A stretch of DNA of 64,000 bases from Hymenobacter daecheongensis DSM 21074 (GTDB lineage Bacteria; Bacteroidota; Bacteroidia; Cytophagales; Hymenobacteraceae), in NCBI RefSeq assembly GCF_900141805.1, contig NZ_FQYN01000010.1, positions 62,001 through 126,000 of the forward strand, read 5' to 3'. The notes under the pieces are model-generated. The model searched no databases. It saw nothing but the letters and a program-made list of their open reading frames with translations, and was not told where the DNA came from. Position 1 is the stretch's first letter, and each line of letters starts with the position of its first letter. The position numbers and the translations under genes are program-made. This document shows positions 1 through 64,000 of the stretch, in pieces.

Positions 1-558
1 GGCGGCCAGCTTGGGCCGAATCTCGTTCAGAGCCTGCTTCAGGGCCGTCACGTCGGAGAGGCGCGGGGCCCCGGTCTGGCCGTAGCCGTGGTACATGGCC
101 ACGCGGATGCGCGAGTCGCCGGTGCCGGTATAGGTGCCAAGGGTTTCGCCCTTGGCGTTCAGAATTTGGACCGTCGCCTCCAGCTTCGTGCAGTAATATT
201 CCATCGGAATGCCGATGAGCGTGGGGGTCATCAGGGTCAGCATCTGCGTTACCAGAAAGGCCTTGCCGGCCCGGCGCATGCTACTGTTGGTTATCACCAG
301 CTTGGCGTAGCCGAACTGGGCGCTATCGGTGGGCACGGTCACGTTCTGGCGCAGCTCCCGCAGAAACAGCAGGCGCGCATCTTCGGGCAGCGCCCCCTCT
401 GTATTCACCCACGGCCCGATATCTACGGAAGCCTCCAGCATGGGCAGGCGGGTGGGAATAGGGGAGCCGGAAAGCCGGAATACGGCCCGTTCCGTCGATT
501 TGCAGCTGGCGGCACCCAGCAGCAACACAGTATAAAGCAGGAGTAGACGTGTTTTCAT
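1..558 (-). CDS. putative lipoprotein, 3' part beyond the window
   Basis: An open frame of 186 codons without stop runs off the left edge, so the C-terminus is missing. It starts with a short basic N-terminus and a hydrophobic stretch ending LLGAASC, which fits a type II signal peptide with Cys about residue 19 as the lipidated residue. The rest shows no motif I recognise; it has mixed strand-like content (for example EYYCTKLEATVQIL) suggesting a small beta-rich exported domain. It is probably anchored to the outer or inner membrane facing the periplasm. The start was chosen because it puts the signal peptide at the very N-terminus. Function unknown. Confidence 0.7.
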   Translation of the reverse strand, partial: MKTRLLLLYTVLLLGAASCKSTERAVFRLSGSPIPTRLPMLEASVDIGPWVNTEGALPEDARLLFLRELRQNVTVPTDSAQFGYAKLVITNSSMRRAGKAFLVTQMLTLMTPTLIGIPMEYYCTKLEATVQILNAKGETLGTYTGTGDSRIRVAMYHGYGQTGAPRLSDVTALKQALNEIRPKLAA

Positions 559-671
559 TGAGAAGGCTGAGGAAGCGTTTACAGCAGGAGAGAAGTGGCG
601 AAAGCGTGAGCAATAATAATACACAATATTAAATATTCAATTAAAAGTATGCTTTATTTGATATTGTATTG

Positions 672-2084
672 TCAATGTGCGTGCTGGGCCACCGTGCTGT
701 CATTTTCGGCCAGCTCGGTGAGGGGTGGGGCCACGTAGTTATCTACGAACTCGCCTTCCCAGCGGGCTATCACGGCCGTAGCCAGGCAGTTGCCGGTCAC
801 GTTCACGGCCGTGCGGGCCATATCCATCAGCGCATCAATGCCCAGAATAATAAACACCGGCCACGCGGGCAGATTGAACGAAGCCACCGTGGCCAGCAGA
901 ATAACCAGCGAGGCGCGGGGCACGCCGGCTACGCCCTTGCTGGTGAGCATCAGCGTGAATACCATCACCAGCTGCTGCCCCCACGTCAGGTCGATACCCG
1001 CGGCCTGGGCCACGAAAATGGCCGCCAGCGAGAGGTAAAGCGTGGTGCCGTCGAGGTTGAAGGAGTAGCCCGTGGGCATCACGAAGGCCACGATGCGGCG
1101 CGGCACGCCCAGGCCTTCCATGGCTTCCATGGCGCGGGGCAGGGCCGCCTCAGAGCTGGTAGTGGCGAAGGCAATGCTGACGGGCTCGGCAATGGCCTGC
1201 ACGAAGCGCTTCACCGGAATGCGGGCCAGCAGCGCAATGGGCAGCAGCACCAGCAGAATGAAGGCAATGAGCGCCGCATACAGCGTAAGCAACAGATAGA
1301 AAGCGTTTTGCAGGGGCGCAAAGCCCATTTTGCCCACCGTGTAGGCCATGGCCCCACCCACACCGATAGGGGCAAAGAACATCACCACGTTGGTGAATTT
1401 GAACATCACTTCCGACAGGCTTTCGGCAAATTCGAGCATCGGGCGGCGGTGCCGGCCATGCACCATGGCCAGGCCGATAGCGAAGATGATGGCGAAGACC
1501 ACCACCTGCAATACTTGCCCCTCGGCCACGGATTTGGCGATATTCTCGGGGAAGATGTGCAGGATGATGTCGGCGGCCGACTGCTTCACGGGCTCCAGCT
1601 TCTCGTCGTCCATGCCCACGCGGCTCACGCCCACGCCGGCCTTGCTCAGGTTGATGGCCGCCAGTCCGATGAACAGGGCGAAGGTGGTCACGACCTCGAA
1701 GTACACCAGCGCCTTCACGCCCATCTTTCCCACCTGCTTCAGGTCGGCGTGGCCGGCAATGCCCACCACCAGCGTGGCGAATACCAGCGGCGCAATGATG
1801 GTTTTGACCAGCCGCAGGAACACGTCGCTGAGCACTTTCATGTTCTGCCCCAGAGCCGGGAAATCGTGTCCGAACTCAGCTCCGATAAACATGCTGACCA
1901 CAATCCAGAAGGTGAGGGAGCGGCGCTTGGCGGCGTAGAAGGCCAGCGCGGCCAGGAATAGCCAGCGGGCTGCCAGCGGCACCTTGGCAGACAGCGCCAC
2001 CATATTGTAGGCCGATAACACCGTGAGCAGCAGCGCTACCACGAACAGAACGAGCAGCAGGGGAGTGAGGCGGGACAACTTCAT
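672..2084 (-). CDS. dicarboxylate/amino acid:cation symporter (DAACS family)
   Basis: This inner-membrane carrier would take up glutamate/aspartate or C4-dicarboxylates with H+ or Na+. Visible family signatures are the serine-rich re-entrant loop FATTSSEAALP, the segment GYSFNLDGTTLY, the second hairpin TSKGVAGVPRASLVI, and the substrate-binding helix DMARTAVNVTGNCLATAVIAR. At 470 aa it is slightly long for the family because of an N-terminal extension with two extra hydrophobic helices (about residues 5-55). It stands alone, divergent from the epimerase at 2264. Substrate cannot be read from the sequence; both GltP-like and DctA-like use are possible. Confidence 0.93.
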   Translation of the reverse strand: MKLSRLTPLLLVLFVVALLLTVLSAYNMVALSAKVPLAARWLFLAALAFYAAKRRSLTFWIVVSMFIGAEFGHDFPALGQNMKVLSDVFLRLVKTIIAPLVFATLVVGIAGHADLKQVGKMGVKALVYFEVVTTFALFIGLAAINLSKAGVGVSRVGMDDEKLEPVKQSAADIILHIFPENIAKSVAEGQVLQVVVFAIIFAIGLAMVHGRHRRPMLEFAESLSEVMFKFTNVVMFFAPIGVGGAMAYTVGKMGFAPLQNAFYLLLTLYAALIAFILLVLLPIALLARIPVKRFVQAIAEPVSIAFATTSSEAALPRAMEAMEGLGVPRRIVAFVMPTGYSFNLDGTTLYLSLAAIFVAQAAGIDLTWGQQLVMVFTLMLTSKGVAGVPRASLVILLATVASFNLPAWPVFIILGIDALMDMARTAVNVTGNCLATAVIARWEGEFVDNYVAPPLTELAENDSTVAQHAH

Positions 2085-2263
2085 GCAGGGAAAATCAGGG
2101 TCAGAGGGCGGGGAAAGACCGCAAAGATAGGTCTTTGAGTTGCGTAGTTAATTCTTCATTTTTCGACGCGGCTTTTTCGTAACTCGAACCGCTTTAACCT
2201 GGGCAGTAATGGCCGTTTTTCGCCCATTCGTCCCAAGCCTCATTCCTGCTAAATACCCACCCT

Positions 2264-3310
2264 TTGAGCTTACTCTGGAACCTGCGGACGCACGAGCTGC
2301 CGCTGCGCTACACCTGGAAAATCTCCCGCAACGCTTCCACCGCCAAAACCAACCTGCTGGCCAGCGTCACGGATGCTGACCGCGCCACGGCGGCCGTGGG
2401 GTGGGGCGAGGCGGCCCCGAATGTGCGTTACGGCGAAACGCCCGCGGGGCTGCTGCTGGAGTTTGAGCGCCTGCTGAGCGCGGGCCTGAGCCGGGTGCGG
2501 CTGTGGGAAGAGCTGGAAGAGCTGCTGGCGGCCGAGGCCCCGGCCCACGCGCTACGCTTCGCGCTCGAATCGGCTTACGTGCATTGGGAAGCGCAGAAAA
2601 CCGGCCGGACGGTGGGGCAGCTGCTGGGGCTGCCGCCCGCGCCGGCGGCGGTGCCTACAGCGTTTTCGTTGCCTATTATGGAGCCGGGCGCGGTGGCCGG
2701 GTTCGTGCGCGAGCAGCAGATGGCGCGGTTTGCGGTGCTCAAAGTAAAGGTGAATCAGGAAAGTGGGTTTGCGCTGCTGCAGGCCCTCACGCGGGAGCTG
2801 CCCGGCCGCCCGCTCATCATCGATGGCAACGAAGCCTGGACTGATGCCGACAGCCTGCTGCGCTTTCTGGAAGAAATACAGAACCTGCCCGGCCTGCGCG
2901 TGCGCCTGCTGGAGCAGCCGCTACCTGCCGACTGCGCCGCCGACTACCGCTACCTGCGCCCCCGCTCGCCCTACCCGCTTTTCGCTGATGAGTCGGTGAC
3001 CGACGCGGCCGACTTCGGGGACATTGCCCAGCAGTTTCACGGGGTGAATATGAAGCTGATGAAGGCCGGCGGCTACCGCAACGGCATCCGGCTGCTGCTG
3101 CAAACCCGCGCCCACGGCCTGCAAACGATGCTCGGCTGCATGGTCGAAACCTCGCTGGGCATCTGGTCGGCGCTGCAGGTGAGCCCGCTGGCCGACGTGT
3201 GCGACCTGGACGGCTTCCTGATCGTGCGGGACGAGCCGTTCGGGCTGGTGCGGGAAGAGAACGGGCTGCTAAGCGCCCAGGCGGCAGTGCCCGATTTGGT
3301 TACTTTATAG
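2264..3310 (+). CDS. dipeptide epimerase, enolase superfamily
   Basis: Probably interconverts L-Ala-D-Glu and L-Ala-L-Glu or related dipeptides, a step in recycling murein peptides. The muconate-lactonizing subgroup layout is complete: KxK pair in FAVLKVKVN, metal ligands in IIDGNEAW, LLEQPLP and FADES, and the opposing lysine in NMKLMKAGG. Length (348 aa) is normal. The only start that keeps the N-terminal capping domain is TTG at 2264; no ATG is nearby. A peptide-uptake or murein-recycling role is inferred, since no neighbour supports it directly. Other acid-sugar or N-acyl amino acid racemases share this fold. Confidence 0.88.
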   Translation: MSLLWNLRTHELPLRYTWKISRNASTAKTNLLASVTDADRATAAVGWGEAAPNVRYGETPAGLLLEFERLLSAGLSRVRLWEELEELLAAEAPAHALRFALESAYVHWEAQKTGRTVGQLLGLPPAPAAVPTAFSLPIMEPGAVAGFVREQQMARFAVLKVKVNQESGFALLQALTRELPGRPLIIDGNEAWTDADSLLRFLEEIQNLPGLRVRLLEQPLPADCAADYRYLRPRSPYPLFADESVTDAADFGDIAQQFHGVNMKLMKAGGYRNGIRLLLQTRAHGLQTMLGCMVETSLGIWSALQVSPLADVCDLDGFLIVRDEPFGLVREENGLLSAQAAVPDLVTL

Positions 3311-3315
3311 TCGCC

Positions 3316-3470
3316 TGTCATCCTGAGCTTGCGAAGGACCTTCCTCAGTTAAGTGAAAAGTGCTTTTAAATGAGCAAAGCCCTTTACCGTTGTAGCGGTA
3401 AAGGGCTTTGTGCGTTGAATTTCGGTAGCAGTAAACTACGAGGAAGGTCCTTCGCAAGCTCAGGATGACA
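3316..3470. repeat. long palindromic repeat with internal terminator
   Basis: Perfect 31-bp inverted arms (3316-3346 and 3440-3470, beginning TGTCATCCTGAGCTTGCGAA) enclose a second hairpin at 3376-3409 (AAAGCCCTTTACC / GGTAAAGGGCTTT). It lies between two convergent genes. The arms belong to the GTCATCCTGAGC family seen again at 11157, 17440 and 63037. The inner hairpin would serve as a terminator for both neighbours. Confidence 0.9.
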
Positions 3471-3480
3471 GTTGATTAAG

Positions 3481-4068
3481 TTACTTCACCTGCTGCAGCT
3501 GCTCGTCCAGGGCTTTTATCTGCTGGTCGAGCTGGCTGGTGTCGGCGGGGCGCTGGGTGGCGGTGCTGAGCAGACTGATTTTGTCGTTGAGCAGCTGAAT
3601 TTTCCGGGCCATGAGCGTGAGGCGGCTATTGAGGCTGCTCAGGCGCGTTTCCATATCGGTGGTGCTGGTGGGCGAGTTGCGGTCTACGTAGGTGTCGTAT
3701 TGCGCGGTGGCGGGCACCGACTGGTCGCCGCGGGCCGCGGCGGCGCTGCCGGGCGTGGCAAATACGATTTCGCCTTTGATGGTCACGTAGTCGCCTTCCT
3801 TGAGCGTGGTTTTCTTGCCGCCGGGCAGCTCCACAATGCCGCTTTTGTAGTTCACCTTCGTGCCGTCGGCCAGCATCGCATTCTTGCTCAGGGGCTTGAT
3901 GGTGGAGCCCTGGCGCAGCACCACTTCGCCGTCGCGCATCACGAACTGGTCGGTGCTGTTGGCGGCGGTAGCGCCGGCGGGTTTGGGCTCGGTTTTGGAT
4001 TGGGCCGCGGTGCCCAGCGGGGCAGCCAGCGCCGCACACACAAGGGCGGAGAGCAAATGACGGTTCAT
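3481..4068 (-). CDS. exported DUF6799-type protein
   Basis: An N-terminal signal peptide (MNRHLLSALVCAALAAPLGT, cleavage near AAQS) is followed by two short strand-rich repeats, around DGEVVLRQGSTIKPL and DGTKVNYKSGIVEL, each of the 'quantity to be described then value' type seen in DUF6799 domains of Bacteroidota. The C-terminal third (about residues 135-195) is a predicted coiled coil rich in L, Q and K. The start at 4068 was preferred over an upstream ATG at 4089 because it puts the signal peptide first. It is divergent from the marR gene at 4240. Likely periplasmic; biological role unknown. Confidence 0.75.
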   Translation of the reverse strand: MNRHLLSALVCAALAAPLGTAAQSKTEPKPAGATAANSTDQFVMRDGEVVLRQGSTIKPLSKNAMLADGTKVNYKSGIVELPGGKKTTLKEGDYVTIKGEIVFATPGSAAAARGDQSVPATAQYDTYVDRNSPTSTTDMETRLSSLNSRLTLMARKIQLLNDKISLLSTATQRPADTSQLDQQIKALDEQLQQVK

Positions 4069-4177
4069 AGGAAGTAGTTGAGTTGGCACGGGGTGTACGT
4101 ATGCCCGCCGAAATTAGCTGCGTTGCAGCAGCCTGCCGGCCCGTGGTAATTTATTTCAAAGAAAAAGCTGAACGATG

Positions 4178-4208
4178 TTGTGACATTAAATGTATGTACA
4201 TATATTTG
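4178..4208 (+). promoter_or_regulatory. Bacteroidota-type promoter for marR-yceI
   Basis: TTG at 4178-4180, a 20-nt spacer and TATATTTG at 4201-4208 match the TTG / TAnnTTTG sigma-factor consensus of Bacteroidota. It lies about 30 nt before the MarR start. Confidence 0.7.
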
Positions 4209-4239
4209 CAGCGTATTCCGGATTTCTCGAATGCAGTTC

Positions 4240-4689
4240 ATGAAGATAGAAGACGAAATCAAGCAGCCAACTTTCCAGAATCCTTACCAGAAAGTTTACA
4301 TCAACCTGGTGTACACAGCGGGTTGGCTGGCGCAGCGGCAGGCGGAGATTTTCCGCCCCTACGGCATCACGCTGCCCCAATTCAATATTTTGCGCATTCT
4401 GCGCGGGCAGCATCCGAAGCCCGCTACCGTGAACCTGCTCATCGAGCGCATGCTGGACAAAACCAGCAACGCCTCGCGCATCGTGGACAAGCTTGAAGCC
4501 AAAGCCTTGGTGACGCGCACCACCTGCCCCAGCAACCGCCGCGCTGTGGATATCCGCATCACGGAGGCGGGCTTGGCGCTGCTGCACCAGATGGACGAAA
4601 CTGCTTTGCGACAACCCATTGGCTTGCAGAATATTACCCCGGAAGAAGCCGCTCAGCTGAGCGAGCTGCTTGATAAACTCCGCGGCTGA
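4240..4689 (+). CDS. MarR-family transcriptional regulator
   Basis: A winged-helix regulator of 149 aa. The helix-turn-helix runs from about ITLPQFNILRIL through NLLIERMLDKTSNASRIVDKL, and the wing follows at RTTCPSNRRAVDIRITEAG, all typical of MarR. It sits 50 bp upstream of a YceI-type gene in the same direction, a pairing common in Bacteroidota, and probably controls itself and that gene in response to a small hydrophobic or oxidative signal (inference). An alternative ATG nine bases earlier, at 4231, cannot be excluded. Confidence 0.92.
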   Translation: MKIEDEIKQPTFQNPYQKVYINLVYTAGWLAQRQAEIFRPYGITLPQFNILRILRGQHPKPATVNLLIERMLDKTSNASRIVDKLEAKALVTRTTCPSNRRAVDIRITEAGLALLHQMDETALRQPIGLQNITPEEAAQLSELLDKLRG

Positions 4690-4739
4690 CGGTTTTCAGC
4701 CATTCACATTCCGCCATTCCCTTTTTAACTCCCCATACC

Positions 4740-5417
4740 ATGAAAAAAATCGCGCTTTCCGCCCTCTTCGCTGCTGCCCTGCTCAGCAGCCCGGTTTTCG
4801 CTCAAAGTGCTGCTCAGGCTGCAAAAGAGCCTAAAGCGGCCAAAGCCGCAAAGGCTCCCAAGGCCGCCAAGGCCGACGGCACCGTGTATAAGCTGCAGCC
4901 GCAATTGAGCACGCTGGGCTGGCTGGGTAAAAAAGTAGGTGGCCAGCACAATGGCACCATCCAGTTCAAAGACGGTGACGTGCTCGTGAAGGGCAACCAG
5001 ATTGTGGGCGGCACTTTCGTAGTGGACATGAATTCCATGAAGAACACCGACCTGACCGATGCCGGCTACAACGCCAAGCTCATGGGCCACCTCACCTCCG
5101 ACGACTTCTTCGGCGTAGCCAAGCACCCCACTGCGACGTTCAAAATCACGAATATCGCGCCCATCAAAGGTGCCGCGGCCACGGCCAATAACGCCACCAT
5201 CACCGGCGACCTGACCGTTAAGGGCATCACGAGCCCCATCACCTTCCCCGCCAAAATCGGGGTGAACAAGGACGGCCTGGCCGCTGCTACCGGCACCGCC
5301 ACCATCGACCGCACGAAGTACGACGTGAAATACGGCTCGACCCTATTCGGTGCCGCCGCCGACAAGGCCATCGACAACGACTTCACCATGAGCTTCAACG
5401 TCATTGCCAAGAAGTAA
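4740..5417 (+). CDS. YceI-like periplasmic lipid-binding protein
   Basis: YceI proteins form a lipocalin-like barrel that holds isoprenoid or fatty acyl molecules in the periplasm. Here a signal peptide (MKKIALSALFAAALLSSPVFAQ) is followed by an unusual Lys/Ala/Pro linker (about residues 28-46, built from KAAKA and KAPKA units), then the YceI domain: LSTLGWLGKK..GGQHNGTIQ, FVVDMNSM, LTSDDFFGVAKHPTATFK, LTVKGITSPITFPA, DRTKYDVKYGS. The low-complexity linker is not part of the usual family. It is likely cotranscribed with marR and ends at a strong terminator. Confidence 0.92.
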   Translation: MKKIALSALFAAALLSSPVFAQSAAQAAKEPKAAKAAKAPKAAKADGTVYKLQPQLSTLGWLGKKVGGQHNGTIQFKDGDVLVKGNQIVGGTFVVDMNSMKNTDLTDAGYNAKLMGHLTSDDFFGVAKHPTATFKITNIAPIKGAAATANNATITGDLTVKGITSPITFPAKIGVNKDGLAAATGTATIDRTKYDVKYGSTLFGAAADKAIDNDFTMSFNVIAKK

Positions 5418-5440
5418 TTCGGGCTTAGCGTTTCACAAAA

Positions 5441-5477
5441 AATCCCCCGTCGCAGGCAGCGACGGGGGATTTTTTTT
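5441..5477 (+). terminator. rho-independent terminator after yceI
   Basis: Stem AATCCCCCGTCGC / GCGACGGGGGATT with a short loop, followed by a run of T. Confidence 0.9.
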
Positions 5478-5534
5478 GTAAATAAAGCGCCTGTTTCTGG
5501 CCGCCGCCGATGTGAATATTTCCCACCTTCATTC

Positions 5535-6092
5535 TCAATTCGGCAACAGCAACTCGCGGGGTAGCTCGAAGCGCAGATTGCGGCTCTTGCTACGGTTGTG
5601 CAGCTGCTGCAGAAAGTCGTCCAGCTCGGGCTTGTATTCCAGCCACAGATCTTCGTGCAAATTGGCGAGAATGAGTTGGGCGGTGCGGGCCGTGAGGCGG
5701 GCCGTACTCACGTAAAAGCCGTTGTAGGGCGATTCGAACTGGCCGGTGTAGTTGTCGAAAATTAGGCGCAGGGCATACAGATTTAGGTCGATTTCCAGGC
5801 GCTTTTCCTTGGTGATGCGGCGGGCGCGGGCGGTTTCCTTCACGGCTTTGGCCAGCGCCTTGTTCAGGCTGCGGTTGAGCAGGCGGCCCGTCACGGCCAC
5901 GTTGAACAGCTCGTGGATGCGGTCGGCGGTTTGCTCATACACCTGCTCGGTCGTCACGTCGGGCAGCAGCTCGAAGCAGAGCGTTTCATACAGCTCCGCG
6001 TCGCGGCGCACGGCCCGCAATAGCAGCTTTTCCTTGTCGGCATCAGGCAGGCGCTTGAGGGCTTTTTTGAAATCGGCGGACGGAACGGGCAT
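5535..6092 (-). CDS. conserved hypothetical protein, helical
   Basis: Not recognised. The 185-residue product is highly charged and predicted mostly helical, with no signal peptide or membrane segment, so it is probably cytoplasmic. The start at 6092 (MPVPSADFKKALKRLP) gives a compact protein; the earlier ATG at 6122 would add ten residues of no obvious value. The 3' end lies 58 bp past the yceI terminator, convergent with yceI. Its codon use and GC match the host. Confidence 0.75.
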   Translation of the reverse strand: MPVPSADFKKALKRLPDADKEKLLLRAVRRDAELYETLCFELLPDVTTEQVYEQTADRIHELFNVAVTGRLLNRSLNKALAKAVKETARARRITKEKRLEIDLNLYALRLIFDNYTGQFESPYNGFYVSTARLTARTAQLILANLHEDLWLEYKPELDDFLQQLHNRSKSRNLRFELPRELLLPN

Positions 6093-6390
6093 GAGTGGAA
6101 ATTCAGAATGGGGACTTAGCAACTAAGCAGCGCCGCATTGTGGCAGGTGCGGCTCTCAACAACTTTCGCTGCCGATTACGGTTTTTGGGCACTGATGGGC
6201 CGGAAATTACGCCGGAATCCGGCGAGAGCTGCGCGGCTCGCCGGCCAGGAGTTGGCTGGTGGCACCGGCTGCCCGGCCCGGCCTTCACGAATCTAAAAAC
6301 GGCGAAACGATTCTGGGTGGTAAGAGGTTATACAGGGCCGGAATACGGTTTAAACCCGCTTTTGTGCCTGCTATTTCGTACTTTTGTGCC

Positions 6391-6672
6391 ATGCAAACCA
6401 AACCGCAAATCGATTACGACGAGGACGTTCTGCTGCTCGAGGAAACCATTGACGTACGCGACCTGATTGTGTACAACGACGATGTGAATACCTTCGAGCA
6501 CGTCATCAAAACCCTCATCGACGTGTGCGGCCACGAGCCGGAGCAGGCCGAGCAATGCACGCTGCTGATTCATTACAAAGGCCAATGCACCGTGAAGCAC
6601 GGCACGTTCGACGAGCTGGCCGGCATGTGCACCGCCATCCACGACCGCGGCATCTCGGCCGATATTCTCTAG
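6391..6672 (+). CDS. clpS: ATP-dependent Clp protease adaptor ClpS
   Basis: ClpS delivers N-degron substrates to ClpAP/ClpCP. The 93-aa product keeps the family core: LIVYNDDVNTFEHVI (the NDxxxTxxxV pocket region), LIHYKGQCTVKHGTF, and the C-terminal DRGISADIL helix. It starts at ATG 6391, just after TACTTTTG at 6379-6386, which matches the -7 consensus, so the transcript would have almost no leader (inference). A longer reading frame upstream is in GC-poor context and has no homology. Confidence 0.93.
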   Translation: MQTKPQIDYDEDVLLLEETIDVRDLIVYNDDVNTFEHVIKTLIDVCGHEPEQAEQCTLLIHYKGQCTVKHGTFDELAGMCTAIHDRGISADIL

Positions 6673-6673
6673 C

Positions 6674-6787
6674 AATGTGCTGATGTGGAAAATGTGAGAA
6701 ATGTGCTAATAGTTAGAAAGGCTTTAGTCATTCCACATTTCTTATTAGCACATCAGCACATTCAATCACATTCGCACATTAGACTGA
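6674..6787. repeat. imperfect palindrome of CACATC/GATGTG words
   Basis: The clpS-recR gap is made of short words such as AATGTGCTGATGTGG on the left and CACATCAGCACATT on the right, an imperfect inverted repeat. The same vocabulary appears at 9640 and 16013, so this is one interspersed repeat family. Confidence 0.65.
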
Positions 6788-7396
6788 ATGGAATTCCCCT
6801 CCAAACTGATAGAAAACGCGGTTATTGAGCTGTCGAAGCTGCCGGGTATTGGCCGCAAAACGGCCTTGCGCCTCACGCTGCACCTGCTCAAGGCCGAAAC
6901 CGAAACCACCAGCTCTTTGGCCGAGGCGCTGGCCAAGATGCGCTTCGAAATCACCTACTGCCGCACCTGCCACAATATTTCCGATACGGAGGAGTGCGGC
7001 ATCTGCGCCAACAAGCTGCGCGACCACGGCATGGTGTGCGTGGTGTCGGATATCCGCGACGTAATTGCCATCGAAAATACCGGCCAGTACCAGGGCGTGT
7101 ACCACGTGCTGGGTGGCGTGATTTCGCCCATCGAGGGCATCGGCCCTTCCGATCTGAACATCGACTCGCTGCTGATCCGCATTCCCGACTCCGAAATCAA
7201 GGAAATCATCCTTGCTATCAGCCCCACGATGGAGGGTGACACCACCGCGTTTTTCCTCTCGCGCAAGCTGCGCGAGTTTCCCGAGGTAAACATCAGCACC
7301 ATTGCCCGCGGCATTCCGATGGGCGGCGAGCTGGAATACGCCGACGAAATCACGCTCGGCCGTAGCATTGTGGAGCGCCAGCGCCAGGCGAAATAG
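6788..7396 (+). CDS. recR: recombination mediator RecR
   Basis: RecR loads RecA at gaps together with RecF/RecO. All parts are visible: the helix-hairpin-helix [15 protein letters not shown], a four-Cys zinc finger (CRTC..., CGIC), and a Toprim domain beginning [14 protein letters not shown] with the [18 protein letters not shown] motif. At 202 aa it has the usual length. Starts at ATG 6788 right after the repeat; the downstream gap holds a long palindrome. Confidence 0.97.
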
Positions 7397-7410
7397 TCCG
7401 TCATAGCCCC

Positions 7411-7573
7411 TGTCATTGCGAGGACGAAGGACGAAGCCATCCATCCTCTGAAATGTAAAAAGCTCTGTTGACCTAAAAAGCCCTGACGCAAGCATACGTC
7501 AGGGCTTTTCTGTTTACAAAGCGTGGCTCATTGTCCAGGACGGATGGCTTCGTCCTGCGTCCTCGCAATGACA
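7411..7573. repeat. long palindromic repeat with internal terminator
   Basis: Inverted arms beginning TGTCATTGCGAGGACGAAGG (7411) and ending at 7573 enclose the hairpin GCCCTGACG/CGTCAGGGC at 7479-7507. The inner hairpin is the exact reverse complement of the one inside the repeat at 12363, showing that the same cassette sits in both orientations. Confidence 0.88.
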
Positions 7574-7641
7574 AGGCGTGATGCCAGGCGGATGGTTCTG
7601 CGTACTTTCGCCCCGCCAAAACCTGCCCGCCCTTGCCCGCC

Positions 7642-9639
7642 GTGAAGCTTTCCGTCATTATCGTCAACTACAACGTCTGCTATTTTCTGGAGCAGGCGCT
7701 GCTGTCGGTGCAGAAAGCGGTGGCGAAGCTGGGCGCGCCGGCCGAAGTTTTCGTGGTCGATAACAACTCCGTGGATGGCTCGGTGGCGATGGTGCGGGCG
7801 CGGTTTCCGGAGGTAATTCTAATTGAGAATAAGGCCAATCCCGGCTTCAGCAAGGCCAATAACCAGGCTATGCGCGTTGCCCAAGGCGAATATGTGCTGC
7901 TGCTGAATCCCGACACGGTGGTGGAAGAAGACACTTTCCGCGCCTGCTGCGACTTTATGGACGCGCACCCCGACGGCGGCGGCCTGGGCGTGACAATGCT
8001 CGACGGGCAGGGCAAGTTTCTGCCCGAAAGCAAGCGCGGCCTGCCCACGCCGCTGGTGGCCTTTTACAAGATTTTCGGGCTGGCGAGCCTGTTTCCGAAG
8101 TCGCGCACCTTCGGGCGCTACCACCTGGGCTTTCTGCCCAACGACCAGAACCACGAAATCGAGGTGCTCAGCGGGGCCTTCATGCTGATGCGCAAGGCGG
8201 CGCTCGACCAAGTGGGCCTGCTCGATGAGGACTATTTTATGTACGGCGAGGATATTGACCTCTCGTACCGGCTGCTGCAGGGTGGCTGGAAAAACTACTA
8301 CTTCGCCGGCACCCGCATCATCCACTACAAGGGCGAAAGCACCAAGCGCACGAGCGTGAACTACGTGTTCGTATTCTACCGCGCTATGGTCATTTTTGCC
8401 CGCAAGCACTTCGCCCCGGAACGCGCCGGCACGTTTTCGCTGCTGATTAACTTTGCCATCTGGCTGCGGGCGGGCGTGGCGGTGGGGCAGCGCGTGCTGG
8501 CGCAGGCGGCCCCTGTGCTGCTCGATGCCGGCCTGATCTACGTGGGTATGTACTTTCTGAAATCCTATTGGGAGCAGAACCACAAGTACGTGCGCACCGA
8601 CTACCCGCCGGAGTTTATGCTGGTGGCCGTGCCGGTGTATATTCTGGTCTGGCTGGCCTCGGCCTACTTTAGCGGGGCCTACGACCAGCCCACCAAAACC
8701 TCGCGCATTGTGCGCGGTATTTTCGTGGGCACGGTGCTTATTTCGGCCGTTTCCAACTTCTTCGATGCCTACCGCTTCTCCAAAGCCCTCATCATTTTGG
8801 GCGGGGCCTGGAGCGTGGCGGCGCTGGTGGGACGGCGAATGATTAGCCACTTCCTGCGCTACCGCGACCTGCGCCTGAGCGAGCGGCGGCAGAAAAACGT
8901 GGCCATCGTGGGCTCGGTGGCCGAAAGCAGGCGGGTGCGCCAGCTGCTGGAAACTGCCGCCGTGCAAGCCCGCCTCATTGGCTACGTAGTGCCCGATGCG
9001 GCCCTAGAAGTCACAACTTCACAACTTTACCACTCCACCACTTCCCCCGACGACCTGCTCGGCGAGGTGCGGCAGCTGGAAGATATTATCCGCATTTACG
9101 CCCTGGATGAGCTGATTTTCTGCGGCAAAGACCTGTCGGCCAGCCAGATTATCACGCTCATGGTGGGCCTGCCCCAGCACCCGCCCGTAGCCTACAAAAT
9201 TCTGCCCGAAGACAGCGAGTACATCATCGGCAGCTCTTCCAAAGATGCGCCTGGCGACTACTATGCCCTCGATATTGCTCTGAACCTGTTTCGGCCCCAG
9301 CAGGTGCGCAACAAGCGCGTGCTCGACGTGCTGACCAGCCTGGGCCTGCTGCTGGGCGCCCCGTTTTTTATCTGGTTCCAACTGCACAAAGCGGGTTTTC
9401 TACGCAACTGCCTGCGCGTGCTCAGCGGCTCGCGCACTTGGGTGGGCCTGCGCCACATGGTCGGCCCCAAAAGCAGCCGCTCCGCCGTATTGTCGCCCGC
9501 CGATGCCGCCCAGACCGGCGCGCCCCTCACCGAGGCCACCCGCCGCCGCCTGGAGCTGCTCTACGCCAAAGACTACGAGCCCGGCACCGACCTGAGCCTG
9601 CTGCTCCGCTGCTTCCGCCAACTGGGAAGGGAGAATTGA
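7642..9639 (+). CDS. family 2 glycosyltransferase fused to a sugar-transferase-like membrane domain
   Basis: The N-terminal part (about 1-260) is a GT2 rhamnosyltransferase-like domain: LSVIIVNYNVCYFLEQ, a DNNSVDGS metal/nucleotide motif, LLLNPDTVVEEDTF, and EDIDLSYRLLQGGW. After it come four to five membrane helices (about 285-390), a CoA-binding-3-like Rossmann piece (KNVAIVGSVAESRRVRQLL), and a C-terminal stretch resembling undecaprenyl-phosphate hexose phosphotransferases but shortened. It may both prime and extend a surface glycan. Start GTG 7642 gives the normal GT2 N-terminus; TTG at 7633 is an alternative. Confidence 0.85.
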   Translation: MKLSVIIVNYNVCYFLEQALLSVQKAVAKLGAPAEVFVVDNNSVDGSVAMVRARFPEVILIENKANPGFSKANNQAMRVAQGEYVLLLNPDTVVEEDTFRACCDFMDAHPDGGGLGVTMLDGQGKFLPESKRGLPTPLVAFYKIFGLASLFPKSRTFGRYHLGFLPNDQNHEIEVLSGAFMLMRKAALDQVGLLDEDYFMYGEDIDLSYRLLQGGWKNYYFAGTRIIHYKGESTKRTSVNYVFVFYRAMVIFARKHFAPERAGTFSLLINFAIWLRAGVAVGQRVLAQAAPVLLDAGLIYVGMYFLKSYWEQNHKYVRTDYPPEFMLVAVPVYILVWLASAYFSGAYDQPTKTSRIVRGIFVGTVLISAVSNFFDAYRFSKALIILGGAWSVAALVGRRMISHFLRYRDLRLSERRQKNVAIVGSVAESRRVRQLLETAAVQARLIGYVVPDAALEVTTSQLYHSTTSPDDLLGEVRQLEDIIRIYALDELIFCGKDLSASQIITLMVGLPQHPPVAYKILPEDSEYIIGSSSKDAPGDYYALDIALNLFRPQQVRNKRVLDVLTSLGLLLGAPFFIWFQLHKAGFLRNCLRVLSGSRTWVGLRHMVGPKSSRSAVLSPADAAQTGAPLTEATRRRLELLYAKDYEPGTDLSLLLRCFRQLGREN

Positions 9640-9895
9640 TGTGCTGATTTTTTGATGTGCTAATGTGTTGATGTGAGGATGTGAGGATGTGAGGATGTGA
9701 GGATAAAGGTGTTCAGAAAGCCATCTGAACCAGGTTCAGCGCGAGATTCCCCGGTCCCTGGCTTGATGCGCCACATGTTCGGAATGACGTTTTATCGACT
9801 TTCTGAACACCTTCATCCTCACATCAACACATCAGCACATCAGCATATCAGAGCACATCAGCACATCAAAAAATCAGCACATCAGCAAATCAACC
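9640..9895. repeat. CACATC/GATGTG palindromic element
   Basis: A 256-bp gap without genes. The left arm has GATGTG/GAGGATGTG words and AAAGGTGTTCAGAAAG; the right arm has CTTTCTGAACACCTT and repeated CACATCAGCACATC words. The whole is an inverted repeat with a GC-rich centre (9722-9795), consistent with a small non-autonomous element. Confidence 0.7.
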
Positions 9896-9928
9896 TTACT
9901 TTTACACTTCCCATCCCACCCACTTCCT

Positions 9929-11152
9929 ATGGCTGCTTCTACTGCTACGCTTACGCCTTCCTTCCTGTCCGACCGCATCAATGCCATGCAGGAATCCCAG
10001 ACCATTGCTATGGCCAAAAAGGCCCGGGAGCTGATGGCTAAGGGCATTGACGTTATCAACCTCAGCTTCGGCGAGCCGGACTTCGAAACCCCGCAGTACA
10101 TTCGGGAGGCGGCTAAGGTGGCAATGGATCAGGGCTTTACCAAATACACGCCCGTACCCGGCTACCTAGATCTGCGCCAGGCCATTGCCGATAAGCTGCT
10201 GCGCGAAAACCAGCTGGCCTACAAGCCCGAAAACATTGTAGTGAGCACGGGGGCCAAGCAGGCCCTGGCCAACGCGGTGATGAGCCTGATAAATGCCGGC
10301 GACGAGGTTATCGTGTTTGCGCCGTATTGGGTGAGCTATGAGGAAATGGTGCGGCTGGCCGAAGGCACCACCGTCACGCTGATGGGGGCGCTGGAAAATG
10401 ACTACAAAGTGACGGCCGCCGAGCTGGAAGCCGCCATCACGCCGCGCACCAAGCTCATCATGTACTCCTCGCCCTGCAACCCGACGGGCTCCGTGTTTTC
10501 GCGGGAGGAGCTGGCGGCTATTGCGGCCGTAGTGGCCCGCAACCCCCAGATTCATGTGCTGGCCGACGAGATTTACGAGTACATCAACTTCGTGGGCGAG
10601 CATGTGAGCCTGGCGCAGTTTGCCGAAATCAAGGATCAGGTTATCACCGTCAATGGCTTTTCGAAGGGCTACGCCATGACGGGCTGGCGCGTGGGCTACC
10701 TGGCCGCTCGCCCGGAAATTGCCGCCGCCTGCGAGAAAATGCAGAGCCAGATTACGTCCGGCACCTGCTCGGTGGCCCAGCGCGCGGCCCTGGCCGCGCT
10801 GCAGGGCGGCCGCACTTCCGCCGACGAGATGGTGGCCGCCTACCGCCGCCGCCGCGACTTGGTGCTGGCGCAGGTGCAGCAAATTCCGGGCTTCAAAACC
10901 CCCACGCCCAGCGGCGCTTTCTACATTTTCCCCGATGTCAGCGCCTATTTCGGCCGCCGCACGCCCGCGGGCGAAACCATCGGTAACGCCGGCGACCTGG
11001 CCCTGTACCTGCTGAACGAGGCCCACGTAGCCGCCGTGGACGGCGCGGCTTTCGGGGCCCCGAACTGCATCCGCTTCAGCACCGCCGCCGCCGATGAAAA
11101 GCTGCGCGAAGCCTTTGTGCGGATAAAGGCGAGCCTGGAAAAGCTGGGGTAG
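9929..11152 (+). CDS. class I PLP-dependent aminotransferase, aspartate type
   Basis: Transfers amino groups between aspartate (or an aromatic amino acid) and 2-oxoglutarate in the cytoplasm. Visible are the N-terminal GEPDFETP motif, the PYWVSYEE segment, the substrate/PLP residues in SSPCNPTGSVFS, the DEIYEYI helix, the PLP-binding lysine in NGFSKGYAMTGWRVGY, and the arginine near the C-terminus in NCIRFSTA. At 407 aa it has the usual length. No operon partner is evident. Confidence 0.93.
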   Translation: MAASTATLTPSFLSDRINAMQESQTIAMAKKARELMAKGIDVINLSFGEPDFETPQYIREAAKVAMDQGFTKYTPVPGYLDLRQAIADKLLRENQLAYKPENIVVSTGAKQALANAVMSLINAGDEVIVFAPYWVSYEEMVRLAEGTTVTLMGALENDYKVTAAELEAAITPRTKLIMYSSPCNPTGSVFSREELAAIAAVVARNPQIHVLADEIYEYINFVGEHVSLAQFAEIKDQVITVNGFSKGYAMTGWRVGYLAARPEIAAACEKMQSQITSGTCSVAQRAALAALQGGRTSADEMVAAYRRRRDLVLAQVQQIPGFKTPTPSGAFYIFPDVSAYFGRRTPAGETIGNAGDLALYLLNEAHVAAVDGAAFGAPNCIRFSTAAADEKLREAFVRIKASLEKLG

Positions 11153-11156
11153 CACA

Positions 11157-11279
11157 CAAACATCGACTGTCATCCTGAGCAAAGTGAAGGACCTTATGGG
11201 ATTGGAACGAGCCGTTGTTAAGATGGTCGTTCCTATCCCATAAGGTCCTTCGCTTTGCTCAGGATGACAGTCGATGTTT
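11157..11279. repeat. long palindromic repeat, GTCATCCTGAGC family
   Basis: Arms of about 45 bp (11157-11202 and 11235-11279) are almost perfectly inverted, reading CATCGACTGTCATCCTGAGC outward. It lies between two same-direction genes and could fold into one long hairpin in RNA. Confidence 0.88.
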
Positions 11280-11350
11280 GGTAGGATAGCCAAATAATGC
11301 CGATGCCGCCGCGCCTGTTTACCTTTGCGGCTTCCTTCTGAACTGTCGCA

Positions 11351-12361
11351 ATGCCCGCCGATACCCTTCCCGCTTCGCTGCCCGAATTATTCAACGCCTT
11401 CAACCGCCTCACGGTGCTCATTGTGGGCGATGTGATGATGGACGCTTACGTGTGGGGCAAGGTGAGCCGGATTTCGCCCGAAGCGCCGGTGCCGGTCATC
11501 AACGTGGGCCGCACCGAGCAGCGCCTCGGCGGGGCCGCCAACGTGGCCCTGAACGTGCAGGCGCTGGGGGCCACGCCGCTGCTCTGCGCCGTGGTAGGCA
11601 CCGATACCGGCGGCGACCAGCTGCTGGGCTTGCTGCTGGATCGGGAGCTTTCCGCCGAGGGCATCGTGCGCAGTCCGCACCGGCCTACCACCGTGAAGCA
11701 GCGCATCCTGGCCGCCGGCCAGCACCTGCTCCGCATCGACTCGGAAGTGGAGCACGACCTGAACCGCGAGGAAGCCGACATGCTACAGCAGCGCTACGAA
11801 ATGCTGCTCGGGCAGGCCGACGTGGTGATTTTTGAGGATTACGACAAAGGCGTGCTCAGCCCCGACAGCATCGCGCACTTCATCCGGCTGGCCCGCCAGC
11901 GCGGCATCCCGACAGTGGTGGACCCCAAGAAAAAGAACTTCCTGGCCTACGAGCACTGCACGCTTTTCAAGCCCAACCTGAAGGAGCTGCGCGAAGGGCT
12001 GAAGCTGGAATTCGGCGATACCGACGCCGACAAGCCGCATTTTGAGGCCGCCGTGGCCCGCCTGCGCGAGCTGCTCACGCCCGAAATCGTGCTGGTAACT
12101 CTCTCCGAGCGCGGCGTATTCGCCCAGCACGACGGCCACAAAACCTACCTGCCCGCCCACGTCCGCACCATCTCCGACGTATCCGGGGCCGGCGACACGG
12201 TTATCAGTATCGCGGCGCTGTGCGTGGCGCTGGGCCTGCCCGCCCCGCTCACGGCCGCGCTGGCCAACCTGGGCGGCGGCCTGGTGTGCGAAGAAGTAGG
12301 CGTGGTGCCCATTGAGAAGCAGCGCCTGCTGGAAGAGGCCCAGGAAGCTAGGCTGTTGTAG
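11351..12361 (+). CDS. PfkB-family kinase, heptose-7-phosphate kinase (HldE/RfaE domain I) type
   Basis: A ribokinase-fold sugar kinase of 336 aa, matching only the kinase half of the bifunctional HldE. It shows GDVMMDAYVWG near the N-terminus, the RLGGAANVALN substrate loop, VDPKKKNF, KPNLKEL, and the PfkB signature DVSGAGDTV with the catalytic Asp. It likely phosphorylates D-glycero-D-manno-heptose-7-phosphate or a related sugar for surface polysaccharide; the adenylyltransferase half is absent here and may be encoded elsewhere. Confidence 0.85.
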   Translation: MPADTLPASLPELFNAFNRLTVLIVGDVMMDAYVWGKVSRISPEAPVPVINVGRTEQRLGGAANVALNVQALGATPLLCAVVGTDTGGDQLLGLLLDRELSAEGIVRSPHRPTTVKQRILAAGQHLLRIDSEVEHDLNREEADMLQQRYEMLLGQADVVIFEDYDKGVLSPDSIAHFIRLARQRGIPTVVDPKKKNFLAYEHCTLFKPNLKELREGLKLEFGDTDADKPHFEAAVARLRELLTPEIVLVTLSERGVFAQHDGHKTYLPAHVRTISDVSGAGDTVISIAALCVALGLPAPLTAALANLGGGLVCEEVGVVPIEKQRLLEEAQEARLL

Positions 12362-12362
12362 C

Positions 12363-12562
12363 CTGTCATTGCGAGGAGGCACGACATTCCGCGCATGAAG
12401 CGGCGTCAATCCGTCCTGAACAATGAGCGAAACCCTGATTAAGCACAAAGCCCTGACGTATGCTTGCGTCAGGGCTTTTTAGTGAAAAGGAGTTGGGTAC
12501 ATTTCAGAGGACGGATTGACGCCGCTTCATGCGCGGAATGTCGTGCCTCCTCGCAATGACAG
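12363..12562. repeat. long palindromic repeat, GTCATTGCGAGG family, with internal terminator
   Basis: About 60-bp inverted arms start TGTCATTGCGAGGAGGCACG and share a centre hairpin GCCCTGACG/CGTCAGGGC at 12450-12475. The element lies between two convergent genes. Confidence 0.9.
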
Positions 12563-12577
12563 GGTTTGCAACATGCT

Positions 12578-13624
12578 TTACAAATTACCTTCCCGCGCCA
12601 TGGGGCTGAATTCCTTCACCGTGTCAATGAACACGCGCACGTTGTCAGCATCCGTATCGGGGTACACGCCGTGGCCGAGGTTGGCGATGTGGCGCTGGGG
12701 GCCGAAGCGGCGCAGCATCTCGATGGTGGCCTGCTGCACCTGCTCGCGGGTGCCGTAGAGGGCGCAGGGGTCGAGGTTGCCTTGCAGGGTTTTCTCGTCG
12801 CCGATGGCGGCGCGCACGGCCCGCGGGTCTTCGTTCCAGTCGAGGCCGATGGTGCGGCAGTTGAAGGTGGCAAACTCGGGAATGGCGAAGTAGGCACCTT
12901 TGGCAAACACCGTCACGGGCACGTCCGGCAGGGCATTGCAGATTTCGGCGATGTAGCGCGAGGAGAATTCGCGGTAGTGGTTCGGGGGCAAAATGCCGGC
13001 CCAGGAGTCGAATACCTGAATGATATTGGCCCCGGCCGCCACCTGCGCCTGTAGGTAAGCAATGGTGGTCGCCGTGATTTTGCGCAGCAGCTCGTGGGCC
13101 AGCTCAGGGTTGGTGTAGAGCATCCGGCGGGCCTTGCTGAAGGTTTTGGAGCCATGGCCCTCCACCATGTAGGCCAGAATGGTCCAGGGCGCGCCGGCAA
13201 AGCCGATGAGCGGCACGCGGCCGTTCAGGGCCCGCTTGGTTACCCGAATAGCTTCGAGCACGTAGCCCAGGTGCTCCTCAGGGTCGGCGATGCGCATGCG
13301 GGCCACGTCGTGCGCGGTTTTTATGGTTTCGGGAAACAGCGGCCCGCGGGCTTCCAGCATCTCGTAGGTGAGGCCCATTGCCTCGGGCACCACCAGGATG
13401 TCGGAGAAGATGATGGCGGCGTCCACATCCAGCGCATCCACGGGCTGAATGGTGACTTCGGCGGCCAGCTCCGGCGTTTCAACCAACTCCTTAAAACCGC
13501 TCAGTTTCGCCCGCAGGGCACGGTATTCGGGCAAAATGCGGCCGGCCTGGCGCATGAGCCAGACGGGAGTACGTTCGGTGTATTCGCCGCGGGCGGCACG
13601 GAGCAGGAGGTCGTTTTTGAGCAT
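12578..13624 (-). CDS. hemE: uroporphyrinogen decarboxylase
   Basis: Removes four acetate carboxyls from uroporphyrinogen III in heme synthesis. Signature [16 protein letters not shown], catalytic Asp region [30 protein letters not shown], the DSWAGILPP segment and [10 protein letters not shown] are present. ATG 13624 gives 348 aa, the usual size; an upstream ATG at 13660 would add a non-conserved stretch. Convergent with the sugar kinase across a palindrome. Confidence 0.97.
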
Positions 13625-13700
13625 AGGAAAAAGGCACAGATAGCCGGAATGGGGGCGCAAGGTACGGCCTGCCGGGCAGGAAATCAGCGGGCCGGCCGCG

Positions 13701-14549
13701 CTACTTGCCGGCGGCAGCGCTCATTTTGAAAAACTGAATCAGGCCCGAGTCGCCGTTGTCGCCTTGTTCGCTGGCAATGTAGAGGTCGCCGTTGGGGGCA
13801 AATGCCAGGCCCTCGGGCTGCGGAAAGCGCTTGCGCGGCAGCTTGCGCACGCGCAGGGGGGTACCCTGGGCATCCAGCTCTGCCAGGGCATTGCCGCTGG
13901 CGGCCAGCACAAAAATATGGCGCGTGCCCGGCTGCACGGCCACGGCCGAGGGCGCAAACCGATTGATGGCCGTGCCCTGGCCCTGCTGCTGATCGAGGGC
14001 AATAAGCTGGGCCACATCGAGCAGAAACGCGGGCTTGCTGCTGCTGCGGTACGTGGTTGGGTCGAGGCGGTAGATGGCGCGCTTCTGGTCGGGCTGGCCC
14101 TCGTTGGCGACGCCCTTGCAGGCCACCAGCAGCGTGTTGGTGGCCGCGTCGTAGGCCAGCCCTTCGGGGTTGTTGGCCGCCGTGAGGCCGGTGCGGTAGG
14201 TGGTGGTGAGGCCCTGGTCGGAGTGTTTGAACAGCGTGCCGTCGCTGCGCAGCACCAGCCAGCCGTCTTTCAGGCGGGCTACGTCTTCGTAATCTCCTTT
14301 TTTGCCAAAGTGCAGCGTCTTATCTATGCGTCGGGTGCGCAGATTGTAGATGAAAATGGTGCCGGTCTGATCTTCGATGCAGCCCACGCGCTGGTTGGGC
14401 AGCAGCGCCAAACCCGAAATCTCGCGCAACTCGGGCGGCAGCGCGTAGGTAGCCGTCGGGCGGCTCAGGTCGTAGGAAGCGGGGCCGGGCTGGGCGGTGG
14501 CCGCACCGGTGGCCAGCAGCAAGCAGAAGGGGAGAAGCCGGTTTTTCAT
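13701..14549 (-). CDS. SdiA-regulated-domain exported protein
   Basis: A signal peptide ([20 protein letters not shown]) precedes a beta-propeller-like domain of the SdiA-regulated family: [106 protein letters not shown]. It is probably periplasmic; molecular function is not known for the family. It lies 76 bp upstream of hemE on the same strand and may share a transcript with it. Confidence 0.82.
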
Positions 14550-14685
14550 GGAAGCAGGTCTTGCGCGATGGTGGCGGGAAAGAGCCTTTTCAACGCATTC
14601 GGGCCGGGGGAGTTGGCCTGCCGCCCCGGCTTTTCGCGCCCCGCACCCCGCCTGATTACCTGAAGCGTTGGCCCCAGCGCCCGGC

Positions 14686-15303
14686 CTACTCCTGAAATAG
14701 CGCCTTGATGGCCGTGGCCATAAAATTAACGCCGATAGCCAGCGTCAGAAAGCCCATGATGCGGGCCAGCGCCGCCATGCCCGGCCGCCCCAGAAACCGC
14801 GTGAGCCGGAGCGACGACATCAGAATGATATAAGCCGCAAACGCCACCAGCACGAAGCCGAAGAAAATCAGGCCCATATCGAGGTAGGTGAGCTTTTTGG
14901 TAAACAGGCCGATGCACACGGCCATGGAGCCCGGTCCCGACAGCATGGGCATGGCCAGCGGCGTGAAGCTGATGTCTTCCTTGTGCATACTTTCTTCCAG
15001 CGTGGCATCCGATACTTTGGCGCGGTTGCCGCCCGGCGTGAGCAGGTCGAAGGCCGAGCGCATGAGCAGAATACCGCCCGCGATGCGCAGATGGTGGATA
15101 TTGATGCCGAAGAAATTCAGCACGTATTGCCCCGCAAAAAACGACACCGACAGCACGCCCACCATATACAGGCAGGCCCGCAGCCCGATCTGGCCGCGCT
15201 GGCTGGGGGTTTCGTCCTCGGTCAGCGTCAGAAATACCGGCATGGCCCCGAAGGGATTCACGACCGAGAAAAGCGTGGTGAACGTGGCGAGTAGAATTTC
15301 CAT
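14686..15303 (-). CDS. MarC-family integral membrane protein
   Basis: A six-helix inner-membrane protein of 205 aa. Family marks are FSVVNPFGAMPVFLTLT near the N-terminus, RIAGGILLMRSAFDLL, and the AMPMLSGPGSMA motif. The old link of MarC to multidrug resistance was withdrawn, so the role is unclear. The start at 15303 is favoured over 15315 as it gives MEILLATFTTLFS. Confidence 0.92.
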   Translation of the reverse strand: MEILLATFTTLFSVVNPFGAMPVFLTLTEDETPSQRGQIGLRACLYMVGVLSVSFFAGQYVLNFFGINIHHLRIAGGILLMRSAFDLLTPGGNRAKVSDATLEESMHKEDISFTPLAMPMLSGPGSMAVCIGLFTKKLTYLDMGLIFFGFVLVAFAAYIILMSSLRLTRFLGRPGMAALARIMGFLTLAIGVNFMATAIKALFQE

Positions 15304-15456
15304 AGACCGGGGCAAAACAGCGGCGAAGCGGCTAAAGGTACGAGGGATTGGGATTCAGCAAACCGGTTTTAGCCGTATGTTTGGTGAGCCAACCACCCAC
15401 TGCCGGGCTCGTACAAGCAGCTTGAGGTCCGTGGTGGCCTCTTTCCCTTTCCCCCC

Positions 15457-16008
15457 ATGACCACTTCTCCTCCCGCCACGCCCGCGGTCCACGAATCCAC
15501 CGAAACGCCCCTGGTCAGCATTATCATGGGCAGCCAGTCCGACCTGAAGATCATGTCGGCGGCGGCCGAAGTGCTGCGGCAGTTCGGCGTGGCCTACGAA
15601 ATAACCCTTGTTTCGCCGCACCGCACGCCGCACCGGCTGGTGGAGTACGCCGAAAATGCCCGCAAGCGCGGCCTGCGCGTCATTATTGCGGGTGGGGGCG
15701 GGGCTGCCCATTTGCCGGGCATGATAGCCGCCTTCACCACGCTGCCCGTTATCGGGGTGCCCATCAACTCCACCACATCCATTCACGGCCTCGATTCGGT
15801 GCTGGCCATGCTCCAGATGCCGGCCGGGGTGCCCGTGGCTACCGTCGCCATCGATGGGGCCATCAACGCCGCCGTGCTGGCCACCGAGATTTTGGCCCTC
15901 AGCAACGCCCGCCTTGCCGACGTGCTCGAAAAATACCGCACTTCCCTCAAAGACAAAGTGATGCGCACCATTGAGGAGCTGCGCAAAGGCGGCTTCAGCG
16001 ACGACTAA
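15457..16008 (+). CDS. purE: N5-carboxyaminoimidazole ribonucleotide mutase
   Basis: Converts N5-CAIR to CAIR in purine synthesis. The class I PurE signature is complete: IIMGSQSDLKIM, SPHRTPHRL (catalytic His), IIAGGGGAAHLPGMIAA, GVPINSTTSIHGLDSVLAMLQM split over two lines of the fold, and GVPVATVAIDGAINAAVLA. An N-terminal extension of about 18 residues is not conserved. No purK is next to it. Confidence 0.96.
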   Translation: MTTSPPATPAVHESTETPLVSIIMGSQSDLKIMSAAAEVLRQFGVAYEITLVSPHRTPHRLVEYAENARKRGLRVIIAGGGGAAHLPGMIAAFTTLPVIGVPINSTTSIHGLDSVLAMLQMPAGVPVATVAIDGAINAAVLATEILALSNARLADVLEKYRTSLKDKVMRTIEELRKGGFSDD

Positions 16009-16012
16009 TTTA

Positions 16013-16190
16013 ATGCGCTGATTCTTTGATGTGCTGATTTCACAATGTGCGAGGCATTGGAATGGCAATGAGCCAGTCAGCCTGTAAGAAATTGTCAGTC
16101 ACAGATTGATTTTTGCACGCCAATCCGCCATTGCATCAAAAATTAGCCTATCAGCATATCAAGTAATCAGCACAGTACTCCTTCACCTTT
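16013..16190. repeat. CACATC/GATGTG type intergenic repeat
   Basis: Between purE and the next gene are words such as TTTGATGTGCTGATTT and CATCAGCATATCAAGTAATC in opposite orientation. It is the third copy of the family at 6674 and 9640, more degenerate. Confidence 0.55.
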
Positions 16191-16213
16191 CACAACTTCA
16201 CCATTCCACCACC

Positions 16214-17377
16214 TTGCCCGATTTCGACGCTTCTTTTTTCTTACAGGCAGGCCGCTGGATAGTGGGGGCGCTGGGCGTGGCGGCAGTAGTAGCCACGCTG
16301 CTGCCGCTGCTGAAACAGGAGGCCTGGTGGATTCGGGTGTTCGACTTTCCGCGCCTGCAGATTATCGGCGTGACGCTGCTGAGCGCTGGGGCGGCGGTGG
16401 CGTTGCAGCTGCACGCCTCCACCTGGGGGCTGGGGCTGCTGGGCGCGCTGGGTCTCACGGCCGGCTACCAGCTTTTTCGGGTGGTGCCCTACACCCCGCT
16501 GGTGCGCAAGCAGGCTGCCGATGCCACGCGCCCCGGCCCCGATGGCCATCTGAGCCTGGCCGTGATGAACGTACTGCAGTTCAACAAGCAGGGCGGGTTG
16601 GCCCTGAGTGTCATTCAGGCCTGCGACCCGGACGTGATTATGGCCGTGGAAACCGATCAGTGGTGGCTGGATCAGTTGAAGCCACTGGAAAAAACTCACC
16701 CCTACACCTGCCACGAGCCGCTCGAAAACACCTACGGCCTGCTGTTCTTTTCCCGCCTGCCTCTGCGCGAGCCCCGCATCGAGTACCTACTCGACGACGA
16801 TATTCCCTCCATTCATGCCCACGTGCAGCTGCCCGGCACCGACACCTGGGTGCGCCTCTACGGTCTGCATCCCAAGCCGCCGGCTCCCGCCGAATCGAAA
16901 ACCAGCACCAAGCGCGACGCCGAGTTGCTGCTGGTGGGCAAGGCTATTGAGGAAAAGGACGAGCCCAGCATCGTGTTCGGCGATATGAACGATGTGGCCT
17001 GGTCGCACACTTCCGAGCTGTTCCGGCGCGTCAGCGGCCTGCTCGACCCGCGCGTGGGCCGCGGCATGCTGCCCACCTTCCACGCCGACTACCGCCTGCT
17101 GCGCTGGCCCCTCGACCACGTGTTCATCTCCCCCGATTTCAAAGTAGCTAACATCGAGCGCCTGCCCTACGTCGGCTCCGACCACTTCCCCATCTGCATC
17201 AAAGTAAGCTACGAGCCCCACGCCAAAGCCGAGCAGGAACAGAACGCCGAGCAAGCCGACGCCGAGGACCACGAGGAAGCCGTAGAGAAAATCGAAAAAG
17301 GCTTTGCGGAAGAAGAGCAGCAGGAAGCCCACGAATCCCGCACTACGGCCGAAGCAGTGGTGAAGCTGAGCCACTGA
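16214..17377 (+). CDS. membrane-anchored endonuclease/exonuclease/phosphatase family protein
   Basis: Three N-terminal hydrophobic helices (about residues 8-90) are followed by an EEP domain: LAVMNVLQFN, DVIMAVETDQWW (catalytic Glu), GLHPKPP, IVFGDMNDVAWS (Asp/Asn), PLDHVFIS and GSDHFPICI (Asp-His pair). The last 45 residues are an acidic, Glu-rich tail not usual for the family. The most plausible start is TTG 16214; earlier TTG at 16106 would run through repeat sequence. Substrate may be nucleic acid, phospholipid or inositol phosphate; undecided. Confidence 0.82.
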   Translation: MPDFDASFFLQAGRWIVGALGVAAVVATLLPLLKQEAWWIRVFDFPRLQIIGVTLLSAGAAVALQLHASTWGLGLLGALGLTAGYQLFRVVPYTPLVRKQAADATRPGPDGHLSLAVMNVLQFNKQGGLALSVIQACDPDVIMAVETDQWWLDQLKPLEKTHPYTCHEPLENTYGLLFFSRLPLREPRIEYLLDDDIPSIHAHVQLPGTDTWVRLYGLHPKPPAPAESKTSTKRDAELLLVGKAIEEKDEPSIVFGDMNDVAWSHTSELFRRVSGLLDPRVGRGMLPTFHADYRLLRWPLDHVFISPDFKVANIERLPYVGSDHFPICIKVSYEPHAKAEQEQNAEQADAEDHEEAVEKIEKGFAEEEQQEAHESRTTAEAVVKLSH

Positions 17378-17381
17378 AAGA

Positions 17382-17531
17382 ACGTCATTCCGAGCGAAGC
17401 CGAGGAATCCCGCGTGCTGATGCGTGCAAGCAACTCTATTGTCATGCTGAGCTTGTCGAAGCATCTCTACCGCTTCGTATGAACTGCAATTCAACGAAGT
17501 AGGAGAGACGCTTCTACTTCGCTCAGCAGGA
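17382..17531. repeat. degenerate palindromic repeat
   Basis: Contains GTCATTCCGAGCG and GTCATGCTGAGCTTGTCGAA words and a partial inverse (GCGTCTCTCCTAC-like / CTTCTACTTCGCTCAGC). It resembles two related palindromes joined or decayed between convergent genes. Confidence 0.65.
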
Positions 17532-17591
17532 CACGTTTTTTTCTCTGACGTTCTGTGCTTTCTCTGCTACTAGCCAAAGCACAACGCACAA

Positions 17592-17625
17592 AAAAAGGCC
17601 CGAAGCAAGCTGCTTCGGGCCTTTT
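17592..17625 (-). terminator. terminator downstream of dnaK
   Basis: Stem AAAAGGCCCGAAGC / GCTTCGGGCCTTTT with a 6-nt loop; T-runs on both strands, so it can stop both dnaK and the convergent gene. Confidence 0.88.
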
Positions 17626-17642
17626 CACTGAACGACTCAGAA

Positions 17643-19583
17643 TTACTTCTTACCGTCTACTTCTTCGTAGTCTACGTCCGTCACGTTGTCGTGCGGGGCG
17701 CCTTGCTGGCCGTTGCCTTGCGCCTGGCCGTCGCCGCCAGGGTAGCCCTGGGGCTGGGGCTCGCCGCCGCCCTGGGTGGCGTTGTACATTTCGGTCGAGG
17801 CCGCTTCCCAGGCCGCGTTGATGGCCGCCATGGCGGTATCAATCTGGCTGATGTCCTTGCTCTCGTGGGCCTTCTTGAGGTCGGCCAGGGCGTTTTCCAC
17901 GGCCGTCTTGTTGCCGGCGCTCAGCTTGTCGCCGTACTCTTTCAGTTGCTTCTCGGTCTGGAAAATCATCGAGTCGGCGGCGTTTACCTTGCCGATGCGC
18001 TCCGTCTCGGCTTTGTCCGATTCGGCGTTGGCGGCAGCTTCCTGGCGCATGCGCTCAATGTCGGCGTCGGTCAGGCCCGAGGAGGCTTCGATGCGGATCT
18101 TCTGCTCCTTGCCGGTGCCCTTGTCCTTGGCCGATACGTGCAGGATGCCGTTGGCGTCGATGTCGAAGGTTACTTCGATCTGCGGGACGCCGCGGGGGGC
18201 CGGCGGAATCGAGTCGAGGTGGAAGCGGCCGATGGTGCGGTTCTGCGAAGCCAGCGGACGCTCGCCCTGCAGCACGTGAATCTCAACCGAAGGCTGCGAA
18301 TCCGAAGCCGTGGAGAAGGTTTCCGATTTCTTGGTCGGAATCGTGGTGTTGCTCTCGATGAGCTTGGTCATCACGCCGCCCATCGTTTCGATGCCCAGGC
18401 TCAGCGGGGTCACGTCGAGCAGGAGCACGTCCTTCACTTCGCCGGTGAGCACCCCACCCTGGATGGCGGCCCCGATGGCTACCACTTCGTCGGGGTTCAC
18501 GCCTTTCGAGGGCTTCTTGCCGAAGAATTTCTCCACTTCCTCCTGAATGCGAGGAATGCGGGTCGAGCCACCTACCAGAATCACTTCGTCGATGTCGGAA
18601 GTGCTCAGGCCGGCGTCCTGGAGGGCCTTTTTGCAGGGGTCCATCGAGCGGCGCACCAGCGAGTCGGCGAGCTGCTCAAACTTGGCGCGGCTCAGCTTCA
18701 CCACCAGATGCTTGGGACCCGAGGCCGTCGCGGTGATGTAGGGCAGGTTAATTTCGGTTTCGGTCGAGCTGGACAGCTCCACTTTGGCCTTTTCGGCGGC
18801 TTCCTTCAGGCGCTGCAGAGCCATCGGGTCTTTGCGAAGGTCGAGCCCTTCGTTTTCGCTGCTGAACTGGTCGGCCAGGAAGTTGATGATGACCTGGTCG
18901 AAGTCGTCGCCGCCGAGGTGGGTGTCGCCGTTGGTGCTCAGCACCTCGAACACGCCGTCGCCCAGCTCCAGGATGGAGATGTCGAAGGTACCGCCGCCGA
19001 GGTCATACACGGCAATCTTCTGGTCCTTGTGCTTCTTGTCGAGGCCGTAGGCCAGGGCCGCGGCGGTGGGCTCGTTGATGATGCGCTTCACGTCGAGGCC
19101 GGCAATGGCGCCGGCTTCCTTGGTGGCCTGGCGCTGGGCGTCGTTGAAGTAGGCGGGCACCGTGATAACGGCTTCGGTTACAGGCTGGCCCAGGTAGTCT
19201 TCGGCGGTCTGCTTCATCTTCTGGAGCACCATGGCCGAAATTTCCTGGGGCGTGTACTGCCGGTCGCCGATCTGCACGGCCACCGTGTTGTTGGAGCCGC
19301 TCACCAGCTTGTACGATACGTGCTTCGACTCCTCGGTTACTTCGCCGAAGCCGCGGCCCATGAAGCGCTTGATGGATTGCAGCGTGTTCTGCGGGTTGGT
19401 AATGGCCTGACGCTTGGCGGGGTCACCGACCTTCCGCTCGCCTTTGCCACCGTCCAGGAAAGCCACAATCGACGGAGTCGTGCGGCGGCCTTCGCTGTTT
19501 GGAATCACCACCGGCTCGTTGCCTTCCATAACGGCTACGCACGAGTTGGTGGTGCCGAGGTCAATACCGATTATCTTTCCCAT
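17643..19583 (-). CDS. dnaK: chaperone DnaK (Hsp70)
   Basis: Full-length Hsp70, 646 aa. The ATPase domain has [16 protein letters not shown], the [13 protein letters not shown] signature, and [14 protein letters not shown]; the third signature is [17 protein letters not shown]. The substrate-binding beta domain ([17 protein letters not shown]) and a Gly/Gln-rich tail ending [11 protein letters not shown] follow. grpE and dnaJ are not adjacent, so this dnaK stands alone. Confidence 0.98.
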
Positions 19584-20178
19584 GGGAATGGTTGGTGTTT
19601 ATAGGATGTGAAATGTCAGTTCAAAGGTGCGAATCACTCGCGCCGGACTGGTTACAAGACGCGTACCAGCCCGGTTTTGGCCGCTTTTCCGTGACAGATT
19701 GTCATTTCTGGCGCTGGGGTTTACCGGTTTCGTGCCGGAGTGACTTTCGGGGGCCCAGGCCGCTCCGGATTCTCTGCCAGCTGGACAGGAAGCGGGTTTA
19801 GGGCTAAGTCGCGCCTTCGCTCGGCTGGGCCGAGTGACGACTATGCTTGAGCGGCTGTGCCGCGAATCCGGCCGCGCCGTTGCATAACCTTCCCCAACTG
19901 GCGCGGAACTCTTACGGCACATTAGTCACTCGGTGTAGCTGAACGACGGCGGGAACTTGAACCTCTGAGCCTAAAATATCTGCGCAGCTTCGCTTCTGGA
20001 GTCCTTGGACTTGTTGCAAAAAAACCTTCAGGAAACACCATGGTTTTGGTGTGCTTCCCATAGGTTTGTATCTCACATAGCGTAGCTTGCCGAATCTAAC
20101 AGGGCACAGGCTTCGATAACCATGATGATAGGTGCGAGCTTGCGAAAATGTCAAAAACAAGAATAAATAAACAACTTT
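19584..20178. other. intergenic region between dnaK and the AT-rich island
   Basis: About 595 bp with no convincing gene. The first 50 bp carry the dnaK upstream region: TTGAAC at 19624-19619 and TATAAA at 19603-19598 (minus strand) could be a promoter, but not of the usual Bacteroidota form. From about 19.93 kb base composition changes from GC-rich to mixed, then to AT-rich just before the ATPase. This part may hold the decayed left boundary of the island; I could not identify an attachment site. Confidence 0.5.
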
Positions 20179-21410
20179 ATGACAGAGAACTTCATTACGA
20201 GAATATTAATTGAGGACTCCAGAAACATAAAAAATATGGAGATTTCACTTTCTGCTAATACTCGTCAGCATTTGATATTGACCGGGAAGAATGGGAGTGG
20301 AAAAACAAGTCTACTGCTTGAAATCAATAAGTTTTTAGCAAAAATAGAAGATGGAAGTATCCAAAGCTATTCGAGTCAAAAAAAACATCTAGCATATTTT
20401 GAACGAGAACTGTTACATGCTGATATACAACCAGATGAAAAGTTAAGTCATGAAAGAACAATAAGGGGAATTCGAGAATGGCTTTCAGAGTTTGGGGGCA
20501 CTAAAATTGTATTTTCAGGATCTGAAGATGAAATTTTTGATAAAACTAGGAAAGGAGAATTTTTGTTGGCTTTTTTTGATTCTAAAAGACATACAAATTT
20601 GAAAATACCGAAAGGAATTAATAAAATACATTTACAAAAAAATATAATTTGAATGAAAAAGCAAATGCTGATTTTATTCAATATATTGTAAATCTTAAAG
20701 CAGACAGATCATTTGCAAGAGATGATAACGAGAATGATGTTGTTGAAAAAATAGATAAATGGTTTGAAATATTTGAAAACAGGTTGAAACAAATTTTTGA
20801 CATAAATAGTCTTGAATTGCAATTTGACAGAAAGTCATACAATTTTGACATTACTATTGATAAAAAAACTTCATTTAATTTTAACAACTTATCAGATGGA
20901 TATTCGGCTATAATAAGCATTGTCACTGAATTGATTTTAAGGATGGAAGCTCATGAGGTTAAGTCTTACAATCTTGAAGGCATAGTGGTTATAGATGAAA
21001 TCGAGACTCATTTACACGTTGATTTGCAAAAGAAAATTTTGCCATTTTTAACAGATTTCTTTCCAAAGCTTCAATTTATTGTTACCACACATTCTCCTTT
21101 TGTTTTATCATCTTTATCCAATGCAACAATTTGCGATTTAGAAACTAGGACTGTTACAACTGATTTGTCGGGATATTCATATGATGCCTTGATAGAAAGC
21201 TATTTCAGAACTGATAAATATTCTGATGAAATAAAAAGAAAAATTACTGAATTTGACTATTTGACTTCGCTCGAAGAAAAAACAATAGAGCAGTTAGATC
21301 GAATTAGGCAATTGAGAAATTATTTTGCCCATACTCCAAAATATTTATCAAATGAACTTTTGGTTAGGCTGCAGCAGATAGAGCTAAATGAACTGAATTA
21401 CAAAAAATAA
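20179..21410 (+). pseudogene. Septu PtuA-like AAA/SMC-type ATPase, reading frame broken at A7
   Basis: An ATPase of about 411 aa if joined. The first frame (20179-20652) has Walker A GKNGSGKT at residues 36-43. It stops at 20650 shortly after a run of seven A (20636-20642). The -1 frame continues without break from the A-run to 21410 and holds the ABC-like signature LSDGYSA, Walker B GIVVIDEIETHLH and the H-loop TTHSPFVLSS. Joining gives a continuous QKKYNLNEKANADFIQYIVN region. This could be a true frameshift, a homopolymer sequencing error, or a programmed shift on A AAA AAT. GC is far below host. With the HNH gene 6 bp on, it matches the ATPase half of Septu. Confidence 0.75.
20636..20642 (+). 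other. A7 homopolymer at the ATPase frame break
   Basis: In the upstream frame the run reads CAA AAA AAT; slipping back one base gives AAA AAA TAT and enters the downstream ATPase frame. One added A would restore one gene, so it is a candidate slippery or phase-variable site. Confidence 0.75.
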
Positions 21411-21416
21411 TCAAAC

Positions 21417-22085
21417 ATGGTGTATTTTGAAAAATCGCAACCTGCTCCAGCTTGTTTGGCCTTGGAAAAAGTAAAAGCTAATGGTGATTATAAATGTGAC
21501 AATGTTCTTGAAAGGATTAAAGCTGATTTCAAAAATAAATGTTATATATGTGAATGTAAAGAACCTGCGGCAATTAATGTTGAACATTTCATACCTCATG
21601 AAGGAGATAATGATTTGAAATTTGACTGGAATAATTTGTTCTGGTCATGTAGTCATTGTAATAATACAAAGTTGGCAAGATATAAAAATATTCTAAATTG
21701 TACAAATTCATCTCATGATATAGAAAGTAAATTGAAATATATTTTTAAGCCTTTTCCATTTGAAACTGTACAGATAATAGCGTTAGACGATTGTCCTGAA
21801 GCATTAATGACAAGAGATTTGCTTGTAGCTGTATATAATGGAACTACAAGATTAAAGATGATAGAATCGGCTAATCTAAGAAATAAATTATTGGAAGAAA
21901 TAATGGATTTTCAAAGATTTCTTTGTGATTATTTTAAAGATACGAATACGCAAGAAGATAAAAATTATTTTTTAATAAAAATTCGTGGACATATTCATAG
22001 GGGTGCAAATTTTACGGCATTTAAGAGGTGGATTATTTTGGAAAATCAAAAACTGAAAGATGAATTTGAAGAATACTTTGATTGA
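21417..22085 (+). CDS. HNH endonuclease, Septu PtuB-like
   Basis: A 222-aa nuclease. The zinc-bound HNH core is CYIC (42-45), NVEHFIPH (about 54-61) with the general-base His, DWNNLFWSCSHCNNTK with the second CxxC (78-81). The C-terminal half is helical and not assigned. It follows the ATPase stop by 6 bp in the same direction, so the two are an operon. In Septu systems the nuclease cuts nucleic acid on activation by the ATPase; here that is inferred from layout and motif. AT-rich like its partner. Confidence 0.82.
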   Translation: MVYFEKSQPAPACLALEKVKANGDYKCDNVLERIKADFKNKCYICECKEPAAINVEHFIPHEGDNDLKFDWNNLFWSCSHCNNTKLARYKNILNCTNSSHDIESKLKYIFKPFPFETVQIIALDDCPEALMTRDLLVAVYNGTTRLKMIESANLRNKLLEEIMDFQRFLCDYFKDTNTQEDKNYFLIKIRGHIHRGANFTAFKRWIILENQKLKDEFEEYFD

Positions 22086-22260
22086 AAAGTGGCGTCTAGC
22101 AAGCGTTTGGTAGTGGATTCAATGCCTAAAAGGTGATTTACTTTATGTTCAGAGTTGAATTTTATGGTAGCAGGATATCTTTCGTCTACGAAATTTACTT
22201 CTTTGTAAAGCCCGAGAGCATTGTCTGACAAAAAACAAAGCCACCCTTCTCAAACATCAA

Positions 22261-22297
22261 AACGGCCCCCGAATCCAACATGGATTTGGGGGCCGTT
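22261..22297. terminator. hairpin terminator beside the preA fragment
   Basis: AACGGCCCCCGAATCC / GGATTTGGGGGCCGTT with a CAACAT-type loop. It lies just downstream (minus strand) of the preA-like fragment, in the same relative place as the hairpin at 59968 next to the intact preA. Confidence 0.8.
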
Positions 22298-22326
22298 GTC
22301 TTTAAGCGTGGTTGGGATTCGGGACG

Positions 22327-22443
22327 TTACTCCGTTACTTCCTGCGTCACGGTGACTTTCTCAAACTGTCGCGCTTTTCCCGGCAGGGTTTTGTGCTTCT
22401 CCTTGCCCAGGGCCGCGGGCGGATCGGGGACCCAATGGTGGCG
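22327..22443 (-). pseudogene. 3' remnant of a preA (dihydropyrimidine dehydrogenase) gene
   Basis: The minus-strand frame encodes RHHWVPDPPAALGKEKHKTL and then a PGKARQFEKVTVT segment, matching the last 37 residues of the intact PreA at 60020 (HHWVPEPAAALGKEKHKTLP, then GKARQFEKITVTE), with six extra residues before the stop. Nothing of the rest of preA is present; the upstream sequence is unrelated. It keeps its own terminator. It is therefore a fragment left by recombination or insertion, diverged from the copy in this genome. Confidence 0.85.
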
Positions 22444-22556
22444 GCTGGTACGCGTCTGCCGGAAAACTGTTTGGCCGGGGCTTGCGGCGCATACTATGTA
22501 GCCCGGCTTTTTATACCTTTCTGCTCGCTTCAACCCCCTGTCCTGAAATCCGCCGG

Positions 22557-23354
22557 ATGCACAACCTGAGCAAGGAAACCTACCTGGGAACCACCAAACA
22601 CAAGTTTAGCGGCGGGCAGGGCATAGCGGTGATTGAGGCGGAATACGAGCAGAAGGTATCGGAGAGCTGGCATTCGCACCAGAATGCGCACATCACGCTG
22701 TTCCTGAGGGGCGGGACGTTCGAAAAAAGACGGCACGAAACCCACGCCGTGCATCCGGGTTCGGTGCTTTTTTATCACAGCGACGAGCGGCACGTGAATC
22801 AACGCACGCTCTTCCCGTCGAAGAATATCAACGTGGAGTTTGACGAAATCTTTCTGAAAACCCACGGCATTACGGAGGAGCGGCTCCGGCAGGGCGCGGC
22901 CAATCTGGTCAAGACCAAGCTGCTGATGCTGCGGATTTACCACGAGTCGTTGGTGCAGGATGCGTTTTCGGCTGACTCCATCAGGATGCTGCTGGCCGAC
23001 TACGCCGCGGATGAGAACTTCGCCCAGCAGTTTCGGCACAACCCCCAGTGGGTGGGCAGCTTGTTTGAGCTGCTGAATGACTGTTGGGAGGAAAGCCCCA
23101 GCCTGGCGCAGCTCTCCGGCTCGCTGGGTATCAGTCCCGTTTCTATTTCCAAGCATTTCCCCCGGTATTTCGGCTGCACCTACGGCGAGTATATGCGGCG
23201 CCTGAAAATCAGCCGCTCGCTGGAGCTGCTGTCCCGGCCGGCGCTTTCCCTGACGGAGGTGGCCCTGGAGTGCGGTTTCGCCGACCAAAGCCACTTTATC
23301 CGGACGTTTAAAGCGCAAACCCGTTTCCTGCCCAAAGATTTCAGGAAGCTATAA
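22557..23354 (+). CDS. AraC-family transcriptional regulator
   Basis: Cupin-like N-terminal domain (SWHSHQNAHITLFLRGGTFE, HAVHPGSVLFYHSDERH) and a C-terminal double helix-turn-helix (LAQLSGSLGISPVSISKHFP and SLTEVALECGFADQSHFIRTFKA). 265 aa from ATG 22557, which gives the normal N-terminus; an upstream GTG-like start at 22482 would add sequence from the neighbouring remnant. Divergent from nothing obvious; the target may be the CPBP gene 231 bp downstream, but no operator is visible. GC is like the host. Confidence 0.88.
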   Translation: MHNLSKETYLGTTKHKFSGGQGIAVIEAEYEQKVSESWHSHQNAHITLFLRGGTFEKRRHETHAVHPGSVLFYHSDERHVNQRTLFPSKNINVEFDEIFLKTHGITEERLRQGAANLVKTKLLMLRIYHESLVQDAFSADSIRMLLADYAADENFAQQFRHNPQWVGSLFELLNDCWEESPSLAQLSGSLGISPVSISKHFPRYFGCTYGEYMRRLKISRSLELLSRPALSLTEVALECGFADQSHFIRTFKAQTRFLPKDFRKL

Positions 23355-23552
23355 GGGGCCGCGCGGCAGGCGCAAAGACTCCCGAAGCGGGGAGAAGCCA
23401 GGCCCCGCTCCCGGCAGTATGCCGGCCGCCCGACTTTGGGCCGCCGAAGCGGGGGCAGCGCGCGGTCAGGCTCCGGCGTGCTGGTGCGGCGAAAAGTTGG
23501 GTGAGGCTAATTTCATTCTATTTCCGGTTGACGTGGGGTGCCATCTTTGTCA

Positions 23553-23573
23553 CAACAACAACAACAACAACAA
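23553..23573 (+). repeat. (CAA)7 microsatellite
   Basis: Seven CAA units lie 12 bp before the ATG of the CPBP gene, in its leader. If unit number varies it could alter translation of the gene. Confidence 0.9.
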
Positions 23574-23585
23574 AACCGCCCTCCC

Positions 23586-24476
23586 ATGAGCACCGCTTCC
23601 TTCAACCGGAGAATTCTGAACAACGCCGTGGCGCGCATTCTGCTCGGCCTGGTCATTTGCGTTATCGTGTTTGTGCTGGCCCAGCAGCTTACCGCCAAGC
23701 TCTTCGAGGTATTCCCCCTCGACAGGAACTCCCGCAACCTCCTCAAAGGCCTGGTTGCCTCCGCGGCCGTGCTGCTGGCCTACCGCGGCTTCTACGGGCG
23801 CATTGAGCACCGCGCCGTGACGGAACTCTCGCTCCGTGGCCGGGCCGGCACCATCGGCGCGGGGCTGGGGCTGGGTGCGCTGCTGCAGGGCCTGGCCATG
23901 CTGGTTATTGCGCTATTCGGGCAGGTGCAGGTACTGGCCGTGAACCCGGTTGCCAGCCTCATCATCCCCCTGACGGTGGCCTTCTCGGTGGCTATTTTTG
24001 AGGAGGTGCTCATGCGCGGTATTCTGTTCCGCATTGCCGAGGAGAAGCTGGGCAGCTACCTGGCCCTGGCGGTTTCGTCGGTCATCTTCGGGCTGCTGCA
24101 CCTGGTCAATCCGGGCGCCACGCTGCTGTCGGGGCTGTGCGTGGTGGTGGCGGGCGGGGTGTTCGGCCTAGCCTACGTGGCCACCCGCAGCCTGTGGTTT
24201 CCCATTGCCCTGCACTTCGCCTGGAACTTCATGCAGTCGGGCATCTTCGGCGCGGTTACTTCCGGAAACGACAACACCACCAGCCTGCTCACCACCAAGC
24301 TGGCGGGCAGCACGCTGATTACCGGCGGCACCTTCGGCCCGGAGGCCAGCATTCAGACCGTACTGGTGCTGCTGGTTGCGGCCGGACTGCTGCACCGCAA
24401 AGCGCAGAGCCGGCTGGTAGCTCCCCGCTGGAAAAGCAAAGCCGCGCAGCCCAACGACCTGGTAATGGCTCGCTAA
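23586..24476 (+). CDS. CPBP family intramembrane glutamic endopeptidase
   Basis: About eight hydrophobic segments over 296 aa and the three CPBP motifs: EEVLMRG (Glu-Glu-x3-Arg) around residue 139, FGLLHL with the second-motif His, and HFAWNF in motif 3. Acts as an intramembrane protease or scaffold; in bacteria some are linked to bacteriocin immunity, which cannot be judged here. The start 23586 is the ATG after the CAA microsatellite; an earlier reading from 23538 would add a poly-Gln stretch made by the repeat. Confidence 0.85.
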   Translation: MSTASFNRRILNNAVARILLGLVICVIVFVLAQQLTAKLFEVFPLDRNSRNLLKGLVASAAVLLAYRGFYGRIEHRAVTELSLRGRAGTIGAGLGLGALLQGLAMLVIALFGQVQVLAVNPVASLIIPLTVAFSVAIFEEVLMRGILFRIAEEKLGSYLALAVSSVIFGLLHLVNPGATLLSGLCVVVAGGVFGLAYVATRSLWFPIALHFAWNFMQSGIFGAVTSGNDNTTSLLTTKLAGSTLITGGTFGPEASIQTVLVLLVAAGLLHRKAQSRLVAPRWKSKAAQPNDLVMAR

Positions 24477-24863
24477 CGGGGGCTCGGTGAAGCTGGGCCG
24501 CCAGCCCCAGGTGCCACCAGCCGCCCGGCAGGCGGCGCGCCGCCGAAGCACTGCTACGCTTCGGGTGAATGGCAACCCGACGAAGCAGTAGAGCTGCTTG
24601 GGCTCCGCTGCGCCCAGCATGCCGGCCCAAAAGCCTCAACCCGTTTTTTAGGGCTGCGGCCCACCGCCTATGGGGGATAGAATGAAACCTACAAAAGAAA
24701 GGGGTGCGCGACAGCGCAATAATATCAGTCAGTTCGCCCCATTCACGGTTTTTCCACATCATCCGCAAAATGGCCTATCAAAATCAAACGTGCATTCGCT
24801 ACCATTTTAGGTTAATTTCTGGCTTGCAAATGACCGGATAGGGTGCTTTGAGCTACCATTTGG

Positions 24864-24906
24864 CCCTGCTAAACGTCTTAAAACAGCGTTTTGCAGGGCT
24901 TTTTTG
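24864..24906 (+). terminator. terminator near prophage left end
   Basis: GCCCTGC ... GCAGGGC with AAACG/CGTTT inner pairing and a T6 run; it would stop host transcripts entering the prophage. Confidence 0.75.
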
Positions 24907-24908
24907 GG

Positions 24909-24952
24909 TGTTAAATGGGCGGATGGCGGGTGTTTAATGGTTGTTTAATGGG
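24909..24952 (+). repeat. 11-bp-phased repeats at prophage left end
   Basis: TGTTAAATGGG (24909), TGTTTAATGGT (24931) and TGTTTAATGGG (24942) start at exact multiples of 11 bp. The set overlaps the repressor 3' end. Related words stand in inverse orientation at the right end (59814-59846), as expected for transposase-binding sites. Confidence 0.65.
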
Positions 24953-25877
24953 TGGTTGGTTGCTGGAGCTGCTTTTGCATCTGTTGCATTTGGGCCATTA
25001 GCTGCTCGTACATGTCGCGTTGGTCTTCTACGCGCTCTTCGATGCTCTCGACCTTGTTGTATAAGGTGTCGTCTGGGTTGCTTGCGTCTGGGGAGATGTG
25101 TAGCACGAATCGGAATAGTTGTAGGAGGTTCTCTTCTTCGATGTTGTAGGACTGGTGGCGGCGGTTGTCGGAGCGGCAGCGGATGAAGCCGTATTTGGGG
25201 ATGCGGTTCTTAATGCGCTTGAACTGAACGCCGTGGGTGGCGCTGACGACTACGTAGCAGTCCAGATCACGGATGGAGGGCCACTCACTGCGGTCTAGTA
25301 GGACGGCGGCTACGTAGTCGCCGTGCTGGAATTTGGGGGCCATGCTGTCGCCTTCTATTTGCAGCACGATGCCTTGCTTGGGGTTGCCGACCAGCTGGCG
25401 TGGGAGGCTTACTGGGGCCAGCTTTTGGTAGAACTCCTGGGACTGGTAGCCGGTGAGGTAGTTGGCCGCCGCCTTGTAGTTGATGAGAGAGAAGGTAGGG
25501 TTATCGCTGGTGTCCTGGGTGGCTACTAGTATCTCGGTGTGAACCTGTGTTTGTAGAGGTGGATATACATGATTGATTTTAACAACTCGGTTTACCTCTA
25601 CATTTTCCTCTACATCTAGCTCTACATTTTCGGGCAGAATAACGGGGCGGTGACCGAACAGTATGAAGTTAGGATTTATTGAATATGTATTACACGTATC
25701 GTGAACCATCTCAATAGTAACGTAGCGACGGCCCGTTTTGATGTCGTTGAAGCTCTGTGGCTGCATACCTATAGACAAACAGAATGCCTTATAAGAAGCT
25801 GTGAGGCCACTATCCTTTAGCATTTCTACTGCCTCCACCCAATGCTGGCTTATCAGTACTCTCGCTTCTGCGTTCAT
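24945..25877 (-). CDS. phage repressor with S24/LexA-like C-terminal domain
   Basis: The N-terminal 70 residues form a helix-turn-helix domain (LTASYKAFCLSIGMQPQSF, then DIKTGRRYVTIEM). The C-terminal S24 domain has EGDSMAPKFQHGDYVA with the nucleophilic Ser178 and the paired Lys220 (QFKRIKN). No clear Ala-Gly cleavage pair is visible between the domains. Residues 272-306 add a coiled coil and a Gln/Met-rich tail, probably for multimerisation. Leftward and divergent from the early operon, as for Mu c. It should keep the phage silent through the operator at 25893-25940. Confidence 0.9.
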   Translation of the reverse strand: MNAEARVLISQHWVEAVEMLKDSGLTASYKAFCLSIGMQPQSFNDIKTGRRYVTIEMVHDTCNTYSINPNFILFGHRPVILPENVELDVEENVEVNRVVKINHVYPPLQTQVHTEILVATQDTSDNPTFSLINYKAAANYLTGYQSQEFYQKLAPVSLPRQLVGNPKQGIVLQIEGDSMAPKFQHGDYVAAVLLDRSEWPSIRDLDCYVVVSATHGVQFKRIKNRIPKYGFIRCRSDNRRHQSYNIEEENLLQLFRFVLHISPDASNPDDTLYNKVESIEERVEDQRDMYEQLMAQMQQMQKQLQQPTTH

Positions 25878-25892
25878 CCAATCAACTTAGAA

Positions 25893-25940
25893 ATACGCAA
25901 AAAACTTATGTCATAACTTGACAATACGTGTTTTGCGTAT
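25893..25940. promoter_or_regulatory. repressor operator, inverted ATACGCAAAA
   Basis: ATACGCAAAA (25893-25902) and its perfect inverse TTTTGCGTAT (25931-25940) bracket the repressor/early divergent region; the right half overlaps the early promoter -7 element. Confidence 0.75.
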
Positions 25941-25947
25941 ATATTTG
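25918..25947 (+). promoter_or_regulatory. early promoter, Bacteroidota consensus
   Basis: TTG (25918-25920), exactly 19 nt, then TATATTTG (25940-25947). Transcription would begin near 25954, 15 nt before the Ner-like start. Confidence 0.85.
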
Positions 25948-25968
25948 CCGTACTTAAGTGCTGCAAAT

Positions 25969-26193
25969 ATGTATAACACGAACGACATACGCCAAAGAAT
26001 CAAGGGCGAGGCCCGGCGCGGCGACTGGCAAACGGTTGCTGACAAGACGCGCAAGGCACGTAAAACGGTGTACGATATAGTTGCGGGCCGTCGCAATAAT
26101 GACGCTGTGTTGGCAGCATTTGAGCAACTGCTGGATGAGCGGGCAGAACTCCTACACGGAGCAGCCGCACCAGCTGACGAGGCCGGCGAATGA
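25969..26193 (+). CDS. Ner-like small helix-turn-helix regulator
   Basis: 74 aa; the segment DWQTVADKTRKARKTVYDIV looks like a helix-turn-helix. As the first gene of the early operon, overlapping muA by 4 bp, its place matches Mu ner, which turns down early transcription. Start ATG 25969 lies after the promoter, whereas an apparent longer frame begins inside the promoter itself. Confidence 0.7.
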   Translation: MYNTNDIRQRIKGEARRGDWQTVADKTRKARKTVYDIVAGRRNNDAVLAAFEQLLDERAELLHGAAAPADEAGE

Positions 26194-28490
26194 TTCCTAA
26201 AGGCAACAAGCTTTGGCTTCGCCGCAGGGAAGTGATGGACTATGGGGTTCTTGAAACATCCATTGACCAAGGGCTTTACCGTAACCGTCGCGGTACGCGG
26301 GGCTGGAGCCATGTGTTCGACTCCATTGAAGGGTGTCTGATTGACTATGACACTATACCTGCCCGGACTATTAGGGAGTATGCTATTCCCTCCAAAGCGG
26401 AATTACTGGCTCAATACAAAGCCGAAACGCAAGAACTAAAGGCAGCGGAACTGGCCGTGGCCGGCTCCGCCCTCACGGCGCTGCACGCCCGGATGGTATG
26501 CCCGACCGATTACAACATCTTCTTTACCCGCGCCGGGCTGACCAGTACGGGCGAAAGCGTGGAGGCGAAAGCCACGCAGCTGACGGAGGCCGCGGGCTGG
26601 CTGCGGCTGCTGGCGAACCTGGAAACGCGGGCACAGCTGAAGTCGCTGGGCTTCGAGAAGAAAGACCAGGCCCGCGCCGCCGTGCTCGACCAGGTGCTAG
26701 ACCAGAAGCTGTATGGACTGCGGGTGAGCAACGTGCGGGTGCTGCAGGCCAAGGAGCTGGCCTTCGCCAAAGCCCTTCAGCTGTCGGTGGAGGACCAGGA
26801 AGCGGGCCTTTCGCAGCATGAACGGCAGCGAAACGCGCATGAACGGGCACTGCTGACGCTGGTTCCGGACCGTTATGGGCGGGATAATGCCCGCAAAATA
26901 GGCCGTAAACAGGTGGTAAACGGCACCGATACGCGCGTGCTGCTGGCTTCGGGGCAGGTAGATATGAGCGAATGGCACGCGAATACCATCGCGACGCTGT
27001 TCATGAACCCTGGTAGCGGCAACAAATTCGACCTGCGGGAGGTGTATCGGCGCTACAAGCAGCGCTGTGCGGCCACGGGCCGCGAGCCGATCTGCACGGA
27101 GTCGGGCATGAAGGCGTTTCTGCTGCGCAACGACGTGCGCCAGTTCACGGCCTGGGAGCGGGACGGCCACGCCAGCATTGAGAAGTACTTGCCCCACGTT
27201 CGGCGGGAGCGGCCTTCGTACTCGCTGTCGAAGGGTGGCTACGACGGCTTCTCCCTGGACTTCTACACCACGATGGATGGGGCGCGGGTGATGCTGACGA
27301 TGGTAGCCGTATTCGACTATCACTCCGAAGCCATCACGGGCTTCTCGGTGGGGCTGGTAGAAAACGGCTTTATGGTGCGGGAAATGTACCGCAACCACCT
27401 GAATCAGCTGGACGGCCGCAGCTTCATTGAGATTGAAAGTGACCGGTTTTCGGGGAACCTGGCCAAGGATACGCAGCAGATTTTCCGCCGCGCCTGTCAG
27501 ATCATCACGCAGCCCGCACCGAACGACCCACGGGGCAAGGCACCGAACCCAAAGGCCCGCTTTGTGGAGCGGCTGGGGCAGGAGCTGAACCGGCTGGCGC
27601 AGAACGTGGAGGGCTGGAAGGGCACCAACATCACGAGCATCGACCAGCAGCGCAAGGCGAACCCCGACTACGCGGGCACGGCCTCGCAGGGGTCGCTGGA
27701 GCTGGGCATTCGGCAGGTGTCGAAGCTGGTGGCGGTGTACAACCACGAGCAAGTGGAGAAATGGAACGGGCAAACCCGCTGGCAGCGCCTGCTGGCCGAC
27801 CTGAACCCGGAAGCGCCGGTGCTGGATGCGCTGACGCGGGCCACGCTGCTGAGCCAGCACACCGTGACGAGCGTGCGCCACGCGGCGGTGCGCATCACGG
27901 TAGGCAACAAAACCCACGAATACCCCTTCCCGACCTACGCCAAATATGCCCACAAGATGGGCAAAGGCCTGAAAGTGCGGGTGTATTACGACGAAACCAA
28001 CCTGGCTTCGGTGGATGTGTTCGGCTTCGCGGATGCCAAAGACACGGGCACCGACGTGCATCTGGCCACGCTGGGCAAAGGCCAGCGGGTGCAGATGGCC
28101 AAGACCGAACAGACCGACGGCGACCAGGCCGAGCTAGGCCGGCAGGACCGCCAGCGCGAAGCTATGCGCGAAGAGATGGACCGCAAGCAGCTGGAAAGCG
28201 AGGCCGTGGCCTACGAGCTGGAGGTGCCGGCCGGTATCGGGGTGAAGGCGCTGCGGGCGCTGGTGAAGGGGGCGCGGCTGACCAGCCCGGTGGTGGCGGA
28301 CTTCGACACCCGCTTCGGGCAGGTGCTGGCGGCCCCGGCGGCGGCGGCCCAGCTGGCCTACTACGATGACGCGCTGCTGCGCGACCAGGGCCACCGGGTG
28401 CCGGTGGTGGTGGACGCGCCGGCCCGGAAGACGACCAAAGCGCGGGAGCGATACGACAGCTACAAAGACAGCGGCATCGACTTCAGCTAA
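26190..28490 (+). CDS. MuA-type DDE transposase
   Basis: Cuts and joins the phage ends during lysogeny and replicative transposition. The catalytic core shows GFSLDFYTTMDG (Asp357), EIESDRFSGN (Asp418) and ARFVERLGQELN (Glu460 by position), in the spacing of MuA/IS481-type transposases. N-terminal 250 residues hold winged-helix end-binding regions; the C-terminal 150 residues are Ala/Arg-rich and end in a short basic tail, as expected for the MuB/ClpX contact region. Length 766 aa is longer than MuA (663). Confidence 0.93.
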   Translation: MIPKGNKLWLRRREVMDYGVLETSIDQGLYRNRRGTRGWSHVFDSIEGCLIDYDTIPARTIREYAIPSKAELLAQYKAETQELKAAELAVAGSALTALHARMVCPTDYNIFFTRAGLTSTGESVEAKATQLTEAAGWLRLLANLETRAQLKSLGFEKKDQARAAVLDQVLDQKLYGLRVSNVRVLQAKELAFAKALQLSVEDQEAGLSQHERQRNAHERALLTLVPDRYGRDNARKIGRKQVVNGTDTRVLLASGQVDMSEWHANTIATLFMNPGSGNKFDLREVYRRYKQRCAATGREPICTESGMKAFLLRNDVRQFTAWERDGHASIEKYLPHVRRERPSYSLSKGGYDGFSLDFYTTMDGARVMLTMVAVFDYHSEAITGFSVGLVENGFMVREMYRNHLNQLDGRSFIEIESDRFSGNLAKDTQQIFRRACQIITQPAPNDPRGKAPNPKARFVERLGQELNRLAQNVEGWKGTNITSIDQQRKANPDYAGTASQGSLELGIRQVSKLVAVYNHEQVEKWNGQTRWQRLLADLNPEAPVLDALTRATLLSQHTVTSVRHAAVRITVGNKTHEYPFPTYAKYAHKMGKGLKVRVYYDETNLASVDVFGFADAKDTGTDVHLATLGKGQRVQMAKTEQTDGDQAELGRQDRQREAMREEMDRKQLESEAVAYELEVPAGIGVKALRALVKGARLTSPVVADFDTRFGQVLAAPAAAAQLAYYDDALLRDQGHRVPVVVDAPARKTTKARERYDSYKDSGIDFS

Positions 28491-28555
28491 ACAAAAACCC
28501 GCCTCGGTGGCGACCAAGACGGGCTCAATTCAAAACCACTAACACTCACAAACCT

Positions 28556-29461
28556 ATGACTGAAGATCGGAAAGTGCAAATCGCACGGGGCCTGGTGAAG
28601 TACATCGAGGACCACAAGGACGCTGGCATGAGCCAGAACAAGGTGGCTACGGTCTGCGGCATGTCGGCCGCGACCATCTCCCACATCATCGCGGGCAAGT
28701 GGAACGCGGTGCCGGCTCAGGGCGGCACGCGCACTACTACCGTCACGGATGCCATCTTTTTGAAGATTGAGGCGGCCCTGGGGCTGACGGCGGACTTCTT
28801 CGAGACGGACAACTATGCGGCCATCTTCGGGGCCTGCATGGATGCCAAGGTTCGGAAGGAGTGGCGCATCATCGACGGGCTGACGGGGGCCGGCAAGTCC
28901 TTCGCCGTGGAGCGTTTTGCCCGCACGCAGCCACGCGAAACCTTCCTGATCCGGTGCAAAAACACCATGAACGCGAAGGAATTCATGCAGGCCATTGCCC
29001 GCGCCGTGGGGGCCTGCGAGGTGGGCACGCGCCACCGCATCTGCCAGAGCATTGCCGACCGGCTGCTGACCATGACGCACCCGCTGCTCATCATCGATGA
29101 GTCGGAAGCGCTGTTCAAGCGCACCAGCGAAGGCGGCTTCGGGGCCATAAAGGACATCTGCGATGAGGTGAAAGGCCGGGTGGGCATCGTGCTGGTGGGG
29201 GCCAACGACTTCCTGGAGCAGCTGCGCCTGCGGGCCATGAACCTGCGCAGCTGCTTCCCGCAGCTGGTAAGCCGCTTCGCCACGGCTCCGGTAGCGCTGG
29301 AGGTGCTAAGCCGGGCCGACGTGGAGCTGATTGCGCCAGCCTTCGGTGTGCAGGCGAAGAAGGAAATGGACCGGCTGTATGACGGCGCGGCCAACTTCCG
29401 GGAGCTGTTCGACGCGCTTCGTCGGCAACAGGCCGACCAGTACCTACTCAAAGCGGCTTAG
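28556..29461 (+). CDS. MuB-type target-choosing AAA ATPase
   Basis: Binds DNA with ATP and brings target DNA to the transposase. N-terminal helix-turn-helix (MSQNKVATVCGMSAATISHI), Walker A GLTGAGKS at 108-115, Walker B LLIIDESE at 177-184, sensor-like VLVGANDFL. The 301-aa length and place directly after muA fit MuB. It is separated from muA by 65 bp containing a weak hairpin. Confidence 0.92.
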   Translation: MTEDRKVQIARGLVKYIEDHKDAGMSQNKVATVCGMSAATISHIIAGKWNAVPAQGGTRTTTVTDAIFLKIEAALGLTADFFETDNYAAIFGACMDAKVRKEWRIIDGLTGAGKSFAVERFARTQPRETFLIRCKNTMNAKEFMQAIARAVGACEVGTRHRICQSIADRLLTMTHPLLIIDESEALFKRTSEGGFGAIKDICDEVKGRVGIVLVGANDFLEQLRLRAMNLRSCFPQLVSRFATAPVALEVLSRADVELIAPAFGVQAKKEMDRLYDGAANFRELFDALRRQQADQYLLKAA

Positions 29462-29465
29462 GGCG

Positions 29466-29669
29466 ATGGAACAGACACCGCAAGGATGGCTGTGGCCGCA
29501 TAAAGCTGCCGTTCGCCACTACTTCAACGGGGCCAACGCCAATGCCTTGTGTGGGCGGGTGAAGCAATCGAGGCTGCCCGGCTCCAAGCTCCGAGACAAT
29601 CACCATCGGAGCATGCACAACTGCAAAATCTGTCAAGAAAAACGCGAACAGCTTCAGCAAAATGGGTAA
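29466..29669 (+). CDS. small putative zinc-binding phage protein
   Basis: 67 aa. The pattern HYFNGANANALCG ... CKICQEKR gives one His and three Cys spaced like a small zinc ribbon. The same HYF-x5-ALCG-...-CxxC layout recurs in the 3' phage gene at 56417. Starts 4 bp after muB stop; overlaps the next ATPase by 8 bp, so it is translated within the early operon. Role unknown. Confidence 0.7.
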   Translation: MEQTPQGWLWPHKAAVRHYFNGANANALCGRVKQSRLPGSKLRDNHHRSMHNCKICQEKREQLQQNG

Positions 29670-30345
29670 ATCTATCAGCATACACGAGCTGGATAAGAAG
29701 CATTATCCGCTCATGCCGCTCTCAGAAGAGTGGCAGCAATACATCGGGCATCCGGAAATTGGGTTTCGGATGCTGGTCTGGGGCGAGTCGGGGCATGGCA
29801 AAACGACCTTCGTAGTGAAGCTCTGCAAGGAGCTGGCGCAGCATGGCAAGGTGTACTACAACTCCATCGAGCAGGGCGAGGGGGCTTCCATTCAGAAGGT
29901 GATGCGCCTGTGCAACGTGACGGCCGACTGCAAACCGGGCTCCTTCATGCTGGGCGACCGGGACTCTTATCAGGAGATGTGGGATAAGCTGGCCAAGCCC
30001 CGCCAGCGCGTCCGGTTCGTGGTCATCGACTCGCTGCAGTACATCAGCCTGACCAAGGACCAGTACAAGCAGCTGACCGAAACCTTCCCCCGCATTGCGC
30101 TCATCATCATCAGCTGGTCGGAAGGCTCGGGGCAGCCGAAAGGCGACACGGCCAAGAGCATCCGCTACATGGTGGATATCAAAACCCAGGTGAAGAAGGG
30201 CGTGGCGCGGTCGGATAGTCGCTTTGGGGCGACGGTGCCCTACCAGGTGATTCCGTGGGAAGAGAAGGAACGGGCACCGGCGGCCAGGGGCCAGAAGCTG
30301 CTGGACGTGGGGCAGCAACAGTTAGCGCTGGTAGAAAATGGCTAA
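29662..30345 (+). CDS. second phage P-loop ATPase, RecA/AAA_25-like
   Basis: 227 aa, Walker A GESGHGKTT at 41-49 and Walker B FVVIDSLQ around 119-126, followed by an LTETFP / IIISWSEG strand that resembles the RecA-like fold of RadA and DnaB-type ATPases. No DNA-binding motif is evident. Mu itself lacks such a gene, so it is an addition to the early block; it may act in replication, recombination or defence evasion (inference). Confidence 0.75.
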   Translation: MGKSISIHELDKKHYPLMPLSEEWQQYIGHPEIGFRMLVWGESGHGKTTFVVKLCKELAQHGKVYYNSIEQGEGASIQKVMRLCNVTADCKPGSFMLGDRDSYQEMWDKLAKPRQRVRFVVIDSLQYISLTKDQYKQLTETFPRIALIIISWSEGSGQPKGDTAKSIRYMVDIKTQVKKGVARSDSRFGATVPYQVIPWEEKERAPAARGQKLLDVGQQQLALVENG

Positions 30346-30700
30346 GACCCAGCTGCTAAAAAATTACATGGTGAAGCGGCTCGACCACGGCCGCATCCGC
30401 TTTATCCTCCGACCTGATGAGCACCTGGCACTAAAAGCCTTGCTGGAAGAAGTAGCGGACGATATGCTGGATGGTCTGGATGAGTTCGCAGACGCGGTAT
30501 CTGCCTGGCTTAGGGCGCTAGCGCAGGAAATGCTTACCCGCCGCTACCTGCTGATGACGCTGGCAGACAAGGAAAACACCTTCGTGCTGTCGAAAAGCGA
30601 AGCCCTCGGGGTGCTTTCCATCCTCTGGTCGGAACCACTGCTGGAAACCCGCCCGATCCTGCAAATTCTATTTGGAGAACTCCACCAACTGCTAAGCTGA
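30338..30700 (+). CDS. hypothetical phage early protein
   Basis: Not recognised. 120 aa, leucine-rich and helical throughout, with no Cys motif or signal. Overlaps the ATPase by 8 bp and touches the next gene at 30700, so it belongs to the tightly packed early operon. Confidence 0.6.
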   Translation: MAKTQLLKNYMVKRLDHGRIRFILRPDEHLALKALLEEVADDMLDGLDEFADAVSAWLRALAQEMLTRRYLLMTLADKENTFVLSKSEALGVLSILWSEPLLETRPILQILFGELHQLLS

Positions 30701-31128
30701 TGAACACACGCCTGGAAATAGAGCTGCTCACGCTGGAGGTGTGCGAGCGGCTGCACCTGACGCTGGCCCAGGTGATGGAAGTGCAGGTGGACCTGGCCAG
30801 CGACTACCTGAAAGCGCTGTGCCGGGGCGGGTGGCTGGCCGGTCCGGAAGAGGCCCAGCTGCTGGCGATGCTGCCGGAATTCTGGGCGTGGTGGCGGCAG
30901 CGATGGGCCAACCGCGACCGAAACATGCTGGCCGGCCTGAACCCGCTGGCGGTGCTGGAATGGCAGCAGCAGGGCCGGCCGATGCAGGCGCTGTACTTCG
31001 AGCTGTGTCGGCACCTGGCTTACGCGGGCGGTGCCGCTTACCCAAACGATGTGATAATGGCCGCTTTCGAGGCCGAAAAACGCAGACAACAACTCACTTT
31101 TTCAACCCTTAAAGACCTGTTTAACTGA
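30700..31128 (+). CDS. hypothetical phage early protein
   Basis: Not recognised. 142 aa, helical, rich in Leu, Trp and Gln (FWAWWRQRWANRDRN). Starts on the last base of the previous stop and its own stop overlaps the gam start, so translation is likely coupled. No domain found. Confidence 0.6.
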   Translation: MNTRLEIELLTLEVCERLHLTLAQVMEVQVDLASDYLKALCRGGWLAGPEEAQLLAMLPEFWAWWRQRWANRDRNMLAGLNPLAVLEWQQQGRPMQALYFELCRHLAYAGGAAYPNDVIMAAFEAEKRRQQLTFSTLKDLFN

Positions 31129-31625
31129 TGAAAAACGCAACCACAACCCCCGCAACCCGGCCTACGAAGGTGGCCAAAACGCCCCGCGCTGAGGCCGAAG
31201 CCCTGATGACGCGCTACGCGGCCCTGAGCAAGGCATCAGCCGACATTCTGGAGGAAGCCAAGAAGGCCGCCGCGCCCAAGCTGGATGAGATGGCCGACCT
31301 CAAAGAGAAGCTCCAGGCGTGGAGCGAGAAGCACCCCAACGAGTTCGGGGGCCACAAGATGCTGAGCGTGGAGGCCGGCGTGTTCGGCTTCAAAGCCGGG
31401 GTGAAGTCGGTGGCTTTCCCGGACCCGGAAACCGCTCCGAAGGACATTCAGGCCAAGTACCTGAAGCTGGTGCGGGCCGAGCTGCCCGCCGCCATCATCG
31501 AGAAGGTGGACTCCGGGGCGGTGGTGAAAGCCTGGGGCCTGGTGCCGGCCCTGTGCAAGGGGCTGGAAAAGCTGGGTATCAGCATTAAGCAGCCCGATAA
31601 TTTCATCGTCACAGCTAAGAAGTAG
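31128..31625 (+). CDS. Gam-like host-nuclease inhibitor
   Basis: Mu Gam, a Ku-like end-binding protein, shields linear phage DNA from RecBCD-type exonucleases. Here the 165-aa protein has the conserved middle (KLQAWSEKHPNEFGG, VEAGVFGFKAG) and C-terminal helix with KAWGLVPALCKGLEKLGI. The first 20 residues are Thr/Pro/Lys-rich. Place in the early block agrees with Mu. Confidence 0.8.
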   Translation: MKNATTTPATRPTKVAKTPRAEAEALMTRYAALSKASADILEEAKKAAAPKLDEMADLKEKLQAWSEKHPNEFGGHKMLSVEAGVFGFKAGVKSVAFPDPETAPKDIQAKYLKLVRAELPAAIIEKVDSGAVVKAWGLVPALCKGLEKLGISIKQPDNFIVTAKK

Positions 31626-31629
31626 ACCG

Positions 31630-31998
31630 ATGGCCAGCATCTTCGATGTAACCCCGCTGACAGAAACGGGGATGGAACTTGCTCACCGTGCCGTGATGCA
31701 CGATGTATGGCTTGAGCGGGTACGGCAGATAGAAAAGTTTGGCTGGCAAAATCGCCCCCCTTTCGAGTGGAAGATTATCCTGGACGAAGAAGTGGGTGAA
31801 GTATCCCACGAGGTCTGTGAGGTCTATTTTCAAGGGGGTGAGTTCAGCGAAAAATATCGGAAGGAAATGGTAGAGGTGGCGGCGGTTGCTCTGGCCGCCA
31901 TCCAGAATTACGACTACCGCAAGGCAAGGCTGGATGCCGAAATCCAGGCCGCGAAGGAACAGCTAAGAGGCTCCAGCGGCCGGGTGCTGCGCTCTTAG
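31630..31998 (+). CDS. MazG-like nucleotide pyrophosphohydrolase
   Basis: 122 aa. ERVRQIEKFGW, WKIILDEEVGEVSHEV and RKEMVEVAAVALAAIQNY show the helical EExxE + ExxD-type metal site of phage MazG/DUF550 proteins. Likely hydrolyses (d)NTPs or alarmones in the infected cell. Ends directly before the first tRNA-like hairpin. Confidence 0.75.
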   Translation: MASIFDVTPLTETGMELAHRAVMHDVWLERVRQIEKFGWQNRPPFEWKIILDEEVGEVSHEVCEVYFQGGEFSEKYRKEMVEVAAVALAAIQNYDYRKARLDAEIQAAKEQLRGSSGRVLRS

Positions 31999-32004
31999 TT
32001 CCCC

Positions 32005-32048
32005 AGCCCGGATGGCATACAGCGTGGTTCGAGTCCACGCCGGGCGCT
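32005..32048 (+). ncRNA. tRNA-like minihelix, copy 1
   Basis: A perfect T-arm (CGTGG 32023-32027, loop TTCGAGT, CCACG 32035-32039) is stacked on a 6-bp acceptor-like stem (GCCCGG 32006-32011 with CCGGGC 32040-32045). The 5' strand and the T-arm are joined by 11 nt (ATGGCATACAG) where a tRNA has D and anticodon arms. No CCA is encoded. It begins a few bases after the MazG-like stop. See copy 2 at 32887. Confidence 0.7.
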
Positions 32049-32075
32049 ATTTCTTTTCACCCTAACCCTTCTGCT

Positions 32076-32183
32076 ATGCTCAAACTCCTGGCCCTGGCGG
32101 TGCTGCTCCGGCTGCACGCCCACCACCCCCGCGAAGCCGAACCCCCGGCCCCCCGGCCGGCCCTGGTGGCCTGTACGGAATAA
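32076..32183 (+). CDS. small ORF, 35 aa
   Basis: Starts 28 nt after the first tRNA-like hairpin. Hydrophobic N-terminus (MLKLLALAVLLRLHAHH) then a Pro/Arg-rich tail with one Cys. No homology recognised; it may be a tiny membrane or secreted protein, or not translated. Confidence 0.35.
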   Translation: MLKLLALAVLLRLHAHHPREAEPPAPRPALVACTE

Positions 32184-32216
32184 GCTTTTCACCTTTTACT
32201 TACCCTTCACACACTC

Positions 32217-32420
32217 ATGGAAAACGCAAATAAGAAGCCCCAGGGCACCGCCTTCTTTGGCAATCTGCCGGCCGTGCCGGTCCTCATTCTCATCATCTGG
32301 CTGGCAATGACGGTGGTGTATTATACCATTGGCCTCTCGCACGATGTGAGCCTGCCCATTGTGCTGGCCACGGTGGTGTGGTTCATTGTGTGGCTGGTTC
32401 GGGCGGTGCGTCGTGCATAG
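32217..32420 (+). CDS. small two-helix membrane protein
   Basis: 67 aa with hydrophobic segments at about 18-38 (VPVLILIIWLAMTVVYY) and 45-63 (LPIVLATVVWFIVWLV), short charged ends. Overlaps the next gene by 8 bp. Could be an early inner-membrane phage protein; not clearly a holin since the lysis genes are at 45 kb. Confidence 0.6.
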   Translation: MENANKKPQGTAFFGNLPAVPVLILIIWLAMTVVYYTIGLSHDVSLPIVLATVVWFIVWLVRAVRRA

Positions 32421-32880
32421 TTCGATAGTGCTGTGGGCGGCGGCGCTGGTATCCATCGGGGCCGCCGACCTCTTCGCCCACCGGGATGAGCTGACGGCCC
32501 GGCGCTTCCGGGAGCTAAGCCCCGCGACGGTAGCGGGGGAGCTGGACCGGAGCCGCAACCGGCGCTGGCACCGGCTGGGGGCGCAGCAGCGCCTGGTGAT
32601 GGCGGGCGTGCTGGCCTCTTCGGTGAGCCTGGCGCTGGGAAGCCAGCGGGCGTTCTGGGTGCTGCTGCTGCTGTGCGGGGCGCTCATCACGCTGTGCTTC
32701 GATATCAGCTTCAATCTGCGCTTCGGGCAGCGCTGGTGGTACGCCGGCACCACGGCCCTCACCGATGAGCTGCTGAACAAGCTGGGCCTGAAACACCAGC
32801 TGAATGCCGGCAAGCTGGCAGCGGCGGTGAAGCTGGCGGCGGTGCTGGCCGGCGTGGCCGGCTGGATTTTCTGGCTTTAG
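32413..32880 (+). CDS. hypothetical membrane protein
   Basis: 155 aa from a GTG at 32413 that overlaps the previous stop. Hydrophobic segments near 5-20, 80-105 and 135-155. An ATG-like earlier start at TTG 32359 lies inside the previous gene in another frame and is unlikely. The stop TAG abuts the second tRNA-like hairpin. Not recognised. Confidence 0.6.
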   Translation: MHSSIVLWAAALVSIGAADLFAHRDELTARRFRELSPATVAGELDRSRNRRWHRLGAQQRLVMAGVLASSVSLALGSQRAFWVLLLLCGALITLCFDISFNLRFGQRWWYAGTTALTDELLNKLGLKHQLNAGKLAAAVKLAAVLAGVAGWIFWL

Positions 32881-32886
32881 TACCTC

Positions 32887-32931
32887 AGCCCGGACGGCAT
32901 ACAGACGTGGTTCGAGTCCACGCCGGGCGCT
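32887..32931 (+). ncRNA. tRNA-like minihelix, copy 2
   Basis: Second copy, 45 nt. GCCCGG (32888-32893) pairs with CCGGGC (32923-32928); T-arm CGTGG (32906-32910), loop TTCGAGT, CCACG (32918-32922). It differs from copy 1 by one substitution (ACGG for ATGG) and one inserted A, both in the unpaired bridge. The stems are unchanged, so structure rather than simple sequence is kept. Like copy 1 it abuts an upstream stop and precedes a phage gene. Confidence 0.7.
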
Positions 32932-32945
32932 ATTTACCTACCTCA

Positions 32946-34007
32946 ATGGGATACGATCAACTCACATTCACCTTCGCGGAAGGCTACGAGCTGCCTGTAG
33001 TGGCTGCGCTACCCACCGGCCCCAGTGAGCCGGATGATGTGCTGAGCTACGACCGGTATGTGGTCTTTTTCAGTGGAGGAAAAGACAGTGTGGCCAGTGC
33101 TCTGGAGCTATTGGAACGTGGTGTGCCAGCCCATAAGATTGAGTTGTGGCATCACATTGTGGACGGCCGTGAGGGTTCTACCCTCATGGATTGGCCTTGC
33201 ACCAACGATTACTGCCGGGCTTTTGCGGAAGCCTTTGGTATGCACATCTACTTCAGTTGGAAGCACGGCGGGTTTGAGCGGGAGATGTTGCGGCACAACA
33301 GCCGCACGGCTCCTATCAGCTTCGAGGTTCCCACCTCAGCGGGTACTGAGATAAGCACTGTCGGCGGCACGGGTGGTAAGGAATCAACCCGACGCCTATT
33401 TCCCCAGGTGTCAGCCGATTTGTCGGTGCGTTGGTGTAGTTCCTACACTAAGATTCATGTAGCTCAAGCGGCGCTTCGTAATCAAGCCCGCTTTGAACAA
33501 GCTCGAACGCTGCTGGTGAGTGGCGAACGTGCAGAGGAAAGCCCAAATCGTGCCCGGTATACAGCTTTTGCCCCAGATGCCACCGACGCTAGGAACAGCC
33601 CACGGTTAGCGCGGCACATGGACCGCTGGATGCCGATACATCAGTGGAGCGAGGTGCAGGTATGGGACCTGATGCGCAAGTACAGTGTCAACCCTCACCC
33701 TGCATACCGGCTGGGGTGGTCCCGCTGCTCTTGTGCAGGCTGCATTTTCAACGGAGCCGATGAGTTTGCTACGCTTCGCCGCATCAATGCCCAGCAGTTC
33801 GGGCAGATGACAACCCACGAAACAGACTTTGGGCGCACCATCAAGCGTGCTACCACCCTCGATACGCTGGCAGACCAAGGCAAGCCCTTCCCCGTGAAGG
33901 CATCTGATGTAGCAGCAGCCCTCAGTGAAACCTGGTACGAGCCCATCATTTTGTCGGATTGGGAGCTGCCAGTTGGTGCTTTCGCCAAAGGAAACGGACC
34001 TAGTTAA
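32946..34007 (+). CDS. PAPS reductase-like PP-loop enzyme
   Basis: 353 aa. The PP-loop FFSGGKDSVA (43-48) activates a substrate with ATP, as in PAPS reductases, DndC and tRNA thiolases. A Cys group SRCSCAGCIF near residue 260 could hold a metal or iron-sulfur cluster. ATG 32946 lies 14 nt after the second tRNA-like hairpin; reading on from 32907 would pass through the hairpin. Such enzymes occur in many phages, mostly with unknown target. No Dnd or Q-type partners are present. Confidence 0.85.
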   Translation: MGYDQLTFTFAEGYELPVVAALPTGPSEPDDVLSYDRYVVFFSGGKDSVASALELLERGVPAHKIELWHHIVDGREGSTLMDWPCTNDYCRAFAEAFGMHIYFSWKHGGFEREMLRHNSRTAPISFEVPTSAGTEISTVGGTGGKESTRRLFPQVSADLSVRWCSSYTKIHVAQAALRNQARFEQARTLLVSGERAEESPNRARYTAFAPDATDARNSPRLARHMDRWMPIHQWSEVQVWDLMRKYSVNPHPAYRLGWSRCSCAGCIFNGADEFATLRRINAQQFGQMTTHETDFGRTIKRATTLDTLADQGKPFPVKASDVAAALSETWYEPIILSDWELPVGAFAKGNGPS

Positions 34008-34018
34008 TCCCCCCACTT

Positions 34019-34429
34019 ATGAAACCCATCAACCCCAACCAAAACAAGCTGCTCCACCTGTTGCTGACGCAATGCGAGCTGGAGCACATGAAGGAAACCC
34101 TGGTGAGCAGCTTCACCGATGAGCGCTCCACCAGCTCCACCGATCTGACGGAGCACGAGGCCGGCTGCCTGATTTGCTACCTGCAGGATGAGCACAACCA
34201 GAAGTGCAAGCCGATGCGGGGCAAAGTTATTCACTACCTCTGCCTGCTGGGCTACGTGGATGACCACGGCAAGGCCGACTGGGCACGCATCGATAACTTC
34301 ATTGTGAACATCGGGAGCAACAACCCGCGCCGGGTGCGGCTCAACTTCCTCTACCGCTCGGAGCTACCCAAAGTGGTGAGCCAGGTGGAGGCGATGTATA
34401 AGCATGAAACGAAGCGGCTGGCCAAATGA
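34019..34429 (+). CDS. GemA/gp16-like phage regulator (tentative)
   Basis: 136 aa; pattern NKLLHLLLTQCELEHMKETLV ... DLTEHEAGCLICYL ... VIHYLCLLGYVDDHGKADW resembles the short helical Mu gp16/GemA proteins in length, place and Leu/Glu spacing. This is an assignment by position and composition, not by strong motif. It starts 11 bp after the PP-loop gene. Confidence 0.45.
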   Translation: MKPINPNQNKLLHLLLTQCELEHMKETLVSSFTDERSTSSTDLTEHEAGCLICYLQDEHNQKCKPMRGKVIHYLCLLGYVDDHGKADWARIDNFIVNIGSNNPRRVRLNFLYRSELPKVVSQVEAMYKHETKRLAK

Positions 34430-35064
34430 AAACGGTACGCGAACAAACCGCCGTGGTGCGCCAGGTGCTCCAGCGGGAGGAAGCGGCGGGCCATGCCCAC
34501 GAGGCCGACTGCCTGCGGTCGGTGCTCATCACGCTGGCCCGGCATGAGGCCCCGCAAAGCCAGCCCGCGGCCGAACTACCGGAGGGGCTGTCGCTCTACA
34601 AGCAGTTCGAGGCCCAATACCGTATCTTCCACCAGCGCGAAACCGGGCTGACGGCCAAGATGGATGGCAGCGAAGGCAAGGCGCTGAAGGCTATCATCGA
34701 GTACCTGAAGCAGAACTCACGGGCAGGAAATGATGCGGGTGCCCTGGCGGGCTGGTCTTACGTGCTGGACAACTGGGAGCACCTGACCGACTTCCTGAAG
34801 CAGCAGACCAGCCTGAAGGCCATCAACAAGTACCTGGCGGAAATCATCGGGCTCATCAAGAAAGCCAACACCAAACTGGTCCCTATAAAGCCTGACCCAG
34901 CCGTGGCGCGGAAGCGGCAACGGCTGCTGAGTGACTTGGATGAGGCCCGGAACACGCTGGCTTTTCTCACGAACCTGGAGCCTTACGCGAACCAGGCTGC
35001 CCACATTTCGGGGGCTAAACAGCGAGTAACTGACATTGAAACGGAGCTTAACCAACTCGCATAA
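34426..35064 (+). CDS. hypothetical phage protein
   Basis: Not recognised. 212 aa, strongly helical and charged, with a C-terminal coiled-coil (about 155-210). The start overlaps the previous stop (ATGA), so it belongs to the same transcript. Confidence 0.6.
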   Translation: MKTVREQTAVVRQVLQREEAAGHAHEADCLRSVLITLARHEAPQSQPAAELPEGLSLYKQFEAQYRIFHQRETGLTAKMDGSEGKALKAIIEYLKQNSRAGNDAGALAGWSYVLDNWEHLTDFLKQQTSLKAINKYLAEIIGLIKKANTKLVPIKPDPAVARKRQRLLSDLDEARNTLAFLTNLEPYANQAAHISGAKQRVTDIETELNQLA

Positions 35065-35112
35065 ACGCTTAATTTGCACACGATTTTCCCTGAACCCTAC
35101 ACCAAAAAACTT

Positions 35113-35526
35113 ATGAAACGTGTACTTGCCTGGGCCTTGGGCCTATTCGTTGCCTTCTGTGTAATCGTGGTGGTAGTAGCCCGCAACCAGCCCGAGGGCC
35201 CCAGCCCCAGCGACCCGACGACCCCATCGACAGTCGTGACCGAAACGACTAGTGAAGTATCCAATGCGAGTGAAACGGCCGCTATTGTCATTGCTCAGAA
35301 CAAAATCAAAGAGCGCCTGAAGTCCCCCGGCACGGCTGATTTTGAGATGTTCAACGGCGAGGCCAAAGACAAAGGCAACGGCAAATACATCGTCCGCGAC
35401 CATGTAGATTCGCAGAATGAGTTGGGGGCTACAGTACGCACGGAGTACATCGTAGAGCTTCAGTACACTGGTGGCGATGTGATGGATGACAACAGCTGGC
35501 AGGTGACGAATCTGGTGATGAACTAG
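35113..35526 (+). CDS. membrane-anchored exported phage protein
   Basis: 137 aa: N-terminal membrane helix (MKRVLAWALGLFVAFCVIVV) then a Ser/Thr/Pro-rich linker and an outer domain with NKIKERLKSPGTADFEMF, a pattern found in several small exported proteins. Likely faces the periplasm. Last early gene, ending at the shared terminator; superinfection exclusion is a possible role, by position only. Confidence 0.6.
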   Translation: MKRVLAWALGLFVAFCVIVVVVARNQPEGPSPSDPTTPSTVVTETTSEVSNASETAAIVIAQNKIKERLKSPGTADFEMFNGEAKDKGNGKYIVRDHVDSQNELGATVRTEYIVELQYTGGDVMDDNSWQVTNLVMN

Positions 35527-35550
35527 AATTGCCCAACCCCGCAAAGCAGA

Positions 35551-35575
35551 AGGCCACCCCGTTGGGGGTGGCCTT
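35551..35575. terminator. bidirectional terminator between early and head blocks
   Basis: AGGCCACCCC / GGGGTGGCCT; T-rich flank CTTTCTTTCG on the + strand. It separates rightward early and leftward head transcripts. Confidence 0.85.
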
Positions 35576-35583
35576 CTTTCGTT

Positions 35584-35820
35584 TCAGGCGGCTACGCGCT
35601 GCTGAGTGGGCGGGCGGCGGGCGGCTTCTCGGGCACGGCGGGTATCATACTCGCCCCACACGATGCGTTCGACAGTGCTAGGCTGCAGGTGATATTTCAG
35701 GCTCAACTGGTCGCAGATATACACGCGGGAGTATATTTTCTGCCGGGCCATATTTTCATAATCCGTTTTGATGGCATTCTCTTTAGCCTGTTGTTGTCGT
35801 CTATCTCGCATGTGCAGCAC
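35584..35820 (-). CDS. small putative DNA-binding phage protein
   Basis: 78 aa, basic. KIYSRVYICDQLSLKYHLQPSTVERIVWG reads like a helix-turn-helix with recognition helix around PSTVERIV (quoted in two parts here, total one segment of the protein). Last gene of the leftward head block. May be a late regulator. Confidence 0.55.
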   Translation of the reverse strand: MLHMRDRRQQQAKENAIKTDYENMARQKIYSRVYICDQLSLKYHLQPSTVERIVWGEYDTRRAREAARRPPTQQRVAA

Positions 35821-35821
35821 C

Positions 35822-35854
35822 GTTTAAGGGATTAAAACTATACCATTAAATAGC
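35822..35854 (+). repeat. possible 11-bp-phased AT words
   Basis: GTTTAAGGGAT (35822), TAAAACTATAC (35833), CATTAAATAGC (35844) continue an 11-bp rhythm but match the other phase repeats only weakly. Confidence 0.35.
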
Positions 35855-35873
35855 CCTATGCAAGCAATCAGGG

Positions 35874-36440
35874 CTATATGTCGAAGTTTTTTGTATTCTG
35901 CGCAGTTGGTGTAACTACCTGATGCTTATTGCCCAGTATAATTTTGCCGGGAACACCATCGGCTTTGGGGCGGCGCTTGTCGGCGACGGAGGTATCGACG
36001 ACTTCACTCAGGTAGGTGAGGCGGTAGACGATGACATTGGTGCGGGCATTGAAGGGCGCGAAGCCGACGCGGTTGAGGTTGCCCACGGCGGGGTGCTCGT
36101 ACGCCTGCAGCAGCTCATGCACGCGGGCGCACACCTCGAAGTAGTGCAGGGCTTCAGGCTGCTCGGGCGAGCCGATAGCCGTATCCTGAATGTTTTCGAT
36201 GGCCACGTACACTTCCGTGAGCAAGCCGATGGTCTGCTCCAGCTGGCCACGGGTACTGATCTTGTCGGAGCCGAAGGCCAGGAACAGGGCGGGAAAGTCG
36301 ATGGCTTCGGCCAGCTCCGGGAATTCGGTTTGCTCGGCCCACATATCGACCAGGTTGAATACGGGCCGGTCATGGTCGTCAAGCACATTTTCTTTTAGAA
36401 AAGTGCCCAAGTGCTGATAGGCTTGGGAAACGATGCGCAT
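35874..36440 (-). CDS. putative phage head/tail completion protein
   Basis: 188 aa; no clear motif. It follows gpG-like in the same transcript, where Mu-like phages carry small connector or tail-terminator genes. The protein has alternating helices and strands (FEVCARVHELLQAY, NVIVYRLTYLSEVVD). Function inferred by order only. Confidence 0.5.
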   Translation of the reverse strand: MRIVSQAYQHLGTFLKENVLDDHDRPVFNLVDMWAEQTEFPELAEAIDFPALFLAFGSDKISTRGQLEQTIGLLTEVYVAIENIQDTAIGSPEQPEALHYFEVCARVHELLQAYEHPAVGNLNRVGFAPFNARTNVIVYRLTYLSEVVDTSVADKRRPKADGVPGKIILGNKHQVVTPTAQNTKNFDI

Positions 36441-36460
36441 AGAGAAGCGGGGCTAAAGGG

Positions 36461-37072
36461 TCAGGAAGCCTGCCAGAGCTGATTGATATGGCGGAAGAAG
36501 AGGCGGCCCACGCGGTCCATGAGTTTGGCGCTGGCCCCCATGAAGCGGCGGCGGGGCATTTTGGTATTCAGTTGGCGGGTGTGGGCCTTCACCTGGAAGG
36601 AGCCGGTGGTGACCTTCACGAACTTGGCTTTGCGGGCTCCGGGCTTCGACACCTCATCTTCCTCGAAGCGGCGGCGCACGTATGCCCCCACGCTGGCCGT
36701 GCCCGAGATGGTGCCGCCGTCGTTGTGGATGCCGGCGTAGGGCACGTCCTGGTTGCCGGCCACAAGGCGCACGCTGCCGGGGCCGGCGTAGGCCACGCGC
36801 AGGGAGCGCCGCAGGCTGCCCTCCTTAATGAGCAGGGCGCGGCCCGACTGCCGGCCACCATCGCCCAGGCGGCGGCCTTTGTTCTCAGTGTCACCTTTGC
36901 GGGGCTTCCAGCGGATAAACACCTTATCGGTGAAGCCGCCGTTGTCGAAGTTCTCATCGAAGGTGCGCAGGGCTTCGCGGCCCACCAGGCGCGGGAGTAC
37001 AGTTTGTTTGAAGTCGCGGAACCGGGCGGCGAATTCCTCGAAGGGAATCTTGGAGCCTTGAATGGACATCAT
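36461..37072 (-). CDS. virion morphogenesis protein, Mu gpG-like
   Basis: 203 aa. RWKPRKGD, GRALLIKEGSLRRSLR, VRLVAGNQDVPYAGIHNDGG and MPRRRFMGASAKLMDRV match Mu gpG / HK97 gp10-type head-completion proteins. Likely start is ATG 37072 (the first of two). Lies between MuF and the 35874 gene, keeping Mu order. Confidence 0.8.
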   Translation of the reverse strand: MMSIQGSKIPFEEFAARFRDFKQTVLPRLVGREALRTFDENFDNGGFTDKVFIRWKPRKGDTENKGRRLGDGGRQSGRALLIKEGSLRRSLRVAYAGPGSVRLVAGNQDVPYAGIHNDGGTISGTASVGAYVRRRFEEDEVSKPGARKAKFVKVTTGSFQVKAHTRQLNTKMPRRRFMGASAKLMDRVGRLFFRHINQLWQAS

Positions 37073-37081
37073 TTTGTGGGC

Positions 37082-37095
37082 TTTGCGTATATTTG
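37082..37095 (+). promoter_or_regulatory. operator-like promoter element, TTTGCGTATATTTG
   Basis: Repeats the operator half plus -7 box of the early promoter (TTTGCGTATATATTTG at 25932-25947) with two bases removed. No TTG is found 19 nt upstream, so promoter strength is uncertain. Confidence 0.55.
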
Positions 37096-37099
37096 TAGC

Positions 37100-37201
37100 G
37101 TAAGCCGGTTTCCTGGTGGAAGTCTGGTGGCTCGCAAGAGTCTTACCTAAGCGGCTTACTAAGCGGGCAGTCCCTACGTGGGGGCTGCCCGCTTACTTTT
37201 T
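37100..37201 (+). ncRNA. candidate structured small RNA between gpG and MuF genes
   Basis: Runs opposite to the head genes, in a 120-bp gap. GTAAGCCG (37100) pairs with CGGCTTAC (37152), enclosing two CTGGTGG words, and is followed by a terminator hairpin AAGCGGGCAG / CTGCCCGCTT (37161-37170 with 37185-37194) and five T. It starts 5 nt after the operator-like TATATTTG box. The terminator overlaps the last codons of the MuF gene. Confidence 0.5.
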
Positions 37202-38416
37202 GTGGATAAGCAAGCCCTTGCGGCGGCTATCGGGCTCGTAGACCTTGTACCAGCTCTTAATCACCTGGGGCTGTTCCTTGGAAAACTCTATGGCGGCGAG
37301 CAGCACCCCATCGGAGTGAAACTTGAGGTAGGTGTAGCTCAGGTCTGAGTCGCCGTTCTTTTTCACGAACTCGAAAAAGTACACCTCGTCGGGGTCAGAA
37401 ATGATGTCCTCAATCTGGAAATAGATGCCTTGGCGGTTCTCGCTGGCGCGGGTGTACTTGTCCTGCAAGTGAAATTCCAGCTCTGATTTTTCCAGGAATA
37501 GTGGCTGGCCAGTGTAGTCGGTGTAGCGCTTCACGCCATTGGTAGCGGTGGCATCGAAGTCCTTCAGGGCATCGGATGCCTTCAGGCCAGTGGGCGTGTT
37601 CATCGGCGGCAGGGCTGACTTGCTGATCTTCGCCCAAGGCTGTTGGCCTTGGTCAGCATACTGCATCTTGCCCATCTGGTAGGCAATCTGTTCGGGGTCT
37701 TTCAGCCCATTCAGGTAGCTCTGCTTCTGGCTGAAGAGCATCTTCTTGTCCACGCGGTCCAATAGGAAACCGTCTCGTGTCAGGCGGGCCACCTCATCCG
37801 GGCCGATGAGCTGCTCGGCCTCTTCGTTGGTGATGACTTCGCCCGTGAAATCGTCCTCGAACACGTCCTGACAGCGGCAGCCGAAGCCCAAAGGCACCAC
37901 GAACCGCCGCCATTCGGTGTCTTTAGGGTTGTCAATCCGCCATACCCGGTTGTGTAAAGCATTGTGAACGGGCCGGGTGTGGGTGTCCTGGGTGGCCTTG
38001 TGGCGCATGAACTTCGCCCCGCCGGCCACGGCCCGCAGCACGTTGGCCGTGGCATTGGCGGTAGCCTTGGCCGTATTGAACTGCGTCTGGAGCTGGCGCA
38101 CGTTCAGGTTGGCCAGCAGCTTGCCGGCTTCCGTTTTGAAGGCGTTGAAATCCTTGGCATCCTTCACCAGCTGGTTCAGCTGCAGGGTCTGATACACGGT
38201 TTTATCGTAGCCGAACCGATGCACGTCGGCCGCGAAGTTAGCACGGGTCAGGTGGTCGGGGCTGCCGTACTCGTGGCTCAGGCCCTTGGCTGCCCAGCCT
38301 TCGCTCACGGCCCCCAGTAGCTTGGCGTGGTTGCGCTGGAAGTGGTCGTAGCTCCAGCCCCGGCTGCCCGCGTCGTCGTAAAACTTGCGCAGGTAGGCTT
38401 CCTCATCGTCGCTCAT
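37193..38416 (-). CDS. MuF-type minor head protein with C-terminal nuclease-like domain
   Basis: The centre is the SPP1 gp7/Mu F domain: RHKATQDTHTRPVHNALHNR and VVPLGFGCRCQDVFEDD. The last 110 residues (from YTDYTGQPLFLEKSELEF to GLLIHKK) look like the PBECR/RNase-like domains often joined to MuF proteins: IEDIISDPDEVYFFE, YLKFHSDGVLLAAIEF, SWYKVYEPDS. ATG 38416 is the first usable start, but the frame stays open for 46 codons upstream, back into the portal gene, with no ATG/GTG/TTG. Could be made as a -1 shift product; see 38516-38560. Confidence 0.82.
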   Translation of the reverse strand: MSDDEEAYLRKFYDDAGSRGWSYDHFQRNHAKLLGAVSEGWAAKGLSHEYGSPDHLTRANFAADVHRFGYDKTVYQTLQLNQLVKDAKDFNAFKTEAGKLLANLNVRQLQTQFNTAKATANATANVLRAVAGGAKFMRHKATQDTHTRPVHNALHNRVWRIDNPKDTEWRRFVVPLGFGCRCQDVFEDDFTGEVITNEEAEQLIGPDEVARLTRDGFLLDRVDKKMLFSQKQSYLNGLKDPEQIAYQMGKMQYADQGQQPWAKISKSALPPMNTPTGLKASDALKDFDATATNGVKRYTDYTGQPLFLEKSELEFHLQDKYTRASENRQGIYFQIEDIISDPDEVYFFEFVKKNGDSDLSYTYLKFHSDGVLLAAIEFSKEQPQVIKSWYKVYEPDSRRKGLLIHKK

Positions 38417-38515
38417 GCGGGGCGAGGCGTGAGCCGGCAGGGCGGCCTGCGCATCGGTCGCAAAGGGCGCGGGCTGGCAGCAGCCATCGGCGTGGGCGTG
38501 GTCCGCATTGCGTGG

Positions 38516-38560
38516 AGCCGGTAGCGCTGGCGGGATTACGCTACCGGCTGGGGCTTTTTT
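38516..38560 (-). other. candidate -1 frameshift signal, portal to MuF
   Basis: Reading the minus strand: A AAA AAG (38560-38554), 4 nt, then a stem AGCCGGTAGCG / CGCTACCGGCT of 11 bp (38549-38539 with 38526-38516, 12-nt loop). The portal stop TAA lies in the loop. Slipping back one base enters the MuF frame. On the + strand the same hairpin is followed by GGGGCTTTTTT, so it may simply be a terminator for antisense transcripts. Confidence 0.45.
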
Positions 38561-39855
38561 ACGGCTTTCTCCAGCACTTCTTTCACCTCTTCGGGAGTCT
38601 TGCCTTTGATGTAGTCCAGCTTGATGTCGTACTTATCGGCAATGTATTGCGGGTCGAGGTTGTAGAACTGCAGCAGCACCTGGTCGATCTTGATCTGGTC
38701 CTGGGGCGACATTTCCATCGAGTCGTCGCGCACGTACTTGCAGCCCGCCAGCGGGTAGCCGATCCACACCAGGCGCGGCAGCAGCTGCTCATTCACGATG
38801 TACTCCAGAAAGGTGCGGTCGGCTTCGTGCTTCAGCTCGGCTACTTCCTGATGCACCACGCCCTGGCTCTTGCTGCCCGCGCCTTCGTCGGTGGTCAGGG
38901 TTTCGCCGCTGATGGCTTTGCTCATCTGCTTATCGCAGTACACGAGCAATTCCAGAAAGCACTTGTGCGGGTCGCTCTTGGCTGACTCCAGCAGCTTGAT
39001 TTCCTCATTCGGGTGGAAGATGCCCCAGCCCGCGCTGCCCATGTTTTGCAGAATCTGGGCTAGCTTCTGCTCCCGCTTGGCATCCGGGCTCTTCATCGTC
39101 ACCCACCGGAACGGAATAGCCAGCTTGTCGTTGAACTCCGACCAGCTGCCCATCGCATAGCGCTTGGCCAGCGCCACGGGGGTTATCTTATAGAGTAAGC
39201 CCAGATCAGTGGGCTCGCCGGCTTCGAGGTAGTAGTTGCGCACGGCAGGGTCGCGGAAGCTGGGGCCTTCCTGGTCGAAGACGTTCCGCACCCACTGGCC
39301 CTTTTCGGGCCGCACGTGGGGGCGCGACACCAGCGGCACGCTCAGCAGCGGATAATACTGAAGAGAGCGGCCATTGACTTTGATGGTCTTGGGCGTGGGG
39401 GCCTGGTCGGCCAGCTCCAGCAGGCTGTGGCCGTAGGCGATGCTCTCGATGACGTGGCGAATGAAGTTGCGGAACCACATCGTCTGGAGCAGCGCAGCCA
39501 GCTCGGGCTGCTCCGTGCCGTCCGGCCCCATGATCTTGAACTTGTCGGCCTGCAGCTTCTCTACCCGCTTATCGAGCAGGGTGGTCAGCTGCAGGTCGAG
39601 CATGATGTTGTCGTACACCCGGTACAGGTCGCGGCGGTTTTGCACGAAGGGGTTGCGGGCCAGGTTCACGGCATTCTGCCATTCCTGCAAGGACACGGCC
39701 CGTTGGGCAATGACTTCGGGCACGATGCCCTCGCTGGCCGAACCGCCCGATGGGGTGCCCGCCCGCAAGGCGTTTTCTACCTGCACCAGGTGCGTGGGCA
39801 GCCAGGAAAGCATGGTGCTGGCCGCACGGGAACGAAGATTGGAAAGGAAGCTCAT
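38536..39855 (-). CDS. portal protein, Mu gp29/DUF935 type
   Basis: 439 aa dodecameric portal through which DNA enters the capsid. Typical DUF935 elements: the N-terminal RDLYRVYDNIMLD, LLQTMWFRNFIRHVIES, YGHSLLEL, and FEKWQ-like KFIDLLVY region with KAISGETLTTDEGAGS. Followed closely by MuF. Size and order match Mu-like phages. Confidence 0.88.
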   Translation of the reverse strand: MSFLSNLRSRAASTMLSWLPTHLVQVENALRAGTPSGGSASEGIVPEVIAQRAVSLQEWQNAVNLARNPFVQNRRDLYRVYDNIMLDLQLTTLLDKRVEKLQADKFKIMGPDGTEQPELAALLQTMWFRNFIRHVIESIAYGHSLLELADQAPTPKTIKVNGRSLQYYPLLSVPLVSRPHVRPEKGQWVRNVFDQEGPSFRDPAVRNYYLEAGEPTDLGLLYKITPVALAKRYAMGSWSEFNDKLAIPFRWVTMKSPDAKREQKLAQILQNMGSAGWGIFHPNEEIKLLESAKSDPHKCFLELLVYCDKQMSKAISGETLTTDEGAGSKSQGVVHQEVAELKHEADRTFLEYIVNEQLLPRLVWIGYPLAGCKYVRDDSMEMSPQDQIKIDQVLLQFYNLDPQYIADKYDIKLDYIKGKTPEEVKEVLEKAVKKPQPVA

Positions 39856-39921
39856 AGAAAGGCGTTGGGAAGAAGGAAGGAACCGGATAGGCGCGGAAGC
39901 CGGCGCGGAACGTGACGGCCC

Positions 39922-39954
39922 TTTAGATGCCGTTTAGACGGTGTTTAGTAGTAG
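39922..39954 (+). repeat. 11-bp-phased repeat, internal site 1
   Basis: TTTAGATGCCG, TTTAGACGGTG and TTTAGTAGTAG follow each other with no gap. It contains AGATGCCGTTTAGACGGT (39925-39942), 18 bp shared exactly and inversely with 48380-48397. It lies just before the portal gene and overlaps the end of the DUF1320 gene. Confidence 0.7.
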
Positions 39955-40631
39955 TGCTGGCGGGCCGCGTTGCTGCCCCAGCGAATGGTGTCGCTGCTGT
40001 CGGCTACTTTGATGGGCCGGGGCAGGTCAGGGGTCAGGCTGCCGTCGGCTACCATCGTGAGCCACTCCTTGGCCTGGTTGTAGAGGCTGGTGCGCAGGTC
40101 CGGAATCTTGCGCGGGCTGACGCGCTGGAAGAGCCGGAACAAGGTGATATCGACGCAGAACATCATCACCTTGGGGTCGCGGGGGTCACGGGGCCGCCAG
40201 TAGGTTTGGGCGGCCGGCGTGCCGGGCTCCACGTTCAGGCTGGCCCGCAGGGCTTCGTAGCACTGGCCCGCGTGCCAGGCGTAGTTGGTGAGGCGACCGG
40301 CCGCGTTGCGCTCATACTGGGGCGTGTAGCTCTGGCCGGGGCCGATTTCGTTTGGGCGCTCGTAGAAGGCAATGCCCGCGGGCACGGTTGCCGGCTCGCC
40401 TGGTATCGTGATGGATTGGGCCGGGCCATATTCGCTGCCGGCCGTCCACTCGCCGATGTTGGGGAATACGGCCGCCACGTCGAAGCGCTGCCCCAGGTAG
40501 TCCTTCATCCAGGACACGGCTGATGCTTCCGCGGAGCCGACCAGGCCCAGGTTGTCGCGCACCAGCTGGTACAGCATTTCCTCTTTGATGGCGCTGTCGA
40601 GGTCGTCGGAGGTGAGAAAAGAGTAGAGCAT
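39945..40631 (-). CDS. DUF1320 / Mu gp36-like head protein
   Basis: 228 aa; short helices then a DLDSAIKEEML start, EWTAGSEYGPAQSITIPGEP middle and SPRKIPDLRTSLYNQAKEWL C-terminal third typical of DUF1320, a small head-neck protein of Mu-like phages. Longer than Mu gp36 because of a middle insertion of about 80 residues. Confidence 0.75.
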   Translation of the reverse strand: MLYSFLTSDDLDSAIKEEMLYQLVRDNLGLVGSAEASAVSWMKDYLGQRFDVAAVFPNIGEWTAGSEYGPAQSITIPGEPATVPAGIAFYERPNEIGPGQSYTPQYERNAAGRLTNYAWHAGQCYEALRASLNVEPGTPAAQTYWRPRDPRDPKVMMFCVDITLFRLFQRVSPRKIPDLRTSLYNQAKEWLTMVADGSLTPDLPRPIKVADSSDTIRWGSNAARQHYY

Positions 40632-40637
40632 GGCAGG

Positions 40638-42164
40638 CTAGAAAACTTTGGAAGAAACGGTGCGAGCCCCCAGCGTGGGCTCAAAATCACCATATACCTG
40701 GCTGGATTCCAGCTTGGCGATGGCCGTCTGGAGCGCGTCGGGGAAGTCGTCGTGGCAGGAGTAGCCGGGCTCGATGCCTTTGATCTGCTGCAGGCCCCGC
40801 TGCACGTCGGGGTTGTGCTTCTCATCCTGATTCACGTAGAATTCGCGGCGCTGCATGGTCGGTAGCATTTGCAGGATGCGGCTGTACTTGTTGCCCTGGG
40901 GCCGGTCGTCGAAGATGATGGGCAGCCGCCAGCCGTATTCGGTGGCCACGTTCTGCATGGCCAGCTCTACGGCCTGGTTCCAGAACTGGCTTTCGGCATA
41001 CCACTCCACCACCACGGTGCTGGGCAGGGCTTGCTGGTAGTCGTACATCCAGCACAGGGCCGCTTCCATCTTGCACTGCCGGCAGAATCCGGCAATCAGG
41101 TGCTTCTGCCCGCTGAGGGTGAGGCCCACGATGGCAATGGCGTTGGTGTCGGCCGTTTTGCTTTCGGAGTAGGCAATGTCCCACTGCCCCACGATGCGCT
41201 CGTAGCGGTTGCGGGGCTTGATTTCCGTCCAGGGCAAGTGCTCATCGGTGAAAAGCTTGCCCTCCGTCTTCGGGTCGTTCATATACTCCGTGTCGAAGGC
41301 GGCTGTGCCGATGCGGCGTAGCATCTGATCGTAGAACGCCTTCGTGTAGTAGCTCCAGCTGGGCTGGCCCTGCTCATCCAGCGCATTGACTTGGAACGTC
41401 TCGAATGCGTCGTTCTCTGCCAGGCAGCTGAGAATCGTGTAGGAGCCGATCAGGTTTTGAGCCATCTGGAAGCGGCCGCCCTCGGCACCCATTGCCGGGA
41501 TGAGCGCCCGCAGTACCCAGCGCACCGACTTATCGACTTGCTTAGGGTTGTTTATTTCCTCATCATCGTCCACATCATCGAGCACGAGGTAGTTCGGGCG
41601 CTGAGGGCCGTTACGCTTACCACGAGGCGACTGGCCTTTGCCCAGGGCGAAGAACTTGCCCCCGCGCTTCGTGCGGAAGTTGCCCTTTGCCCAGTTGCCC
41701 TCATCCAGCATAGGGCCGAAGTCAGCCAGCAGCTGAGGGTTGCCCTCGAATTCCGCCTGCAGGTCAGACAGCAGCACTTTCGCGTCGAAGAGGCTCTTAC
41801 CCACCAGAATCATACACATCGGCTCTTCGTGGAAGAGGTGCAGCCAGATGGGCTCTATTACATCGACGTGGGTGGACTTGGCAGAGCCGCGAAACCACTT
41901 GCGCAGCAGCGCAATATTCTTGTCGCGGCGCACCTTATTGGCGGCCTTGACATGGAAGGGTGCACAGTCTGATTTTGCCCAGTGCGGGAAGTACTGGTTG
42001 ACCAGATAGTTATAGTCATTCTTGGCCCGCTTGATACGCTCTTCCTTCTCCTCAGCACGGTGCTGCACTTCAGGCCGGGCGCTGTCTTTGATGATAGCCA
42101 GCTGGTCCTGGTAGCGCTGAAGGGCTACCAGCTCTTCCTTTCGCGTGGGCTTGGTCTTAGCCAT
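40638..42164 (-). CDS. terminase large subunit, Mu gp28-like
   Basis: 508 aa motor/nuclease packaging DNA. ATPase: Walker A-like FRGSAKSTH (91-99), Walker B YLVLDDVDDD (192-201). Nuclease: GQWDIAYSESKTADTNA, VEWYAE and HDDFPDAL, giving the acidic metal residues. Overlaps terminase small by 8 bp. Confidence 0.9.
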   Translation of the reverse strand: MAKTKPTRKEELVALQRYQDQLAIIKDSARPEVQHRAEEKEERIKRAKNDYNYLVNQYFPHWAKSDCAPFHVKAANKVRRDKNIALLRKWFRGSAKSTHVDVIEPIWLHLFHEEPMCMILVGKSLFDAKVLLSDLQAEFEGNPQLLADFGPMLDEGNWAKGNFRTKRGGKFFALGKGQSPRGKRNGPQRPNYLVLDDVDDDEEINNPKQVDKSVRWVLRALIPAMGAEGGRFQMAQNLIGSYTILSCLAENDAFETFQVNALDEQGQPSWSYYTKAFYDQMLRRIGTAAFDTEYMNDPKTEGKLFTDEHLPWTEIKPRNRYERIVGQWDIAYSESKTADTNAIAIVGLTLSGQKHLIAGFCRQCKMEAALCWMYDYQQALPSTVVVEWYAESQFWNQAVELAMQNVATEYGWRLPIIFDDRPQGNKYSRILQMLPTMQRREFYVNQDEKHNPDVQRGLQQIKGIEPGYSCHDDFPDALQTAIAKLESSQVYGDFEPTLGARTVSSKVF

Positions 42165-42603
42165 TGGTGCCGGCTTTGGAGTTTAGGAAGGCACTCTGGC
42201 AGTCGGCCAGCTGTCCACGAAACGTATGATCCTTGCCGCCCACGAAAAGCATGAATTCCTGGAGCACCTGAATGTAGGTGGTAAGGGAAGTGGACCCCTC
42301 CAGCTTCTCAATGGCCATCGTGATTTTCAGCAGCTCATCCCCATACCTGGTGGCGCTGCCGTCTCGCATGTCGGTCAGGATTTCTTCACTGCGCAGGCGA
42401 AGCATCTCCTTCATATTGACCACGGCCTGGGTGGTAGTAGACAAGCGCCCCGACCGGAGCACGTCCCACTTTCCGACTTCGGCCCAGGTGGAGAGAGTCT
42501 TTTCCGTGACCCCCACCATCCCGGCAATTTCCTTTTGTGTTTTGCCGCCTTGCAGAAATAGCTCTTTCGCTAGTTCCCGCTCCCTGCTTTTTAGGTTTCC
42601 CAT
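42157..42603 (-). CDS. terminase small subunit-like protein
   Basis: 148 aa. HTH at KTQKEIAGMVGVTEKTLSTWA, then a helical part for oligomerisation. First gene of the leftward head operon, so it should recognise phage DNA for packaging. Confidence 0.8.
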   Translation of the reverse strand: MGNLKSRERELAKELFLQGGKTQKEIAGMVGVTEKTLSTWAEVGKWDVLRSGRLSTTTQAVVNMKEMLRLRSEEILTDMRDGSATRYGDELLKITMAIEKLEGSTSLTTYIQVLQEFMLFVGGKDHTFRGQLADCQSAFLNSKAGTNG

Positions 42604-42689
42604 TGCTTGGCTAATGGCGAAGCTGTGTTTGCTACCATTTAACTACCAGCAAAGGTGCATGATGCACGGGAGGGGAATTTATAATATTC

Positions 42690-42742
42690 CAATGATTGGT
42701 GTTTTTAACCACACGCATTGGTGTTAAAGACACCAATCATTG
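42690..42742. promoter_or_regulatory. inverted repeat in the divergent head/tail promoter region
   Basis: CAATGATTGGTGT (42690-42702) and its exact inverse ACACCAATCATTG (42730-42742); a third related half-site GCATTGGTGTTAAAG lies between. This is the only gap serving both late blocks, so the sites probably bind a late regulator. CAGTTTTG at 42775-42782 may be the -7 box of the rightward block. Confidence 0.7.
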
Positions 42743-42788
42743 AAACCCAATTTTTTAGGCCCGATTTAGCCCGCCAGTTTTGTGGCCT

Positions 42789-43952
42789 ATGGCAGGCATC
42801 AAGTCAATAATCGCTGGGTATAACGTCACCAATCAAGGGGGCGGGGTCGCTGAAATTTCCATCACGGGTAAGATCGACTGGTGGTCTAACAACTCAGTGG
42901 ACTTTACGCAGCAGCTGGCTTTACTGCGGGCTTCGGGCGTGACGGAACTACGCGGCTACATCTGTACGCCGGGCGGGTCGCTCTACGATGCCAATGAAAT
43001 CTACAACCAGCTTGTGGCCTTTCCCGGCCGCAAGACCTGTGTACTGGGCGCGTTGGTCGCCAGTGCCGGCACTACGATAGCCTGCGCGTTTACGGACGGC
43101 ATCGAAATGGCGGCCAACGGTCAGTACATGATTCATGACCCCTGCGTGTACGTCGAGGGTGGGGAGCGGGAGTTGAAGGCCGCGCTCCAGATGTACTACA
43201 ACATCCGCAAGGCCGCCATCGACATCTACGTGAAGCGCACCGGCCTTGAAGCGGATGAGGTGTCGGAGATGATGGCCGCCACCACCTGGATGAATGCGGA
43301 GACGGCCAAAGAGAAAGGCTTCGTCACGGGCACCACCGGGGCGGAAGACGCACTGCCGACCAACATGGCGCAAGCCTTCACCAGCTACAACTACAAAAAC
43401 GTGCCAGCGGCCCTGAATCAGGTGGTAATGGCGCATAGTCTCACCATTCCAACCACAAGTTCGACCATGAACAAGAATACCATCATCGCCTCGATGGGCC
43501 TGAGTGCCAACGCCACCGACGCTGAAGTAGAAACCGCCATTGCTCAGATGAGCGCCGCCAAGATCAAGGCCGAAAACGACCTGAAGGAAGAGCGCGAAAA
43601 GGGCAAGAAGGAAAAGGCCGAAATGCTGGTGGACGCTGGCATCGCCGCCAAGAAGATTCCGGCCGGCCAGCGCGATGCCTTCGTGACCAACGCCGTGATG
43701 AACTACGACGCGGTGAAAGCCATGCTGGACATCATGCCGGGCGTGGCCCCCATCACCAACCAGCTTCAGCCTGACACCGACACCACCAAGGCCACCAACG
43801 CGGCTGGCAACAGCGCTGCCGACGACCGCTCGAACTGGACTATCACCGACTACATGGAGAAGGACGGTGCGGCCCTCGCTGTGATGGCAGAGAAGCAGCC
43901 TGAAAAGTACCAGGCCCTGGCCAAGACCTACCAGTACAAGCCCAAAAACTAG
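42789..43952 (+). CDS. ClpP-like prohead protease with C-terminal scaffold
   Basis: 387 aa. The protease half has strand/helix GYICTPGGSLYDANEIYN, the Ser in ALVASAGTTIACAF, and MIHDPCVYVEGG with the His. From residue 227 the sequence becomes helical and charged, ending in a scaffold-like Lys/Glu/Ala domain. ATG 42789 follows the divergent region; a TTG nine bases before is not needed. The architecture is that of Mu gpI with nested scaffold Z. Confidence 0.85.
   Translation: MAGIKSIIAGYNVTNQGGGVAEISITGKIDWWSNNSVDFTQQLALLRASGVTELRGYICTPGGSLYDANEIYNQLVAFPGRKTCVLGALVASAGTTIACAFTDGIEMAANGQYMIHDPCVYVEGGERELKAALQMYYNIRKAAIDIYVKRTGLEADEVSEMMAATTWMNAETAKEKGFVTGTTGAEDALPTNMAQAFTSYNYKNVPAALNQVVMAHSLTIPTTSSTMNKNTIIASMGLSANATDAEVETAIAQMSAAKIKAENDLKEEREKGKKEKAEMLVDAGIAAKKIPAGQRDAFVTNAVMNYDAVKAMLDIMPGVAPITNQLQPDTDTTKATNAAGNSAADDRSNWTITDYMEKDGAALAVMAEKQPEKYQALAKTYQYKPKN
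43467..43952 (+). CDS. possible internal scaffold product (in-frame start)
   Basis: An ATG in frame at residue 227 of the protease opens MNKNTIIASMGLSANATD, exactly where the protease domain ends. In Mu, scaffold gpZ starts inside gene I this way. No clear ribosome site precedes it, so initiation is inferred. Confidence 0.45.
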   Translation: MNKNTIIASMGLSANATDAEVETAIAQMSAAKIKAENDLKEEREKGKKEKAEMLVDAGIAAKKIPAGQRDAFVTNAVMNYDAVKAMLDIMPGVAPITNQLQPDTDTTKATNAAGNSAADDRSNWTITDYMEKDGAALAVMAEKQPEKYQALAKTYQYKPKN

Positions 43953-44013
43953 AAAACCCAACAGCCCCCTTTCGCAAGCCTTCACTCACCCTTTACCACT
44001 TTTTAAAACCACA

Positions 44014-44907
44014 ATGGCTGTTGTAATGAGAGAACTCTTCCTGGCGATGCTGATCGGCAAGCTCAGGAACACCCCGACCTGGATGGGTCAGCTGAAGGAC
44101 GAGTCGTCCTTCGTAGGTAACAACGTGATTCACCTCAACGCAATCGGGGCCGACCCGACGGTGTTGATTAACAACTCGGTGTACCCCATCGCTACGGCTC
44201 AGCGCGAAGACACGGACATTCCGCTGGCCCTGAACAAGTACGACACCACTAACACCCGCATCTCGCAGGATGAGCTGTACGCCATTCCCTACGACAAGCC
44301 CGGTTCCGTAATTGAGCAGCACAAGGGCGTGCTCGATGAGCAGATGGGTGCCCACGGCCTCTACACCATCGCGCCCCAGGCCGCCACGGCCGCCATGCCG
44401 ATTCTGGTGACCACGGGTGCCAACGATGGCACGGGCCGTCTGCGCATGACCCCCGAAGACCTGATCCGCCTGTCGAATGCCTTCGACAACGCGAAAATCC
44501 CGAAGCAGGGCCGCATCCTGGTGCTGAGCAACGAGCACGTCATGGACCTGCAGATTTCCACGCTGGGCTCCTACATCGCGGCCATGTTCCAGAACATCGG
44601 CACGGGTACTCTGGCTCCGACGCTGTATGGCTTCCAGCTGCATCAGGACCTGTATGCCCCGGTGTACAACCTGACTACCAAAACCCGCAAGGCGTTCGGC
44701 GCGGCCACCGCCGGCACCGACTCGACCGGCTCCGTAGCCTTCTATGCTCCCGACGCTTTCCGCGCTCTGGGTACGGCGCAGATGTTCTACCGCGCCGCCG
44801 ACCTCGACCCCGAAACCCGCTCCAGCGTGGCCGGCTTCCAGGTGTACGGGGTGTGTGCCCCGTACACCCGCCGCTCGCAGGCGGCCATCATCAGCGGTAA
44901 GGTCTAA
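44014..44907 (+). CDS. major capsid protein, HK97-fold type
   Basis: 297 aa. Secondary structure and composition match capsid proteins of Mu-like phages of Bacteroidota; follows protease/scaffold by 61 bp. Marks include FVGNNVIHLNAIGADPTV, QDELYAIPYDKPGSVIEQH and FYAPDAFRALGTAQMFYRA. No signal or membrane part. Expected to be the most abundant virion protein. Confidence 0.85.
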   Translation: MAVVMRELFLAMLIGKLRNTPTWMGQLKDESSFVGNNVIHLNAIGADPTVLINNSVYPIATAQREDTDIPLALNKYDTTNTRISQDELYAIPYDKPGSVIEQHKGVLDEQMGAHGLYTIAPQAATAAMPILVTTGANDGTGRLRMTPEDLIRLSNAFDNAKIPKQGRILVLSNEHVMDLQISTLGSYIAAMFQNIGTGTLAPTLYGFQLHQDLYAPVYNLTTKTRKAFGAATAGTDSTGSVAFYAPDAFRALGTAQMFYRAADLDPETRSSVAGFQVYGVCAPYTRRSQAAIISGKV

Positions 44908-45012
44908 ATGCCAACCGGCTCCAATTGGATCGGCCGATTGCTTACTGCTCAGGATGCGACGGATAGCACTGACAAGCAAGAAGCCGGTCCGGTTGGGGCC
45001 AACGGGCAATGA
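44908..45012 (+). CDS. 34-aa small ORF between capsid and lysin genes
   Basis: ATG follows the capsid stop directly (TAAATG) and its TGA overlaps the amidase ATG (ATGA), so translation would be coupled on both sides. The peptide (MPTGSNWIGRLLTAQD...) has no motif I recognise. Tight junctions favour it being real. Confidence 0.5.
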   Translation: MPTGSNWIGRLLTAQDATDSTDKQEAGPVGANGQ

Positions 45013-45437
45013 CAACTATGCGGACTATCACGCACATCGTGCTGCACTGCACGGCCTGCCCGCAGTCGGCCACCGTGGCCAGCATTCTGAACTACTGGCG
45101 GCAGGAATTAGGCTGGAAAACGCCCGGCTATCACATCATCATTCCGCCCGACGGCTGCTCGCAGCGCCTGGTGCCCGATGAGCAGGTGAGCAACGGCGTG
45201 GCCGGCCACAATGCCCGCAGCCTCCACGTCAGCTACATCGGCGGCGTGGATGGCCAGGGCCGCCCCCTCGACAACCGCACGCCGGCCCAGCTGGCAGAGA
45301 TGGAGCGCATCGTGCGGCGCTGGAAAGCCCAGCATCCAAACGCCCAGGTGGTGGGGCACCGGGATTTTCCCGGCGTTACCAAAGCCTGCCCCTGCTTCGA
45401 TGCCCTCACCTGGTGGGCTTCCGTGACCAGAAAATAG
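45009..45437 (+). CDS. endolysin, N-acetylmuramoyl-L-alanine amidase
   Basis: 142 aa, Amidase_2 / T7 lysozyme type. Zn ligands by position: His13 (ITHIVLHCTA), His117 (VVGHRDFPG) and Cys129 (ACPCFD). No signal peptide, so export should need the holin encoded next. Confidence 0.9.
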   Translation: MTTMRTITHIVLHCTACPQSATVASILNYWRQELGWKTPGYHIIIPPDGCSQRLVPDEQVSNGVAGHNARSLHVSYIGGVDGQGRPLDNRTPAQLAEMERIVRRWKAQHPNAQVVGHRDFPGVTKACPCFDALTWWASVTRK

Positions 45438-45461
45438 GGATTTGTCCTCTTCCAAGAACTT

Positions 45462-46136
45462 ATGAATCGACTCTTAACCAACGTGACCAAGGGCTGGCTG
45501 ACCAGCCTGATCGGGGTCATCATCATTTGCGCGGCGCTGGCCAGCGTGTTTACCAAAAATATCAGCTGGGGCGATGCCGCCTTGGGGATGGCGGTCGGCG
45601 TGACCCTGCTGGGTATGCCGAACCCCACACTGCCCGGAACGGGTGTCGTAGGTGTCCTGGTGTTGCTGCTGGCGTTTGGGGGTTGCGCCACGCAGAAACG
45701 CTTTCTGGATAAATACGGCACCCAAGGGCCGGCCCCTACCATTGCCGTGACCGACTCGGTGCGCGTGCCGGTGGCGGTGAGCACGCCAGCTGACAGTCTT
45801 TCCACCAGCCTCGACATCGATAGCCTGGCCAGTGCCTGGAGCCGCGATACGGTACGGCTGGTTAGCGCCGGGGGCCGGGCGGAAGTGGCCTTCGTGAAAT
45901 CGGCCGATGGCCGCCGCCTGGAAACGCGGGTGAAGGTGCCGCCTACCATCATCCATGATACCATCACGACGGTGGTGACGCTCTACGGCCAGTGCCCACC
46001 CAGCTACACGCTGTCCCCCACCTACGAGCCGCCCTTATATGTGCGCTGGTGGGAGTATTTCAAACTCTTTTCGGCCGTACTGGTGCTGCTCTTACTGGTC
46101 ATTGTCGGAGCGCTCAGGCTACTCCGACCGCGCTAG
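45462..46136 (+). CDS. apparent holin/unimolecular spanin fusion
   Basis: 224 aa. Residues 13-53 make two membrane helices with the phage-holin style SWGDAALGMAVGVTLLGMPN. A third hydrophobic part (61-74) ends in a lipobox LLLAFGGC, Cys75. A periplasmic domain follows, then a C-terminal membrane helix (about 200-220, FSAVLVLLLLVIVGAL). Lipobox plus C-terminal helix is the layout of a u-spanin. An internal ATG at 45615 (residue 52) could make the spanin alone. Confidence 0.7.
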   Translation: MNRLLTNVTKGWLTSLIGVIIICAALASVFTKNISWGDAALGMAVGVTLLGMPNPTLPGTGVVGVLVLLLAFGGCATQKRFLDKYGTQGPAPTIAVTDSVRVPVAVSTPADSLSTSLDIDSLASAWSRDTVRLVSAGGRAEVAFVKSADGRRLETRVKVPPTIIHDTITTVVTLYGQCPPSYTLSPTYEPPLYVRWWEYFKLFSAVLVLLLLVIVGALRLLRPR

Positions 46137-46195
46137 AAACCCCGCCTTAACGGCTTCCAACTGTCACGCTTTTCCGCCTTACCGCATTGCCCGAT

Positions 46196-46507
46196 ATGAA
46201 TCTTTCTTCCCTTTCTGAGCTGCAGGAGCAATCCAAAGAGACGTTTGCCGCCCATCCTGGCACGGCCAAGGTCTTCGCCACCGCCGACGGCAACATCTTC
46301 CTGAACGAAAACGCCGGGCGCAACCATGCCCGGCAGGAGAAGCTGGAGCTGCACACCATCGAGCGTGGTGAGGCCCAGCCCGCCGCCACCGAGCCCGCCA
46401 ACGAGGTGCCGGCTCCGGTCGATACCGAAACCCCGGCCGACGAAACGCCCAGCGAGGCCAGCGAGGTGCCGGCCAAAAAGAAAACGACCAAAGCTGCCGG
46501 CAACTAG
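46196..46507 (+). CDS. hypothetical phage protein with charged tail
   Basis: 103 aa. First half helical (LSELQEQSKETFAAHPG), last half low complexity, Pro/Glu/Ala-rich, ending in a Lys cluster. Sits between lysis and sheath genes, where Mu has tail-head joining genes. Not recognised. Confidence 0.55.
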   Translation: MNLSSLSELQEQSKETFAAHPGTAKVFATADGNIFLNENAGRNHARQEKLELHTIERGEAQPAATEPANEVPAPVDTETPADETPSEASEVPAKKKTTKAAGN

Positions 46508-46580
46508 CCGGCAGCATTTCGTCCCCGCCTGACTTGCGGCCCCCGGCCGCCCGCTTTCTCTCCTTCTACCAGTTACTACG

Positions 46581-47861
46581 ATGAACGAATTTCAAGGCCC
46601 CCTCATCAGCAAGCCGCGTGGCCGGCTTGGTCGCCGCAACCCTAGCGCAGATGGCACTATCGGCTTGGTAGCCGGCGGCGTGGCCGCCACCGGCCTGGCC
46701 CTGGGCGCTATCCTGAGGCTCATTCAGCCGGAAGACGCGGAGGCAGTGGGCATCAACGCGGCCTACGATGCCAACAACAACGTGCTGGTGTACCACCACA
46801 TCCGGCGCATCTTCCACTACAACCCGGATGCCACGCTGTATCTGATGCTGGCCCCGCAGGCCGCTTCGCTCGCCACCATCTGCAACCCCACCGGCGACTA
46901 TCTGCGCAAGCTGCTTCAGGACGATGCCACCAAGGGCGAAATCCGCAAAGCCGGCGTGGTGCTGAACCCGGTGGCCGCCCCGGCTGCCGGCGAGTATACC
47001 ACAGGCCTGCTCTCGGATGTGCTTACCGCCATTCCCCAGGCCCAAGCGCTGGTGGTAGCGCTGGCCGCGTCGGCCATCTACATCGACAACATCATGCTCG
47101 GCGGCATCCTGAGCCCGACCGCCAGCGTGGCTACGCTGCCCAACCTGCGGGCTTCGGCCAGCGAGAACGTGAGCGTGTGCATCGCCGCCGATCCGGCGGT
47201 GCTGCTGGCCACCGGCCGGGCTTACTACGCGGAAGTGGGCAGCGCCCTGGGGATGCTCAGCATCCGCAAGGTGAGCGAGTGCCTGGGCTCCGTCGATATT
47301 GCCCGCAAGCCGGAAGCGGCCAAGGGCAAGGACACCTACCCGCTGACCAGCACCGCCACCGGCTACTTCCTCAGCGCCGCCCTGAGCAACGGCAAGCCGT
47401 TCGGGGCCTTGTTTGAGGCCGAAAAAGCCGCGCTGGGCACCAAGGGCTACATCTACGCCGGCCGTTTCCAGGGCCTCGACGGGGTGTACTTCAACGAAAG
47501 CCACACCTGCACGGAAGCCGCCAGCGACTACGCCTACATCGAAGACAACGGCGTGTGGAACAAGGCCACGCGCAACCTGCGGGAAGCACTGCTGCCGGTG
47601 CTGCGGGGCGAGGTGGACGTGGATGCCGCCACCGGCTTTCTGAGCGGGGGCCAGGTGGCCTACTACCAGGCCAAAGGGGCCAAGGCCGTGGGCACGATGG
47701 CCGCCGCCAAGGAAATCAGCGGGGAGCCCGTGGTGCGCATCGAGCCGAGCCAGAATGTAGTGGGCACGGGCACCGTGAAGATGTCGCTGGCCTACGTGCG
47801 GCGCGGCATTCTGCGCCAGCTGGAGGCGGAAGTAGGAGCCATCAACCCGGCCGCCGGCTAA
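46581..47861 (+). CDS. contractile tail sheath protein (DUF2586 type)
   Basis: 426 aa. N-terminal part GRNP-like GRRNPSADGTIGLVAGGVAA, then EYTTGLLSDVLTAIPQAQALV, and FLSGGQVAYYQAKGAKAVGTM and the C-terminal VVGTGTVKMSLAYVRRGILR give the DUF2586 sheath of Mu-like myoviruses of Bacteroidota. Directly before the tail tube gene, as expected for a contractile tail. Confidence 0.82.
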   Translation: MNEFQGPLISKPRGRLGRRNPSADGTIGLVAGGVAATGLALGAILRLIQPEDAEAVGINAAYDANNNVLVYHHIRRIFHYNPDATLYLMLAPQAASLATICNPTGDYLRKLLQDDATKGEIRKAGVVLNPVAAPAAGEYTTGLLSDVLTAIPQAQALVVALAASAIYIDNIMLGGILSPTASVATLPNLRASASENVSVCIAADPAVLLATGRAYYAEVGSALGMLSIRKVSECLGSVDIARKPEAAKGKDTYPLTSTATGYFLSAALSNGKPFGALFEAEKAALGTKGYIYAGRFQGLDGVYFNESHTCTEAASDYAYIEDNGVWNKATRNLREALLPVLRGEVDVDAATGFLSGGQVAYYQAKGAKAVGTMAAAKEISGEPVVRIEPSQNVVGTGTVKMSLAYVRRGILRQLEAEVGAINPAAG

Positions 47862-47907
47862 GCCCGGCCGGCCTTTCTCCCATCGTTCATTCAGACTACA
47901 GCACCCG

Positions 47908-48339
47908 ATGCCTAAGCCTAAAATCATCAACCTGTTCGGCACCCTCACGGGCTGGAACAACACCAACGTGAACCTCTTCGGCCGCGACCTGGAAGGCATC
48001 GAGGCCTTCAAGTACAGCGACAGCACTGAAATCGACGTGGCCTACGGCGCAGGTGGGATGCCCATCGGCAAGACCCGTGGCAACTACAAGGCCGAAGCCT
48101 CCATTTCGCTCTACGTCGAGGAGGTCATCGCCATCCAGAAGCAGCTGCCCAAGGGAATGCGCTTCCAGGACATCCCCGATTTCGACGTGCCGGTGACCTT
48201 CGAGCACCAGGGTAGCCTCTACACCGACGTGGTGCGCAACTGCTCCTTCAAAGACAACGGCAAGGAGAGCAAAAACGGCGAGGGCAAGATGGTGCGCGAA
48301 TACACCCTGGTGCCCAGCCACATCGACTACAACGTGTAG
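47908..48339 (+). CDS. tail tube protein
   Basis: 143 aa with a beta-rich middle (IDVAYGAGGMPIGKTRGNY, ISLYVEEVIAI, FDVPVTFEHQGSLY) fitting the tube-fold. Between sheath and tail chaperone. Confidence 0.78.
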   Translation: MPKPKIINLFGTLTGWNNTNVNLFGRDLEGIEAFKYSDSTEIDVAYGAGGMPIGKTRGNYKAEASISLYVEEVIAIQKQLPKGMRFQDIPDFDVPVTFEHQGSLYTDVVRNCSFKDNGKESKNGEGKMVREYTLVPSHIDYNV

Positions 48340-48367
48340 CGCCGGCTGACCCTTCTCTTTCTCAAAC

Positions 48368-48400
48368 CTCCCATTTAATACCGTCTAAACGGCATCTGAA
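48368..48400 (-). repeat. 11-bp-phased repeat, internal site 2
   Basis: On the minus strand: TTCAGATGCCG, TTTAGACGGTA, TTAAATGGGAG, each 11 bp, adjoining. ACCGTCTAAACGGCATCT (48380-48397) is the exact inverse of the motif at 39925-39942. It lies 3 bp before the tail chaperone start. Confidence 0.7.
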
Positions 48401-48402
48401 CA

Positions 48403-48741
48403 GTGATTAAGACCAACAAACCCCAGGAGTACACCCCCGAGCAGATCGAGGCCTTCGAGGCCCGGAGCGAAAACAAGAGCCGGGGTAAGGTGAGCTTGTT
48501 CCGCTTTCCTTCCGACGACAACCCCGATAAGCCTGCTCAATTCTGGTGCGCCAAGCCGAACCGCCAGCAAATCGCGGCCATCGCCGAAACCAGCGAAACG
48601 GACAGCGCGAAGGGCAACGACCTGTTCATCAACACCTGCGTGCTGGCCGGCGACCTCGACCAGCTGGAGCACGATGACGCGCTGTACTTCGGGCTGCTGA
48701 AGGAGATTTCGGGCCTGATCGAGAATAAAAAAAAGCTCTAA
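48403..48741 (+). CDS. tail assembly chaperone, short form
   Basis: 112 aa from GTG. Helical with KPQEYTPEQIEAFEARS and VLAGDLDQLEHDD. Ends four codons after the slippery A-run. Between tube and tape measure, exactly where tailed phages encode the G/GT-type chaperone. Confidence 0.82.
   Translation: MIKTNKPQEYTPEQIEAFEARSENKSRGKVSLFRFPSDDNPDKPAQFWCAKPNRQQIAAIAETSETDSAKGNDLFINTCVLAGDLDQLEHDDALYFGLLKEISGLIENKKKL
48729..48735 (+). other. -1 frameshift slippery heptamer A AAA AAG
   Basis: In the chaperone frame the codons are AAA AAG after an A (48729-48735). It is the most shift-prone heptamer in bacteria (as in dnaX). The -1 frame then stays open for 77 codons. Confidence 0.85.
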
Positions 48742-48968
48742 ACAAGCTTCAGCAGGCGCTACGAATTGATGAAAGCGAAGGGGCGCAGGAGGACCGCAAG
48801 GTGGCCGCGCTGCTTCGCTTTCATTATAAGGTAGATCCTGATACGCTCAGCGACCGGGCCTATTATACGCTCTGGCACGACTACCTGTACGTGCGCAGCC
48901 AGGAGCGGGCACTGTTGCTGGGCGTGATGCGCCAGGTCATCAGTGAAGCTTTTCCCCCATCCTCTTAA
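48735..48968 (+). CDS. -1 frame extension of the tail chaperone
   Basis: After the shift the product reads ALNKLQQALRIDESEG and continues to VMRQVISEAFPPSS, stop at 48966-48968, 10 bp before the tape measure gene. It has no usable start of its own. The fused protein is 188 aa, as in lambda G-T. Confidence 0.82.
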   Translation, partial: ALNKLQQALRIDESEGAQEDRKVAALLRFHYKVDPDTLSDRAYYTLWHDYLYVRSQERALLLGVMRQVISEAFPPSS

Positions 48969-48977
48969 CTCTAGCCA

Positions 48978-50978
48978 ATGTCAGCTGATAAGGAAGCCAG
49001 CTTCGTGATGCGCCTGGTCGATATGGTGACCGGGCCGACTAAGGGCATCATCGCCTCGACCACCGCCGCCACTACCAAGCTGAAGGAGATGGCCGGCACC
49101 TCGAATGGCATCGGCGGCAAGCTGGGAGGCATCTTCACTGGGCTGAAAGACAAGGCCAGCAAGTTCAAGAACGAGATTCGGAACGTGACCGACGAGGTGC
49201 CCGGCCTGTCTCGTGCCATCGAGCTGGTGACGAATCCTTACGTGGCCATTGCTGCGGCTGTCGTGGCCGTGGGGGTGGCGCTGGGTGCGGCCACGATGAA
49301 GGCGATGGACTTCGAGAAAGGCATGGCGCAAGTGAACACCACCGCGCAACTCTCCGACCGCGACGTGGGCGTGCTCACGGGGAAGCTGCTGGATATGGGC
49401 GCGAATTCGACTGTGGCCCTCGATCAAATTCCCGGCGCTTTCAACTCTGTTATCTCGGCCGTTGGTGATACCGACAAGGCGCTGGCTATTTTCCAGCCCT
49501 CCCTACGAGCTGCACAAGCCGGCTTCACCGACATCAAAACCGTGACGGAGGCCGCCACCAACGTGCTGGGGGCGGTGAAGAACTCGACCCCCACCGAAGC
49601 CTTCGACGTGATGTTTGCCACCATGCGGCTGGGCAAGGCGGAGTTCAAGGACATTGCCAGCTACTTGCCCCGCATTATTCCGCTGGCCAACAACGTCGGT
49701 ATCAGCTTCCAGGAAATTTCGGCGGCCTTCGCCCTGATGACCACCAAGGGCCAGAGCGCGGAGCAGACGACCATGCTGCTGCAAAACGCCATGACGGCGC
49801 TGAGCAAGTCGGAAGTGATATACGGCACCAAGTCGCAGGCCGGCTTCATCCGGTCGGGCGTGGCCATCTTCGACCACGCGGGCAAAATGCGCAAGCTCAC
49901 CGACATCGTGGACGACCTGGCCAAGCGCACGGCGGGCATGAACGATAAGCAGAAGCAAGCCTTCCTGAACGGGCTGGGGCTCGATGCGCAGGCATCGGCT
50001 TCGTTTTCGGTGCTGGCGCAGAACGCCGGCAAGCTGAAGGAGTTCGTAGGGGGCGTGACCAACAGCCAGGGCGAAATGAACAAGGCGTACAACCGCTCGA
50101 TGAATTCATCGGACCGGCTCGTGATGCTCCAGAACAAGTTCAAGAAGGTCATGATTGAAATCGGCTATAAGCTGCTACCCGCAGTGAACTGGGCGATGGA
50201 GAAAGTGAACGGCGTGATGGAGTTTGTCAATAAGAATGCCGGGGCCATTTGGACTACCATCAAACTCATCGGGGCAGCCGTGGCCATCTACTTCCTGCCG
50301 GAAATCGTGGCCGTGGGCGCGGCGCTGACAGTAATCTACGTGGGTTTGCGGCTGCTGAAGGCTGCGGTAGTAGGCATTGCGACGCTTTTTGGGGCCATGT
50401 GGCGCAGCATTGGGGCTGACATCGACTGGGTATTCCAGAAGCTGGGGGGCGATGGGTCGCTGATGGAAAAGCTGTTTGGGGGCACCAGCGAGATATGGGA
50501 AGGCATTAAGACCTTCTTCAGCAACTTCATGAGCTTCTTCGGGGTGCTACTCGATGTGATGGATGATATGGCAGATGGCAACTTCAAAAAAGCCATGAAC
50601 CGCTATACCGAGTGGGAAGCCAAACTGAAAGGCCATAAGCTGGGCGAGGGTGTGCTGGCCCCCGGCCCGGCCTGGGGCGAGATGGGCCTGAATGGGCCTT
50701 TCTGGAATCCGAACGCGCCGAAAGGTGGGGAGGAAGCAGGTAAGACCAAGACCAAAACGCCCTCTGGTGACTTAGCCAAGCAGAATAAGGGCACCGACAT
50801 CCAAGGCGACAACAGCAAGGCCCGCATCGTGAATACCCGCATCGATAAGATCGAGGTGATTGTGAAGGTGGCCAACGCGGCGGGCCGGTCGATGCAGGAA
50901 ATCGGCAATCAGGTGGCTTCCATCATCGTCGGGTCGGTGCGCGACTCCGAAATTGTTCTAAGCAACGGCAATGGCTGA
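48978..50978 (+). CDS. tail tape measure protein
   Basis: 666 aa, sets tail length and forms a channel. N-terminal helical region (about 1-80), Gly/Ala membrane-like segment YVAIAAAVVAVGVALGAA, TP901-type middle (QIPGAFNSVISAVGDTDKAL, AFALMTTKGQSAEQTT), a second hydrophobic run (about 430-475), and a Lys/Gly-rich linker before the C-terminus. At about 0.15 nm per residue it would predict a tail near 100 nm, by general rule. Confidence 0.88.
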   Translation: MSADKEASFVMRLVDMVTGPTKGIIASTTAATTKLKEMAGTSNGIGGKLGGIFTGLKDKASKFKNEIRNVTDEVPGLSRAIELVTNPYVAIAAAVVAVGVALGAATMKAMDFEKGMAQVNTTAQLSDRDVGVLTGKLLDMGANSTVALDQIPGAFNSVISAVGDTDKALAIFQPSLRAAQAGFTDIKTVTEAATNVLGAVKNSTPTEAFDVMFATMRLGKAEFKDIASYLPRIIPLANNVGISFQEISAAFALMTTKGQSAEQTTMLLQNAMTALSKSEVIYGTKSQAGFIRSGVAIFDHAGKMRKLTDIVDDLAKRTAGMNDKQKQAFLNGLGLDAQASASFSVLAQNAGKLKEFVGGVTNSQGEMNKAYNRSMNSSDRLVMLQNKFKKVMIEIGYKLLPAVNWAMEKVNGVMEFVNKNAGAIWTTIKLIGAAVAIYFLPEIVAVGAALTVIYVGLRLLKAAVVGIATLFGAMWRSIGADIDWVFQKLGGDGSLMEKLFGGTSEIWEGIKTFFSNFMSFFGVLLDVMDDMADGNFKKAMNRYTEWEAKLKGHKLGEGVLAPGPAWGEMGLNGPFWNPNAPKGGEEAGKTKTKTPSGDLAKQNKGTDIQGDNSKARIVNTRIDKIEVIVKVANAAGRSMQEIGNQVASIIVGSVRDSEIVLSNGNG

Positions 50979-51684
50979 AATCACCTACCGCATCGATAGC
51001 CTCTACCGCACGGCTTTCCCGGACCTGGCCTCGAAGGCGCTGACCAAGCTCGATGGCGTGCGCGACCTAGCGCTGAGCAAGGCAGAGGCCGCCCTGGGCA
51101 TGGGCTTCCAGGTGCCCACGGAGCAGCAACGCACTTCGCCCGCGCTGGACTTCGCCGGCATCGGGAGTGCCGTCATCATCCAGGGCGACGAAACCAGCTA
51201 CCTGGGTACGCCCATCTTCCAGCCCATCCGCTTCCTGGCCGGTAATTATCAGCTGCTGGGCACCGGGGCGCGGCAGGGGCAGGTGGTGCTGGCCGACTAC
51301 GATGAGTGGCGGCTGCCGGCCACGGCCACGGCCGAATTCCGTCGGGCGAAGATTCTGACCAAGAGCAGCCCCAACGCGGCCTTCGGCTCTGCCAAGGAGC
51401 TATGGGCCTTCGAGGACTGGGACATCACCATTCGCGGCATCATCCTGCACGAGAAGCCTAACGTGTTTCCCGCCGGTGAGCTGCGGGAGATGCTGCGCTG
51501 GGAACAGCTGGTGGATAGCATCGCCGTGGGCGGGCAGATGTTCGAGCTGCTGGGCATCAAGCGCCTGGTAGTGGAAAGCCTGAACATCGGCAAGGTGGCC
51601 GGAATGCCCAACGTGGTGCCCTTTCAAATGCAGTGCTGCTCCGATGAGCCGCTGGAAGTATCCATCCTGACTAATCAATCCTAA
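50971..51684 (+). CDS. DUF6046-like phage tail protein
   Basis: 237 aa; overlaps the tape measure gene by 8 bp. The features DETSYLGTPIFQPIRF, WAFEDWDITIRGIIL and KPNVFPAGELREMLRW match small tail proteins common in Bacteroidota prophages. Placed where Mu has gp43 (tail/DNA circulation protein). Exact role unknown. Confidence 0.65.
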   Translation: MAEITYRIDSLYRTAFPDLASKALTKLDGVRDLALSKAEAALGMGFQVPTEQQRTSPALDFAGIGSAVIIQGDETSYLGTPIFQPIRFLAGNYQLLGTGARQGQVVLADYDEWRLPATATAEFRRAKILTKSSPNAAFGSAKELWAFEDWDITIRGIILHEKPNVFPAGELREMLRWEQLVDSIAVGGQMFELLGIKRLVVESLNIGKVAGMPNVVPFQMQCCSDEPLEVSILTNQS

Positions 51685-51685
51685 C

Positions 51686-52045
51686 GTGCCGACTACAACG
51701 GAAGAGGCCATCGACCAGGGCATCAGCAAATACATGGTCAAGTATCAGGGACTCATCATTGCTGTGCTGCTCAGCGTCATCGGCTTCTTCCTGGTGCGTG
51801 TGCTCAGCACGGTAGAAGGTATCGCCGCCGACAATGTGCGCTTCAGCACCTACGTCATCACGAACGACCGCCGCATGAACGGGCTGGAAGAGCGGGTGTC
51901 GAAGGTGGAAGATGACCAGGCCAAAAGTGCCAAGGCCAACACGGAGCTGGAGAAGAAACAGGCCAACGACTGGGCCGAATTCTGGAAGGACTACGGCTTT
52001 CTCTTTACGGCCACGGGCCGCACCCGCTATGCAAAACCTCATTAA
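51686..52045 (+). CDS. small membrane protein with coiled coil
   Basis: 119 aa from GTG; starts right after the DUF6046 stop. One membrane helix (about 22-42, LIIAVLLSVIGFFLVRVLS) and a coiled coil (about 65-95). Overlaps the hub gene by 17 bp. Not recognised. Confidence 0.6.
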   Translation: MPTTTEEAIDQGISKYMVKYQGLIIAVLLSVIGFFLVRVLSTVEGIAADNVRFSTYVITNDRRMNGLEERVSKVEDDQAKSAKANTELEKKQANDWAEFWKDYGFLFTATGRTRYAKPH

Positions 52046-53084
52046 GCGCTTCCTGCTCATGGTCTTGGTTCTCGTGGCGCATGTTCTGTTTCCGGAAGCT
52101 GCCCGCCCCACCGGCAAGCCCCGGCCGGCCTTCGCCGTGCGCAAGGTGGTATCGGTGAAGGTGGAAGACTCCTGGCGCAACCTGACGGGCACGGCCACGG
52201 TGCAACTGCCCGGCCGCTGGCTGTTCAAGGAGCGCGACCTGGCCATTAAGGAATGGCTGCGGCGCGGCGACCCCATCGAAATCTGGCTGGGCTACAACCG
52301 GCAGCTGGAGCGCGAGTTCACGGGCTACGTGACGGACGTGAAGCCCGGCATCCCGGTCACCATCAGCTGCGAGGATGAGATGTACCGGCTGAAGCGCCAC
52401 CCGGTGAAGTTCAGCTCGGGCGGGGTGCGGCTACCGGCCCTGCTCCGGGCCATCTGCCCGGCCGGCACCCGCATCGACGCTCTGGATACGGACCTGGGGC
52501 ACTTCAAAGCCAGCAACGTAACGGTGGCCAAGGTGCTGGAGAAGCTGAAGGAGCAATACGGCTTCGTGAGCTACTTCCGCGACGGCGTGCTGTATTGCGG
52601 CAAAGTGTACCGCCAGGGCACGGCTGCCCCGAAAACCAACTTCAGCTTCCAGCGCACGGGCCTCACGGCCGTGCTCGATGACCGGCTGGAGTACCGCACC
52701 AACGACGACCTGCATGTAATCGTGAAGGCCACCAGCCACCAGCTGCACGGCCGCAACCTGGTGGTGAGTGTCGGCGACACCACGGCACTGGATGCGGAAG
52801 AGCGCACGCTGAACTATTTCAATCTGAAATCGGAAGCCGACCTGCGGGCTACCGCTACCCGCGACGTGCAGAAGTTGAAGGTGGAGGGCTACAAAGGCAG
52901 CTTCACCACCTACGGCCTGCCCTCGGTGCGGCACGGGGAGCTGGTCGCGCTCCGCTCCAATGAATATCCGGAGCGCGACGGCGACTTCTTCATCGACGCT
53001 ACTTCCAAAACCTTCGAGGCGGGTGGCTACCGCCAGGAAATCACGCTGGGCTCGGCCTCTACGCTCTATGGACTACAAAGCTGA
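52029..53084 (+). CDS. tail hub / baseplate protein, Mu gpP-like
   Basis: 351 aa. VKVEDSWRNLTGTATVQLPG, REFTGYVTDVKPGIPVTISC and ATATRDVQKLKVEGYKGSFT are typical of late-control D/Mu gpP hub proteins. Odd: the first 20 residues are hydrophobic (LLMVLVLVAHVLF), not expected in a hub; the true start may be inside. Confidence 0.75.
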   Translation: MQNLIKRFLLMVLVLVAHVLFPEAARPTGKPRPAFAVRKVVSVKVEDSWRNLTGTATVQLPGRWLFKERDLAIKEWLRRGDPIEIWLGYNRQLEREFTGYVTDVKPGIPVTISCEDEMYRLKRHPVKFSSGGVRLPALLRAICPAGTRIDALDTDLGHFKASNVTVAKVLEKLKEQYGFVSYFRDGVLYCGKVYRQGTAAPKTNFSFQRTGLTAVLDDRLEYRTNDDLHVIVKATSHQLHGRNLVVSVGDTTALDAEERTLNYFNLKSEADLRATATRDVQKLKVEGYKGSFTTYGLPSVRHGELVALRSNEYPERDGDFFIDATSKTFEAGGYRQEITLGSASTLYGLQS

Positions 53085-53652
53085 AATTCGTGCTGCCCTG
53101 CGCGACATGGTGCGCGACATGCTGACCGACCAATCGGTGCAGGCCACGGTCAAAAGCGTGGACAAGGCGGCGGGCACCCTCGTGGCCACGGGCGTGAAGG
53201 AAGGGGTTGACTACTTCGACGTGCGCCTGACGGCCGTGCTGGCCGATCAGGTCGGGGCCGGTGTTCTGGCCTACCCGGTGGTCGGCAGCCAGGTATCGGT
53301 CACCATCCTGGACGGCATCGACACGATGGCCTTCGTCAGCCAATACAGCGACATCGAGGAATTTGTGGTGAAGACGGCCGGGGGGGTGACGCTGGCGCTG
53401 AAGCAAAACGGCGAGCTGCACTTGAACGGCGAACAGTTCGAGGGGCTGGTGAAAGCGCCGGAACTGCAGAAGCAGCTGGAGAAGACCAACGCAGTAGTGG
53501 CGGCCATCCAGCGTGTGCTTACTGCCAGCCCCGGCTGGATGCCCGTGCAGGTAGATGGCATCGGGTTGAAGGCGGCCATGAACGTCGCGCTGGCCGGCAA
53601 GATGGTCGGCACCTTTTCAAATCTTCAAAACCCCAACGTGAAGCATGGCTAA
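53068..53652 (+). CDS. baseplate spike protein, Mu gp45-like
   Basis: 194 aa; GTLVATGVKEGVDYFDVRL, LAYPVVGSQVSVTILDG, then VTLALKQNGELHLNGEQF and a C-terminal needle-like repeat. OB-domain plus spike layout of gpV-family puncturing proteins. Overlaps its neighbours. Confidence 0.75.
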   Translation: MDYKAEIRAALRDMVRDMLTDQSVQATVKSVDKAAGTLVATGVKEGVDYFDVRLTAVLADQVGAGVLAYPVVGSQVSVTILDGIDTMAFVSQYSDIEEFVVKTAGGVTLALKQNGELHLNGEQFEGLVKAPELQKQLEKTNAVVAAIQRVLTASPGWMPVQVDGIGLKAAMNVALAGKMVGTFSNLQNPNVKHG

Positions 53653-53941
53653 GGATATTTTACTCGATGAGGAAGATGACCTGCTCATCGTCAACGGCGA
53701 CCTGGTTATCGGCGATTCGGAAGAGCAGGAAGTGGGGCTCATCCTGCGCACCAACCAAGGCGACTGGCGGCAAAGCCCGCTCACGGGGTTCGGCGTAGCC
53801 CGCCGCACCCGCACCGAAATCAGCCGCACGCAGTTCGAGCGCGACCTGAGCACGCAGCTGCTCATGGATGGCTTCGATGACTGCGACGTGACACTGACGG
53901 AAGAGGGGCAGCTGTCTATCAAAGCCAAGCGACATGGATAG
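53645..53941 (+). CDS. baseplate wedge protein, gpW/gp25-like (Mu gp46)
   Basis: 98 aa. QEVGLILRTNQGDWRQSPLTG and GFGVARRTRTEISRTQ are the hallmarks of gp25-like wedge proteins. Overlaps both sides by 8 bp. Confidence 0.8.
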   Translation: MAKDILLDEEDDLLIVNGDLVIGDSEEQEVGLILRTNQGDWRQSPLTGFGVARRTRTEISRTQFERDLSTQLLMDGFDDCDVTLTEEGQLSIKAKRHG

Positions 53942-54239
53942 CAGCACGGTAGTAACCGAAGGCCAGACGCTGCTGGACATCGCGCTTCGCGAATACGGCG
54001 ACGTGGCGGCGGTCTTCCGCCTGGCGGAAGACAACGGGCTGGCCATCACCGACGCGCTGCAGCCGGGCCAGGTGCTGGGGCTGAGCCTCACGCGCATAGC
54101 CCGGCCAGAGCTGGTGCAATACTTCGCCCAGCGCCAGCAGATGATCAATACAGGCAGCCTGCCCCCGACCGGCCCTGAGCCCACCACCGGCCTGATTGAC
54201 CACGACGACAACGACCACGATCCAACAGATTTCCACTAA
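53934..54239 (+). CDS. tail protein X-like, LysM fold
   Basis: 101 aa. GQTLLDIALREYGDVAAVFRLA and QPGQVLGL give the LysM-like fold of phage tail protein X; the C-terminal Asp/His-rich tail HDDNDHD may bind metal. Abuts the fibre gene. Confidence 0.7.
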   Translation: MDSSTVVTEGQTLLDIALREYGDVAAVFRLAEDNGLAITDALQPGQVLGLSLTRIARPELVQYFAQRQQMINTGSLPPTGPEPTTGLIDHDDNDHDPTDFH

Positions 54240-55637
54240 ATGGGCATTCTCGCAAACGCGCTTCGGCAGTTTATCACCGACAACATCATTTCTGGCCGCA
54301 AGAACACGGCGGCCAACTACCGCACTGTGTTTGGCAACGCGGCCGATGCCATTGCCATCCTCGAAGGCCGGGCCAGGGGCTCCAAAATCCTGCACGGCTA
54401 CGGCCCGCCGGACGTGGAAACCGGCGAAAACGACGACGCTTACTTCGACCTGGCCAGCAAGACGCTGGAGTTGAAGGTGGACGGCGAGTGGACGCTGATG
54501 CTCTCCTTGCTGGGCTCGCAGGGCAAAAGCGCCTACGAATCGTGGAAGAGCGCCGGCAACACGGGCTCGGAGGCCGACTTCGTGCGCAGCCTGCGGGGCC
54601 AGAGCGGCAGCAGCGCCTACGAGCTGTGGCGGGCGGCCGGTAACCAGGGCAGCGTAGCCGACTACTTGCTCAGTCTGAAGGGCCAGAACGGCACCAGCGC
54701 CTACCAGCAGTGGAAGGATGCCGGCAATGAGGGCTCCACGAAGGATTTTCTGGCCACGATGGAGGGCCAGAATGGCAAGGACGGCAATACGATGCGGTGG
54801 GAGTCCTACGTGCCCGAAAACGAGCCGGGCCAGGACGGGGATGCCTGGTTCCATACCATCAGCGCCACCAAAATCGCCATCTACCGCTACCGGGCCGGCG
54901 AGGAAGTGACTTCGGGGGGCATCGTGAGCAATAGCAGCCCCTGGCAGCTGCGCTTCACTTCGCCCGATGCCGGAGTGAGCAGCGGCGGGCCGGTGCCGGC
55001 GGCCGGCGTGAGCAGCTTCAACAGCCGCTCGGGCGTAGTGCTGCTGGAGGCGGAGGACCTGCTGGCCCATTTAGAGGCGGGGGCCAACGTCACCATCACC
55101 AAAAACCTAAGCAGCGGGAAGCTGACGGTTGCCTGCACGGCTGCTGGTGGCAATGGCGCTGGCACGGGCGATATGACCAAGGCGCAGTACGACCCCAACA
55201 ACGATGGCAAGTTCGGGGCCGATATCATTGCCCAGGATGCTACGCATCGGTTTGTTACCGATAGCCAGATGCAGGGATGGGACACGAAAATAGATGCCGC
55301 CGGGCTGGAAGTAGTCCGCACCACGCTGGCCAGCAGTACGGAGAAATCCGGCAACTATTCCCTGGGCCTGAGTGATGCGGGCAACGTGGTGCCGGTGAAT
55401 TCGGCCACGGCCGTGTCGGTGGTTGTGCCCCTGAATAGCAGCGTGCCCTTCCCCCTGGGCACGCTGATTACGATTCTGCAAACCGGAAACGCCCAGGTAA
55501 CTATTGCCCCGGCCAATGGCACAGTGCTGATCCGGCAGGCGGATAACCAGTACAAAACAGCCAAGAAGTACGCCAGCGTCACCCTGTTTAAGATCGGGAT
55601 GAATGAGTGGGTATTGAACGGCTACACCTTCGTGTAA
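54240..55637 (+). CDS. tail fibre protein with three 28-residue repeats
   Basis: 465 aa. After a helical base (1-60), three repeats SAYESWKSAGNTGSEADF, SAYELWRAAGNQGSVADYLL, SAYQQWKDAGNEGSTKDFL occupy about residues 97-180, each ending G-x-x-G-x-S/N-G. A beta-rich middle and a C-terminal VTLFKIGMNEWVLNGYTFV tip follow. The tip probably binds the host. Confidence 0.78.
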   Translation: MGILANALRQFITDNIISGRKNTAANYRTVFGNAADAIAILEGRARGSKILHGYGPPDVETGENDDAYFDLASKTLELKVDGEWTLMLSLLGSQGKSAYESWKSAGNTGSEADFVRSLRGQSGSSAYELWRAAGNQGSVADYLLSLKGQNGTSAYQQWKDAGNEGSTKDFLATMEGQNGKDGNTMRWESYVPENEPGQDGDAWFHTISATKIAIYRYRAGEEVTSGGIVSNSSPWQLRFTSPDAGVSSGGPVPAAGVSSFNSRSGVVLLEAEDLLAHLEAGANVTITKNLSSGKLTVACTAAGGNGAGTGDMTKAQYDPNNDGKFGADIIAQDATHRFVTDSQMQGWDTKIDAAGLEVVRTTLASSTEKSGNYSLGLSDAGNVVPVNSATAVSVVVPLNSSVPFPLGTLITILQTGNAQVTIAPANGTVLIRQADNQYKTAKKYASVTLFKIGMNEWVLNGYTFV

Positions 55638-55638
55638 G

Positions 55639-56433
55639 ATGGCAGTACATCACCACTATCGGCGCAACCAGGAGGCCCCGCGGGCTACTGCCCCCCAGCC
55701 CCTGATCCGCTTCAATCTGGCCGGGCCGGGCCAGAGCACCATCACCAAAACTGGCCAGGCCGTCACGGGCATGGTTACGGCGCAGGGCCAGAGCTTCCTG
55801 GGCGAGTATGACGTAACCACGGTGCTGGCTCCCGAGTTGGGCAACGTGCCCGTGCTGCGGTGCGGCTACGGGGCTTCGCTCTTCCAGCCCGCTGGCGAGT
55901 ACCTGCCCGACACGCTCTACGGGGACCATGCCCGTCACGTGATTTGCTACGCCAAGGTGCCGCTGGGCTTCAACCGGGAAGTGCTGGGCTGGGGTGATAC
56001 CGGCACGCGCCAGGCATTTGATCTGGTATCGCTGCTGGCGGATGCGGCCAGCAGCAACTACGGCATCGGCATTCACCAGATTGCCAATGACGGCATTAAG
56101 CCCCAAGTGCCCCCACGGGCCACGGAGCGCTACGTCAAATACCATATCAAGTACCTGCCCCAAAGCAGCGGCACCCAGCCCCAGACCGGAATCCTGTCCA
56201 CGCTCGATGGCCTGAACAGTGACAGCATTCCACTCAACCTGACAACTGGTGGTGGCCTAGAAAACCCCAATCGAAAAGGGCTGCGCATTGGCCTGGGTGT
56301 CAATACGGGCGGCCTGGGCGGGGCGGCCCCCATCTACATCGCGCATGTAGAAATCCATGACCGCATCCTGACTGCTGCGGAAGAACTCCTCCACGACAAT
56401 GAATGGGACCCCGTTTATGGATACGCCAACTAA
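55639..56433 (+). CDS. phage tail-associated protein
   Basis: 264 aa, beta-rich (PLIRFNLAGPGQSTITKTG, PIYIAHVEIHDRILTAAEEL); the last part looks like a lectin-like (LamG) domain's end. Begins 1 bp after the fibre stop. May be a second adhesin. Not firmly identified. Confidence 0.6.
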   Translation: MAVHHHYRRNQEAPRATAPQPLIRFNLAGPGQSTITKTGQAVTGMVTAQGQSFLGEYDVTTVLAPELGNVPVLRCGYGASLFQPAGEYLPDTLYGDHARHVICYAKVPLGFNREVLGWGDTGTRQAFDLVSLLADAASSNYGIGIHQIANDGIKPQVPPRATERYVKYHIKYLPQSSGTQPQTGILSTLDGLNSDSIPLNLTTGGGLENPNRKGLRIGLGVNTGGLGGAAPIYIAHVEIHDRILTAAEELLHDNEWDPVYGYAN

Positions 56434-56662
56434 TCTGATGCCGGATGCGTCGACGCCCGCGCCGGCCCTTGCCTCGGCGGCGGGCTGGTGGCAGATAGCG
56501 GGCCACGTCCACGCGCATTATTTCATGGCTCCGCACCCGGATGCCCTGTGTGGTGCCACTTCATTTCTGGCCATTGCCACGCACGGGGCCTACGTGCTAA
56601 CGGTCGCTCACGTCCGTCCCTGCCCGGCTTGCCAAGCCCTTGTTCCTTCTTTCCAAAATTAG
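56417..56662 (+). CDS. small putative zinc-binding phage protein, copy 2
   Basis: 81 aa from ATG 56417 (an ATG at 56399 is possible). HAHYFMAPHPDALCG ... VRPCPACQAL has the same HYF-x5-ALCG-...-CxxC pattern as the gene at 29466. Overlaps the previous gene by 17 bp. Confidence 0.6.
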   Translation: MDTPTNLMPDASTPAPALASAAGWWQIAGHVHAHYFMAPHPDALCGATSFLAIATHGAYVLTVAHVRPCPACQALVPSFQN

Positions 56663-56672
56663 CCCTCTTCTA

Positions 56673-57503
56673 GTGGCCCGCTCCATCCCAGAAATTTCCC
56701 AGTCCATCCGCGCCGCCCTGGCCGCCCAGCCCGTGCTGGCGGGCCTGAACTCGCCCTCCGCCACGGCCATCTACAAGCTGCTGGCCGATGTCTTCGCCAC
56801 CGCCGCCTGGGCGATAGAAAACCTGTTTGACCGGCTCACCGCCAGCGTGGATGCCAAGCTGGCTCAGGCCCGGCCCGGTACGCCGAAGTGGTACGCCAAC
56901 CAGCTGAAGAAATTCCAGCTCGGTGACTTGCTCCGAGACGATGAGACGGGGATCCACTACGCACCTGGTTCGACCGGCCAGCGGCTGATCAGCCAGGCCA
57001 CGGCCAAAGAAAACGAACTGGCCGGCAAGCTCTACCTGAAGGTAGCGGCCACCGATGCCGCCGCGCCCGGCGGGCTACGCTCGCTCACGGAGGCGGAGAT
57101 GGTGCAGGCCCGCGCCTACCTGAAGGCCATCCAGTTTCCGGGGATGCGCATTGAAATGAGCAGCCTGGGCGCGGATCTGCTGCGGGTGGAGGGGGTAATC
57201 TACTACGATGCCCTGCTGGACCTACCCACGCTGAAGGCGGCCGTGCGGGCCGCCATGCGCGGCTACCTGGCTACGCTGGATTTCGACGGCCAGGTGTACG
57301 TGGCCCGGCTGGAGGATGCCATTCAGGCGGTGCCCGGCGTGACGGACCTGGCCCTGACGCGGGTAGCGGCCCGCAGCGGCCAGCTGGCGGCCACGGTGTT
57401 CACCCGCGTGTACGAGACGGCCGCCGGCTATATCACGGAAGATACGGCCCCCGGCGCGGGCTTTCTGGACACGCTAACCTTCATTCCGAATGGCACAGTC
57501 TAA
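56673..57503 (+). CDS. baseplate assembly protein J-like (Mu gp47)
   Basis: 276 aa from GTG 56673. EISQSIRAALAAQPVLAG, LFDRLTASVDAKLAQARPGT, TARAYLKAI-like core and TDLALTRVAARSGQLAATVF give the J-protein layout. A TTG at 56640 would add 11 residues unlikely to matter. Confidence 0.72.
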   Translation: MARSIPEISQSIRAALAAQPVLAGLNSPSATAIYKLLADVFATAAWAIENLFDRLTASVDAKLAQARPGTPKWYANQLKKFQLGDLLRDDETGIHYAPGSTGQRLISQATAKENELAGKLYLKVAATDAAAPGGLRSLTEAEMVQARAYLKAIQFPGMRIEMSSLGADLLRVEGVIYYDALLDLPTLKAAVRAAMRGYLATLDFDGQVYVARLEDAIQAVPGVTDLALTRVAARSGQLAATVFTRVYETAAGYITEDTAPGAGFLDTLTFIPNGTV

Positions 57504-58020
57504 CCAACCCCAGCCGCTGTTCCGACTGCCGCCGGTGGGCTACCAGCTGCAGCTGCCCGTGCTGGTGCGGAACCTGCTGCCCACCCTGCTGCGCCGGCCC
57601 CGGCTGCTGGCCCTGCTGGCGGCGCTGACCACACCCCTGGAAGAAGTGTACCGCGCCTTTATCGTCTATTTCTTCCGCGTGCAGACGGAGCTGAGCTACT
57701 CGGGCCAGACGCTCTCGTTTGAGCGGGCGCTGAACGACCGGTTTGATGCGGCCTTCCGCCGCATCCGGATTGTGAACTCCGACGCGCAGACCGAGCCGCT
57801 GTACCTGTATTTCAGCGCCGAAAGCCGCCCGCCGGTGTATTTTACCTTCGAGCGCGAGGGGCCGCCTTGGCGCTACGCCTACACGGCGCAGGAGCTGGCC
57901 AGCCAGGTAGGCTTCGTGGTGCGGGTGCCCGCCACGCTACGCCCCCAGCAGCCTGCGCTCCGCGCCCGCATCGGCCAGTTCAAGCTGGCCACCATCCGCT
58001 ACCGCATTCAGTACGTGTAA
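57490..58020 (+). CDS. tail protein, Mu gp48 position
   Basis: 176 aa, mostly beta with a Leu/Arg-rich start. No motif found; assigned by order between J and fibre genes. Confidence 0.5.
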   Translation: MAQSNQPQPLFRLPPVGYQLQLPVLVRNLLPTLLRRPRLLALLAALTTPLEEVYRAFIVYFFRVQTELSYSGQTLSFERALNDRFDAAFRRIRIVNSDAQTEPLYLYFSAESRPPVYFTFEREGPPWRYAYTAQELASQVGFVVRVPATLRPQQPALRARIGQFKLATIRYRIQYV

Positions 58021-58032
58021 CCTCAACCAACC

Positions 58033-58929
58033 ATGAAAAACCTAATTTTTGAAACCGGTGGCCGCCCGTTCGTGCTCGACGACCTGGCCACGCTGCAGGA
58101 AGAATTCCAATATGCCCTGTATGCGCCCCTGCTGGCGCTGCCACCCTGCGTGGTGTCTGGCTGCGAGGTGGGCGCGGCCGGCGCCGGCGTATATGATGTG
58201 GGCCCCGGCCTGGTGTGGCTGAACGGGGCGCTGCACCGCTTCGCCGGGGCCAGCGCCGTGGCGCTGCCGGGTGAACTGTACGTGGGGCCGCTCGTCGTTG
58301 AAAACGGCCCCTACCAGACCGGCGGCCAGAAGCCCGTACGGTCGGAGGCTCTGGCGCTGCTGCGGGCTGCTGGCAACGTGCCGGGCCAGAAGGTGCTGGT
58401 GACCGAGCACGGCGTGCTGAGAGCGGAGAAAGCGCGGGAAGCGGGTCAGCGGATGTTGGGGGACACGAAATGGCTCACGAAGCTGGCGGCCGGGTATTTC
58501 CTGAACGGCCGGGGCCTGTATGGCACGGTAGCCTATGGGTGGGCGCTGGCCGATGGGCAGCACACGACAGAGCAGTTGGGCGGTGTATGGCCGGTCGGCT
58601 ACAAAGCTGGCCATGCTGATTATGGCGTATTGGGCAAGCAAATAGGACTGGAAAAAGTGGCGCTGACGGTAGAAGAGGGGCCGGCCCACGGGCACGACAT
58701 GGATCAGGCCGGCTCACACAGTCACAGCGTTAGCGTATACCAAGCTGTTACAGGACAGGGTGATAATGGTTCTACTCGCACAACTATAAACACCGGACTG
58801 CGGGATACTTTCACCACGTCTAATACTGGTGCTCACACTCACGGAATTCGATCATCAGGCGAAGGACTTCCCCACGAGAACCGCCCGCCGTCCAAGGCAA
58901 TGGTGGTGCTGGAGTGGATTGGGTTTTAG
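58033..58929 (+). CDS. tail fibre tip with collar-like metal-binding domain
   Basis: 298 aa. YGWALADGQHTTEQLGGVWP, GPAHGHDMDQAGSHSHS, TGAHTHGIRSSG and HENRPPSKAMVVLEWIGF are marks of phage tail-collar domains: His-x-His pairs hold metal, and the tail ends in the ENRPPxxxxxxWI motif. The host-binding tip is likely. Confidence 0.75.
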   Translation: MKNLIFETGGRPFVLDDLATLQEEFQYALYAPLLALPPCVVSGCEVGAAGAGVYDVGPGLVWLNGALHRFAGASAVALPGELYVGPLVVENGPYQTGGQKPVRSEALALLRAAGNVPGQKVLVTEHGVLRAEKAREAGQRMLGDTKWLTKLAAGYFLNGRGLYGTVAYGWALADGQHTTEQLGGVWPVGYKAGHADYGVLGKQIGLEKVALTVEEGPAHGHDMDQAGSHSHSVSVYQAVTGQGDNGSTRTTINTGLRDTFTTSNTGAHTHGIRSSGEGLPHENRPPSKAMVVLEWIGF

Positions 58930-58931
58930 CG

Positions 58932-58998
58932 GCTACTTCCTTCATAAATAAGGGTGAATAGCGCAAATGGTTAGCTTTGCCATTCACCCTTATTTCTT
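58932..58998 (+). promoter_or_regulatory. hairpin plus -7 box before the cargo gene
   Basis: AAGGGTGAAT (58950s) and ATTCACCCTT (58980s) form a hairpin with a T-rich end; inside its loop TAGCTTTG at 58972-58979 matches TAnnTTTG. It may end the late operon and start the cargo gene. Confidence 0.5.
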
Positions 58999-59001
58999 TT
59001 T

Positions 59002-59757
59002 ATGAGAAAAGCCCTACTCGCCCTGGCCCTAATGACTAGCAGCATCGCCAGCGCCCAAATCACACTGGAGCGTAAGTATCCTATCCTAGTTGAGCCGTTC
59101 AAGCTGGCTAATGGCGACCTGAAGTACATCGGAGCCGTTGAAGCCACTCATCAAGTGAATATCTATAATGCGAACCATTCCCTGCTACGTCAAGTGGCAG
59201 TACCGGTAGCGGCTGGCCAGAGGGTAAGCTACGTAGAGTACGCCAGCGACCGGTTGTTTAATACCAACAACACGCTAGAATTTATAGTATATCTCAATAC
59301 CACTTCCGTCAATACCACCCGCGTAATGGATGAAACTGGGGCAGTCCTGCTTAGTGTAGACTCCTGCTCTTACGTGTCAGTGCACAACACCGCTGTTGGC
59401 ACCAAGATGATTGCTTATCCGCAGCTCGCGCAAGGCGACCTGTATAGTAAAGTATACTCCTTAGCCGGCACCTACACACCGCTACGCACCGCCAACAAAG
59501 CGGATGATCTCATCGCCGGCCCGTATCCCAACCCCACAACCCAATCCATACGCCTGCCTTACACGGTGAAGCCCGGCGAGGTGGCCACGCTGCAGGTGCT
59601 GGACATGAGCGGCCGGGTGGTGAAGTCCTACCAGGTGGATGCGGCCTTTGACCATCTGCTGCTCAATGCCCACGAGCTGCGCGGCGGGGCGTACGTGTAC
59701 CGGGTCACTTCAGCCGCTGGTACAGGTCCGGGTAAGAAGTTCATCGTTCGGCATTGA
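59002..59757 (+). CDS. T9SS type A sorting-domain secreted protein, prophage cargo
   Basis: 251 aa. Signal peptide MRKALLALALMTSSIASAQ, then a beta domain of unknown role (about 20-165), then the T9SS type A C-terminal domain beginning PYPNPTTQSIRLPY, with VLDMSGRVVKSY, ELRGGAYVYRV and GKKFIVRH. It is outside all tail operons, with its own promoter-like box and terminator, in the Mu right-end position used for cargo. Probably exported to the cell surface by the lysogen. Confidence 0.82.
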   Translation: MRKALLALALMTSSIASAQITLERKYPILVEPFKLANGDLKYIGAVEATHQVNIYNANHSLLRQVAVPVAAGQRVSYVEYASDRLFNTNNTLEFIVYLNTTSVNTTRVMDETGAVLLSVDSCSYVSVHNTAVGTKMIAYPQLAQGDLYSKVYSLAGTYTPLRTANKADDLIAGPYPNPTTQSIRLPYTVKPGEVATLQVLDMSGRVVKSYQVDAAFDHLLLNAHELRGGAYVYRVTSAAGTGPGKKFIVRH

Positions 59758-59774
59758 TTGCACTATTCCAAAAC

Positions 59775-59807
59775 AAAGGAGCCCGGTCACATGGCCGGGC
59801 TCCTTTG
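59775..59807 (+). terminator. terminator after cargo gene
   Basis: AAAGGAGCCCGG / CCGGGCTCCTTT with a short loop and flanking T. Confidence 0.88.
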
Positions 59808-59813
59808 TTTTAT

Positions 59814-59846
59814 AGGCATTTAACACCCATTGAACGGGTGCTCAAT
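59814..59846 (-). repeat. 11-bp-phased repeats at prophage right end
   Basis: On the minus strand GTTAAATGCCT and GTTCAATGGGT are adjoining 11-mers; GGGTGTTAAATG (59828-59817) equals 24906-24917 of the left end. The inverse orientation fits transposase end sites. Confidence 0.6.
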
Positions 59847-59967
59847 CGGTACACGATTCGTTTTGATTTGATACACGATTGAATTTGCTGATTATACGCC
59901 CCTGGGCAGGGCGGACAGTTTCCGTAGCTGCATCCATCTGCCTGCCAGTGCCGGCACTACAAACGAA

Positions 59968-59999
59968 ACGGCCCTACTTCCGCGCGGAAGTAGGGCCGT
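59968..59999 (-). terminator. terminator downstream of preA
   Basis: ACGGCCCTACTTCC / GGAAGTAGGGCCGT with a short loop; equivalent in place to the hairpin near the preA remnant at 22261. Confidence 0.85.
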
Positions 60000-60019
60000 G
60001 TTCTTGGTGGGGGGAGCAA

Positions 60020-61399
60020 CTACTCCGTCACCGTAATCTTCTCAAACTGGCGGGCCTTGCCGGGCAGCGTCTTGTGCTTCTCCTTGCCCAGGGCCGCGGC
60101 GGGCTCGGGCACCCAGTGGTGGCGGCCGCCGGCCTTTTCGTCGTTGAACTCGGTGGGAATGTCGTTGGCTTCGGTGCGCTCCTTCCAGGTGAGGTGGGCG
60201 GTGCCGTCGTCCTGGCGGTCCATGGTGATGCAGTCCTCGACGGGGCAGACCAGGGAGCACAGGTTGCAGCCCACGCAGTTGGCCTCGATGATTTCGGGGA
60301 CGCGGGTGCCAGCGTTGAGCTTGATGGCCTGGTGGGCGCCGTCTTCGCAGGCGGTGTAGCAGAGCTGGCAGCCGATGCACTTCTCCTCGTGGATGTTGGC
60401 CGTCACCTTGTACTTCATGTTCAAGTCTTCCCAAGGTAGCACGTTGGGCAGGGCCTTGCCGACGAAGTCGTAGATGGTGTTGAAGCCCTTGTCGGTCATG
60501 TACTGCTCCAGGCCGCTGGTCATTTCGCGGATGATGCCGAAGCCGTAGTGCATGGCGGCGGTGCAGACCTGCACCGAGGAGGCCCCGAGCAGGATGTGCT
60601 CCACCGCGTCGCGCCAGGTTTCGATGCCGCCGATGCCGGAGATGGGCAGGCGCACGTCGGGGTGCTGGGCGCAGTTCTTGAGCATGTTCAGGGCAATGGG
60701 TTTCACGGCCGGGCCGCAGTAGCCGCCGTTGGAGCCCTTGCCGTCCACGATGGGGTAGGGGGCAAACAGGTCCAGGTCCACGCCGACGATGCTCTGGATG
60801 GTGTTGATCAGCGAAATGGCGTCGGCCCCGCCGCGGCGGGCGGCCATGGCGGGCTCGGTGATGTCACTGATGTTCGGCGTGAGCTTGACGATAACCGGAA
60901 TCTTGGCCACTTCCATCACCCACTCCACGATGGTCTGGAGCACGTCGGGCTCCTGGCCGACGGCCGAGCCCATGCCCCGCTCGCACATGCCGTGGGGGCA
61001 GCCGAAGTTGAGCTCGATGCCGTCGGCACCGGCTTCCTGGCTCTGGCGCACGATGTCGTGCCACTCCTGCCGGCTCTGCACCATGAGGGAGGCAATGACG
61101 GCGTGGTTGGGGAAGCGCTTCTTGACTTCCTCGATTTCGCGCAGGTTGTCGGCCAGGGGGCGGTCCGAAATCAGCTCGATGTTGTTGAAGCCCATCATGC
61201 GCTTGTCGCGGTAGTTGACGCTGCCGTAGCGGCTCGACACGTTCACGACGGGCACGCCCAGGGTTTTCCACACCGCGCCGCCCCAGCCGGCGTCGAAGGC
61301 TTTCATCACCTGGTAGCCGGAGTTGGTCGGCGGCGCCGACGCCAGCCAGAAGGGGTTCGGGGACTTGATGCCGGCAAAATTTATGGAGAGGTCTGGCAT
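60020..61399 (-). CDS. preA: dihydropyrimidine dehydrogenase, PreA subunit
   Basis: NAD(P)H-dependent reduction of uracil/thymine, with PreT. An FMN barrel similar to DHODH/DPD (LSINFAGIKSPNPFWLASAP, LNFGCPHGMCERGMG with the active-site Cys, VKLTPNISD), then two 4Fe-4S motifs (CIGCQLCYTAC and CVGCNLCSLVC). 459 aa. Start ATG 61399; an earlier ATG at 61444 would lie in the repeat. Confidence 0.95.
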   Translation of the reverse strand: MPDLSINFAGIKSPNPFWLASAPPTNSGYQVMKAFDAGWGGAVWKTLGVPVVNVSSRYGSVNYRDKRMMGFNNIELISDRPLADNLREIEEVKKRFPNHAVIASLMVQSRQEWHDIVRQSQEAGADGIELNFGCPHGMCERGMGSAVGQEPDVLQTIVEWVMEVAKIPVIVKLTPNISDITEPAMAARRGGADAISLINTIQSIVGVDLDLFAPYPIVDGKGSNGGYCGPAVKPIALNMLKNCAQHPDVRLPISGIGGIETWRDAVEHILLGASSVQVCTAAMHYGFGIIREMTSGLEQYMTDKGFNTIYDFVGKALPNVLPWEDLNMKYKVTANIHEEKCIGCQLCYTACEDGAHQAIKLNAGTRVPEIIEANCVGCNLCSLVCPVEDCITMDRQDDGTAHLTWKERTEANDIPTEFNDEKAGGRHHWVPEPAAALGKEKHKTLPGKARQFEKITVTE

Positions 61400-61427
61400 G
61401 GGAGAGTAAGGTCTATGGCTAGAAAAC

Positions 61428-61622
61428 TCCCCTCCTTTTTTCAAGGAGGGGTGCCCGAAGGGCGGGGTGGTAAGCTAGAGCTAGATAACTAGGGTTAGTT
61501 TCCCTCCTTTTTTCAAGGAGAGGCTAGGGGTGGTTCTATGGTTGAACGACTACTGGCTCTAGTTTTCTAGCTCTAGCAACCACCCCGCCCTTCGGGCACC
61601 CCTCCTTGAAAAAAGGAGGGGA
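61428..61622. repeat. palindromic intergenic repeat between preT and preA
   Basis: Arms with CCCCTCCTTTTTTCAAGGAG, GGGTGCCCGAAGGGCGGGGT (left) and their inverse (right, 61577-61622), with a middle copy of the CCTTTTTTCAAGGAG word. Different family from GTCATCCTGAGC. It adds about 260 bp inside what should be an operon. Confidence 0.8.
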
Positions 61623-61665
61623 ACTAGCTCCTAACCCCTAACCCCTAGCTTCTTGCTTCTAATTC

Positions 61666-62997
61666 CTAGCTCCTGGTTTTCAAATATTCGTGGATGCCGC
61701 GGGCGGCGGCTTTGGCTTCGGCGGCGGCATTGACGACTTCCGCGCCGCCGTTGCGGGCGTCGCCGGAGGTGAAGTAGCGCGGGTTGGTGGTTTGGCCCGT
61801 GCGCTCGTCGGCCACGATGCGGCCTTTGCCATCTACTTCCAGGCCCGGAATCAGGCTTAGAAACTGGGTCTGCTTGGCCTGACCGGTAGCTTTGATCACC
61901 ATGTCGCAGGGCTCGATGAACTCGGAGCCGGGCACGGGCTGCACCTGGCCCTCGTGCAGGGCGGTGCGGATAAACTTCACGCCTTCGACCTTGCCGTTGC
62001 CCACGATTTCGATGGGGGCCACGTGGAACAGGCCTTTCACGCCCACGCCCTTGGCCAGGTCATACTCGAACTCGTAGGCGCCCATGTCTTCCTTGCCGCG
62101 GCGGTAGGCCAGAATCACCGAGTCGGCCCCCATCCGCGACGATTCCGAAGCGGCGTCCATGGCGGTGTTGCCGCCGCCGAGCACGATGACCTTGCGGCCC
62201 ACGGCGGTGGCGTGGTGGTTCATGCGCAGCTGCTCGATGAATTCGACCGCCCCCACGCAGTTTTCGCGCTCCTCGCCGGGCAGGCGCAGGGCGTTGGTGC
62301 GGCCCAGCCCGATGCCCAGGAAGATGGCGTCGTACTTCTCCTCCAGCTTTTGCAGGTCCGCGCGGGAGCTGATGGGCGCGTTGTAGGTCACCGAGTAGCC
62401 GAACTGCTGTTGCAGATAATTCATCTCGGCAATGACTTCCTCGTTGGTGATTTTGTAGGGCGCCACACCGTACACCGTCAGGCCCGAGGGCTGGGCTTTG
62501 GCCTCGAACACGTCCACCTCGTAGCCCAGGGCCCGCAGCTCGCAGGCGCAGCTGATGCCGGCCGGCCCCGCGCCGATGATGGCGACCTTGCGGCCGTTGG
62601 GGATACCGGGCGTAAACAGCGGCTTTTCCTCCTCGATGGCCTTACGGGTGGCAAAGCTCTGGAGGCGGCCGATTTCAATAGGCTTCACGTCCTGGAGGTT
62701 GTACACGCAGGCCCCCTCGCAGAGCACTTCCGTGGGGCAGACCTTGCCGCAGGCGTTGCCGAAGTAGTTGGCCTCGTAGATGGTGCGGGCCGCGCCGGTG
62801 TCGTTGCCGGAGTTGATCTGGCGGATGAACTGCGGGATGTCGATGCCAGAGGGGCAGGCCTGGATGCAGGGCGCATCGAAGCAGAACAGGCAGCGCGAGC
62901 TTTCAAACAGGGCCTCGGAGGAGTTCATCCGGGGCTTGAGCTGGGCAAAGTTCGCGTGGAATTCCTGCTCGGAAGTAGGAGTAGGGTATTCAGCCAT
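61666..62997 (-). CDS. preT: dihydropyrimidine dehydrogenase, PreT subunit
   Basis: 443 aa, glutamate-synthase-beta-like flavoprotein feeding electrons to PreA. N-terminal Fe-S domain (CLFCFDAPCIQACPSG, NACGKVCPTEVLCEGACV), FAD site KVAIIGAGPAGISCA, NAD(P) site VIVLGGGNTAMDAA. Upstream of preA on the same strand. Confidence 0.95.
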   Translation of the reverse strand: MAEYPTPTSEQEFHANFAQLKPRMNSSEALFESSRCLFCFDAPCIQACPSGIDIPQFIRQINSGNDTGAARTIYEANYFGNACGKVCPTEVLCEGACVYNLQDVKPIEIGRLQSFATRKAIEEEKPLFTPGIPNGRKVAIIGAGPAGISCACELRALGYEVDVFEAKAQPSGLTVYGVAPYKITNEEVIAEMNYLQQQFGYSVTYNAPISSRADLQKLEEKYDAIFLGIGLGRTNALRLPGEERENCVGAVEFIEQLRMNHHATAVGRKVIVLGGGNTAMDAASESSRMGADSVILAYRRGKEDMGAYEFEYDLAKGVGVKGLFHVAPIEIVGNGKVEGVKFIRTALHEGQVQPVPGSEFIEPCDMVIKATGQAKQTQFLSLIPGLEVDGKGRIVADERTGQTTNPRYFTSGDARNGGAEVVNAAAEAKAAARGIHEYLKTRS

Positions 62998-63036
62998 TGG
63001 GGCGGGAATTTTCGGAAAGGAAGGGGGAAAAATCGT

Positions 63037-63198
63037 GTGTCATCCTGAGTGCAGCGAAGCGGAACGAAGAACCTGCCTCCGACAACTCAGGAGCTTTTTT
63101 TCAATAAGCCAAGTCCTTCGCCGCGGGGCAGAAATGAGCATTGAAATCAGCTTCTGCTGCGGTAGGAGGAAGGTCCTTCGCTTTGCTCAGGATGACAG
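63037..63198. repeat. degenerate palindromic repeat, GTCATCCTGAGC family
   Basis: Outer arms TGTCATCCTGAG (63039) and CTCAGGATGACA (63187-63198) are inverse; the centre is decayed. It lies between the beta-ureidopropionase and preT genes. Confidence 0.75.
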
Positions 63199-63214
63199 AC
63201 GACCAAGAAACGGC

Positions 63215-64000
63215 TTACAGCTCGACCAGCTTCTCGTAGGTTTCGGGGCGACGGTCGCGGAAGAACTGCCAGGTGTTGCGCACTTCCTCAATCATGTCGA
63301 GGTCGAACTCGGCGATGAGCAGCTCGTCGTTGTCTTCGGAGGCCTGGGCCAGGATCTGGCCGCGTGGGTCCACGAAGTAGCTGGTGCCGTAGAACTTGCC
63401 CAGGTTCCAGGGCTTTTCTACCCCGACGCGGTTGATGCAGCCCATGAAGTAGCCGTTGGCGGCCGCGTGGGCGGGCTGCTCCAGCTTCCAGAGGTACTGG
63501 GAGAGGCCGGCCACGGTGGCCGAGGGGTTGTACACGATTTCCGCGCCGTTCAGGCCCAGCACCCGGGCCCCGTCGGGGAAATGCCGGTCGTAGCAGATGT
63601 ACACGCCCACCTTGGCGTACTTGGTCTGGAACACGGGGTAGCCCATGTTGCCGGGCTTGAAGAAAAACTTCTCCCAGAAGCCCGAAGTGTGCGGAATGTG
63701 GTTTTTGCGGTACTTGCCCAGGTAGGTGCCGTCGGCATCAATGACAGCGGCCGTGTTGTACAGAAAGCCCGCCGACTCCCGCTCGTACACGGGCACAATC
63801 ATCACCATGTTGTACTTCTTGGCGTACTCCGCCATGCGGTCGGTGGTCGGGCCGGGTACCGACTCGGCCGAGGCATACCAGGCTTTGTCCTGGCCGGGGC
63901 AGAAGTAAGGTGTGTTGAAGATTTCCTGCAGGCACAGAATCTGCACGCCCTGGCGGCCGGCTTCCTCGATGAGCGGAATGTGCTTCTGCACCATGGCTTC
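63215..64000 (-). CDS. beta-ureidopropionase (nitrilase superfamily), N-terminus beyond window
   Basis: Hydrolyses N-carbamoyl-beta-alanine, the last step of reductive pyrimidine breakdown. Catalytic Glu in LCLQEIFNTPYF, Lys in YLGKYRKNHIPH, Cys in VGVYICYDRHFPDGAR. The frame is open through base 64000, and the family has about 30 more N-terminal residues, so Met at 63994 is internal. Neighbours preT and preA catalyse the first step, which supports the assignment; dihydropyrimidinase should be further upstream. Confidence 0.93.
   Translation of the reverse strand, partial: EAMVQKHIPLIEEAGRQGVQILCLQEIFNTPYFCPGQDKAWYASAESVPGPTTDRMAEYAKKYNMVMIVPVYERESAGFLYNTAAVIDADGTYLGKYRKNHIPHTSGFWEKFFFKPGNMGYPVFQTKYAKVGVYICYDRHFPDGARVLGLNGAEIVYNPSATVAGLSQYLWKLEQPAHAAANGYFMGCINRVGVEKPWNLGKFYGTSYFVDPRGQILAQASEDNDELLIAEFDLDMIEEVRNTWQFFRDRRPETYEKLVEL

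Follow-up and report, generated by a model that had tools for sequence, protein, structure and literature searches.

Two short elements on the forward strand, at 32006-32045 and 32888-32928 of the window (the whole stretch of 64,000 nucleotides analyzed here), are, by sequence comparison, members of a large conserved RNA family of miniature tRNA look-alikes. We call them minis. In their consensus, a bridge of 11-12 nt that contains GG joins the acceptor stem (5-6 bp) to a T-arm whose loop has TTCGA, and R-C follows the acceptor. We count 288 distinct candidates, whose bridges are conserved and whose stems covary. This kind of molecule, a tRNA-like structure, is already known; the family appears to be new. 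With moderate confidence, we propose that the minis are cis-acting operon punctuation, cut by the host RNase P.

Both elements are real and lie where an earlier note on this DNA had placed them, each core 7 nt past a TAG stop. The first copy (32006..32045, plus strand) follows the stop at 31996-31998, and the next ATG is 30 nt downstream, in a 35-aa ORF at 32076. Its acceptor pairs GCCCG (32006-32010) with CGGGC (32041-32045). The 11-nt bridge GATGGCATACA (32011..32021) is supported by comparison, in which bridge position 14 covaries with position 60 of the loop, and 9 with 55. It carries GG at 32014-32015, which resembles G18/G19 of tRNA in a numbering by analogy. Likewise, A32019 and C32020 have U32034 and G32033 of the T-loop as predicted partners. 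The T-arm (32022..32040) presents a 6-bp stem, GCGTGG (32022-32027) with CCACGC (32035-32040), closed by the loop TTCGAGT (32028-32034). A G-C similar to R73 C74 lies just 3' of the acceptor, at 32046..32047. The 11 pairs can be divided as 5+6 or, as previously described, 6+5; both splits are equally valid.

The second copy (32888..32928, plus strand) follows the stop at 32878-32880, 17 nt ahead of the ATG of the gene at 32946. It consists of the acceptor GCCCGG/CCGGGC, the 12-nt bridge ACGGCATACAGA (32894-32905) and the T-stem CGTGG/CCACG, and it also ends with a G-C similar to R73 C74 (32929..32930). The cores differ at two places of the bridge only, by a T to C change and by an extra A, which agrees with the first description. 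The stems are identical, and the copies share 93% identity over 58 bases.

Folding energy was rejected as evidence, with unexceptional z values against shuffles (-0.69 for copy 1 and -0.75 for copy 2). What sets the copies apart from chance is comparison with other sequences. A covariance model that includes both copies (R1) scores them at 64.4 and 58.3 bits; no other match in 35 kb of the window exceeds 10.7. The model R2, which includes neither copy, gives 59.9 bits (E 1.2e-11) and 50.7 bits (E 2e-9) versus 13.9 for the next best of the window. R2 was built from GC-rich contigs and named actinophages only, with hand-picked rows; for IMG/VR contigs in general, the hosts are presumed. ARAGORN called no tRNA at either window element. 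It called a tRNA-Gly at 54961-55036, which is probably false because it is absent from the 41 RF00005 matches of the genome. In Rfam, the copies match mascRNA/menRNA (RF01684) weakly, at 22.7 and 19.9 bits (E 0.71 and 3.8), below the gathering score of 42.5.

The minis were also compared with intrinsic terminators. The region 31500-33200 has five terminator-like patterns, where shuffles give 1.5 expected, and none lies on a mini. Two of them, at 31976-31990 and 32844-32865, are just upstream of the stops that precede the minis. By eye, a T run after the element is rare across the family; the tail of copy 1 is T-rich.

As judged from its genes, the region is a Mu-like early operon. On the plus strand, 26190..31625 encodes a transposase (26190), a transposition protein (28556), an ATPase (29662) and a Gam-like protein (31128). 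The gene ending 7 nt before copy 1 (31630..31998, +) belongs to phrog_2831, with function not assigned. After this copy, the 35-aa ORF (32076..32183, +) resembles by eye the short ORF directly after a mini of a related prophage (locus L065 of genome G065), with no tblastn match at 1e-3. A 67-aa ORF between the copies (32217..32420, +) has membrane character by eye and no PHROG match. The ORF with its stop 7 nt before copy 2 (32413..32880, +, GTG start assumed) has a homologue in L065 with 47% identity. The gene after copy 2 (32946..34007, +) is PAPS-reductase-like with a PP-loop (phrog_424, E 2.2e-28; PF01507, E 1.6e-9). An IMG/VR contig of 32.7 kb, IMGVR_UViG_2582581872_000001 (L040/L062), contains the same prophage with both minis, and its transposase and PP-loop proteins are 100% identical to those of the window. 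The host genome has 104 matches to the T9SS tail (TIGR04183), which fits Bacteroidota; among 14 controls only Bacteroides ihuae and Deinobacterium chartae match.

The earlier note had pointed to the PP-loop gene, whose class includes tRNA thiolases. A link of the minis with this gene is not supported. The gene at 32946 matches phage PAPS reductase families, and the related prophage has minis and no PP-loop homologue in the stretch compared (tblastn, E 1e-3). Moreover, at E 1 or better, no mini was found in the 26.5 kb of five loci where a PP-loop homologue is present.

The prophage in G065 is the closest relative. It is Mu-like, its transposase is 72% identical, and it shares several genes with the window phage in a different order. 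It has two minis, one of class C between Gam and a membrane-type gene, and one of class G ahead of a short ORF (the classes are defined below). The class G mini, at the matching place, keeps the acceptor GCCCG/CGGGC and has a different T-stem that is still paired. Conservation of the paired bases had been set as a check. Pairing persists, though the letters change, both in this Mu-like relative and in many phages. Other minis occur in L063, L064, L095 and L137, where Mu-type A and B genes are present and the hosts are presumed Bacteroidota. In L095, the mini ends 19 nt ahead of the called transposase start, and in L137 it overlaps this start. R2 gives 39.6-53.3 bits to five more minis (L065, L095, L063, L064, L137); the class C mini of L065 has only 18.4.

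Past Gam, the two prophages differ in gene order up to where the early operon ends, and minis are found at the joints that changed. This would suit minis that are DNA-level boundaries, whose short homologies at the joints help phages to swap cassettes. The two window copies could recombine, because their stems are identical and they share 93% identity. However, elsewhere the stems differ within one genome and vary by compensation. Such variation leaves less DNA homology and preserves the RNA structure, so we consider gene shuffling very improbable as an explanation. The two window copies alone would fit a mobile short repeat, whose near-identical copies are scattered without regard to strand or gene; the family as a whole has different stems and sense placement only.

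When IMG/VR was scanned with the motif, three contigs beyond the window's own phage matched, with the same core and different stems. A looser scan found at least 120 stretches in at least 80 loci, and some of these matches are, by eye, parts of ordinary tRNAs. Structural parsing of 84 loci resulted in 82 distinct candidates, of which at least one (L117:2967-3007) looks stray. The bridge and loop define three classes. Class G has the bridge GGCANACA and the loop TTCGAGT, class C the bridge GGTCGNAG and the loop TTCGACT, and class T the bridge GGTTTT.G and the loop TTCGATT. The class scans recovered 77 stretches for C and 35 for T. Under a filter floor of 11 bp, the stacks of the 288 candidates measure 11 bp (162), 12 bp (97), 13 bp (28) and 14 bp (1).

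The minis appear, from their distribution, to be a feature of phages and prophages, and they occur in actinophages and in Mu-like phages. Across species genomes, the strict class G pattern was present in 11 contigs. Nine of them fit the model too: Proteiniphilum, Tenacibaculum (two), Flavobacteriales, Bacteroidetes HGW, Microbacterium, Jiangella, Amycolatopsis and an uncultured bacterium. The other two, L203 and L206, have no model match. Within the host genus, two of 120 genomes match. In the phylum sample, with 15 candidates scored per genome and strict filters, the one match among 395 genomes was the window's own. Matches in Klebsiella, Salmonella and Achromobacter were left out, some of which are annotated tRNAs. 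The copy number reaches 12 minis in one 14.5-kb locus (L076).

Comparison of the aligned sequences indicates that the fold is real and that most stem pairs vary by compensation. Alignment A1 consists of 60 of 67 elements plus both window copies. In its 62 sequences, 99.4% of the cells are paired and both sides change in 9 of 11 pairs; the covariation score is 0.802, versus 0.170 for shuffled and at most 0.185 for slid alignments. Alignment A2 takes the best 150 of 158 matches from 63 chosen sources, mostly of class G and fitted to the model structure. Its 142 distinct rows and 13 pairs (2 tertiary) have 99.3% of cells paired versus 69.4% when shuffled, with a covariation score of 0.740 versus 0.160. 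The sequences in these alignments are related, so the counts are not independent events. For the other classes, hand-chosen alignments (A3, 50 of 63 class C; A4, 27 of 33 class T) are 98.7% and 97.0% paired. We quote the full sets because the rows dropped from A3 and A4 were near-duplicates and worse-pairing ones. All 63 four-base-spacer matches of class C are 97.6% paired versus 62.1% shuffled, with every pair in 57 rows. All 33 matches of class T are 95.0% paired versus 56.9% shuffled, with every pair in 27 rows.

Chance copies of host tRNA genes with internal deletions could also leave such look-alikes, and the host tRNA-Leu(CAA) begins with the same 11 letters as copy 1 (from 32006). Nevertheless, other host tRNAs align better with copy 1, and the 288 distinct candidates have bridges that are conserved and stems that covary. 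This origin is contradicted by the covariation and by the placement in arrays, and we give it practically no credence.

The comparison shows a fold in which the acceptor and T-arm stack, mostly over 11-12 bp, and the bridge folds back on the T-loop. As in tRNA (RF00005), a TTC-R-A loop is stacked on the acceptor stem. The anticodon arm and four-way junction of RF00005 are absent, and the 11-12 nt bridge is present instead. The elbow contacts shown by comparison are those of the bridge GG with 55-56, and of bridge 14-15 with loop 60-59. In the 142 rows, bridge 14 and loop 60 are AU in 110, GC in 17, CG in 5, UA in 4, wobble in 3, other in 2 and a gap in 1. This pair is Watson-Crick in 125 of 131 unique cores, and the best of 5000 shuffles reached 102. 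Bridge 15 and loop 59 are C-G in 139 of 142 rows and, therefore, show little covariation. The bridge GG is nearly invariant. In tRNA, G18 touches psi55 at the elbow. Bridge 9 and loop 55 are G-U in 126 and A-G in 4 of the 131 unique cores, with no mixtures and one gap, which is the pattern that a contact of this kind would predict.

The bridge/loop coupling rests on class G rows and non-seed candidates (143 of 288). The scan seeds of classes C and T were not used for it, because both parts are in the search pattern. In class C, the letters matching 14-15/59-60 are A-G with C-U, which is fixed by the search pattern; among the non-seed TTCGACT candidates, 6 of 14 end in AG. Unlike class G, class T (A4; L212, L218, L194) has no simple base pairing between bridge and loop. 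In the Gordonia phage VanLee, some gap elements with a longer bridge have, by eye, a reduced D-arm, GCTC-YGGT-GAGC. For the family, the pairing of bridge 14 with loop 60 in all four Watson-Crick forms indicates a tRNA-like elbow without D-stem or anticodon arm.

Comparison among several phages shows that most gaps of the early arrays hold one mini just past the stop codon. We used the deposited annotation, since the first gene caller was rejected (of 139 elements, it placed 66 in antisense ORFs, 31 in sense ORFs and 42 between ORFs). In Send513, Verabelle, MrMiyagi and Joe, 33 of 38 model matches lie in annotated gaps (random, 11-13%), and 37 have the direction of both neighbours. This count includes matches down to E 0.03; two weaker ones in L314 (E 0.17 and 0.40) were left out. 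The other five overlap annotated genes, some of them perhaps misannotated. Besides, in six actinophage arrays, 59 of 72 gaps of at least 60 nt have a mini in sense and none in antisense, with 0.06% for letter shuffles. The gaps with a mini are 11/11 in Send513, 11/13 in Indlulamithi, 7/10 in Konstantine, 12/13 in VanLee, 9/14 in MrMiyagi and 9/11 in Verabelle. This test used the T-loop and pairing with no bridge motif, in array spans that were set after the elements were seen. At least one missed VanLee gap (9902-10076) holds an element by eye.

The Send513 model matches lie between about 38.6 and 46 kb, with a single one further on, at 61.3 kb, and the first 38.3 kb, with the structural genes, has no model match. 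Downstream of its array span, none of the nine gaps of at least 60 nt has a mini (complete gene list). The outside-array rows of L314 (2/13), L193, L317 and L316 were left out, since they included non-adjacent genes or too few.

The spacing within the gaps is regular. In the four phages, 29 of 38 model matches lie 6-15 nt past the upstream stop, and the next annotated start is 33-58 nt away in 33 of 38. A second hairpin follows the mini in actinophages (102 actino-like elements, mean z -1.67), and in 91 of them it starts at most 6 nt away. In 17 AT-rich or Bacteroidota-like elements, as grouped by us, the mean z is -0.03 and the hairpin is absent in most. This spacing and the strong hairpin would suit uncut structural insulators, which stay in the mRNA as a barrier and block exonucleases, ribosome read-on or reinitiation, or pause the RNA polymerase between genes. 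They are the main rival of RNase P punctuation, although we consider them unlikely. A plain hairpin would suffice for an insulator, and the kept elbow contacts, G1-C72, R73 and C74 would be left unexplained.

Punctuation by RNase P would account for these bases. A processing mark is favored because the minis are placed only in sense and at gene joints, present an acceptor/T stack of 11-13 bp, and keep G1-C72, R73 and C74. RNase P is the probable enzyme since these positions are kept while most acceptor positions drift. In 131 unique cores, G1 is present in 119, C72 in 119, R73 in 127 and C74 in 125. Acceptor positions 2-4 vary, and position 5 is G in 107. Class C has G1 in 44, R73 in 49 and C74 in 57 of 63, and class T has G1 in 20, R73 in 29 and C74 in 25 of 33. 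The available parts of PMC4919913 and PMC11143913 describe an RNase P that holds the tRNA at the elbow like a clamp and takes its measure along the T/acceptor stack, while its P RNA pairs with the 3' RCC of the tRNA; the ruler is 12 bp (PMC11143913). These modes of recognition, together with the kept positions, point to RNase P. The minis likewise combine a T-loop with an acceptor/T stack near 12 bp (11-14, mostly 11-12; filter floor 11). They keep R73 C74 and almost never encode the CCA end of RF00005. C75 is rare (8/131 cores, 4/63 class C, 6/33 class T), so the 3' RCC contact with the P RNA would be incomplete.

In the proposed mechanism, the host RNase P would dock on the elbow of the mini, measure along the stack, and cut between position -1, often A, and G1. 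The cuts would split the polycistronic early mRNA into gene-sized messages. Each message would start with a folded mini-tRNA, which may shield its 5' end and in actinophages is followed by the second hairpin. Since so few minis encode CCA, RNase Z could make another cut after position 73. Position -1 is A in 80 of the 131 unique cores, though most loci are GC-rich, possibly a cleavage-site preference. Some observations, besides the incomplete RCC contact, go against this reading. Stacks of 11 bp are frequent (162/288), and G1 and R73 are laxer in classes C and T. The cut would leave the 3' end of the upstream message bare. Finally, the window phage has two copies only, with identical stems, and most AT-rich or Bacteroidota-like loci are without the second hairpin.

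The earlier note had suggested either processing marks or decoys for tRNA-acting host enzymes. The RNase P-type mark fits best, with the cleavage as a prediction, and the decoy is not favored. As trans decoys or sensors, released mini-tRNAs would bind RNase P, RNase Z, the CCA-adding enzyme, pseudouridine synthase or a tRNA-cutting defence, and so protect the phage. The T-loop and elbow are recognized by several tRNA enzymes (PMC4919913, in its available part), and the high copy number of L076 would suit this role. However, a decoy has no need to be in cis, in sense and one per gene joint, and without an anticodon the minis would be no bait for anticodon nucleases. We consider decoys improbable. 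A broader proposal combines these ideas. The minis would be a new RNA class and, among natural tRNA mimics whose tertiary elbow is complete, the smallest. Very different phages of Actinomycetota and Bacteroidota would use them as a portable processing module that releases the mRNAs of an early operon one by one. Once excised, CCA-tailed and T-loop-modified, they would act in trans on the host tRNA machinery. We see it as a long shot.

In mitochondria, tRNAs lie between the genes of a long transcript and are cut out by RNase P. The minis are alike as tRNA-shaped structures between genes of a long transcript, with a predicted RNase P cut. However, the mitochondrial tRNAs work as such, and the phage minis are anticodon-less minihelices that cannot decode. 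In phage T7, the host RNase III cuts the early operon between genes at hairpins. The likeness is a phage early operon with a host RNase acting between genes, which for the minis is a proposal; the T7 sites are RNase III hairpins, whereas the minis have the tRNA elbow fold with 11-12 bp. The mascRNA/menRNA, the tRNA-like RNA matched weakly by both copies, differ from the minis in that they serve the 3' processing of lncRNAs.

The available part of PMC11143913 presents AT1, an RNA of acceptor plus T-arm, as an RNase P model substrate. It has the same two stacked stems as the minis, but it was combined from tRNA-Phe parts, and the phage minis carry a bridge that is conserved and forms pairs with the T-loop. 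The same part lists polycistronic mRNAs, T4 gene 32 mRNA and the phage C4 RNA among the non-tRNA substrates. These are mRNA or phage RNA, and the minis are candidate substrates too; as described there, the former form no repeated sequence family, whereas the minis are repeated at gene joints. Cluster A stoperators are repeated mainly in intergenic regions and in one orientation relative to transcription, as are the minis, but they are asymmetric DNA sites of 13 bp that bind the repressor (PMC3029335, in part). That part mentions stoperators and tRNA genes and not the minis. In the open-access literature, which was the scope of the search, we found no description of the minis, and many deposited records list no feature at them. 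Since an anticodon arm is part of what tRNA finders look for, the minis probably escaped notice.

If the proposal is true, DNA phages have an operon-wide version of mitochondrial tRNA punctuation. The minis would provide natural minimal elbow RNAs for studies of RNase P recognition, give the transcript maps of M. smegmatis, Streptomyces and Gordonia phages exact testable cut sites, and offer engineering a portable RNA-cutting module.

At the gathering score, Rfam 15 found in the array loci L194, L188, L317 and L316 only GOLLD, elsewhere in L194. This GOLLD RNA (RF02032, 180 bits; L194:13206-13666) corresponds to about 51205-51665 of Mycobacterium phage Send513. It sits in a 1.1-kb gap of a phage that also has a mini array. 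In nine array loci, only one ARAGORN call overlaps a mini, a tRNA-Val of VanLee (L316:4245-4335), which is probably a false tRNA built on the T-arm of the mini. Some deposited genes or starts also overlap minis: L194:4039-4200, 4633 and 23297 (Send513 gp54, gp56 and gp79), L315:22593-22709 (Joe gp78), L186:5917-6063 (Pitbull gp39) and L187:2995-3837 (Journey13 gp74). Misannotation is possible in these cases, and some annotated gene starts may need correcting.
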